From Candidatus Kaelpia imicola (lineage in GTDB: Bacteria; Omnitrophota; Gorgyraeia; Kaelpiales; Kaelpiaceae): 34,806 nucleotides of DNA. Every line of letters starts with the position of its first letter. The stretch's first letter is position 1. Positions 1 through 34,806 of the stretch are shown here, one piece after another. A program made the position numbers and the translations under genes. The notes beneath the pieces were generated by a model that searched no databases, was not told where the DNA came from, and saw only the letters and a program-made list of their open reading frames with translations. The stretch is taken from NCBI GenBank assembly GCA_030765505.1, contig JAVCCL010000032.1, positions 1 to 34,806 of the forward strand, read 5' to 3'.

Positions 1-76
1 ATACATCTTTGCCTTCTTCGGGAGTAATAAATCCATAACCTTTTTCGTTACTGAACCACTTTACTGTTCCTTTCAT
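1..76 (-). CDS. Cold-shock protein (CspA family), partial
   Basis: Only the first 25 codons are in the window; the gene runs off its left edge. Reading the minus strand from the ATG at 76 gives a start [16 protein letters not shown], the standard N-terminus of the single-domain cold-shock OB fold. It contains the beginning of RNP1 (KGYGF), whose aromatic residues stack on single-stranded RNA or DNA. Family members are about 65-70 residues long and act as RNA chaperones and antiterminators. A strong ribosome binding site (AGGAGG on the minus strand, plus coordinates 87-92) lies 10 bases before the ATG. The upstream leader holds a promoter and a rho-independent terminator, described separately, which suggests attenuation control. 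The family assignment is secure; which csp paralogue it is cannot be told. Confidence 0.93.
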
Positions 77-120
77 ACTGGTAAAACCTCCTTTTTTAAA
101 TTTGCAGTCAATAGAGGGAT

Positions 121-158
121 AAAAAAAAACGCAAGGGAGATAGAATGCTCACCTTGCG
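121..158 (-). terminator. Rho-independent terminator in the csp leader
   Basis: On the minus strand CGCAAGG (158-152) pairs with CCTTGCG (136-130). Three more pairs (GAG 150-148 with CTC 139-137) form past a one-base bulge, leaving an 8-base loop, and nine T residues (129-121) follow immediately. It lies between a good minus-strand promoter (195-223) and the csp ribosome binding site (87-92). It would therefore end most transcripts before the csp start codon unless antitermination occurs, or it ends a separate small RNA of about 65 bases. The hairpin is seen directly; its regulatory role is inferred. Confidence 0.75.
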
Positions 159-194
159 GACTGATATTTTACTCTCCTCATCACTACAATCGGG

Positions 195-223
195 ATTCTA
201 CAATATTAGTTATAGTTAGTCAA
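195..223 (-). promoter_or_regulatory. Predicted sigma70-type promoter for the csp leader
   Basis: On the minus strand TTGACT (223-218) is followed after 17 bases by TAGAAT (200-195), matching the -35/-10 consensus at five of six positions each. The predicted start is near 188, giving a leader of about 110 bases to the csp ATG. It is divergent from, and does not overlap, the citrate synthase promoter. Confidence 0.6.
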
Positions 224-255
224 GAGAATAAACATTAAAATAAATATTATAAAGC

Positions 256-284
256 TTGAAAGCATAGAGACAACAATATACAAT
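256..284 (+). promoter_or_regulatory. Predicted sigma70-type promoter for citrate synthase
   Basis: TTGAAA (256-261), a 17-base spacer and TACAAT (279-284). The expected start is near 291, about 22 bases before the ATG at 313, with an AAGGGG ribosome binding site between. A TATAAT at 284-289 overlaps but has no matching -35. Confidence 0.6.
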
Positions 285-312
285 ATAATGGCTATAACTA
301 AAGGGGTATATT

Positions 313-1719
313 ATGAGCAGTAAAGAGATTAAAGATATTAAAAGTTTGATATTGGACGCTAAGAAAGAAGCCCATAAGTGTAAAGAGAAGGATATCAAGC
401 CTGCTTTTACAGGCCCTATTGATTGGCCTGTAGAATGTACTGTTGGTCCGGGATTAGAAGGTGCCATTGCTTGCGAGAGTGCGATTGGCTATGTTCATGG
501 TGCTCAAGGTGAACTTATATATAGAGGTTATGATGTATTTGATCTCTGTGCCTATTCGACATTTGAGGAGGTATCATACCTTCTTTTATACGGTAATTTG
601 CCTACTAAATCTAAGTTAAATAAATTTAAGAAGGATTTGACAGTATCAAGATCTATTCCTCAAACAATACGTCTTTTAATGGGTTTTCCCGTTAAAGATA
701 TCAATACTATGGCAGCCTTACGTATAGGCACTAACTTTATGCGCCATGAAAGGACTTTTATTGACAGAGCTGAATATCATCCTGATATTAAAACAGCTAT
801 TAGTTCCGATGAAGACTCTATCCCCATGGAGACCTATCCTACAGGAGAAGAGCATGCAATATATGAGTTTAAAAAGAAAGTTGTTAAGAAGCCGAGAGAA
901 GTGGAGGGAGATCTTCATGATCCCATGGCTGAGCAAGCCTACGTTGACTTAATAGCCGGTGTCTCTTCTGTTGTCGGTGCTGTATCTCGTTTCAAAGCCG
1001 ACTCTTTTCCGGTTGATCCTGATCCCGAATTGAGTCATGCTGGAAATTTAATATATATGATTACAGGTAGAAAGCCTGATCCCGTTGAAGAGCGTATTAT
1101 GGATATAGCACTTATCCTCCATGCAGATCATGGTATGAATGCCAGTACTTTTGCTACTATGGTTGTGGCTTCAACTTTGTCAGATATCTATTTTGCGGTT
1201 GGTTCAGGTATAGCTGCTCTAAGCGGTCCTCTTCATGGAGGGGCAAATGAGCAGGTTTTAAGCATGCTTAGTGAGATTGAAGCCAGCAGTAATGTCGATT
1301 CTTGGTATCAGAATGCCAGAGATAAAAAGATAAAAATCATGGGTTTTGGGCATCGAGTCTATAAAGCCTATGATCCAAGAGCTAGAGTTTTAGGACCTTT
1401 AGCAGAATACCTTATTAAGAGCAAGGGTGATAGAGATGCCAAAAATCTGTTTACAACTGCAAGAAAATTAGAGAAGAAGGTTGTATCTACCTTGGGTAAA
1501 GATAAGAGGATATTTCCCAATGTTGATTTTTATTCCGGTCTTGTCTATAGCGCTTTAGGTATACCGAAAGAGCTGTTTACCCCCATATTTGCAGCAAGCA
1601 GGGTGTCTGGCTGGACCGCACGAGTAAGAGAGTATCATATGCACAATCGTATCTTTCGTCCTCGAGCTGTCTATTCTGGTGAACTTAATAAAAAATATAT
1701 TTCAATAGAAAAACGCTAA
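313..1719 (+). CDS. gltA: Citrate synthase
   Basis: Condenses acetyl-CoA with oxaloacetate to citrate and CoA at the entry to the TCA cycle. The 468-residue protein shows the catalytic residues of the family: His308 in GPLHGGANE, His347 in GFGHRVY and Asp405 in NVDFYSG, with His273 in ADHGMNAS and the Arg-rich RVSGWTARVRE near 430-439. The stretch DPDPELSHAGNLIYMITG resembles the short bacterial type of about 370-380 residues. The extra length comes from an N-terminal extension of about 35-40 residues and a charged insertion at about 150-205. Start: ATG after AAGGGG. It has its own promoter and stands alone, diverging from the csp gene. A methylcitrate synthase cannot be fully excluded from sequence, but no propionate genes are nearby. 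The enzyme family is certain. Confidence 0.93.
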   Translation: MSSKEIKDIKSLILDAKKEAHKCKEKDIKPAFTGPIDWPVECTVGPGLEGAIACESAIGYVHGAQGELIYRGYDVFDLCAYSTFEEVSYLLLYGNLPTKSKLNKFKKDLTVSRSIPQTIRLLMGFPVKDINTMAALRIGTNFMRHERTFIDRAEYHPDIKTAISSDEDSIPMETYPTGEEHAIYEFKKKVVKKPREVEGDLHDPMAEQAYVDLIAGVSSVVGAVSRFKADSFPVDPDPELSHAGNLIYMITGRKPDPVEERIMDIALILHADHGMNASTFATMVVASTLSDIYFAVGSGIAALSGPLHGGANEQVLSMLSEIEASSNVDSWYQNARDKKIKIMGFGHRVYKAYDPRARVLGPLAEYLIKSKGDRDAKNLFTTARKLEKKVVSTLGKDKRIFPNVDFYSGLVYSALGIPKELFTPIFAASRVSGWTARVREYHMHNRIFRPRAVYSGELNKKYISIEKR

Positions 1720-1853
1720 ATTTTAACTTTAAAGTTTAGACAATTTTCAATTACCTTGATTCAAGATATCTTGCTAAAGATAGATAGAGATGATTTTGTA
1801 AGAAACTCTGTTTTTTGCCCTCAATATTTTTTAAGGTCTGGGGATATAAAACT

Positions 1854-2270
1854 ATGGCGTTGAGTAAAAAAAAGCAAGATGAGTTAAAGAATAAAATGGA
1901 TAGGCTGGGGATTAAAGAAGGCGATATCCTGGAAACGTTTATTCGTTCTAGGGGTCGTGGCGGGCAGAAGGTCAACAAAACATCAAGCTGTGTCTATCTG
2001 AAGCATATTCCTACCGGTATTGAGGTTAAATGTCAAAGAGAGCGGTCTCAGAATTTAAACAGGTTTTTTGCAAGAAGAAGGCATCTAAATAAAATTGAAG
2101 AGATGATTTTGGATAAAGAGTCAGAAGAGAAAAAGAGAATAGAGAAAATAAAAAGGCAGAAACGCAAGAGGTCAAAAAGAGCTAAAGAAAAAATGTTGCA
2201 TGATAAAAAGATAAGGTCTAAGAAAAAAGAGGAGAGATCTCATATGTCAGTTAGGGATGCGTTGAGATAA
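1854..2270 (+). CDS. Release-factor-like protein with GGQ motif (possible ribosome rescue factor)
   Basis: A 138-residue protein with only the catalytic domain of class I release factors. RGRGGQKVNKTSSCVYL at about 33-49 carries the GGQ loop, whose glutamine methylation site and peptidyl-tRNA hydrolysis role are established for the family. No codon-recognition domains are present. A long Lys/Arg-rich tail (about residues 80-132) follows, as in ArfB/YaeJ, where a basic tail enters the empty mRNA channel of stalled ribosomes. The domain sequence looks closer to the stand-alone release-factor-like proteins of the C12orf65 type than to ArfB itself. I chose ATG 1854, preceded by GGGGA, rather than the upstream TTG at 1815, because the extra 13 residues lie outside the conserved domain. 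Rescue activity is inferred. Confidence 0.82.
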   Translation: MALSKKKQDELKNKMDRLGIKEGDILETFIRSRGRGGQKVNKTSSCVYLKHIPTGIEVKCQRERSQNLNRFFARRRHLNKIEEMILDKESEEKKRIEKIKRQKRKRSKRAKEKMLHDKKIRSKKKEERSHMSVRDALR

Positions 2271-2319
2271 AGATTGCTTTAAATAACCTTGCTTTTTAAC
2301 TTTAATTGTAATTTTTAAG

Positions 2320-2347
2320 TTGTCTTTACTCCCTAATTAGGTATTAT
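2320..2347 (+). promoter_or_regulatory. Predicted promoter of the Na/Pi-PhoU pair, with palindrome in the spacer
   Basis: TTGTCT (2320-2325), 16 bases, TATTAT (2342-2347); the predicted start is near 2354. The spacer contains the perfect 10-base palindrome CCTAATTAGG (2332-2341), a plausible repressor or activator site. No protein partner can be named from the sequence. Confidence 0.45.
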
Positions 2348-2377
2348 GTTTTAGATTGATTATTCATTATTTTATCC

Positions 2378-3499
2378 ATGAAAACAGAAGCTTTGAAGAC
2401 TCTCTTTAAAATTGTATTAGTTGCGTTCTTTCTTTATCTATTTCTTTTAAGCATTGGTCTTATGAGCGTAGCTTTTAAAGGTTTCGGTAGGGGTTTCGCT
2501 GAAAGTCTTATCCAGACAACTTCCAATCCTCTTGCAGGTCTGTTCATAGGTATCTTAGCTACGAGTATTGTTCAGAGCTCTTCCATGACTACCTCTATTA
2601 TTGTCGGCATGGTTGGTTCAGGTGTTATTACTGTTACAAATGCTATTCCGATAATTATGGGTGCGAATATCGGTACTACTGTTACAAATACGCTTGTCTC
2701 TTTGGGTCATATCGGTAGGCGTGAAGAATTTAAAAGGGCTGTAAGTGCCGGTACTGTACATGATTTTTTTAACCTTATCTGTGTAGCTATATTGTTTCCG
2801 CTTCATCTGATGACTGGATTTTTAGAGAAGATGGCTAGGTTCATGAGTCATATATTTGCAGGCTGTGGTGGTATTAGGTTTACAAGCCCTGTTAAGATGG
2901 TAACCAAACCGGTCATAAATATTATGAAGGAAGCCGTTGTCAACATAGGTTTGTCATCTAATATATCTTACCTGCTGCTTTTGATATCTGCATTTTTTTT
3001 ATTATTTCTAGCGTTGTATTTTATAGTTAAGATTATGCGTTCTGTCGTAGTCCGCAGAGCTGAGATAATTTTGAATAATGTTATCAGTCGTTATGGATTA
3101 TTGGCTATTCTGGCCGGACTTATCTTTACAACTATAGTCCAGAGCAGTTCTATTACTACTTCTTTAATGATTCCGCTTGCAGCTGCTGGGGTGCTTACAG
3201 TTGAAGGGGTGCTTCCTATTGTTATGGGTGCAAATATAGGCACGACTACAACTGCTATACTCGCATCCTTTGCTACTGGGAATATCTCTGCTATAACAAT
3301 TGCTTTTGTGCACTTTCTTTTTAATGTTATTGGCGTAACATTGATCTATCCTATAAAGCCTTTGAGAAGAATTCCTATGTTTCTCTCTACTCATCTCGGT
3401 TCTCTGGCTTATAGGAGAAGACGTTATGTTATCTTTTATGTTTTAACGATGTTTTTTATAATTCCGGGCATATTGATTGCTATGTCTAAATTTTTTTAA
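2378..3499 (+). CDS. Na+/phosphate cotransporter family protein
   Basis: Integral membrane symporter of the Na/Pi cotransporter II family (NptA/YjbB type), expected to move phosphate with sodium across the inner membrane. The 373 residues show the inverted repeat typical of the family: QSSSMTTS at 66-73 followed by MGANIGTT near 94-101, and again QSSSITTS at 255-262 followed by MGANIGTT near 283-290. Several hydrophobic segments occupy most of the length (for example 9-33, 196-218 and 349-370). YjbB-type homologues often carry a C-terminal PhoU domain. Here that domain is absent and is encoded by the next gene, 14 bases downstream. I see no Shine-Dalgarno sequence before the ATG. Whether it imports or exports phosphate cannot be settled from sequence. 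Confidence 0.88.
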   Translation: MKTEALKTLFKIVLVAFFLYLFLLSIGLMSVAFKGFGRGFAESLIQTTSNPLAGLFIGILATSIVQSSSMTTSIIVGMVGSGVITVTNAIPIIMGANIGTTVTNTLVSLGHIGRREEFKRAVSAGTVHDFFNLICVAILFPLHLMTGFLEKMARFMSHIFAGCGGIRFTSPVKMVTKPVINIMKEAVVNIGLSSNISYLLLLISAFFLLFLALYFIVKIMRSVVVRRAEIILNNVISRYGLLAILAGLIFTTIVQSSSITTSLMIPLAAAGVLTVEGVLPIVMGANIGTTTTAILASFATGNISAITIAFVHFLFNVIGVTLIYPIKPLRRIPMFLSTHLGSLAYRRRRYVIFYVLTMFFIIPGILIAMSKFF

Positions 3500-3513
3500 T
3501 AAGGAGGATAAAT

Positions 3514-4182
3514 ATGTTTAAGAATTTAATGCGTTTTTGGAAGGGTAAAGATTTCTTGAATCAGGTGCTTGAGGATTTTAAATCTATGCTTAACGATGCG
3601 GAGAGCATGTTTAATCTAGTTATTAAGAAACTTCTTTATAACGAAGGAGATTTAGGTACTCTAAAAAAAGAGATATATGGAATAGATAGTAGAGTAAATA
3701 AAGCTGAAAAAGAGATTAGGAAAAGGATTATAGAACATCTTTCGATTCAGCCTTCAGTTGATGTCCCTACATCACTTCTATTGATGAGCGTTGTAAAAGA
3801 TGCTGAAAGGTTAGGCGATTATTCTAAAAATCTTTTTGAGGTTAGTAAATTTTTAACTGATCCCATTGATAAGAATAAGTATAAAGAGCTTTTTAATAAT
3901 ATAGATCAGGAGATAGCAGTACTTTTCAAAGATACTAAGAAGGCTTTTTTAGAATCTGATGAAGATACCGCTGTAGCATCCTGGAACTATGAACGTCAGA
4001 TAGCAAAAAGATGTGATGAGACATTAGAAAAACTGGCTAAAAGCGATATCTCAGTAAATGAGGCGGTATGTTTTACTCTTATTGCAAGATATTTTAAGCG
4101 TATAGCAGCGCACCTTACTAATATCGCAACATCTGTAGTTTTACCCTTATCTGATTTAGACTATTTTGATGAGAAGAGATAG
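3514..4182 (+). CDS. PhoU domain-containing protein
   Basis: A 222-residue, mostly helical soluble protein with the PhoU three-helix pattern. One repeat (about 10-105) contains the metal-binding-like stretch MSVVKDAERLGDYSKNL (91-107), resembling the E-R-x-x-D signature of PhoU. A second (about 115-215) contains LIARYFKRIAAHLTNIA, which matches the RxxxRxxDHxxNIA motif with the Asp replaced. PhoU proteins bind metal clusters and restrain phosphate uptake. The gene follows the Na/Pi transporter after 14 bases and has a strong AAGGAGG before its ATG, so it probably regulates that transporter, replacing the fused domain found in other organisms. The family assignment is good; the specific role is inferred. 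Confidence 0.85.
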   Translation: MFKNLMRFWKGKDFLNQVLEDFKSMLNDAESMFNLVIKKLLYNEGDLGTLKKEIYGIDSRVNKAEKEIRKRIIEHLSIQPSVDVPTSLLLMSVVKDAERLGDYSKNLFEVSKFLTDPIDKNKYKELFNNIDQEIAVLFKDTKKAFLESDEDTAVASWNYERQIAKRCDETLEKLAKSDISVNEAVCFTLIARYFKRIAAHLTNIATSVVLPLSDLDYFDEKR

Positions 4183-4187
4183 TATAT

Positions 4188-4610
4188 TTAACTAATATTT
4201 ATTTTTGCCAATAGTCTGTTTATTTTTTCAACCAATGGTAAGAACTTATCGTGCTTTCTTAGTTTTATCTGGTGCCTGTTTTTACCTTCCATGTTTTCAT
4301 CAATCTCTCTTATTATCCTGTCATAAGGGCCAAGTATTGAGTGCGTTATTCTGCGGGCAATTATAAGGATTGTTAGTATGATTAAGGGAGCTACTGTAAA
4401 GATAATAAGAGTAGCTCTCTTCGCAGCAGGCATGATATGGTAAGCAATAGTTTCCGGAATAGCTATCTCCTGCGCTATTATGCCGAAGATTAAGTAGTAT
4501 AGAGCTATTGAAACAATAATTGTAGGCAATAATGCTGCAAGGCCAATGATGAAAAAAATTTGTCTGTGAAATTTGTTTGCAAAGAATCTTTTTCTTTTAT
4601 TTTTATTCAT
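4188..4610 (-). CDS. Two-helix membrane protein with HAMP-like domain
   Basis: A 140-residue protein. A basic N-terminus (MNKNKRKRFF) is followed by a hydrophobic helix (about 17-45), a short external loop, a second hydrophobic helix (about 66-85), and a cytoplasmic stretch (86-137) whose ARRITHSILGPYDRIIREI pattern resembles a HAMP linker. No kinase, cyclase or methyl-accepting domain follows, so on its own it is a stand-alone HAMP-like membrane module. Its start overlaps the stop of the upstream DUF3047 gene by 8 bases, suggesting translational coupling and a joint function at the envelope. It converges with the PhoU gene, with only 5 bases between the two stops. Function unknown; a structural or sensory partner of the DUF3047 protein is my inference. 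Confidence 0.7.
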   Translation of the reverse strand: MNKNKRKRFFANKFHRQIFFIIGLAALLPTIIVSIALYYLIFGIIAQEIAIPETIAYHIMPAAKRATLIIFTVAPLIILTILIIARRITHSILGPYDRIIREIDENMEGKNRHQIKLRKHDKFLPLVEKINRLLAKINIS

Positions 4611-5289
4611 TTTTATACCCCACTTTTATCTCAGCATATAGCGCTTCTGCGCTAGAGGCTGTGTTATCTGCATCAGTCATAATTGCTATTGCTCCTACAT
4701 TTGGAGGCTTTTTGCCAAAGAGCTGTATATAGTCATCATTTATATTACGCTCTTCATAGACCCATCTATTTAAATTCTCTTTTCCCGATTCAATAACTAT
4801 TATCTTGATATTTTTAAAGTAAGGGCTGCTCATATATGTTTCTTCTTCCGTTGTTTCATCCCAGACGTACTCTATCGATTTTGTGTTGGTAAATAATATG
4901 CTTGGGAATATCACATATACCCTTGCCGGATAATCATCTTTCTCTACCCAGCCGCCCGAAGCCCTTACTGATTTTGATTTATCAGGGAATTTTAATACTT
5001 TCCATTTCCAGCTTATCATGGGAAACTTCCGAGGGTTGAATCTTATTTTATAGAAGAGTCCTGAGCAGGATTGATTACTCTTAGCAGAGAGATATCCTTC
5101 CTGATGAGCAGTCTCAACTGTATAGAGAACTTTATCTTTAAATATCTTCTCTTGCCAGTTATCCAGAGAACTTCTGTTTCTAAAGTTGAATAGTTTTGGA
5201 ATATCCAGAGCAAATACCGCAGAGGTTAACGTAGTGGTTGTTAATATTGTGAAGGCTATAAATATTTTTTTAAAGCTCATTAAACTCAT
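4603..5289 (-). CDS. DUF3047 domain protein, secreted
   Basis: About 228 residues. The N-terminus (MSLMSFKKIFIAFTIL, then a Thr/Ala-rich stretch ending at VFALD) looks like a signal peptide cleaved after ALA-type residues, so the protein is probably exported to the periplasm. The body shows the features I associate with DUF3047: a FNFRNRSSLDNWQEKIF opening, ISWKWKVLKFP, DDYPARVYVIFP, YVWDET, and a C-terminal GAIAIMTDADNT. The fold is probably a carbohydrate-binding-like beta sandwich, but no function is established. The upstream TTG at 5316 is possible, but ATG 5289 (or 5280) gives a better signal peptide; no strong ribosome binding site decides between them. It is first in a two-gene unit with the HAMP-like protein. 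Confidence 0.75.
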   Translation of the reverse strand: MSLMSFKKIFIAFTILTTTTLTSAVFALDIPKLFNFRNRSSLDNWQEKIFKDKVLYTVETAHQEGYLSAKSNQSCSGLFYKIRFNPRKFPMISWKWKVLKFPDKSKSVRASGGWVEKDDYPARVYVIFPSILFTNTKSIEYVWDETTEEETYMSSPYFKNIKIIVIESGKENLNRWVYEERNINDDYIQLFGKKPPNVGAIAIMTDADNTASSAEALYAEIKVGYKNE

Positions 5290-5373
5290 TCTATCTGTTA
5301 TTATATTGGAAGTCAAATTAGTTATTATAAGATGTAATATAATAACCGGAAATAATGTTTAAATAAGAGAGAG

Positions 5374-5853
5374 ATGGATAAAGATAGAGATATTGAGTTT
5401 ATGGAGCTGGCTATTGCTAAGGCAATTGAGGGAGTAGAGAGCGGTCAGACACCCTTTGGGGCTTGTATTGTAAAGAACAATGGGATTATATCGTGCTGTT
5501 ATAATAGAGTCTGGGCAGCAACCGATATAACGGCTCATGCTGAGATAGTAGTAATAAGAGAAGCTTGCAGGAAGCTGGGTAGTATTGACCTATCGGGCTG
5601 CGTAATCTATTCGACAACTGAGCCTTGTCCGATGTGCTTTACAGCTATTCATTGGGCTAAGATAGATAAGATTGTCTATGGTGCTTCAATAGAAGACGCA
5701 AAGAGTTTCGGATTTTCTGAACTGGTTATATCCAGCAAGGAGATGAGGGATATAGGTAAAGGTAAGATTGAGATTATACCAGGATGTTTAAGAGAGGATA
5801 GCTTAAGATTGTTCAGTATTTGGAAGGGTAGAGGCAATAGCAGGGTTTACTAA
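5374..5853 (+). CDS. Nucleoside/nucleobase deaminase (guanine deaminase-like, CMP/dCMP deaminase fold)
   Basis: A 159-residue zinc hydrolase of the cytidine/deoxycytidylate deaminase superfamily. The zinc site is seen as HAE at 55-57 (His ligand and catalytic Glu) and PCPMC at 84-88 (two Cys ligands). The order, length and the segment TEPCPMCFTAIHWAKIDKIVYGAS resemble Bacillus GuaD-type guanine deaminases as well as TadA tRNA adenosine deaminases. The sequence after the zinc site (SFGFSELVISS, then a C-terminal RLFSIWKGR) fits GuaD better, because it lacks the typical TadA C-terminal helix. The substrate is therefore probably guanine, but another nucleobase is possible. Start: ATG after GAGAGAG, in an 84-base divergent gap with the DUF3047 gene. 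A TATAAT at 5338-5343 could be the -10, though I find no good -35. The 3' end overlaps the convergent GGDEF gene by 4 bases. Confidence 0.8.
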   Translation: MDKDRDIEFMELAIAKAIEGVESGQTPFGACIVKNNGIISCCYNRVWAATDITAHAEIVVIREACRKLGSIDLSGCVIYSTTEPCPMCFTAIHWAKIDKIVYGASIEDAKSFGFSELVISSKEMRDIGKGKIEIIPGCLREDSLRLFSIWKGRGNSRVY

Positions 5854-6773
5854 AGTAAATCTTCTAATTCTAATTCTAGATAGCTATTGCAATTTTTACC
5901 GCTTTCTTTTGCATTGTAGAGTGCCTTATCTGCAGTATTAGTTATACTGTTCACTAGTTCGAGTCCTATTTTTATTCTTGCAATTGTATCTTCGTTAGGA
6001 TTGAAAGTAGTAAACCCTAAGCTTACTGTAATAATATATTCTTTTCCGTTTATCACTATAGGATTATCTCTAAAAGCTTGGTTTATTCTATCGGCTACAA
6101 TCTGAGCTTCATCTTCTGAGGTAGCGGGAAGGATAACAGAGAATTCATCGCCGCCAAAGTGGAATAAGAGATCGCTCTCTCTTAGGCAATCTTTTACCGT
6201 CTCTGCCATAAACGCTATTGCTCTATCACCTTCAAGGTGACCAAAATTGTCATTGATGTCTTTTATATAATCACCATCTATCATAATAACAGAGAGTGGA
6301 CCATCGTGTGTTGAGAAAGATATAGCTTCTCTTAATCTAACCGGATAGTAATCTTTTCTATAAGCGACTTTAGTCAATTTATCATAGTAGTCTTCTGTTA
6401 TATTAAATCCAGTCCATGTTATTCCGTCAGGGTTTATGTTGGATATCAGTTTGAATACCTGAGTATCTATTTCATATACAAAATCGGATCTAGGAGTACT
6501 CTCTATGCTAAATGCAGTTGCAATATTTTGACCTATGATATCTGTTCCGAAGATTGATAGGGCTGATTCGTTTGCCTCTATCACTATTCCATCATTGTCG
6601 GTCTCAATTATAGGTATAGATAGTTCTGGATAGAAATTGCTGGAAGGAGTCTTTGCTCTGCGCAGAGATTGGTTATGAGAAGCTGATGAACCTACAGATG
6701 TTATAGATGTAAATATAAGCGTAGATATCAATAATGCCGAAAAAATAGCCCTATTTTTAAATTTAATTTCCAT
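5850..6773 (-). CDS. PAS-like and GGDEF domain protein, probable diguanylate cyclase
   Basis: A 307-residue protein. The N-terminus has one hydrophobic segment (about 9-30), either a membrane anchor or a signal sequence. A PAS-like region at about 50-130 (IIETDNDGIVIEANESALSIFGTDIIGQN) follows, then a GGDEF domain at about 145-300. The active-site loop is intact (GGDEF, 207-211). The upstream metal-binding Asp is in MIDGDYIKDINDNFGH, and an inhibitory I-site RxxD (RESD, 198-201) sits exactly five residues before GGDEF. It should therefore make cyclic di-GMP from two GTP and be product-inhibited. No EAL or HD-GYP domain is attached. It converges on the deaminase gene with a 4-base overlap and appears monocistronic. 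The PAS ligand is unknown. Confidence 0.87.
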   Translation of the reverse strand: MEIKFKNRAIFSALLISTLIFTSITSVGSSASHNQSLRRAKTPSSNFYPELSIPIIETDNDGIVIEANESALSIFGTDIIGQNIATAFSIESTPRSDFVYEIDTQVFKLISNINPDGITWTGFNITEDYYDKLTKVAYRKDYYPVRLREAISFSTHDGPLSVIMIDGDYIKDINDNFGHLEGDRAIAFMAETVKDCLRESDLLFHFGGDEFSVILPATSEDEAQIVADRINQAFRDNPIVINGKEYIITVSLGFTTFNPNEDTIARIKIGLELVNSITNTADKALYNAKESGKNCNSYLELELEDLL

Positions 6774-6885
6774 AATTTATTTCAAGCCCTTTATACAAAT
6801 ATGCCATATTTTAGCTAAAATACAAACTTTTTGAATATTTTCAATTTATGTGAATTTTATTTCTTGAATAGGTCTCCTTTAGTTC

Positions 6886-6914
6886 TTATCAGCTATTGAT
6901 AACTGTGGTACAAT
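6886..6914 (+). promoter_or_regulatory. Predicted promoter of the glycogen phosphorylase operon
   Basis: TTATCA (6886-6891), 17 bases, TACAAT (6909-6914), with TGG just before the -10 (extended -10). The predicted start is near 6921, about 55 bases before the ATG at 6977. It lies in the 203-base gap after the divergent GGDEF gene; I see nothing else definite in that gap. Confidence 0.45.
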
Positions 6915-6976
6915 ATAGCTCTTGTTTTTAGGTTTATAGTAATCTAATTTTATTCGAGAAAAGAGAGGATAGATAG

Positions 6977-8650
6977 ATGGAATACAAAGATGTTTTTAAG
7001 GGAAGTAAGGTTGCATATTTCTCTATGGAGATAGGCATAAAGCCTGAGTTTTCGACTTATAGCGGCGGTCTTGGCATCTTGGCCGGTGATACCGTCCGCT
7101 CCAGTGCAGATTTAAATATTCCTCTAGTTGCTATTACCCTTGTTTCACGTAAAGGTTATTTCAGGCAGGAGTTCAATCAGGATAATTGGCAGATAGAGAG
7201 ACCGGATAATTGGGAACCAAGAGATTATCTTGCATTATTACCTCAGCAGATTGAAGTCGAGATAGAAAAAAGAACTGTAAAGGTTCAAGCCTGGCTATAT
7301 GTAGTACAGAGTACTACCGAAGGCAGAGTGCCGGTATTATTCCTTGATACAGATATAGAAGGTAATAGCGGGGAAGATAGAGAGCTTACTCATTATCTCT
7401 ATGGAGGTGATCAGCGTTATAGAATGAAGCAGGAGATTGTTCTTGGGATAGGCGGAGTGAGAATACTTAAGGCGCTTGGAGTTGAAGTCTCGAAATATCA
7501 TTTAAACGAAGGCCATGCAAGTTTTCTTACTCTTGAAGTTTTTAAAGAGTTTGATGGTAATATTGAAAAGGTGCAAAAAAAATGTGTCTTTACTACTCAT
7601 ACTCCTGTTAAGGCTGGACATGACAAGTTCTCCTATCAGCTGGTAGCTGAGATTTTGCCTCAGATCATACCTCTGGAGACCATTAAGAGTTTTGCCGGTA
7701 AAGACTCTTTAAATATGACGCTGCTTGCTTTAAATTTAAGCGGTTTTGTTAATGGTGTTGCAAAGAAGCATGGTGAGACAACAAAGAAGATGTTTCCTGG
7801 TTACGTCATAAGTTCTGTTACAAATGGAGTCCATCCTTATACCTGGACGGAAGATAGTTTTAAAAAACTATACGATAAATATCTTCCCGGCTGGGCTAAA
7901 GAGCCTGGGCTTTTGGGCAGAGTTGAGATTATACCCCACGAAGAGATCTGGGAGGCGCATTATAAAGCAAAGAAAAATCTGGTTGAGTTTATAAATAGTA
8001 AATCAGAGATAAAATTCTCTGAGGACGTTTTTACTATAGGTTTTGCAAGGCGTGCAACGACATATAAAAGACATACGCTTATGTTTCAGGATTTGGAGCG
8101 GCTTAAGAGCATCAATTCCAAATTCTCTATTCAGATTATCTTCGCCGGTAAAGCACATCCCTACGATGAGCCGGGCAAGAAGATGATTCAGGAGATATTC
8201 TCTTATATCAACGAGCTTAAAGATGAGATAAAGATTGCCTATATCGAAGATTATGATATAGAGAAAGCTCAAAAATTGATTCCCGGGGTTGATATCTGGT
8301 TGAATACTCCCAAGCGGCCGATGGAGGCATCCGGCACCAGCGGTATGAAGGCAGCTTTAAATGGAGGTATAAATTTCTCCATACCTGATGGCTGGTGGGT
8401 TGAAGGCTGCATCGAAGGTGTTACCGGCTGGGCTATAGGTCCTACTGAAGAGGGTTTTGCTGCCGAAGATTTAGACCTAAAAGAGAAGCACGATCTTTAC
8501 GGTAAGCTTGAATACGCGATACTTCCGATGTTTTATGAGCAGAGAGACAACTGGATCGGTATGATGAAAAATTCAATCGGTAAGGTTGCAAATTATTTTA
8601 ATAGTCATCGCATGATGCATCGTTATATAACGGATGCATATTTTAGCTAA
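6977..8650 (+). CDS. glgP: Alpha-glucan (glycogen/maltodextrin) phosphorylase
   Basis: GT35-family enzyme that releases glucose-1-phosphate from alpha-1,4-glucans using phosphate and pyridoxal phosphate. Supporting motifs are an N-terminal FSTYSGGLGILAGD, NEGHAS at 177-182, THTPVKAGH, the phosphate/PLP region RRATTYKRH at 358-366, KAHPYDEPGKKMI, and EASGTSGMKAALNGG at 450-464 with Lys458 as the expected Schiff-base lysine. At 557 residues it belongs to the short alpha-glucan phosphorylase group, shorter than the roughly 800-residue GlgP/MalP and without the N-terminal DUF3417 domain. The start ATG follows AGAGAGGATAG. It is the first gene of a five-gene plus-strand run, although the genes behind it are not obviously related to glycogen. 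Strongly supported family; the natural glucan is not known. Confidence 0.9.
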   Translation: MEYKDVFKGSKVAYFSMEIGIKPEFSTYSGGLGILAGDTVRSSADLNIPLVAITLVSRKGYFRQEFNQDNWQIERPDNWEPRDYLALLPQQIEVEIEKRTVKVQAWLYVVQSTTEGRVPVLFLDTDIEGNSGEDRELTHYLYGGDQRYRMKQEIVLGIGGVRILKALGVEVSKYHLNEGHASFLTLEVFKEFDGNIEKVQKKCVFTTHTPVKAGHDKFSYQLVAEILPQIIPLETIKSFAGKDSLNMTLLALNLSGFVNGVAKKHGETTKKMFPGYVISSVTNGVHPYTWTEDSFKKLYDKYLPGWAKEPGLLGRVEIIPHEEIWEAHYKAKKNLVEFINSKSEIKFSEDVFTIGFARRATTYKRHTLMFQDLERLKSINSKFSIQIIFAGKAHPYDEPGKKMIQEIFSYINELKDEIKIAYIEDYDIEKAQKLIPGVDIWLNTPKRPMEASGTSGMKAALNGGINFSIPDGWWVEGCIEGVTGWAIGPTEEGFAAEDLDLKEKHDLYGKLEYAILPMFYEQRDNWIGMMKNSIGKVANYFNSHRMMHRYITDAYFS

Positions 8651-8677
8651 GAGAAATCAGCATTAAACTTTTTAAAT

Positions 8678-9274
8678 ATGGATTTTAAAAAGGCTCTCTT
8701 TATAGTAGATGTTCAGAACGATTTCTGTTTTAAAGGAGCGTTAGCCGTTAAAGGTGCTGATGAGATTATTCCAGCATTAAATAAATATATTACTCTCTTC
8801 CAGGAAAAAAAATATTCAGTCTTTGCTTCTAGAGATTGGCATCCCCAAAATTCACAGCATTTTAAAGACTTTGGCGGTCTCTGGCCGCTGCACTGCGTGC
8901 AGGGTACAGAAGGAGCCAAGTTTTATCCAGATTTAAAACTACCTCAGGATATAATTATTATCTCATCCGGTATGGGCGTTAATGAAGATGGGTATTCTGC
9001 TTTTGAGGGGAGAGACTCTAAAGATATAGCCTTAGAGGGTGTTTTAAGGGGTCTAGGTATTGAGGAGCTCTATATTGGCGGGATTGCTACTGATTACTGC
9101 GTTAAGGCTACAACTCTGGATGCTTTAAGGTTGGGTTTTAAAGTTATGGTTTTAACTGACGGGATAAAGGGTGTTAATATAGAGAGAGATGATTCTAGAA
9201 AGGCATTGGATGAGATGGTATCTCAGGGTGCCTCTCTGATAGATTTTAAGGAGTTAGAGACAGGATGGGTATAG
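8678..9274 (+). CDS. Nicotinamidase/isochorismatase-family hydrolase, expected lysine replaced
   Basis: A 198-residue cysteine hydrolase resembling PncA, which converts nicotinamide to nicotinate in NAD salvage. Visible elements are Asp11 in VDVQNDF, the metal-site SRDWHP (Asp53, His55) with a later His in PLHCVQG (72), and the nucleophile Cys141 in GGIATDYCVKATT. The motif that normally reads R/S-K-G, carrying the catalytic Lys, here reads IISSGMGVNEDGYSAF. Ser97 therefore occupies the expected lysine position, raising doubt about normal amidase activity. No Shine-Dalgarno is evident before the ATG, which lies 27 bases after glgP. The end overlaps the next gene by 10 bases. The family is secure; the substrate is uncertain. 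Confidence 0.78.
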   Translation: MDFKKALFIVDVQNDFCFKGALAVKGADEIIPALNKYITLFQEKKYSVFASRDWHPQNSQHFKDFGGLWPLHCVQGTEGAKFYPDLKLPQDIIIISSGMGVNEDGYSAFEGRDSKDIALEGVLRGLGIEELYIGGIATDYCVKATTLDALRLGFKVMVLTDGIKGVNIERDDSRKALDEMVSQGASLIDFKELETGWV

Positions 9275-9780
9275 TTACAAAGAGAGGAGATAAGGGTAGA
9301 ACATCGCTTCTTTATTCAAAGAGAGTAGACAAGGATAATATCTTAATTGAGGCTGTTGGTGTTCTGGATGAACTCAATGCTTTTTTAGGTTTATCAAAGT
9401 CCAAAATAAGATGTAAGAGAAGAAAAAAAATTATAGCTGATATTCAAAAAGATCTATTTCTGATAGCTGCTGAGCTGGTAATAAGCAAGTCTAAGTATCG
9501 GAGTTTAAAGGAAAAGATAACCGCAGAGAGAATATCTCATCTTGAAAGATTGATAGAGAGTTTTGAGAAGAAGTACAAGCAAGACTCTTTTATTAACCTG
9601 GACTCCAACAGTTATTCAGCTTCAATAAATGTTGCCCGGGTTATATCGAGAAAATTAGAGAGAAGAGCAGTAAGTTTAAAAAAGAGAAAGATTCTTTTAA
9701 ACGATCTAATATTAATCTATTTAAATAGGTTATCAGATCTGTTATTTCTTTTGGCCAGGTCTTTTGAGAAATATGAATGA
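9265..9780 (+). CDS. ATP:cob(I)alamin adenosyltransferase, PduO type
   Basis: A 171-residue five-helix-bundle protein that transfers the adenosyl group of ATP to cob(I)alamin, making coenzyme B12. Family marks are the N-terminal ATP-binding TKRGDKGRTSLL (5-16, equivalent to TGxGDxGxT), VGVLDELNAFLG (31-42), the Arg-rich helix NVARVISRKLERRAV (122-136) and the C-terminal IYLNRLSDLLFLLAR (151-165). The TKRGDK variant and a Lys/Arg-rich middle are slightly unusual. It overlaps pncA by 10 bases and the endonuclease III gene by 8 bases, so the three are co-translated. No adenosylcobalamin-dependent enzyme is in the window to explain the need. Confidence 0.83.
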   Translation: MGIVTKRGDKGRTSLLYSKRVDKDNILIEAVGVLDELNAFLGLSKSKIRCKRRKKIIADIQKDLFLIAAELVISKSKYRSLKEKITAERISHLERLIESFEKKYKQDSFINLDSNSYSASINVARVISRKLERRAVSLKKRKILLNDLILIYLNRLSDLLFLLARSFEKYE

Positions 9781-10399
9781 TAGCGAAAGAGCTATTAAGA
9801 TAATAAAGATTTTAAGCAAAGAGTACTCTAAAAGCAAAACAGCGTTATTCTACAAAAATCCTTTTCAGCTTCTTATTGCAACAATCTTATCTGCACAGTG
9901 TACCGATAGTAAAGTTAATGAGATAACCCCTGGCCTTTTCAAGAAATATAAGGATGTTCATGATTTTTCAGTTGCTAGAAAAAAGGAGTTAGAAAAGAAG
10001 ATTCATTCCAGCGGTTTTTATAGAAATAAGACCAAAAATATAATAGCTTCCTCTAAGATGATAGTCAGAGAGTTTGATGGTGAGGTGCCTGACAATATGG
10101 ATTCTCTTCTTAAATTGCCTGGAGTTGCAAGAAAGACAGCCAATATAGTTTTATCTTCTGGATTTCAAAAGGCAGAAGGAGTAGCTGTTGATACCCATGT
10201 TAAGAGACTCTCTCTTCGGCTCGGTTTCAGCAGCAGCAGTAATCCTGATAAGATAGAGAGGGATTTGATGAGTATTTTCCCTATGAGTTATTGGCTGAAA
10301 TTAAATTATATTTTGGTGAATCATGGCAGAGAGGTTTGCAAAGCGCGGAATCCACTATGTTTTAAATGCATTGTCAGCGGTCTCTGTAAGAGAAAATGA
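9773..10399 (+). CDS. nth: Endonuclease III
   Basis: DNA glycosylase/AP lyase of base-excision repair that removes oxidised pyrimidines. In the 208-residue product the helix-hairpin-helix LPGVARKTANIVLS carries the catalytic lysine (Lys121), and VDTHVKRLSLRLG carries the catalytic Asp (Asp140). The C-terminal Cys-x6-Cys-x2-Cys-x5-Cys (189, 196, 199, 205) holds the [4Fe-4S] cluster. The length matches E. coli Nth (211). I place the start at ATG 9773, overlapping the previous stop, rather than at an in-frame TTG three codons upstream. A 4-base ATGA overlap joins it to the radical SAM gene downstream. Confidence 0.94.
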   Translation: MNDSERAIKIIKILSKEYSKSKTALFYKNPFQLLIATILSAQCTDSKVNEITPGLFKKYKDVHDFSVARKKELEKKIHSSGFYRNKTKNIIASSKMIVREFDGEVPDNMDSLLKLPGVARKTANIVLSSGFQKAEGVAVDTHVKRLSLRLGFSSSSNPDKIERDLMSIFPMSYWLKLNYILVNHGREVCKARNPLCFKCIVSGLCKRK

Positions 10400-11397
10400 G
10401 AAAAGAGGCTTATCTATATCATAAGATTGAAGATAACAAGGTTAGATGCTTTCTATGCAATCATAATTGTGTAATTGCTGATTCTGAATATGGATTCTGC
10501 GGTGTTAGAAAGAATGAGAAAGGTATTCTTTACAGTAATATCTATGCAGAGCCGGCGGCATTACATATAGACCCCATTGAAAAAAAGCCGCTCTATCATT
10601 TTTATCCCGGCAGCCTATCTTATTCTATAGCAACTATCGGGTGCAATTTTAGATGCGGGTTTTGTCAGAACTGGCAGATATCTCAGATGTCGAAAGAGAA
10701 CTTTGAGTCGAAAAAAATAATTTCCCCTGAAGGTATTATCTCTCATGCCAGAGAGAATAATTGTTCCAGTATAAGCTATACCTATACAGAGCCGACTGTC
10801 TTTTTTGAGTATGCTTACGATATAGCTAAAATAGCTCAAAAAGAAGGTTTGCATAATATTTTTGTTACTAATGGCTACATGAGTATTGAAGCTATAGATA
10901 TGATAGCTCCATATTTGGATGCAGCGAATATCGACTTAAAAAGTTTTAGGGATGATTTTTATGTTAAACATTGTAAAGCTCACTTAAAACCGGTTTTAGA
11001 TTCAATCAGATATATGAGAGAGAGAGGAATTTGGATTGAGATTACAACTTTAATTATTCCCGGAGAGAATGACTCTGATGAAGAGTTGACTCAGATAGCT
11101 GATTTTATTGCTTCTATTGGGATAGAGATTCCCTGGCATATAAGCAGGTTTCATCCGGATTATAAATATTTGGAATCTGAACCCACATCTATTGAAACTT
11201 TGAAAAAGGCAAAAGAGATAGCTAAAAGCAGAGGGTTAAGATATATCTATCTTGGTAATGTATTAGAGGGTAACGATAGTCTCTGTTATAATTGCGGTAA
11301 GCTGCTTATAGAAAGGGTTAGCCTTAATCTTAGCATTAATAATGTAGATAGAGGAAGCTGTCCTTATTGTGGGGTTTTGGTAGACGGGCTATTCTAA
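10396..11397 (+). CDS. amrS: AmmeMemoRadiSam system radical SAM enzyme
   Basis: A 333-residue radical SAM protein of the pyruvate-formate-lyase-activase-like group. The N-terminus has a Cys-rich segment (Cys18, 21, 25, 35). The radical SAM motif GCNFRCGFCQNWQIS places CX3CX2C at Cys83, 87 and 90. Further landmarks, such as YTYTEPTVFFEYAYD and FHPDYKY, agree with the AmrS family. The C-terminus ends in two CxxC pairs (CYNC, CPYC) resembling a zinc ribbon. The family is named for genes often found with AMMECR1-like and Memo-like partners; neither is visible here, so the gene is an orphan within this window. Its target is not known. It is last in the glgP-led run, overlapping nth by 4 bases. Confidence 0.86.
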   Translation: MRKEAYLYHKIEDNKVRCFLCNHNCVIADSEYGFCGVRKNEKGILYSNIYAEPAALHIDPIEKKPLYHFYPGSLSYSIATIGCNFRCGFCQNWQISQMSKENFESKKIISPEGIISHARENNCSSISYTYTEPTVFFEYAYDIAKIAQKEGLHNIFVTNGYMSIEAIDMIAPYLDAANIDLKSFRDDFYVKHCKAHLKPVLDSIRYMRERGIWIEITTLIIPGENDSDEELTQIADFIASIGIEIPWHISRFHPDYKYLESEPTSIETLKKAKEIAKSRGLRYIYLGNVLEGNDSLCYNCGKLLIERVSLNLSINNVDRGSCPYCGVLVDGLF

Positions 11398-11404
11398 CTT
11401 TTAT

Positions 11405-11433
11405 TTAACAGGGATATAAACCTATGTTATACA
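11405..11433 (+). promoter_or_regulatory. Predicted promoter of the LacI-family regulator
   Basis: TTAACA (11405-11410), 17 bases, TATACA (11428-11433), with TGT directly before the -10 (extended -10). The predicted start is near 11440, exactly where the first operator begins. Confidence 0.5.
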
Positions 11434-11439
11434 TTAGAT

Positions 11440-11464
11440 GTAAACGATTACAGTAAACGTTTAC
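11440..11464. promoter_or_regulatory. Two tandem LacI-family operators
   Basis: GTAAACGTTTAC (11453-11464) is a perfect 12-base palindrome with the central CG typical of LacI/GalR operators. GTAAACGATTAC (11440-11451) is the same site with one mismatch. Their centres are 13 bases apart. They lie between the predicted transcription start and the ATG of the LacI-type regulator at 11480, which strongly suggests autorepression. The sites are seen directly; binding by this regulator is inferred. Confidence 0.72.
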
Positions 11465-11479
11465 ATAAGAAGATAGATT

Positions 11480-12490
11480 ATGAAAGATGTAACAATAAAA
11501 AAGGTGGCAGAGAGAGCCGGAGTATCAATTGCTACGGTCTCAAGAGCTTTAAGCTCTAAAACAGAGAAGTCTGTCAAGCAGGATACTCTGCAAAAGATAA
11601 AGGATGTTATTAGAGAGTTAAAATATTTACCCAATAGATCTGCAAGCTCTTTAAGACAGGGTTTTTCACGGACAATAGGTCTACTTATGAATTTTAGAAT
11701 AGATACTGCTTCGGGCTATGTTGGCGAGATAATGAAAGGTATATTAAAAGGCTTAGACGAGATAGGATATGACTTAAAACTTATACCTCAGGAGGAATTT
11801 ATTTCACTTCAAGCGTTGCTTGATAGTGCCGGGGTAGACGGCCTTATTATTGCTCATGCTTATCATATTGCATATTCTCATTTGGAAAAAGAATTAAAAG
11901 AGACAGAATGTTTTCCTCTTGTTGTTATGAATGATTATAGAGAGGATCTAAATACTAGCCAGGTCTATATGGATACTTATCAGGCAACATATGATATGAC
12001 GAAATACGTCATAGAGAGAGGTAATAGGGATCTCTATCTTTTAGGTGGAGAGACCTATTCCAGGGATGCTCAAACAAGGAGAAGAGCCTTTTTAGACGGA
12101 CTTGCTGCTTATAGTATAGCTTTTAATAAAAATAGGATTTTGAATGGTCATTTCAATGAAATTGGTGGATATGAGATGACCAAGAAAATATTTATTGAAA
12201 ATCCTGATTTTCGAGGATTGATATATGCTCTTAATGATGCTATGGCAATAGGTATTTTGCATGCATTAGGCGAACTGCATCTTAATTGTCCTAGGGATGT
12301 TAAAGTTGTCGGTTTTGATAATATAGCTATTACAGAACATATGAATCCTCCGCTAACAACCGTCCATGTTCCGCTTGCCGATATGGGTTATGAGGCAGTA
12401 AAAATGATATACGGCATTTTAACTGGAGAGATTACAGATAATAGAAAGCTTCAGCTTAACTATAGATTGGTCCAAAGAGAGTCCTGCTAA
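11480..12490 (+). CDS. LacI/GalR-family transcriptional regulator
   Basis: A 336-residue repressor with the usual layout. The N-terminal helix-turn-helix DVTIKKVAERAGVSIATVSR (3-22) and the hinge-helix region YLPNRSASSLRQG (49-61) are followed by a periplasmic-binding-protein-like effector domain (about 62-330) with VKVVGFDNIAITEHMNPPLTT near the end. The effector is probably a sugar or sugar derivative, but nothing in the sequence identifies it. The promoter is overlapped by two operators, so autoregulation is likely. No sugar-transport operon lies next to it, so its other targets are probably elsewhere. It ends 23 bases before the convergent helicase gene. Confidence 0.9.
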   Translation: MKDVTIKKVAERAGVSIATVSRALSSKTEKSVKQDTLQKIKDVIRELKYLPNRSASSLRQGFSRTIGLLMNFRIDTASGYVGEIMKGILKGLDEIGYDLKLIPQEEFISLQALLDSAGVDGLIIAHAYHIAYSHLEKELKETECFPLVVMNDYREDLNTSQVYMDTYQATYDMTKYVIERGNRDLYLLGGETYSRDAQTRRRAFLDGLAAYSIAFNKNRILNGHFNEIGGYEMTKKIFIENPDFRGLIYALNDAMAIGILHALGELHLNCPRDVKVVGFDNIAITEHMNPPLTTVHVPLADMGYEAVKMIYGILTGEITDNRKLQLNYRLVQRESC

Positions 12491-12513
12491 GTTAAAAAAT
12501 AATCTAATAGGGG

Positions 12514-14415
12514 TTAAATTTTAAGCTGCCATTCAGCATTAACAATATCGCGGTTTAAAATACTAGATGCTTTATCTATTTTCTTTCTTAGATTTTCAGA
12601 TACTATTCTCTGGTTCATTTCTCTCAATACCTGGTTTGTCATGCGGAAGTTTCTTATAATTGCACCTTCATCTATAGATGTTAGGTTAATTATTTTATTG
12701 AATTCATTGCCTCCAAGCCAAGCTTGAAGTGTCTGTGCGAGTTGAAAATGAGGCTTTAATATCTGTGGATATATTCTATGTGTTTTTTCTATTTTCTGTA
12801 TCTTAGTTGCGGTATTAGTGATTCTTAATTCCAGTTTTCTCAATCTCTTATCTATCTTGACCTCCCTATCTTTAGCTCTTGATTCTGTAACGATTGCGCA
12901 TATTGCTATTGCTAGTTCTATCCAGGATATATTTTCAAAAAAACCTGCTTCATATAACTCGCCTACTATGAGCTCATAACCAAATATACTGGACGAAAAT
13001 CTGCCTTTCAATGTTAATCCCTGGTTCTCTATATAACCTAAGTTTTTCAATAGTTTTAATTTAGAACTAAGCATCTTTGCTTCTCTTGACTTTCTATGCC
13101 TATTTTGAAAATAGTGGAAACTTTTAGGGTAGATTGTTACTATCTCATCTTGGATATCGTTGTATAGGTTTAAGATCGTTGCATAGGATGCGTTAAATTG
13201 ACTCTTTATAAGTTCGGGTCTATTCCTGGCAATATTTCTCATCTGTTCAATATCATCTTTAAACGGTTTGAGTTTCACAAAGACAAAGCCTTCTTCATCT
13301 ATTCCACGCCTGCCTGCACGTCCTGCCATTTGATAAAAATCTCTGGTTCTTAGGTAGTGCGCTCTTCTTTTATAATGCTTTGCTATTTCATCAAAACAGA
13401 CAGTACGTGAGGGCATATTGATACCCAGTGCAAATGTCTCTGTTGTAAATATCACTTTAATCATCTTTTTGGTAAATATTCTTTCAACAATCTCCTTTAA
13501 GGGGGGTAGTAATCCTGCATGATGGTAGGCAATACCTCTCTCTAACAGGTAGAACATGTCGTGAGTAGACCTGTGGTGTTCTATTTTGAATTTTTTTATC
13601 AAATCCTTGTATAGACCCTCAATATCTCTTTTTTCCTCTTGGGTTAAAAAATTGAACCGGGAGAGCTCCTTTGCATAATTTTCACATTTTTTTCTTGAGA
13701 AACAGAAATATATACAAGGTAAGAAACCGTTGATTTTTAGATGTTTAATTAAAGAGTCTATTCTATTATTTAAGAAGAATTTACCTCTATTTCTTGAGGT
13801 ATATTTTTTTAAACCTTTAAGGCTTGAGAAAATCTGATTATCTGCCTGAAAGTAGAAATGCAGAGGTACTGGTCTGGTAGCCTCTTCTATCTCTATTATG
13901 TTTTGGTTATGAACTTGCTTGATCCAATCTTTAAACTCACTTACGTTAGGTAGTGTTGCAGATAGCGCTAATATTCTCATCTCTGGAGGCAGGAATATGA
14001 TAGACTCTTCCCAAACAGTACCTCTCTCTGGATCATCGAGGTAATGTACTTCATCGAATATCACCCATTTTTTATCCTTCAGTTTTTCCGGTTCCTGGAG
14101 GAGATAGTTTCTAAATATCTCTGTTGTCATGATTAAAATAGGGGCTCTGGGGTTTATCTTGACATCACCTGTTATTATGCCGACTCTCTGAGAAAAGTTT
14201 CTGGAAAAATCTCTGAATTTTTGATTACTCAAAGCTTTTATTGGTGCTGTATATATAAGCCCTTTATTCTCTTTAAGGCATTTCTCGATTATATATTCAG
14301 CAATAAGAGTCTTGCCGGCACCTGTTGGTGCTGCTACAATAACGGAGTTATTTTTCTCTATATGCTCAATGGCATTTTTTTGGAAGTCATCAAGTATGAT
14401 TTTTTCTGTTACCAT
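12514..14415 (-). CDS. Ski2-like DEVH-box RNA helicase
   Basis: A 633-residue superfamily 2 helicase. Motif I is APTGAGKT (29-36), motif II DEVH (121-124) and motif III SAT (152-154). The second RecA domain contains HHAGLLPPLKEIVE, TTETFALGINMPSRTV and motif VI QMAGRAGRRG (362-371). The GINMPSRTV and AGRAGRRG combination is characteristic of Ski2/Mtr4/HelY helicases, which in eukaryotes feed RNA to the exosome. The C-terminal 230 residues are helical and shorter than in HelY proteins of about 900 residues; no arch/KOW insertion is evident. I choose ATG 14415 over the adjacent TTG. No ribosome binding site precedes it, and a predicted promoter would start transcription almost at the ATG. RNA unwinding in decay or ribosome work is inferred. 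Confidence 0.87.
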   Translation of the reverse strand: MVTEKIILDDFQKNAIEHIEKNNSVIVAAPTGAGKTLIAEYIIEKCLKENKGLIYTAPIKALSNQKFRDFSRNFSQRVGIITGDVKINPRAPILIMTTEIFRNYLLQEPEKLKDKKWVIFDEVHYLDDPERGTVWEESIIFLPPEMRILALSATLPNVSEFKDWIKQVHNQNIIEIEEATRPVPLHFYFQADNQIFSSLKGLKKYTSRNRGKFFLNNRIDSLIKHLKINGFLPCIYFCFSRKKCENYAKELSRFNFLTQEEKRDIEGLYKDLIKKFKIEHHRSTHDMFYLLERGIAYHHAGLLPPLKEIVERIFTKKMIKVIFTTETFALGINMPSRTVCFDEIAKHYKRRAHYLRTRDFYQMAGRAGRRGIDEEGFVFVKLKPFKDDIEQMRNIARNRPELIKSQFNASYATILNLYNDIQDEIVTIYPKSFHYFQNRHRKSREAKMLSSKLKLLKNLGYIENQGLTLKGRFSSSIFGYELIVGELYEAGFFENISWIELAIAICAIVTESRAKDREVKIDKRLRKLELRITNTATKIQKIEKTHRIYPQILKPHFQLAQTLQAWLGGNEFNKIINLTSIDEGAIIRNFRMTNQVLREMNQRIVSENLRKKIDKASSILNRDIVNAEWQLKI

Positions 14416-14423
14416 CAATAAAT

Positions 14424-14452
14424 ATACTATACAATAAATGGCATTCTTTCAA
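14424..14452 (-). promoter_or_regulatory. Predicted promoter of the helicase gene, possibly giving a leaderless mRNA
   Basis: On the minus strand TTGAAA (14452-14447) is followed after 17 bases by TAGTAT (14429-14424). The -10 ends 8 bases before the ATG at 14415, so transcription would begin at or next to the start codon. No Shine-Dalgarno is present, consistent with a leaderless message. Confidence 0.45.
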
Positions 14453-14468
14453 GGTAAAGCAGCCTGAA

Positions 14469-14497
14469 TTGACAAAATAGGCTATTTATATTAATAT
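14469..14497 (+). promoter_or_regulatory. Predicted promoter of the acyl-CoA dehydrogenase/etf/arg operon
   Basis: A perfect TTGACA (14469-14474), 17 bases, then TAATAT (14492-14497). The predicted start is near 14504, followed by AAGGAGG just before the ATG at 14529. It is divergent from the helicase promoter about 20 bases away. Confidence 0.55.
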
Positions 14498-14528
14498 TGA
14501 GACACTGATTTAAATTAAGGAGGATAGA

Positions 14529-15689
14529 ATGTTGGATTACCTGTTAACAGAAGAGCAGCAGATGTTAAAAGAGTTAGCTCATAGGATCGCAGAGGAGAAG
14601 ATACGTCCTGTTGCAAAAGAGTATGATGAATCGGGTGAATTTCCCTGGGGTATAATGAAGATTCTTGCTCAGAGCGACCTGTTCGGGGTTTATATAGATG
14701 AAAAATATGGCGGTTTTGGAGGAGGTGTATTTGAGCTATCTCTAGTCGTCGAAGAGCTCTCTCGCGCTTGCGGTGGTATTGCTGTAAGCTATGCAGCTTC
14801 AGCGTTAGGAACCTATCCTATTATTCTTCTCGGCAACGATGAGCAGAAAGATAGATATTTACCTGATATTGCAAGTGGTAAGAAGATAGCTGCTTTTGCG
14901 ATAACAGAACCTAATGCTGGATCTGACGTTTCTGCTATGGAAACTAAAGCCCAAAAGGATGGCGATTCCTATATATTAAATGGAAGAAAACAATGGATTA
15001 CAAATGGCGGTGAGGCAGAGACCTATGTAGTTATTGCAATGACAAATAAAGCTAAGGGTGCCAGGGGTGCAACTGCTTTTATACTTGAAAAAGGTATGGA
15101 AGGTTTTGAATTTGGTAAAAAAGAGGATAAGCTTGGCATTCGTGCTTCAGCAACAAGAGAGCTTCTTTTTAACAATTGCCGTGTTCCAAGAGAGAATGTT
15201 ATAGGTAAGGAAGGTTTAGGTTTTGTAGTTGCTATGAAGACCTTTGACCGTTCTCGTCCTGGAGTTGCAGCACAGGCTCTGGGTATTGCTCAAGGGGCGC
15301 TTGAGCTGGCTGTTGAATATGCTCATCAGAGACATCAATTTGATAAACCGATAACAAGTTTTCAAGGGATACAGTTTATGTTTGCCGATATGGCAGCACA
15401 GATTGAAGCAGCAAGGGCTTTAATCTATGCTACATGTAGAATGGCAGACAGCGGTAATATATCTGTAGCTAAAGAGTCAGCTATGACTAAGATGTTTGCA
15501 TCCGACGTTGCTATGAAGGTTACGACTGACTGTCTTCAGATATTCGGTGGTTATGGTTATATGAAAGAGTACCCGATAGAAAAATATATGAGGGATGCAA
15601 AGATTACTCAGATATATGAAGGTACAAATCAGATATTAAGGGGTGTAATTGCATCCCATCTTATCAAGGAGCAGACCAAGAAAAAGTGA
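14529..15689 (+). CDS. Acyl-CoA dehydrogenase (short-chain/butyryl-CoA type)
   Basis: A 386-residue FAD enzyme that introduces, or in reverse removes, a trans-2 double bond of acyl-CoA. The length and motifs match the family: AITEPNAGSDVSAMET (127-142) for FAD/substrate contact, the C-terminal signature QIFGGYGYMKEYPIEKYMRDAKI, and the catalytic base Glu364 in QIYEGTNQILRG. Glu in YEGT is typical of short/medium-chain dehydrogenases such as Bcd. It begins the operon with a strong AAGGAGG and overlaps etfB by 4 bases. The order dehydrogenase-EtfB-EtfA matches known Bcd-Etf and caffeyl-CoA reductase clusters. No crotonase, thiolase or hydroxyacyl-CoA dehydrogenase is present here, so the acyl substrate and direction are unknown. 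Confidence 0.92.
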   Translation: MLDYLLTEEQQMLKELAHRIAEEKIRPVAKEYDESGEFPWGIMKILAQSDLFGVYIDEKYGGFGGGVFELSLVVEELSRACGGIAVSYAASALGTYPIILLGNDEQKDRYLPDIASGKKIAAFAITEPNAGSDVSAMETKAQKDGDSYILNGRKQWITNGGEAETYVVIAMTNKAKGARGATAFILEKGMEGFEFGKKEDKLGIRASATRELLFNNCRVPRENVIGKEGLGFVVAMKTFDRSRPGVAAQALGIAQGALELAVEYAHQRHQFDKPITSFQGIQFMFADMAAQIEAARALIYATCRMADSGNISVAKESAMTKMFASDVAMKVTTDCLQIFGGYGYMKEYPIEKYMRDAKITQIYEGTNQILRGVIASHLIKEQTKKK

Positions 15690-16474
15690 AAGTCATAGTC
15701 TGCATAAAACAGGTTCCTGATACAACAAATGTCAAAATAGACCCGGAGACCAATACTTTAATCCGCGAAGGAGTTGAATCCATTATTAATCCTTTTGATA
15801 CTTATGCCATTGAAGAAGGTTTGCGTATCAAGGAGAGACTGGACGGGGTAGAGGTAATTGCTTTAACCATGGGTCCTCCTCAGGCAGGGGAGGCATTAAG
15901 AGAAGCAATATCTTTAGGTGTAGATAGGGTGGTGCTTTTATCAGATAGAAAGGTTGCAGGTTCAGATACTTGGGCTACAAGCTATGTCCTGTCAAAAGCT
16001 ATAGAGAAGATAGGGGATTATGGTTTAATTATATGCGGTAAGCAGGCAATAGATGGTGATACTGCTCAAGTTGGTCCTGGCATCTCATCCTGGCTCGACC
16101 TTCCTCAGGTAGCATATGTTAAGCATATAGAAGAGTTATCCCAAGATAAAGCTACTGTTGAGCGGATGACAGAAGAGGGCTATGATATCATAGAGATTCC
16201 TCTTCCTGCTCTATTTACTGTGGTAAAAGAGATCAATGAGCCCCGGCTTCCTTCACTTAAGGGTAAGATGCGCGCAAAGAGAGCTGAAATAGAAACATGG
16301 TCAGCAGCAGATTTAGATTTAGACGAATCCTGCATTGGATTAAACAGCTCTCCTACAAGAGTAGTAAAGATATTTACGCCTCCTGTTAGAGAGAAGGGTA
16401 TAATCTTAGAGGGAGATATATCAGAAAATGTTGATAAACTGGCAGATTTAATAAGGGATGTTTTGATAGGATGA
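15686..16474 (+). CDS. etfB: Electron transfer flavoprotein beta subunit
   Basis: A 262-residue EtfB with the family N-terminus MKVIVCIKQVPDTTNVKIDP, NPFDTYAIEEGLRIKE (35-50) and the nucleotide-binding CGKQAIDGDTAQVGPG (117-132). EtfB carries AMP in simple Etfs, or the bifurcating FAD that contacts NADH in bifurcating Etfs. It starts at GTG 15686, inside the stop region of the dehydrogenase gene (4-base overlap), and ends 4 bases into etfA, so all three proteins are probably made together as one complex. Whether this copy bifurcates cannot be decided by eye, but the ferredoxin-bearing partner makes it plausible. Confidence 0.92.
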   Translation: MKVIVCIKQVPDTTNVKIDPETNTLIREGVESIINPFDTYAIEEGLRIKERLDGVEVIALTMGPPQAGEALREAISLGVDRVVLLSDRKVAGSDTWATSYVLSKAIEKIGDYGLIICGKQAIDGDTAQVGPGISSWLDLPQVAYVKHIEELSQDKATVERMTEEGYDIIEIPLPALFTVVKEINEPRLPSLKGKMRAKRAEIETWSAADLDLDESCIGLNSSPTRVVKIFTPPVREKGIILEGDISENVDKLADLIRDVLIG

Positions 16475-17670
16475 TTACAGTATTAATAGAAAAATGCAGC
16501 GGTTGCGGAATATGTATTAAATCTTGTCCTTTTTCAGCTATTAAGATTGAAGATAAAAAGGCGGTAATAGATTTAGATAAGTGCAATCTTTGCGGAGCCT
16601 GTGTTGAGATTTGTCCTCCCTCAGCTATTGAGATTAAAATGGAAGAGAGAGAGCGTGATCTTTCGGTCTATAAAAATGTCTGGGTCTTTGCGGAACAAAA
16701 GAGAGGTATAGTTCAGCCGGTTGTATATGAGCTGCTTGGAAAAGGCAGGGAGCTGGCCGATAGTTTAGGAGTTCAGCTCTGGGCGGTATTGCTTGGAAAT
16801 AATATAACAGAAGATATGTCCAGAGATTTAATAGTCAGAGGAGCAGATAAGGTTCTGGCAGCAGAAGATGGGCTCTTAGAGAACTATCTTGATGAGCCTT
16901 ATACTCAGGTGCTCGTTGATCTAATTGAAAAACATAAGCCGGAGATAGTCTTGACCGGTGCTACAACTATTGGACGTGCACTTGTATCTCGCGTTGCAGT
17001 TAAGATAGGTGCAGGTCTTACTGCAGATTGTACAGGATTAGAGATAGACCTTAAAGAAAAGATTTTACTCCAGACACGTCCTGCTTTTGGTGGTAATATT
17101 ATGGCAACTATAATTACGCCTAATCATAGGCCTCAGATGTCGACTGTACGGCATAAAGTAATGAAAGAGGCTCAGGTCGATAGCACTAGAACTGGAGAGG
17201 TTGAGTTCATAAATTATAATGGTAAATTAAGCTCCAGAACAAAGCTGGTCGATGTTGTAGATGAAGTAGGTAAGAGTATAAATCTAACAGAGGCTGATGT
17301 TATAGTTTCTGGTGGGTATGGCTTGAGTAAACCTGAAAATTTTAAAATTATTGAAGAGTTGGCCGAGGTCTTAAATGCTGCTGTCGGAGCATCGCGTTCG
17401 GCCGTAGATAATGGTTGGATTCCTTATGCTCATCAGGTAGGTCAGACTGGACGTACTGTCTGCCCTAAACTGTATATTGCCTGTGGAATATCAGGTCAGA
17501 TTCAACATTTAGTAGGTATGCAATCTTCAGATGTTATTATTGCTATAAACAGGGATTCTGAAGCTCCAATATTTAAGGTTGCAACTTACGGAATAGTGGG
17601 AGATCTTTTTGAAGTTGTGCCTCTTTTAACTAAGAGATTAAATGAAATATTGAAAAAAGCGAGGGTCTAG
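16471..17670 (+). CDS. etfA: Electron transfer flavoprotein alpha subunit with N-terminal 2[4Fe-4S] ferredoxin domain
   Basis: A fusion of 399 residues. Residues 1-56 are a bacterial ferredoxin with two complete clusters (Cys9, 12, 15, 19 and Cys38, 41, 44, 48). Residues from about 68 are EtfA, with the C-terminal FAD-binding domain containing GASRSAVDNGW (306-316), HQVGQTGRTV (321-330) and CGISGQIQHLVGM (338-350). The same fusion is known in CarE of the Acetobacterium caffeyl-CoA reductase and in EtfA subunits of electron-bifurcating lactate dehydrogenases. It is therefore likely to pass electrons between NADH, ferredoxin and the acyl-CoA dehydrogenase. The fusion is seen directly; bifurcation is inferred. 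It overlaps etfB by 4 bases. Confidence 0.93.
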   Translation: MITVLIEKCSGCGICIKSCPFSAIKIEDKKAVIDLDKCNLCGACVEICPPSAIEIKMEERERDLSVYKNVWVFAEQKRGIVQPVVYELLGKGRELADSLGVQLWAVLLGNNITEDMSRDLIVRGADKVLAAEDGLLENYLDEPYTQVLVDLIEKHKPEIVLTGATTIGRALVSRVAVKIGAGLTADCTGLEIDLKEKILLQTRPAFGGNIMATIITPNHRPQMSTVRHKVMKEAQVDSTRTGEVEFINYNGKLSSRTKLVDVVDEVGKSINLTEADVIVSGGYGLSKPENFKIIEELAEVLNAAVGASRSAVDNGWIPYAHQVGQTGRTVCPKLYIACGISGQIQHLVGMQSSDVIIAINRDSEAPIFKVATYGIVGDLFEVVPLLTKRLNEILKKARV

Positions 17671-17671
17671 A

Positions 17672-18886
17672 TTGAAAGTAGAGAAAGATTATGAAAATCT
17701 TGTAAAAGAGGCGCTGTACCTGCTTTCAATAGCTCAGGATTTGGATGAGAAAGGCAGCTATAAGCATGGAGTAAGAGTAGCTCTTCTCTCTGAGAAGATA
17801 GCAGAGAAAGTCTTGCTTCAAGAGAAGGATTTAATGTTCTTTGCAGGGCTCTTACATGATATAGGAGGTTTGGGCTCTAGGAATCATATTTTACACCACC
17901 CTGATCTGCTTGCACAGATTCAAGATCCGGATATCTTCGAACATCCTTACAGAAGCGTGCATTTAATGAGGATGTTTCCAGTTCTCTTCCAGGGTCAGTA
18001 TAGAATGTCGGATTATATATTTGAACACCATGAATGGTGGAAGGGGGTGGGATATCCTCGTCAGTACAAAAAAAATGAGATTCTGCTTGGAGGCCGAATT
18101 TTAAGAGCGGCCGATGCTTTTGATATCTACTCTAGGCATGGACAGAACAAGAGTGAGATCAATTCTCAGTCAGCGATTACTATTCTAGAGTCCAATGAAG
18201 AGCTTGACCCTGATATTTTGAGTATCTTAAAAGAGGTTGTAAGAGATAAAGAGTTTATGGAATTATATCTTAAGCCTCAGGATATGATTTTGGAGTATAT
18301 AAGGAGCAAAGATTTACAACTGTTCCTTGACCATAAAGATGAAGATGGACTATTCGAATTTATTGGGTATTTAATAGATTTTAAAATAGATTCTGATTCA
18401 ATAGGCCACTCAAAAGGGAATACGCATTATTCGGTACAGATTGCAAGAGCATTGAATTTACCACAGGATGAGGTGGTTATGATAAGAAGGGCTGCCTATC
18501 TGCATGATATAGGTAAATTAGCTATTCCGCATATGATATTGAATAAACCGGCCTGGTTGACAGAACAGGAGTGGCAGATAGTTAAGAAGCATTCTGCGGT
18601 GACAGTTGAGCTGCTTGATTCAATTCCCTCGTTTAAGAAATATGTTTTTGCAGGATATCACCATGAGCGCTGGGATGGTAAAGGTTATCATCAAGGTTTA
18701 AAAGGCGAGGAGATACCGTTAGGAGCTAGAGTTATCTCAGTTGCCGATGCGCTTGATGCTATGACATCCAAAAGGCCTTACCGGCCGGTTCTTACCTTCA
18801 AAGAAGCATTAAAAGAACTTAAAAATAATGCCGGGACGCAGTTTGATCCTAAGATTATTGAGGAGACAGCTAGGATTTATAGTTGA
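17672..18886 (+). CDS. Tandem HD-GYP domain protein
   Basis: A 404-residue protein with two HD-GYP-like halves. The first (about 25-205) has His32, HD at 62-63 and HHEWWKGVGYP (119-129), but reads HDIGG instead of HDIGK. The second (about 245-400) has His252, HDIGKLAIP (278-286) and HHERWDGKGYH (330-340), with GYH in place of GYP. HD-GYP proteins hydrolyse cyclic di-GMP or related dinucleotides at a two- or three-iron site. Each half lacks one canonical residue, so activity may reside mainly in the second, with the first being regulatory. No membrane segment or receiver domain is seen. The start is TTG 17672 with GAGGG six bases upstream; no ATG is available nearby. It sits directly after etfA and overlaps uppP by 4 bases. 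Confidence 0.85.
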   Translation: MKVEKDYENLVKEALYLLSIAQDLDEKGSYKHGVRVALLSEKIAEKVLLQEKDLMFFAGLLHDIGGLGSRNHILHHPDLLAQIQDPDIFEHPYRSVHLMRMFPVLFQGQYRMSDYIFEHHEWWKGVGYPRQYKKNEILLGGRILRAADAFDIYSRHGQNKSEINSQSAITILESNEELDPDILSILKEVVRDKEFMELYLKPQDMILEYIRSKDLQLFLDHKDEDGLFEFIGYLIDFKIDSDSIGHSKGNTHYSVQIARALNLPQDEVVMIRRAAYLHDIGKLAIPHMILNKPAWLTEQEWQIVKKHSAVTVELLDSIPSFKKYVFAGYHHERWDGKGYHQGLKGEEIPLGARVISVADALDAMTSKRPYRPVLTFKEALKELKNNAGTQFDPKIIEETARIYS

Positions 18887-19641
18887 AGTTTGACTTTTTG
18901 ATTCTATCCTTTATTCAAGGAATTGCAGAGTTTTTTCCCATAAGTAGCTCAGGGCATCTTCTATTCTTGAGTAATTTATTAGGTTTAAGTGTCGATAGGT
19001 TTATCTTCGCTATATTTCTTCATCTGGCTACTCTCATAGCAATACTCTTCTACTTTTATCCCAGAATAAAAATTCTACTAAAAGATAGAGTGTATATATT
19101 AAAGGTTCTTATAGCCTTTTTTACAACTGTTATAGTTGCTCTTTTTCTTAGAAAATATGTCATTGCCGTATATAGTATGGAAGGATTAAATATTTTAGGA
19201 CTATTTTTTATAATAAGCGGGGTGTTATTGTTTTTGCCGGGATTGAGAAAGAAGCAAGGCCGGAGCCTAACTTTTAAGTTTGCATTGTTAATAGGTTTTG
19301 CGCAGGGGTTTTCAGTCTTTCCAGGGATATCGCGTTCCGGTACTACTATTGCAATAGCCCTGTTGCTTGGATTAGTTAGAGAAGAAGCGTTTAGATTCTC
19401 TTTCTTCTTAGCTATTCCGACAATAATTGGAGCAGGTTTTTATGAGCTTTTCAAATCAGACTGGAATTTCCAAGTGTTTAGTGCTATCAATGTTTCCTAT
19501 ATAGGTTATTTTATGATAACTTTCATTGTAGGTTTAGCATCACTCTATCTTCTAGAAAGAGTGGTCTTCAGAAAGAAGCTTTCATTTTTCGGCTGCTACT
19601 GTTGTATAATAGGGTTAATTGCCGTATTTATAGGAGGTTAG
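18883..19641 (+). CDS. uppP: Undecaprenyl-diphosphatase
   Basis: Integral membrane phosphatase of 252 residues that recycles undecaprenyl diphosphate to the monophosphate lipid carrier for peptidoglycan and other envelope glycans. The two signature regions are FIQGIAEFFPISSSGHLL (10-27) and VFPGISRSGTTIAIALLLGL (145-164), whose Glu, Ser, His and Arg residues form the active site. About seven to eight hydrophobic helices are visible. The start is TTG 18883, forming a TTGA overlap with the previous stop; the conserved N-terminus begins a few residues later, supporting it. It lies between a signalling gene and arginine genes, with a one-base gap to argC. Confidence 0.93.
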   Translation: MKFDFLILSFIQGIAEFFPISSSGHLLFLSNLLGLSVDRFIFAIFLHLATLIAILFYFYPRIKILLKDRVYILKVLIAFFTTVIVALFLRKYVIAVYSMEGLNILGLFFIISGVLLFLPGLRKKQGRSLTFKFALLIGFAQGFSVFPGISRSGTTIAIALLLGLVREEAFRFSFFLAIPTIIGAGFYELFKSDWNFQVFSAINVSYIGYFMITFIVGLASLYLLERVVFRKKLSFFGCYCCIIGLIAVFIGG

Positions 19642-19642
19642 A

Positions 19643-20665
19643 ATGGTACATGTAGGAATAATAGGGGCATTAGGATATACAGGTAAGGAGATTATACATT
19701 ATCTCTCTAGACATCCGATTGTTAAGATATATAAGCTCTGGGATAAAGCGGTGGATAAAAAGGGTGAGAGAATAGACTCAATATTCCCTGAGTTTAAAAA
19801 TATAGTAAATACAAAAGTTAAGCAGTTTAACAAAAAAGATCTAGACTCTGTTGATGTTGTCTTTCTTGCTCTTCCGCATACTATATCTATGAAGCTTGCT
19901 CCGGATATTTTAGATAGAGTGAGTCTTTTGATAGATCTCTCTGCGGATTACAGGTTTAAAAACTACAGGTCTTACCAGAGATGGTACAAGGTAGACCATC
20001 TGGATAAGAAGAATTTAAAAAGGGCTGTCTATGGTCTTCCTGAGATCAATAGAGACGAGATTAAAGGAGCTAAGCTTATTGCTAATCCCGGCTGTTACCC
20101 GACAAGTATGATATTAGGTTTATATCCTCTTGTTAAGGAAGGATTGCTCGGTAATGCGCAAGTTATAGTCGATTCTAAGACCGGTACCTCCGGTGCAGGA
20201 AGAAAGGCAGCCACAGGGTTGATATTCTCTGAGCTTAACGGTAATCTCAGGCCTTATAAGATAAATAAACATCAGCATATGCCTGAGGTTGTAGCGTTTT
20301 TTAAAGATGAGTTAAAGAAAAACCTGGATTTAAGTTTTATTCCTCAGGTGATACCTATCAATAGAGGTATAATCAGTATGATATATGTTGTATTTAAGAA
20401 TAAAAAGAGAAGAGACCTTTATGGATTGTATAAAAAATATTATTCCAAAGAGCCTTTTATCAGAATATCTAAGAAGAGTGAGTCTCCTGAACTAAAGAAC
20501 GTTGCTTTTACTAACTTTTGCGACCTGGGTTATTTAGATTTTATAAACGACAATACATTTTTGATAATTTCATGTATAGATAATTTAGGTAAGGGAGCCG
20601 CCTCTCAAGCTGTGCAGAACATGAATATTGCTCTTGGCTGTGACGAGAGAGAGGGGCTAATATGA
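19643..20665 (+). CDS. argC: N-acetyl-gamma-glutamyl-phosphate reductase
   Basis: NADPH-dependent third step of arginine biosynthesis. The 340-residue protein has the N-terminal nucleotide-binding GALGYTGKEIIHYL (8-21), the catalytic Cys151 in IANPGCYPTSMILGL, the general-base region NKHQHMPEV (His210, His212), and DSKTGTSGAGR (177-187). The length is typical. Start: ATG after TAGGAGG, one base after uppP. It overlaps argJ by 4 bases, forming argC-argJ-argB at the end of the long operon. Confidence 0.95.
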   Translation: MVHVGIIGALGYTGKEIIHYLSRHPIVKIYKLWDKAVDKKGERIDSIFPEFKNIVNTKVKQFNKKDLDSVDVVFLALPHTISMKLAPDILDRVSLLIDLSADYRFKNYRSYQRWYKVDHLDKKNLKRAVYGLPEINRDEIKGAKLIANPGCYPTSMILGLYPLVKEGLLGNAQVIVDSKTGTSGAGRKAATGLIFSELNGNLRPYKINKHQHMPEVVAFFKDELKKNLDLSFIPQVIPINRGIISMIYVVFKNKKRRDLYGLYKKYYSKEPFIRISKKSESPELKNVAFTNFCDLGYLDFINDNTFLIISCIDNLGKGAASQAVQNMNIALGCDEREGLI

Positions 20666-21813
20666 TTGTACCTAAAGGGTTTGTTTTTAACGGAATAGAC
20701 TCTAATGTTAAGAAAACTAAAGACCTTGGTATTATAATAACTGAGGCAGGATCAAATGCGATTGGATTTTTTACCCAAAATGAATATAAATCTGAGTCTC
20801 TTCTGGTTTGTAAGAAGAATATTAAAGACGGTTTTGCTCGAGCCATTATTGTAAATAGCGGCTGTGCTAATTGCGGATTGGGTAAGAGAGGAGAGGTTGC
20901 AGCATTAAGGATATGCTCTAAAGTTGCCGAAAAGATAAAAGCCAAGAAGACTGATATATTGCTTGCCTCTACAGGTCCGATAGGTATACCCCTTGAAGAG
21001 AAGAAGATAGTCTCTAGCGTCGATAGATTAGTAAAGGGAGCGTCAAGTACTAAGGCAGAAGATTTTGCTAGAGCGATTATGACGACAGATAGATACCCCA
21101 AGACCTCTTCTCTTAAATTAAAGAGCGGTGTTACTATATTAGGCATAGCCAAGGGTGCCGGGATGATAGAGCCCAATATGGCTACAACCCTAGCGTTTCT
21201 TTTGACAGACGGGAAGATAAGAAAGAGTTCTCTGGCTAAGATTGTAAGATCAGCCCTTGATCTGACTTTTAACAGGATATCTATTGATGCCGGCCAGAGT
21301 ACAAACGATACTTTTCTTGCTTTGGCCAATGGCGTTAGCTCTGTTGATGTCGAGGCTTCTAAAGATAAGAGAGACGAATTTATAGAAGCTGTTTTTAAGG
21401 TATTATTTGATTTAGCATATGGAATAGTTGAAAATGGTGAAGGGGCAACTAAAGTTGTAAAGATAGAAGTAAAGTCTGCAAAGAGTAAAGCGATAGCTGA
21501 AAAAATATGCAGGAAGCTTGCATCTTCAATGCTCTTTAAAAGCTCGCTATATGGTAATAGTGCTAACTGGGGCAGAGTTCTATCTTCAGTCGGCTCTTTA
21601 TGTTTGGGTGTTGGTAAGAGTTATGATATAAGTTATGGCAATATCAAAGTTGTTAAAAATGGTCTGAGTCTGTATAATAATAAAAAGAGAGCCAACGATT
21701 ATTTAAAGAAGTCTAAAGAGATAAAAATTATTTTGGATTTTAAAAGGGGTAAGGACGGGTTTTTCCTATATACAACAGATCTTTCCCCTGACTATGTTAA
21801 ATTAAATAGCTAA
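20662..21813 (+). CDS. argJ: Glutamate N-acetyltransferase / amino-acid acetyltransferase
   Basis: Transfers the acetyl group from N-acetylornithine to glutamate, recycling it, and may also use acetyl-CoA. The 383-residue precursor contains the self-cleavage motif KGAGMIEPNMATTL (164-177). The chain is expected to split between Ala174 and Thr175, leaving Thr175 as the nucleophile. An N-terminal STGPIG (103-108) forms the oxyanion site, and a late SSLYGNSANWGRVLSSVG segment is also typical. Its presence points to the cyclic arginine pathway. It overlaps argC by 4 bases and argB by one. Whether it is mono- or bifunctional cannot be read from sequence. Confidence 0.95.
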   Translation: MIVPKGFVFNGIDSNVKKTKDLGIIITEAGSNAIGFFTQNEYKSESLLVCKKNIKDGFARAIIVNSGCANCGLGKRGEVAALRICSKVAEKIKAKKTDILLASTGPIGIPLEEKKIVSSVDRLVKGASSTKAEDFARAIMTTDRYPKTSSLKLKSGVTILGIAKGAGMIEPNMATTLAFLLTDGKIRKSSLAKIVRSALDLTFNRISIDAGQSTNDTFLALANGVSSVDVEASKDKRDEFIEAVFKVLFDLAYGIVENGEGATKVVKIEVKSAKSKAIAEKICRKLASSMLFKSSLYGNSANWGRVLSSVGSLCLGVGKSYDISYGNIKVVKNGLSLYNNKKRANDYLKKSKEIKIILDFKRGKDGFFLYTTDLSPDYVKLNS

Positions 21814-22661
21814 TGGAAGATTTAATCAAAAAAGCTCAGATATTGGTTGAGGCGTTTCCTTATATTGAAGAGTTTAGAGGCAAGATTATTGTAATTAAAT
21901 ACGGCGGCAGGGCTTTATTAAGTGAAGATGCAAAGGATAATATATTAAAAGATATAGCCTTTATGTCTCTTGTAGGCATAAAGCCGGTTATTGTTCACGG
22001 CGGCGGTTATAAGATTACAGAGTCGATAGCTCAATCGGGAGGAATATCTAAGTTCATCGAAGGAAAGAGAGTTACAAATAAGAAGACCATGCAGATGGTC
22101 TATAGAGTTCTTAAGGATATGAATGAGAATCTAGTTAGTGAGATCAAGAGTTTTAGAGGTAATGCAGAGGGTATTGATTCTAAGATAGATAAAAGTGTAT
22201 CTGTAAGGCAGGAGTCAAAGAAATTAGGCTATGTAGGAGTGGTTGATAAAATTAAACCGGGAGATATCTTAAAACTAATAGAGAGAGAGATTATACCTGT
22301 TATTATGCCTGTTGGGCTTGATAAAGAGGGTGAGTTATACAATATAAATGCAGATGATATGGCTGCAGAAGTGGCAATGAGTTTAAATGCTGAAAAATTA
22401 GTTTTGCTTACTGACGTAAAGGGTATTTTAAGAGATAGGAGTGATGAAGAGAGCTTGATATCGAGCTTACATACATCAGAAGTAGATCAGCTTATAAAAA
22501 TAGATGTTATATCAAGCGGTATGATACCTAAAGTAAAAGCCTGCCTCAGAGCCTTAGACAGAGGCGTCAGAAAGACTCACATCTTAGACGGCCGGGTACC
22601 TCATGTTATTCTTCTGGAGGTATTTACAGAAGAGGGTGTGGGGACAGAGATTACGATTTAA
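21813..22661 (+). CDS. argB: Acetylglutamate kinase
   Basis: Phosphorylates N-acetylglutamate, the second and usually feedback-controlled step of arginine synthesis. The 282-residue amino-acid kinase has IVIKYGGRAL (26-35; Lys and Gly-rich ATP site), VIVHGGGYKI (59-68), INADDMAAEVAMSL near 179-192, and VKGILRDRSDE. An N-terminal helix of about 20 residues before the kinase core (LIKKAQILVEAFPYIEEFRG) resembles the extension found in arginine-inhibited hexameric enzymes, so feedback inhibition by arginine is plausible. Its ATG shares one base with the argJ stop. It is the last gene of the operon; argD, argF, argG and argH are not in the window. Confidence 0.95.
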   Translation: MEDLIKKAQILVEAFPYIEEFRGKIIVIKYGGRALLSEDAKDNILKDIAFMSLVGIKPVIVHGGGYKITESIAQSGGISKFIEGKRVTNKKTMQMVYRVLKDMNENLVSEIKSFRGNAEGIDSKIDKSVSVRQESKKLGYVGVVDKIKPGDILKLIEREIIPVIMPVGLDKEGELYNINADDMAAEVAMSLNAEKLVLLTDVKGILRDRSDEESLISSLHTSEVDQLIKIDVISSGMIPKVKACLRALDRGVRKTHILDGRVPHVILLEVFTEEGVGTEITI

Positions 22662-22690
22662 GTTACGTAAGCGAAAAATAGTAGTATTAT

Positions 22691-22719
22691 TTGTTTTTCT
22701 TCTATTTTCATGTTATAAC
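22691..22719 (+). promoter_or_regulatory. Predicted promoter of the interrupted glycosidase-like gene
   Basis: TTGTTT (22691-22696), 17 bases, TATAAC (22714-22719) with TGT before the -10 (extended -10). The predicted start is near 22726, with GGGGGT as the ribosome binding site before ATG 22763. Confidence 0.4.
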
Positions 22720-22762
22720 TATTGCAGTTAGATATTCGAGTTTAATACTGGGGGTATAAAAT

Positions 22763-23704
22763 ATGATAAAAAAAAGAGTTGGTGTTTTTTGTTTTTTGTT
22801 TTTATTGACAACTGTTTTGTCCCGTCCTTCCTATTGTGAATATTGGGATGATTGTTTGCTAGTTTTACCAGGGATTGCATCTGGAGAATATCCTACTTCC
22901 TATTGTGAATATTGGGATGATTGTTTGCTAGTTTTACCAGGGATTGCATCTGGGGAATATCCTAACGACGTTTCGGAAAAAGGTTTCAGTAAAATATTAT
23001 TAGATAATTTTATAAATTTTTCAGATATCTATCAGTTTCAAGAAATTATTGAATTAGATAATTTTATTCAATTAGAATTGGTTCCAAAAGAGTTCATTTT
23101 TTTTAACCATGATATAGGTTTAGATGAAAAGACAGGGCTGGTATATGACCACGTCCGCATTTTAGTTGATTCTGGAAAAATTACTCAGGTAGGTAATTAT
23201 TCAGCTCCTTCTAAATTTTCTTTGCAAATCCCTGTTTTGTTAGGGGTAATTCAACAGAAGCCTGGATTTGAAAATGTTGGTATGAAACCAGAAGAGGCAA
23301 GGGATATATTAGTATCTACATTAAGCACTATCTCTGATTTCATTGATACTTATCCTGAGTATAGAGGATTTATACCATGGGTAGAGATTAATTTTGATGG
23401 GAACATTAGTCCTTCTGATAATAAAATTCCTTCTCTTGATAATGGTCAATTTACATGGGCTCTAGTTGTTTTGGTTTCTGCTTTAGAAGAATCGAATAAT
23501 GACAAAGAATGTCTTTTAGTTCGTATGGCAAAAGATATTCTTAAAGCTCAGGATTATTCTAATTTTTATGATTCTGATTTAGGTATTGTCTATGGTGCTG
23601 TAGGGTTGAGCTTTGATACAGGAGAGTGGGTAGGAACAAATTATGTGCTTAATGATATGTTTGAAGGAACCATGGCAGTATTATGGGGGGTGCTTAATGG
23701 TTAA
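22763..23704 (+). CDS. 5' part of the interrupted glucoamylase-like gene (313 residues to the TAA)
   Basis: This part is translatable as it stands, from ATG 22763 after GGGGGT. It has a signal peptide (MIKKRVGVFCFLFLLTTVLS), then the duplicated 23-residue segment, and then roughly half of a helical-barrel domain. It stops inside a helix-like segment (MAVLWGVLNG), so the product would be an incomplete fold and probably inactive. The function is inferred only from resemblance to glucoamylase-like proteins. Confidence 0.6.
   Translation: MIKKRVGVFCFLFLLTTVLSRPSYCEYWDDCLLVLPGIASGEYPTSYCEYWDDCLLVLPGIASGEYPNDVSEKGFSKILLDNFINFSDIYQFQEIIELDNFIQLELVPKEFIFFNHDIGLDEKTGLVYDHVRILVDSGKITQVGNYSAPSKFSLQIPVLLGVIQQKPGFENVGMKPEEARDILVSTLSTISDFIDTYPEYRGFIPWVEINFDGNISPSDNKIPSLDNGQFTWALVVLVSALEESNNDKECLLVRMAKDILKAQDYSNFYDSDLGIVYGAVGLSFDTGEWVGTNYVLNDMFEGTMAVLWGVLNG
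22827..22964 (+). repeat. Two-copy 69-base tandem duplication within a coding sequence
   Basis: Copy 1 is 22827-22895 and copy 2 is 22896-22964, differing at one base (A in GGAGAA versus G in GGGGAA). The unit is 23 codons, so the frame is kept and the segment CEYWDDCLLVLPGIASGEYP appears twice directly after the signal peptide. The near identity indicates a recent duplication or an assembly artefact. Confidence 0.95.
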
Positions 23705-23821
23705 ATACCCGAAGAAGTTTGGGATAACCTAAATATTCCTACTATAGAATATAGAACTCAAGCAGGAGAAGATATTACTACGTTAGAAGGTTTTAGGGGC
23801 TCCTTCCATGAACATTGGGCA

Positions 23822-25360
23822 TTGGCATTTTTACCGTTTATGGATTCTAAGCTAGCTCCTTTATATGAAAATTTTCTTTATGCTCAGGCTGATTTTGCAC
23901 ATAAAAATGGTTTACCTGGGTTCCTTTCGACAGTTTATGATTCTAAGGGTAGTTATCGACAGATGGGTGTTCCGGAAATAGCTGCACAGCCTGTAGATAG
24001 AAGCGATGTTGCTGTTGGTTTTGCAACGGCTATGGCAATGTTAATAGATAGAAGAATAGGTGCTATCTGGTTGAATAATTTTTACAATTTTCCAGGTGTT
24101 TTAACTCAAACAGGAGCAGTAGAGTCTGTCGGCTCGGATGGTTATGCAGATATTTTTACTGCCGATGGTAAGGGTATGACTATCTTAGCCTCCACTGGGG
24201 GTGTGGTTTCCGAGGTCGAGCTCTACCTTAAAAATAATTTCGTTCCGGGAACAGATATTACCATGTACGATAGATTTGTACAGCTGTTAGATTCTAAATA
24301 TGAACAGATGATGGAAATGCGGGAGAATCAGACTATATACACGCCAACAAAGCCATATCCTTTGCCAGCTGAAAACCAGATTACTGTAGAGACTAAAGAA
24401 TTACCATCTTCAGATTCCAGTGTTAATCTAAACGATTATTTGCAGCCGGGACATTTGCACGGTAAAAATGTTAGTTCTCTCGGTTACTCCGTGCTCATTG
24501 ATGATGTACGTTCTGGAGGCATATTGGAATTTGAGTTTAGTATTCCTGTTTCGGGGGATCAATGGGCTTTTCGGGGGACTTATTTATCGAAAGGTATCAA
24601 TATATCTGAGATGAATTATCTTGTAGTTTCTATACCCGCTGATAGTAAGCCACATTTATTTGACATCGAATTAAAACGAGACGATACACGATTAGCAACT
24701 GCTCGTATTAATACTACTCAGGAAGGCGTTATATCTGAGGATGGGTTATGGAAGACAATCGTTGTTGAAATTAATCCTGATATTGTAACAAAAACATATT
24801 CTTGTAATTATATTGCAGTTGCTATTCATAACCCTGCAAATCTTCCTTCTAATTTTAGACCTTATGGACGTGAAGGGGTTATCTGTTTAAATAATATATT
24901 GATTACCAAAGAGCATCCTTTTTTGGAACAAATTGATACATCAGAAATAGTGCCTGTAGTGGAAGGGGGAAATGAGATTGTTCAATACTGGAGCCCAAGT
25001 CATGGTAATTTAGATATAATTGAGGATAATAATCGTGATGTTATAAGAATCAGCAATACTTATGGTGCCCCGGGATGGAGAGGAGGATATATATCTCCTA
25101 CGGATATTTCTGGATATGGGATAATGGTTATTAAAGTAAGAAATATAAGCGGTAAACCTAATAGTTTTTATATAGAGTTAAAAAATGAACAGGATAATAT
25201 TTTAGGTAAAAAGAGGAGAATTAATTTACCTTCTGATTTTGAATGGCATATAATTAGCATAAATATTCCCTGGCTAATATCAAAACCTGCAAACTATCTG
25301 GCTATTTCTGATCCGGAATGTTCGTTTGAACTGTCTTCTATCGCATTTATAAAAAATTAG
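23822..25360 (+). CDS. 3' part of the interrupted glucoamylase-like gene
   Basis: Open from just after the TAA; the first usable start is a TTG at 23822, which lacks a ribosome binding site, so independent translation is doubtful. It holds the second half of the presumed helical barrel (FLPFMDSKLAPLYENFLYAQ, MGVPEIAAQPVDRSDVAVGF, IWLNNFYNFPG). Two beta-rich modules follow, about 200 and 105 residues long, each ending in short strands such as GVICLNNILITK and SFELSSIAFIKN, similar in pattern to CBM11/CIA30-like modules. The gene ends 87 bases before PEP carboxykinase. Confidence 0.55.
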   Translation: MAFLPFMDSKLAPLYENFLYAQADFAHKNGLPGFLSTVYDSKGSYRQMGVPEIAAQPVDRSDVAVGFATAMAMLIDRRIGAIWLNNFYNFPGVLTQTGAVESVGSDGYADIFTADGKGMTILASTGGVVSEVELYLKNNFVPGTDITMYDRFVQLLDSKYEQMMEMRENQTIYTPTKPYPLPAENQITVETKELPSSDSSVNLNDYLQPGHLHGKNVSSLGYSVLIDDVRSGGILEFEFSIPVSGDQWAFRGTYLSKGINISEMNYLVVSIPADSKPHLFDIELKRDDTRLATARINTTQEGVISEDGLWKTIVVEINPDIVTKTYSCNYIAVAIHNPANLPSNFRPYGREGVICLNNILITKEHPFLEQIDTSEIVPVVEGGNEIVQYWSPSHGNLDIIEDNNRDVIRISNTYGAPGWRGGYISPTDISGYGIMVIKVRNISGKPNSFYIELKNEQDNILGKKRRINLPSDFEWHIISINIPWLISKPANYLAISDPECSFELSSIAFIKN

Positions 25361-25389
25361 CAATGTTTTAATATAAATGTAAAGTTTCT

Positions 25390-25417
25390 TTGTTTTTAAA
25401 GTCCTTTTTAGTATAAT
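25390..25417 (+). promoter_or_regulatory. Predicted promoter of PEP carboxykinase-greA
   Basis: TTGTTT (25390-25395), 16 bases, and a perfect TATAAT (25412-25417). The predicted start is near 25424, followed by AGGAGG ahead of the GTG at 25448. Confidence 0.55.
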
Positions 25418-25447
25418 CTTATCCAATAATTAAACTAGGAGGAAGAT

Positions 25448-27307
25448 GTGGTAGGATTAGATTTATTGAAAGAGAGATGTGATAGTAAGAGTTTAGAGAA
25501 AATTTTCGGCTTGGGTCAGGAAGTTATTGATTTTATCGTTAAATATGTTGGACTATGTAATCCCGATAGCGTATTCATAAGGAGCGATTCAGAGCAGGAT
25601 GCAGAGTATATTAGGAATAAGGCGATAGAGCTTGGAGAAGAGAAAGCTCTTAAGACAGAAGGCCATACTATCCATTTTGACGGCATCCGTGATCAGGCCA
25701 GAGATAAGGAGAATACGAAATTCTTAATCACTCCGGACTTTAAACTTGAAGGTCTTAACTCTATCGATAGAGATAAAGGGATAGATGAGATAGAAGAGCT
25801 GCTTAAAAATATTATGAAGGGCAAAGAGATGTATATTCTCTTTATGGGTTTAGGTCCTGTTGATTCTGAATTCTCTGTCTATGCTGTTCAATTAACAGAC
25901 TCTTCTTATGTAGCTCATTCTGAAGATATTCTTTATAGGGGGGCATATGAGGTTTTTAAGAAAAATCCGGATCTTGGTTTTTTTAGATATGTCCATTCAG
26001 CAGGCGAGTTGAATGAGAATAAGGCAAGTAAGAATATAGATAAGAGGCGTGTCTATGTTGATTTTTCAAAAGATTCAGTATATTCAGTAAATACTCAGTA
26101 TGCCGGTAATACAGTGGGCTTAAAGAAGCTAGCCCTCCGTCTTGCAATAAGAAAGGCTGACCGTGAAGGTTGGCTTGCCGAGCATATGTTTGTTATGGCT
26201 GTACATGATGAAGATGGGAATAAGAACTATTTTACAGGAGCCTATCCGTCGTCTTGCGGTAAGACTTCGACCTGTATGGTGGAAGGTGAAAAAATCGTAG
26301 GAGATGATATTGCTTATTTAAAGAAAAGAAACGGTTCTGTTTATGCAGTTAATGTAGAGAGAGGTATATTCGGTATTATAAGAGACGTTAACTCTAACGA
26401 TGCCCCCTTGATATGGGAAGCACTCAATGGGAAGGGAGAGGCAATATTCTCGAATATACTGATTAAAGATAAGGTTCCTCATTGGAAAGGTGATGGTAGA
26501 GTTACGCCGAGAGAGGGAGAGAACTTTTCAGGTCATTGGTATTTAGGTAAGATAGATGAGTTCGGTAATGAGATTTCTTCTGCCCATGCCAATGCAAGAT
26601 ATACAATAGGGCTTAAGGACTTAGAGAATGTTGATAGTGAGATAGATAACCCAAAAGGAGTTTTTGTAAAAGGGATAATCTATGGCGGCAGGGATTCTAA
26701 TACCTGGGTACCTGTGTTTGAAAGCTTTGATTGGATTCACGGTGTTGTTGCAATAGCAGCATCTCTGGAATCTGAGACAACTGCAGCAACCTTAGGTAAG
26801 ACTGGCGAGCGTAAGTTCAACCTTATGGCTAATTTAGATTTTCTATCTATTCCAATAGGAAAATATATAAAGAACCATCTCGATTTTGTAAAAGATATTG
26901 AAAAGCCCCCGGTTATATTCGGTGTAAATTATTTTCTGCGTAATGAACACGGCGAATATATAAGCGGTATGCATGATAAGAGAGTATGGCTTAAATGGAT
27001 GGAGCTAAGAGTGAATAGAAAGGTTGAAGCTGTAAAGACTCCTATAGGCAATATACCCAAATATGAAGAGGTCAAGAAAATATTTAAAGAATTATTAGGT
27101 AAAGATTTTTCTTTAGATGAATATCGGATATTCTTTAGTATAAGATGTTCTCAGAATTTAGATAAGATTGAAAGGATAAGTAATATCTATCACGGATTTA
27201 AAGGTATCCCTGAAGCTGTATTCTCTGTGTTAGATAAGCAGGAGAATAGGATTAAAGAGGCTCAGAATAGATTCGGTGATTTAATAGTCCCGGATAAATT
27301 TATTTAA
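25448..27307 (+). CDS. pckG: Phosphoenolpyruvate carboxykinase (GTP)
   Basis: Interconverts oxaloacetate plus GTP with PEP, CO2 and GDP, linking the TCA intermediates to gluconeogenesis. The 619-residue length fits the GTP-dependent family. The P-loop region TGAYPSSCGKTSTCM (263-277) includes the reactive Cys270, followed by KIVGDDIAYL (282-291). Earlier, NTQYAGNTVGLKKLALRLAI (215-234) matches the substrate-binding stretch of family members. The segment RGIFGIIRDVNSNDAPLIW differs from the usual GVAPGT-type sequence, indicating a divergent subgroup. The start is GTG 25448 with an excellent AGGAGG; the ATG two bases earlier is out of frame and immediately closed. It forms a two-gene unit with greA, one base downstream. 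Confidence 0.9.
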   Translation: MVGLDLLKERCDSKSLEKIFGLGQEVIDFIVKYVGLCNPDSVFIRSDSEQDAEYIRNKAIELGEEKALKTEGHTIHFDGIRDQARDKENTKFLITPDFKLEGLNSIDRDKGIDEIEELLKNIMKGKEMYILFMGLGPVDSEFSVYAVQLTDSSYVAHSEDILYRGAYEVFKKNPDLGFFRYVHSAGELNENKASKNIDKRRVYVDFSKDSVYSVNTQYAGNTVGLKKLALRLAIRKADREGWLAEHMFVMAVHDEDGNKNYFTGAYPSSCGKTSTCMVEGEKIVGDDIAYLKKRNGSVYAVNVERGIFGIIRDVNSNDAPLIWEALNGKGEAIFSNILIKDKVPHWKGDGRVTPREGENFSGHWYLGKIDEFGNEISSAHANARYTIGLKDLENVDSEIDNPKGVFVKGIIYGGRDSNTWVPVFESFDWIHGVVAIAASLESETTAATLGKTGERKFNLMANLDFLSIPIGKYIKNHLDFVKDIEKPPVIFGVNYFLRNEHGEYISGMHDKRVWLKWMELRVNRKVEAVKTPIGNIPKYEEVKKIFKELLGKDFSLDEYRIFFSIRCSQNLDKIERISNIYHGFKGIPEAVFSVLDKQENRIKEAQNRFGDLIVPDKFI

Positions 27308-27308
27308 A

Positions 27309-27779
27309 ATGGGAAGAACATACTTATCAAGAGAAGCTTACGAAAGATTTAAAGAAGAGCTAAAGCAGCTTAAGTCTGTTAAACGTAGACAGATCTCTAA
27401 AGACCTAGAGTATGCTAGGTCTTTAGGAGATTTAAAAGAGAATGCCGAGTACCATGCGGCCAAAGAGGCGCAGGGGCTGAACGAGAAAAAGATTTACGAG
27501 ATAGAGATGAAGCTCTCAACAGTTGAACTTATTGATAATCTTGATATTTCAAAAGATGAGATAAGGATAGGAGCTAAGGTTAAACTGCTTGATCTTGACG
27601 ATGAACAGGAGTCTGAATATAGATTAGTCGGTGCTGATGAGTCTAATCCTTCAGAAGGTCTTATCTCCGTTGATTCTCCTATAGGAAGGGCGCTTTTGGG
27701 ACATAAGAGAGATGATAAGTTGGATATAAAAGTTCCGGCTGGAATCTTAAAATATAAAGTTATCGATATCTCCCGTTAG
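27309..27779 (+). CDS. greA: Transcription elongation factor GreA
   Basis: A 156-residue factor that enters the RNA polymerase secondary channel and stimulates cleavage of backtracked RNA. The N-terminal coiled coil carries the tip residues in ARSLGDLKENAEYHAAKEAQ (about 36-55), with the Asp and Glu needed for cleavage. The C-terminal FKBP-like domain ends SVDSPIGRALLGHKRDDKLDIKVPAG. The length is typical. Its ATG is one base after the pckG stop, so it is co-transcribed and possibly translationally coupled. The 173 bases after it hold a weak terminator-like hairpin and a -10-like TATAAT. Confidence 0.95.
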   Translation: MGRTYLSREAYERFKEELKQLKSVKRRQISKDLEYARSLGDLKENAEYHAAKEAQGLNEKKIYEIEMKLSTVELIDNLDISKDEIRIGAKVKLLDLDDEQESEYRLVGADESNPSEGLISVDSPIGRALLGHKRDDKLDIKVPAGILKYKVIDISR

Positions 27780-27805
27780 AATTTTATCTATAGAGTTTAT
27801 TCCCA

Positions 27806-27846
27806 GCAGATAGTCTTTTGTCAATTCTCTATCTTCTGCAGTTTTT
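27806..27846 (+). terminator. Weak rho-independent terminator-like hairpin after greA
   Basis: GCAGATAG (27806-27813) can pair with CTATC and TGC (27829-27833 and 27837-27839) around a three-base bulge. This is followed closely by a TTTTTA run (27842-27847). The stem is imperfect and AT-rich, so the call is tentative. Confidence 0.3.
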
Positions 27847-27921
27847 ATTAATATAATTATGTTTTCTTTCTCCTTTTTCGTAATATTGCTGGAAAGAGTA
27901 GTTTTTTCGTTTAATAGGTAA

Positions 27922-27927
27922 TATAAT
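27922..27927 (+). promoter_or_regulatory. Possible -10 element before the glycosyltransferase gene
   Basis: A perfect TATAAT 26 bases before the GTG start at 27953. No convincing -35 lies at the right distance, so this is only a candidate. Confidence 0.3.
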
Positions 27928-27952
27928 AGATTTCAAGTTTTTTAAAAGTTTA

Positions 27953-28675
27953 GTGCCAATATTTAATCTTTTGAAGACAGTTATAATAATTCCAACCTAT
28001 AATGAAAGGGATAATATTCTTTTTCTTATAGATATCTTAAGGAAGAGGTATCCTGAGTTTGATCTCTTAGTTATTGATGATAACTCTCCCGACATGACTT
28101 ATGGAGTAGTTCAAGAGGTCTCTATGAGAGACGAGAGGGTCAAGCTTCTCTTTAGAGAGAAGAAGGAGGGTTTAGGCAGAGCACTCTGCTCTGGTTATCT
28201 TTATGGGATAACTAATGGTTATCAGAGGTTGATACAGCTTGATGCCGATCTCTCCCATCCTCCTGAGTATATTGATGCAATATTAAGGGGTTTAGACTCT
28301 TCAGACCTTGTTATAGCCTCCAGAAATATAGCCGGAGGCGGGGTCAGAAACTGGTCTCTGTTTAGGATATTAGTGAGCCGTTTAACCAATCTGACAGCCG
28401 GTATTATGCTGAGGATAGGTGTAAGAGATGCGACTTCTGGTTTTAGAGGATTCTCAAGAGATTTTATAGAAGATTTTATAAAAAAAGGTCCTATATCCAG
28501 AGGTTATGTTATTCAAATTGAGACAACTCTCTATGCTAAGAGATCAGGGTATGGTATAAAAGAGGTGCCTTTTATATATAGAGAGCGGGAGGAGGGTAAG
28601 TCAAAACTGAATATTAAAGAGGTTTTAATTTCGGCCTTTACACTTATAAAACTTGTTTTTAAAAGATATGATTGA
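27953..28675 (+). CDS. Polyprenol-phosphate mannosyltransferase-like GT2 glycosyltransferase
   Basis: A 240-residue GT2 enzyme of the dolichol-phosphate mannose synthase (DPM1) group, which loads a hexose from a nucleotide sugar onto a polyprenyl phosphate for use outside the membrane. Motifs are the N-terminal VIIIPTYNERDNI (10-22), VIDDNSPDMT (40-49), the metal-binding DAD at 97-99 in LDADLSHPPEYI, and SRNIAGGGVRNWSLFR followed by DATSGFRGFSR. No C-terminal membrane helices (GtrA-like domain) are attached. The start is uncertain: GTG 27953 gives the full open frame, while TTG 27971 begins just before the conserved strand; neither has a good ribosome binding site. Mannose as the donor sugar is inferred from the family. 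Confidence 0.85.
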   Translation: MPIFNLLKTVIIIPTYNERDNILFLIDILRKRYPEFDLLVIDDNSPDMTYGVVQEVSMRDERVKLLFREKKEGLGRALCSGYLYGITNGYQRLIQLDADLSHPPEYIDAILRGLDSSDLVIASRNIAGGGVRNWSLFRILVSRLTNLTAGIMLRIGVRDATSGFRGFSRDFIEDFIKKGPISRGYVIQIETTLYAKRSGYGIKEVPFIYREREEGKSKLNIKEVLISAFTLIKLVFKRYD

Positions 28676-28708
28676 ATAATTCAGCTATTACGTATTAGAA
28701 TTTTTAAA

Positions 28709-29788
28709 ATGAAATACAAATTTTTATTGATATTACTGGTGTTATCGATAGGCTGTGCAACTGCGCCTTCAAGAAGATACTCTTCTTATTATAAAGAGAT
28801 AGAGGGGAGAGGACATATATCTTTAAATGAATTTGCCAGGAAGTATGATTTTCAAATAGATTTTGACCCCTTTCTCAAGAAAGTATATCTTACCAAGGGA
28901 GATAGTATTGAGCTGATATTTGCACTGGAATCTTCGGTAGCCTTGCTAAATAACCAGGTCCTTAGGCTGGAAGGCAGCCTAAGGGTAGAGAAAGGCGATC
29001 TCCGGCTCTCTTCCCAAAGTGCCAGAATGATTATAAATCAGATCTATTATGATAAGAAACCTCAGGAGAAGAAACAGAAAAAGATATCTGATATCTATCG
29101 AGTACATACTATCGTATTAGATCCCGGCCATGGCGGGAAAGACCCGGGGGCGATAGGTGCAAGCGGAGTTTATGAGAAAGATCTGGTTTTAAGTATAGCA
29201 AAGATACTTAAGTCTAAACTGGAACGTGCAGGTTATAAAGTAAAGATGACACGCAATGATGATAGCTATATCTCGCTCTGGAATAGAGTTGCTTTTGCTA
29301 ACCGTGAGGGAGCGGACCTCTTTCTCTCTATACATGCCAATAGTGCCCGGGCAAAGAGTGCCTCCGGTTTTGAGGTCTTCTATCTTTCAGAAGCGAGTGA
29401 TGAAAGTGCAAGATCGCTTGCTGCAGCCGAGAACTATCCCCTGGGTTTTGAGGAGAGTCTATCTAAAGATTTAAATGTTCAGGCAGCTATCTGGGACCTT
29501 CTATATACTGAGAATAGAAAAGATGCAATAAGGCTGGGTAGAAAGATATGTTTGGCTGTGGATAGTCTGGTTTCAATTAAAAATAGAGGTTTAAAGAGCG
29601 CCAACTTTTATGTTTTAAGAGGTGCGCAGATGCCGGCTGTATTAATAGAGGTTGGATTTATCTCCAACAAACATGAAGAGTCTAATTTAAAGACCTGGAG
29701 ATTTAAGAATAAGGTAGCAGAGGCATTAGTTAGAGGTGTTGAATCTTATGAGAAAGAGTATCTGGTGAGCTATGGATATAATAGATAG
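28709..29788 (+). CDS. N-acetylmuramoyl-L-alanine amidase, lipoprotein
   Basis: Zinc amidase (Amidase_3, AmiC/CwlD-like) that cuts the amide bond between MurNAc and the peptide stem. Residues 1-16 form a lipoprotein signal with a lipobox-like LSIGC (Cys16), so it is probably lipid-anchored. Residues 36-110 look like a copper-amine-oxidase-N-terminal-like or AMIN-type binding domain. The catalytic domain (about 133-350) shows the zinc ligands and base: His141 in LDPGHGGKDPGA, Glu156 in YEKDL, His209 in LSIHANS and Glu314 in VLIEVGFISN. It starts the long operon that runs to the end of the window and overlaps murI by 17 bases, tying two peptidoglycan functions together. Confidence 0.92.
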   Translation: MKYKFLLILLVLSIGCATAPSRRYSSYYKEIEGRGHISLNEFARKYDFQIDFDPFLKKVYLTKGDSIELIFALESSVALLNNQVLRLEGSLRVEKGDLRLSSQSARMIINQIYYDKKPQEKKQKKISDIYRVHTIVLDPGHGGKDPGAIGASGVYEKDLVLSIAKILKSKLERAGYKVKMTRNDDSYISLWNRVAFANREGADLFLSIHANSARAKSASGFEVFYLSEASDESARSLAAAENYPLGFEESLSKDLNVQAAIWDLLYTENRKDAIRLGRKICLAVDSLVSIKNRGLKSANFYVLRGAQMPAVLIEVGFISNKHEESNLKTWRFKNKVAEALVRGVESYEKEYLVSYGYNR

Positions 29789-30617
29789 AAGAGAACTGCC
29801 GATAGCTGTTTTTGATTCCGGAGTAGGAGGACTTACAATTATTAAGGAGATCTTAAATATCTTACCTCAAGAGTCAGTCCTCTATTTAGGTGATACTGCG
29901 CGGGTACCTTATGGAGCTAAATCAGCCGGGACAGTTAAGAGGTTTACAGAGGAGGCTGTCTCTTTTTTCGCGTCTAAGGGAATAAAGATGCTCCTTGTTG
30001 CTTGTAATACCTCATCAAGCCTGGTTCTACCTGATCTTAGCGGAGATTATGGTTTTAAAATACTGGGGGTAGTCGATGCAGGAGTAGAAGAGGCCGCTAA
30101 GGTGAGCAGGATTAAGAGGATTGGAGTGATAGGGACAGAGGCGACTATAAGCAGCGGGGTTTATGAGAGAAAGTTAAAAGAGTTAGATTCTGACTTACAG
30201 GTCTTCAGTAAGTCTTGCCCTCTCTTTGTTCCTCTTGTTGAAGAGGGATGGATAGATGAGCCTGAGAGTTATAAGATAGCCTCTAAGTACTTAAAGAGTT
30301 TAAAGGATAAAAAGATTGATACTTTAATATTGGGCTGTACACATTATCCTTTAATGAAGAGGGTGATTCAGTATGGGATAGGAGAACATGTTGCGCTGAT
30401 AGATTCTGCCAAAGCTTTCGTAAAGAAGGTAAGAGAGGTTTTATTAAGCGATGATTTACTCTCCAGGAGAGATGATAAAGAGTATAGCTTCTATGTAACA
30501 GATGAGCCGGATAAATTCAATGAGCTTAGCGAGCTATTTTTAGGCGCTGCTATAGGTAGAGTTAAAAGAGTTGATTTAAAGGAGTGTAATAATGTATCAG
30601 ATTTCAATAAAGTATAG
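29772..30617 (+). CDS. murI: Glutamate racemase
   Basis: Makes D-glutamate for peptidoglycan. The 281-residue protein has both catalytic cysteines: Cys78 in VACNTSSSLV and Cys189 in LGCTHYPL. The N-terminal FDSGVGGLTI (14-23) and YLGDTARVPYGAKS (38-51) are also diagnostic. Start: ATG 29772 within the amidase gene (17-base overlap). Its 3' end overlaps queD by 26 bases, so translation of the three genes is closely linked. Confidence 0.95.
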   Translation: MDIIDRRELPIAVFDSGVGGLTIIKEILNILPQESVLYLGDTARVPYGAKSAGTVKRFTEEAVSFFASKGIKMLLVACNTSSSLVLPDLSGDYGFKILGVVDAGVEEAAKVSRIKRIGVIGTEATISSGVYERKLKELDSDLQVFSKSCPLFVPLVEEGWIDEPESYKIASKYLKSLKDKKIDTLILGCTHYPLMKRVIQYGIGEHVALIDSAKAFVKKVREVLLSDDLLSRRDDKEYSFYVTDEPDKFNELSELFLGAAIGRVKRVDLKECNNVSDFNKV

Positions 30618-30960
30618 TTTCTCTGCTGCCCATAACTTAAGGGAGTATAAGGGCAAGTGTGAGAATCTTCATGGCCATAACTGGAATGTAGAGGTCTATG
30701 TTGAATCGGATAGATTGAATGAAGAAGGCATGGTCATTGATTTTATAGATTTTAAAACAGTCTTAAAAGGGATATTGGTTAAGTTAGATCATAAATATAT
30801 AAATGAGATTAAGCCGTTTGATAGCTTGAATCCGACATCTGAGAATATTGCCTGTTATATCTTTAAAGCGATGGGGGAGGCTTTGCCTGAGAATGGTATT
30901 AAAGTAAAAAGAGTTGATGTCTGGGAGACTGATTCCTCTAAAGCCAGCTACTATGAATAA
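30592..30960 (+). CDS. queD: 6-carboxytetrahydropterin synthase
   Basis: First dedicated step of the 7-deazaguanine (queuosine/preQ0) pathway, converting dihydroneopterin triphosphate to 6-carboxytetrahydropterin. The 122-residue PTPS-fold protein has the zinc ligands His14, His27 and His29 and the catalytic Cys23 in CENLHGHNW. Glu112 in VWETDSSKASY is the pterin anchor. The CxxxHGH motif identifies the QueD branch. Start: ATG 30592 after AAAGGAG, inside the end of murI. It is followed by queC and queE; folE is not in the window. Confidence 0.93.
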   Translation: MYQISIKYSFSAAHNLREYKGKCENLHGHNWNVEVYVESDRLNEEGMVIDFIDFKTVLKGILVKLDHKYINEIKPFDSLNPTSENIACYIFKAMGEALPENGIKVKRVDVWETDSSKASYYE

Positions 30961-31621
30961 CAGAAGAGGTGTTGTTCTATTATCGGGGGGGATTGATTCT
31001 TCAACCGCTCTTTATTATGCGCTTAATAAGGGTTACGAGATTAAAGCTCTTATCTTTGATTATAGTCAGAGACATAAGAGAGAGATTGATTCGGCTAAGA
31101 GTATAGCTTGTGCAGCAGGGATTGAATATGAGATTATCAATCTAGATTTTAGCTGGAGCAGCAGTGCTCTTTTAAATAAAGATATAGAACTGCCTCAGGG
31201 AGATTTGGATAGAGAAGAGATACCTCTAAGTTATGTACCTTCAAGAAATATAGTTTTTCTCTCCATTGCTTTAAGCTATGCTGAGGCAAAGTTATTTGAT
31301 GAGATATTTATTGGTATCAACGCAGTTGACTATTCCGGGTATCCGGATTGCAGACCCTCTTTTATAGAAACATTCCAAAGAGTTGCAGATTGCGGAACAA
31401 AATCAGGCGTTGAGGGTAAACCGATAAAGATATCAACCCCTCTCTTAGAGCTAAAAAAATCAGAGATTATAAAACTAGGCAATAGTTTAGGTGTTCCTTT
31501 TGATTTAACTTTCTCTTGTTATAGAGGAGGTAGTGAATCCTGCATGAAGTGTGATTCTTGCTTAATAAGAGAGAAGGGTTTTAAAGAAGCAGGATTAGAA
31601 GATCCTATAGTTAAAAAATGA
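30953..31621 (+). CDS. queC: 7-cyano-7-deazaguanine synthase
   Basis: ATP-dependent ligase that converts 7-carboxy-7-deazaguanine and ammonia to preQ0. In the 222-residue product the PP-loop is VVLLSGGIDSSTALYYA (7-23). A C-terminal Zn site is formed by Cys188, 196, 199 and 202 (CYRGGSESCMKCDSC). I place the start at ATG 30953, overlapping the queD stop, because an in-frame ATG at 30914 would add 13 residues outside the family's N-terminus and lie inside queD. It overlaps queE by 4 bases. Confidence 0.95.
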   Translation: MNNRRGVVLLSGGIDSSTALYYALNKGYEIKALIFDYSQRHKREIDSAKSIACAAGIEYEIINLDFSWSSSALLNKDIELPQGDLDREEIPLSYVPSRNIVFLSIALSYAEAKLFDEIFIGINAVDYSGYPDCRPSFIETFQRVADCGTKSGVEGKPIKISTPLLELKKSEIIKLGNSLGVPFDLTFSCYRGGSESCMKCDSCLIREKGFKEAGLEDPIVKK

Positions 31622-32298
31622 GAGATTTAAAGGCTAAGATATCGGAGATTTTTTATTCTATTCAGGGAGAGGGGATATATCTGGGTTATCCCCAGGTGTT
31701 CATAAGGTTCTGGGGTTGTAATCTAGATAGCTGCAAGTATTGCGATACCAAGTTTAATAAGTTTAAGGAGTATACCCTGGATAGTCTTAAAAAAGAGATT
31801 AGAGGTTTAAATAAAGGCTGCCACTCTATATCTATCACAGGAGGAGAACCTTTAATTCAGGTTGATTTTATCAAAAAGCTCCTTAAAAACTTAGAGAAGA
31901 GTGAAAAGATCTACCTTGAGACCAATGGAGTGCTGTCTGATCAGCTTGAGAAGGTTATAGAGAATGTTGATATAGTTGCTATGGATATGAAGCTTCCTTC
32001 AGCTACAGGACTAAAACCTTTTTGGGATGAGCATAGGAGGTTCCTGCTTATTGCCTGGGAGAAGCAGGTCTTTGTTAAGATAGTTGTGACAGAAAAGACT
32101 ACTATGAAAGATTTTAGAAGAGCCCTTGAGATTATCCTCTCTGTTGATACCTCAATCCCTCTTGTTATACAGCCCTATTTTGAAGATAGTTCTCCTAAGC
32201 TCGTGGATAAACTGCTAAAATTCCAAAAGGAGGCCGTTAGGTCTCTTATGCATGTAAGAGTAATACCTCAACTGCATAAAGGAATAAATATAAGATGA
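31618..32298 (+). CDS. queE: 7-carboxy-7-deazaguanine synthase
   Basis: Radical SAM enzyme that contracts 6-carboxytetrahydropterin to 7-carboxy-7-deazaguanine. The 226-residue protein opens with ISEIFYSIQGEGIYLGYPQVF, the family hallmark. A cluster motif reads GCNLDSCKYCDT, giving Cys34, 39 and 42 with CX4CX2C spacing instead of the usual CX3CX2C. The SAM-binding SITGGEPLIQ (about 81-90) is intact. Because its neighbours are queD and queC, the function is well supported despite the spacing, which is noted as unusual. It overlaps queC and the fumarase alpha gene by 4 bases each. Confidence 0.93.
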   Translation: MRDLKAKISEIFYSIQGEGIYLGYPQVFIRFWGCNLDSCKYCDTKFNKFKEYTLDSLKKEIRGLNKGCHSISITGGEPLIQVDFIKKLLKNLEKSEKIYLETNGVLSDQLEKVIENVDIVAMDMKLPSATGLKPFWDEHRRFLLIAWEKQVFVKIVVTEKTTMKDFRRALEIILSVDTSIPLVIQPYFEDSSPKLVDKLLKFQKEAVRSLMHVRVIPQLHKGINIR

Positions 32299-33134
32299 GA
32301 ATGGATTTTAAAAGAGTAGCCAAGGAGCTTTATCTCAAAGCGAGCTTTGATTTAAGGAAAGATATCAAGAAAGCTTTGGTTAAAGCTTATAGTCAGGAGA
32401 GAAATAAGCTAGCTAAAGAAGCTCTAAGTGCAATCTTAAAGAACGCGGAGCTTGCTAAGAAGAATAGAATGGCAATCTGTCAGGATACAGGTTATCCGGT
32501 GTTTTTTTTAAAAATTGGTAATGTAGGTATTAAGAATTTAAATAATATAACAGAAGATTTAACTAAAGGAATAAGAGAGGCAACTATTAAAGGTAATTTG
32601 CGTAGCTCTGTTGTAATTGACCCATTAGATAGAAAAAAAACAGCCCCCAATATACCTCCTATATTCCATGTAGAATTTAATAATAGTAAGAGATTAGAAA
32701 TAGAACTTTTAGTTAAAGGTTTTGGCTCTGAGAATCAGACTAAGCTTTGTATGTTAAATCCGAATATTTCATATGGCGATATTGTAGATATAGTAGTTGA
32801 TCATATTAAGGTTGTTGGTTCTAAAGCTTGTCCGCCTTACATTATAGGCATTGGAATCGGAGGAACAGCTGATAAGGCTATTACGCTCTCAAAAGAGGCG
32901 ACATTAATTAGCTTAGATAAGAGAAGTAAAGATAAGAGATTGGTGAGTTTAGAGCAAGGAACAAAAAAAGAAGTAAATAAGCTTAAAATAGGGCCTTTAG
33001 GCGTGGGTGGAGAGACAACATGCTTAGGAGTTAAAGCATTAACAGCCCCAACCCATATCGCAGGATTACCTCTTGGGGTAACAGTATCTTGTCATGCTGC
33101 AAGGAGTGCTAAGAAGGTTATCAAGTTTAAATAA
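32295..33134 (+). CDS. Fumarate hydratase class I, alpha subunit
   Basis: The larger subunit of a two-subunit, oxygen-sensitive [4Fe-4S] fumarase, interconverting fumarate and malate (the TtdA/FumA-N domain). The 279-residue protein carries three conserved cysteines for the cluster: Cys62 in AICQDTGYPV, Cys152 in TKLCMLNP and Cys179 in ACPPYIIG. FGSENQTK and GIGIGGTADKA are also typical. Tartrate dehydratase is a related alternative, but the strict two-gene fumarase arrangement and the presence of TCA genes in the window favour fumarase. The start may be ATG 32295 (overlapping queE) or ATG 32301. It is followed directly by the beta subunit. Confidence 0.9.
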   Translation: MRMDFKRVAKELYLKASFDLRKDIKKALVKAYSQERNKLAKEALSAILKNAELAKKNRMAICQDTGYPVFFLKIGNVGIKNLNNITEDLTKGIREATIKGNLRSSVVIDPLDRKKTAPNIPPIFHVEFNNSKRLEIELLVKGFGSENQTKLCMLNPNISYGDIVDIVVDHIKVVGSKACPPYIIGIGIGGTADKAITLSKEATLISLDKRSKDKRLVSLEQGTKKEVNKLKIGPLGVGGETTCLGVKALTAPTHIAGLPLGVTVSCHAARSAKKVIKFK

Positions 33135-33646
33135 TGAATATCAGGAGTCCATTAAATAGAGATGTAGTTAAAGGATTAAAAGCAGGGGATCTGGTTTACT
33201 TGAGTGGTGTTATCTATACAGCTCGGGATAGAGCCCACAAGAAAATGTTTGATTTAATAAATAAAGGAAGAGAACTGCCTCTTGATCTAAAAGATTCGAT
33301 TATATATTACTGTGGTCCTACTCCAGAGAGGAGAGGAGAAGCTATAGGTTCCTGTGGTCCTACGACAAGCTCTAGAATGGATAATTATACTCCTTTACTA
33401 CATAAGTTAGGGCTAGGAGCAACAATAGGAAAAGGAGAGAGAGCTAAAGATGTGGTTAGTGCTATTAAAAAATATAAAGGAATATATTTCTTAACCTGGG
33501 GCGGCTGTGGTGCCTACTTAAACAGCTTTGTTAAGAGTTCAAAAATAGTAGCATTTAAAGAATTAGGTGCTGAGGCAATTAGAATACTAGAGGTTGAGAA
33601 ATTCCCTCTGGTTGTTGGAATCGATAGTAAAGGGAGAACAATTTAG
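33134..33646 (+). CDS. Fumarate hydratase class I, beta subunit
   Basis: The small subunit (TtdB/FumA-C domain), 170 residues, with LNRDVVKGLKAGDLVYLSG near the start, YTARDRAHKKM (29-39), and the substrate-binding CGPTPERRGEAIGSCGPTT (60-78). It completes the fumarase active site with the alpha subunit. Its ATG shares one base with the alpha stop, so the two subunits are coupled. The 14-base gap before rph contains a good GGGGAGG. Confidence 0.9.
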   Translation: MNIRSPLNRDVVKGLKAGDLVYLSGVIYTARDRAHKKMFDLINKGRELPLDLKDSIIYYCGPTPERRGEAIGSCGPTTSSRMDNYTPLLHKLGLGATIGKGERAKDVVSAIKKYKGIYFLTWGGCGAYLNSFVKSSKIVAFKELGAEAIRILEVEKFPLVVGIDSKGRTI

Positions 33647-33660
33647 GGGAGGAGTGAGAT

Positions 33661-34380
33661 ATGAGGTTGGATAAGAGAGATAATGATGAATTGAGGAAGG
33701 TTAAAATTACAAAAGATTATATTGAATATGCAGAAGGTTCATGTCTTATTGAAGTAGGTAATACAAAAGTAATCTGCACCGCTTCAGTTGAAGAGAAAGT
33801 ACCGCCTTTTTTGAGAAATTCAGGGAGCGGTTGGATTACAGCAGAGTATAGTATGTTGCCTAGGTCTTGTAAGAGTAGAGTTTTAAGAGAAGTTAGGAAG
33901 GGTGCAGTTGGAGGTAGGACTAGCGAGATTCAGCGTCTAATAGGTAGATCTTTACGCGCGGTAGTAGATTTAAAAAGAATTGGAGAGAGAACTATCTGGA
34001 TAGATTGTGATGTTGTCCAAGCAGACGGAGGAACCCGCACAGCATCTATTACAGGAGGTTTTGTTGCTCTATATTTAGCATTTCAGAAGCTTATAAAAGA
34101 TAATGCTATTGAGGAAAATCCAGCTAAATCTTTTCTGGCTGCAGTATCTGTTGGTTTGGTAGATAAAGAGGCTATGCTTGATTTAGCATATAGTGAAGAC
34201 TTTAAAGCCGATGTTGATATGAATATTGTTATGACTGAATTAAGTGATATCGTTGAAGTCCAGGGAACAGCAGAGGGTGAGCCCTTCTCAAAGAAGAAGA
34301 TGGATGAGCTTGTAAAACTAGCAAGTAAAGGAATAAAAGAGCTTATAGCTATTCAGAAGAAAGCTTTAAAGGTTAAATGA
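33661..34380 (+). CDS. rph: Ribonuclease PH
   Basis: Phosphate-dependent 3'-5' exoribonuclease that trims tRNA 3' ends. The 239-residue length is standard. Visible family marks are [16 protein letters not shown] at the N-terminus, [14 protein letters not shown] (56-69), the [16 protein letters not shown] region (about 86-101), [20 protein letters not shown] (about 112-131) and a C-terminal [22 protein letters not shown]. It has a strong GGGGAGG upstream and overlaps the next gene by 4 bases; an rph-rdgB pairing is common in bacteria. Confidence 0.96.
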
Positions 34381-34806
34381 AAAAGCTTCTTCTTGCTACG
34401 TTCAATCATAATAAGGTCAAAGAGATTACTCAGATTGCTAAAGACTCAAATCTTGATATCGAATTTCTATACTTAAAAGACTTTAATAATATAAAGGAAG
34501 TAGCCGAAGATGGTAGGACATTTAAAGAGAATGCGATTAAAAAGGCAAAAGAGTATTATATTCAAACCGGTATTGTTACATTAGCTGAAGATTCAGGACT
34601 TAGAGTAGATGCTTTAGATGGTGAGCCTGGGGTATATTCAGCTCGTTTTTCAGGAGAAGAGAAGGATGATTACAAAAATAACCTTAAATTGCTGCACATA
34701 TTAGAGGGTGTAGAAGATAGAAGAGCCCATTTTATCTGTTCCGCTGCTTTAGTTATATCTGAGGATAATATAGAGACATTTGAAGGTGTCTTAGATGGCA
34801 ACATAT
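34377..34806 (+). CDS. rdgB: XTP/dITP diphosphatase (RdgB/HAM1 family), 3' end missing
   Basis: The first 143 codons are present and the gene leaves the window at its right edge; family members are about 190-200 residues. It starts with ATG 34377 in an ATGA overlap with rph. The N-terminus [17 protein letters not shown] is followed by [37 protein letters not shown] and RFSGEE, all matching the house-cleaning enzyme that removes dITP and XTP from the nucleotide pool. No frameshift is seen in the visible part. Confidence 0.94.

Follow-up and report, generated by a model that had tools for sequence, protein, structure and literature searches.

The region upstream of csp in the window (the whole 34,806-nt stretch of DNA analysed here, which makes up the first third of contig C32 in a genome of 1.46 Mb and 43 contigs) is, with reasonable probability, one copy of an Omnitrophota-wide csp leader that works first as a transcription attenuator and to which most families add a translational on/off switch. 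Its elements, all on the minus strand, are the following:

223-218 and 200-195, minus strand: sigma-70 promoter, TTGACT-17 nt-TAGAAT, with 10 of 12 consensus matches
about 189-188, minus strand: predicted transcript start, from the promoter position
176-188, minus strand: strand 1, the P1 5' strand (UGUAGUGAUGAGG), at the extreme 5' end of the transcript, from covariation in 103 leaders and the fold of the window leader
173-177, minus strand: GGAGA, the leader half of the antiterminator-like 1:3 pairing, from own-versus-swapped and shuffle tests and from GGAAG/CUUCC in G002
136-140, minus strand: UCUCC, the counterpart of GGAGA, located 3' in the P2 loop and sharing one base with the P2 3' arm
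152-158, minus strand: 5' arm of P2, the terminator stem (CGCAAGG), from P2 covariation
130-136, minus strand: 3' arm of P2 (CCUUGCG), from P2 covariation
121-129, minus strand: U-tract of nine U's, from conservation in relatives and a shuffle test
103-119, minus strand: strand 4, the P1 3' strand (UCCCUCUAUUGACUGCA), from covariation and the fold; here not antisense to the csp start region
87-92, minus strand: Shine-Dalgarno (SD) sequence of csp, AGGAGG, from the sequence
76-74, minus strand: ATG of csp, from the sequence

The original prediction had described a promoter followed by about 30 transcribed bases, a hairpin, nine U's and only then the SD and ATG of csp, and this layout is borne out by the coordinates above, with UGUAGUGAUGAGGAGAGUAAAAUAUCAGUC as the leader sequence between the predicted start and the hairpin. 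The hairpin has 7 bp, or 10 when the upper stem GAG/CUC is included (-14.2 kcal/mol), and U9 follows it directly. A G+C-rich stem immediately 5' of a U-tract has the form of an intrinsic, Rho-independent terminator, and its position between the promoter and the first gene of the unit is the layout of a transcription attenuator. A comparable stem and T-run, defined as a 7-bp stem with at least four G-C pairs followed by at least 7 T in 9, was absent from all 5000 dinucleotide shuffles of the region; an automatic terminator scan had missed the hairpin because its loop limit was 8 nt. The fold energy of the window leader as a single sequence was only mildly unusual (z -1.7), and single-sequence energy was therefore given no weight. 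The leader is also predicted to contain a long helix absent from the original prediction, P1, in which the 5' end of the transcript (188-176) pairs with 119-103.

The window begins inside csp, so that codons 1-25 are found at 76-1 of the minus strand and the remainder of the gene sits on a separate contig, C38. A second copy of the leader was found in the same genome at the start of contig C18 (97% over 222 bp), its transcribed part being identical to that of the window except for 7 instead of 9 U's, and the two contigs are unrelated upstream of the csp promoter. The sister species G001 also has two leader copies, and near-identical csp loci split the assembly within the gene on its contigs C18, C25, C31 and C42, as well as on C18 and C38 of the genome studied here. 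The two near-identical csp loci thus amount to a repeated locus that breaks assemblies, which explains why the csp of the window is cut at codon 25. The closest relatives of this csp among named genomes belong to Candidatus Omnitrophota. A second type of csp gene in this family (G000:C42:30700-31350, locus L044; also L042, L043 and L045-L047) lacks the leader and stands directly downstream of an apparent HU/IHF-like gene. Elsewhere in the window, at 22763-25360, an ORF that opens with a tandem duplication of 22-23 aa (YCEYWDDCLLVLPGIASGEYP, twice) is followed by a second ORF, and the pair may be one split gene.

csp genes gathered from 59 relatives defined a shared architecture that starts with TTGACA/TATAAT and (G)UAGUAAAUAAGGG-linker-CCGCAAGG-loop-CCUUGCGG-UUUUUU and continues, after the U's, with GUUAUUUACUAUAAU-AGGAGGU-ATG. 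A covariance model (R1) was built from 21 of these leaders, the window included, and the window, being one of its own model-building sequences, scored 68.5 bits; it carries everything by which an element was defined (P1, P2 and a U-tract, with csp downstream), and relatives left out of the building of R1 display all of these features too. The element was detected in 142 of the 246 genomes of the class and in 110 of its 197 genera, with up to five copies per genome, and in 15 more genomes from other classes of Omnitrophota. Among the loci of the class that were fetched, tblastn detected csp at 124 of 130; five of the remaining six break off in the csp start or right at it, and L213 carries an apparent csp remnant. 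At this last locus (201-420) the element is followed by the apparent degraded remnant and then by a small Cys4 zinc-ribbon gene. All fetched copies from the other classes of Omnitrophota lie 5' of csp. Among 34 named genomes, R1 matched three of six Omnitrophota and one Lachnospira; no csp-linked element was found in the 28 genomes from outside the Omnitrophota, the sole weak match (L276) having no csp nearby. A search of 4227 Rfam families at gathering and permissive thresholds returned none that fits the leader. The cspA thermoregulator RF01766 (threshold 78 bits) stayed below threshold, with 22.3 bits for the window and at most 66.4 for its relatives, and the matching letters of these alignments fall mostly in the coding part of csp.

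The original prediction of an attenuator also called for covariation analysis in related genomes, which supported P2 and P1 alike. In alignment A5, made by MAFFT from sequence only and comprising 103 non-redundant leaders of 36 families, 90.2% of the cells of P1 and P2 were paired, and both sides had changed in 19 of the 21 pairs. Double-changed cells numbered 101, against 37.3 in shuffles (0 of 500 reaching the observed value), and the covariation measure was 0.263 versus at most 0.095 with slid partners. Whole helices have been replaced in some leaders, with AGCAGGAA/UUCCUGCU in L255 and GAGUAAA/UUUACUC in L217 where others carry UAGUAAAU/AUUUACUA. Home-made tree-based nulls, on which no conclusion was built, did not clearly separate even P1 and P2, as they were too noisy, owing to a tree derived from about 120 columns and to jitter in the SD spacing. 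The attenuator reading is supported in outline, in that a terminator stem and U-tract 5' of csp have been kept by compensatory changes across 36 families.

The same helices bear on whether csp is transcribed through the terminator at all. The promoter and terminator could instead yield a separate small RNA of about 65 nt, with csp expressed mainly from another promoter past the terminator, a reading suggested by the layout alone and by the TATAAT-like string found within the P1 3' strand of many relatives (57 exact). We regard it as quite improbable: only 4 of 143 leaders contain an internal promoter that reaches 10 of 12 matches, versus 127 of 144 related leaders with one at the place equivalent to that of the window promoter, and covariation joins both sides of the U-tract through P1. 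Since P1 spans the U-tract, only a read-through transcript can form it. In related leaders the commonest distance from the end of the -10 box to the beginning of the conserved RNA is 5-7 nt, and transcription appears to begin at about the first base of P1.

If transcripts do run from this promoter into csp, the structures could still serve a purpose other than termination. The leader could bind Csp and stabilise the 5' end, with P1 shielding it from RNA decay, the U-rich stretch next to P2 acting as a Csp binding site, and control exerted by mRNA stability and translation only, with no termination switch. In favour of this, the first transcribed base is also the first of P1, no other feature is as stable as this helix in the family of the window, and Csp proteins are known to bind their own leader at short unpaired stretches (PMC9947658). 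Moreover, the csp leader G003:C85 (L294, 10100-10800) has no terminator and no U-tract and retains a P1-like closing helix around a small hairpin. Homologues lacking the hairpin had been named in the original prediction as evidence against it, and this one counts against the hairpin being indispensable; the full element is retained by a further csp copy in that genome (C29, L041). P2 loops of 12-15 nt, longer than in most intrinsic terminators, were likewise counted against an attenuator. Against a purely stabilising leader, the U-run starts right at the base of the G+C-rich stem in all 37 families, as in a terminator, and the complementarity of strand 1 to the terminator arm, described below, is conserved. 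At least five U's occur in the 8 nt after the stem in 142 of 144 related leaders, the U content being 84% in these 8 nt and 57% in the next 6. We therefore hold termination to be the preferred explanation and consider a stabilising leader without it unlikely.

The complementarity in question joins the leader strand UAAGGGNNNN to NNNNGCCUUG, which runs from the 3' part of the P2 loop into the beginning of the 3' arm, and corresponds to the GGAGA/UCUCC pairing that the original prediction had proposed as one possible control. When one leader from each of 37 families was tested free of register, the 1:3 energy was -6.4 kcal/mol with the own partner, compared to -5.6 with swapped partners (z about -2.9, p about 0.003) and -4.1 with shuffled ones (z about -7), and three control pairings in the same test gave no signal. 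An early register-free test had been no better than its control because the 3' part of the leader segment has its own complementarity to the 5' part of the loop; cleaner segments and several controls turned the result positive, and this order of tests, negative first and positive after the change of segment, bears on the weight to be given to 1:3. No covariation was detected for 1:3 in fixed alignment register, and pairing of the linker with the P2 5' arm gave no own-versus-swapped signal.

Within the genus of the window, the pairing is GGAGA/UCUCC in the window itself (-7.4 kcal/mol), GGAAG/CUUCC in G002, and an 8-pair helix around GAGGAAG/CUUCCUU in L006 (-9.6). Predicted nascent folds of the window contain 1:3 at 53-56 nt, P2 from 59 nt and P1 at 75-90 nt. 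For RNA just long enough to hold the whole of P2, a leader pairing of the 1:3 type is still preferred at 20 C in 57 of 144 leaders. In the window 1:3 overlaps the terminator arm by one base only, and would thus be able to weaken or shorten the terminator there and hardly to abolish it. Taken together, the sequences proposed originally are present and leader strands across families pair better with their own partners than with swapped or shuffled ones, while fixed-register covariation is absent and the overlap in the window is slight; GGAGA/UCUCC is thus probably a genuine, if weak, instance of this kind of pairing, and there is moderate support for 1:3 as a conserved, weaker alternative helix that would compete with the terminator.

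A fourth pairing, 4:5, would link transcription to translation in most families. In consensus, the P1 3' strand reads UGCCGUUAUUUACUAU and is antisense to GUAGUAAAUAAUGGCA, a stretch made up of the SD-ATG spacer, the ATG and codon 2. For 89 of 139 leaders the 4:5 state is predicted to exceed the P1 state in stability, with median duplex energies of -16.8 for 4:5 and -10.1 kcal/mol for P1, and the own-versus-swapped comparison gave z of about -4.5. Fixed-column covariation of 4:5 did not rise above shuffling (column composition), and covariation between strand 4 and csp codon 2, with L041 and L239 as suggestive examples, was not significant (permutation p about 0.03-0.4). We take 4:5 as a likely start-codon control in most families. 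Families f1 (that of the window), f3, f29 and f36 mostly lack it and have start codons predicted to be more open. In the window, pairing of strand 4 with the SD-ATG region (-5.9 kcal/mol) is no stronger than that of shuffled sequences, and the ATG is predicted to be unpaired at 0.90, so the start would not be masked. Because 4:5 is mostly missing in these four families, P1, P2 and the U-tract are taken as the common core of the Omnitrophota csp leader, and 4:5 as a widespread, non-universal extension.

Further variation was observed around this core. An inserted arm, CCCCGUUAG...CUAACGGGG, follows the U-tract and precedes the last bases of the P1 3' strand in L009, L010, L011, L014, L052, L054, L060 and L277, and in these families a conserved leader stretch, UUAGAAGUC, is complementary to GAUUUCUAA of the arm, perhaps providing a further switch. 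Leaders of family f54 from another class (L283, L286-L289) carry a longer insert 3' of the U-tract, and the strand close to their start differs; in L283, UUGUC lies opposite GACAA upstream of the ATG, possibly an independently built start-masking helix.

Two other ways of working such a terminator were weighed. The 10-codon frame MRRVKYQSAR (181-149), through which the original prediction had envisaged control, occurs in both csp copies of this genome and could in principle support translation-coupled attenuation. The proposal did not survive comparison: the frame is missing in the same-genus G001, G002 has a different short frame, any such ATG frame occurs in only 34 of 144 leaders, leaving 110 with none, and the frame has neither a ribosome-binding site nor a codon theme. 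As no conserved short ORF overlaps the terminator across the 144 leaders, in the manner of a trp-type leader peptide, we give this alternative almost no credence. Alternatively, the partly conserved linker (GGGAnUAGAAnUCUU) and the P2 loop, which retain in the A5 consensus some sequence that P1 and P2 leave unexplained, could form the aptamer of a ligand-binding riboswitch that controls the terminator. Linker and loop differ strongly among families, however, and none of the 4227 Rfam families matches, which makes a riboswitch highly improbable; moreover, csp genes being the only ones controlled, temperature or protein feedback is favoured over a metabolite.

In the attenuator that we prefer, RNA polymerase would start at about 188 and reach P2 and the U-tract within 70 nt. 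Strand 1, once it emerges, would find its first partner in the 3' half of the P2 loop together with the adjoining first bases of the 3' arm (1:3, antiterminator-like), until P2 displaces this helix to form the terminator (2:3); if 1:3 lasts long enough, polymerase would read through. Strand 4 would then capture strand 1 (1:4, that is, P1), so that the read-through mRNA has its 5' end locked into a long helix. An alternative partner for strand 4 exists in most other families, where it may pair with the SD spacer, ATG and codon 2 (4:5) and turn translation off; there strand 1 mimics the start region and would thereby keep translation on. As 4:5 is missing in the family of the window and the start codon is open, the attenuator and the 5' helix alone would remain there. 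By our inference, only part of the transcripts would end at the U-tract, slower strand displacement in the cold would raise read-through, and the switch would be subject to feedback from Csp. In families with 4:5, cold would allow 1:4 to form before strand 5 is transcribed, so that the start codon stays open, whereas in warmer conditions, or with Csp as a chaperone, the balance would shift to the states of greater stability (2:3, then 4:5), giving cold induction and autorepression.

Autoregulation by Csp, an idea already present in the original prediction, is possible, and published effects at terminators go both ways. CspD of E. coli reduces termination and CspA, CspC and CspE antiterminate (PMC9765468, PMC11648934), whereas CspB and CspD of B. 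subtilis favour termination (PMC8307031), so autoregulation could have either sign; E. coli CspA also has RNA chaperone activity, with the leader of its own mRNA among its binding targets (PMC9947658). A bolder formulation, which we put forward tentatively and with considerable doubt, is that up to four pairings compete in a phylum-wide RNA switch, where a single strand at the 5' terminus would serve as antiterminator (1:3) and then as start-codon protector (1:4 versus 4:5), and a single folding race, slowed by cold and accelerated by Csp as chaperone, would set both read-through and translation of csp. As many as five csp loci per genome would supply terminated 5' fragments with a free strand 1, and these might in addition capture strand 4 of other csp mRNAs in trans.

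Among known systems, the E. coli cspA thermosensor leader (RF01766) likewise precedes a csp gene, and its 5' structure can adopt alternative folds, including one that hides the ribosome-binding region (PMC9947658), but its sequence and architecture are different and no intrinsic terminator has been described before cspA. In the csp 5'-UTRs of B. subtilis there are also conserved leader elements (cold shock boxes), with suppressor mutations in or near them upstream of cspC, and CspB and CspD affect terminator read-through; however, no terminator has been described inside a csp leader there, and most of the terminators tested show promoted termination (PMC8307031). With trp-type leaders and terminator/antiterminator riboswitches, the Omnitrophota leader shares the series of promoter, short leader, putative antiterminator-like helix, predicted intrinsic terminator and gene. 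It differs from these classical attenuators in having no leader peptide or known ligand, in the predicted reuse of strand 1 after read-through, when it would pair beyond the terminator (P1), and in the start-codon control of most families. Finally, csp RNA thermoswitches of S. aureus were reported in 2021 by Catalan-Moreno et al. (cited in PMC8307031). These csp mRNAs are said to have leader folds that alternate with temperature; to our knowledge, no leader terminator is known for them.

No published description of this leader was found in the literature searched, and it is apparently an undescribed RNA family of a phylum that is large and uncultivated. Through one shared strand, two usually separate layers of control, transcription termination and the masking of the start codon, appear to be joined in it, and its many natural variants offer a test system for self-regulation of Csp by faster RNA refolding, and for the sign of this regulation.
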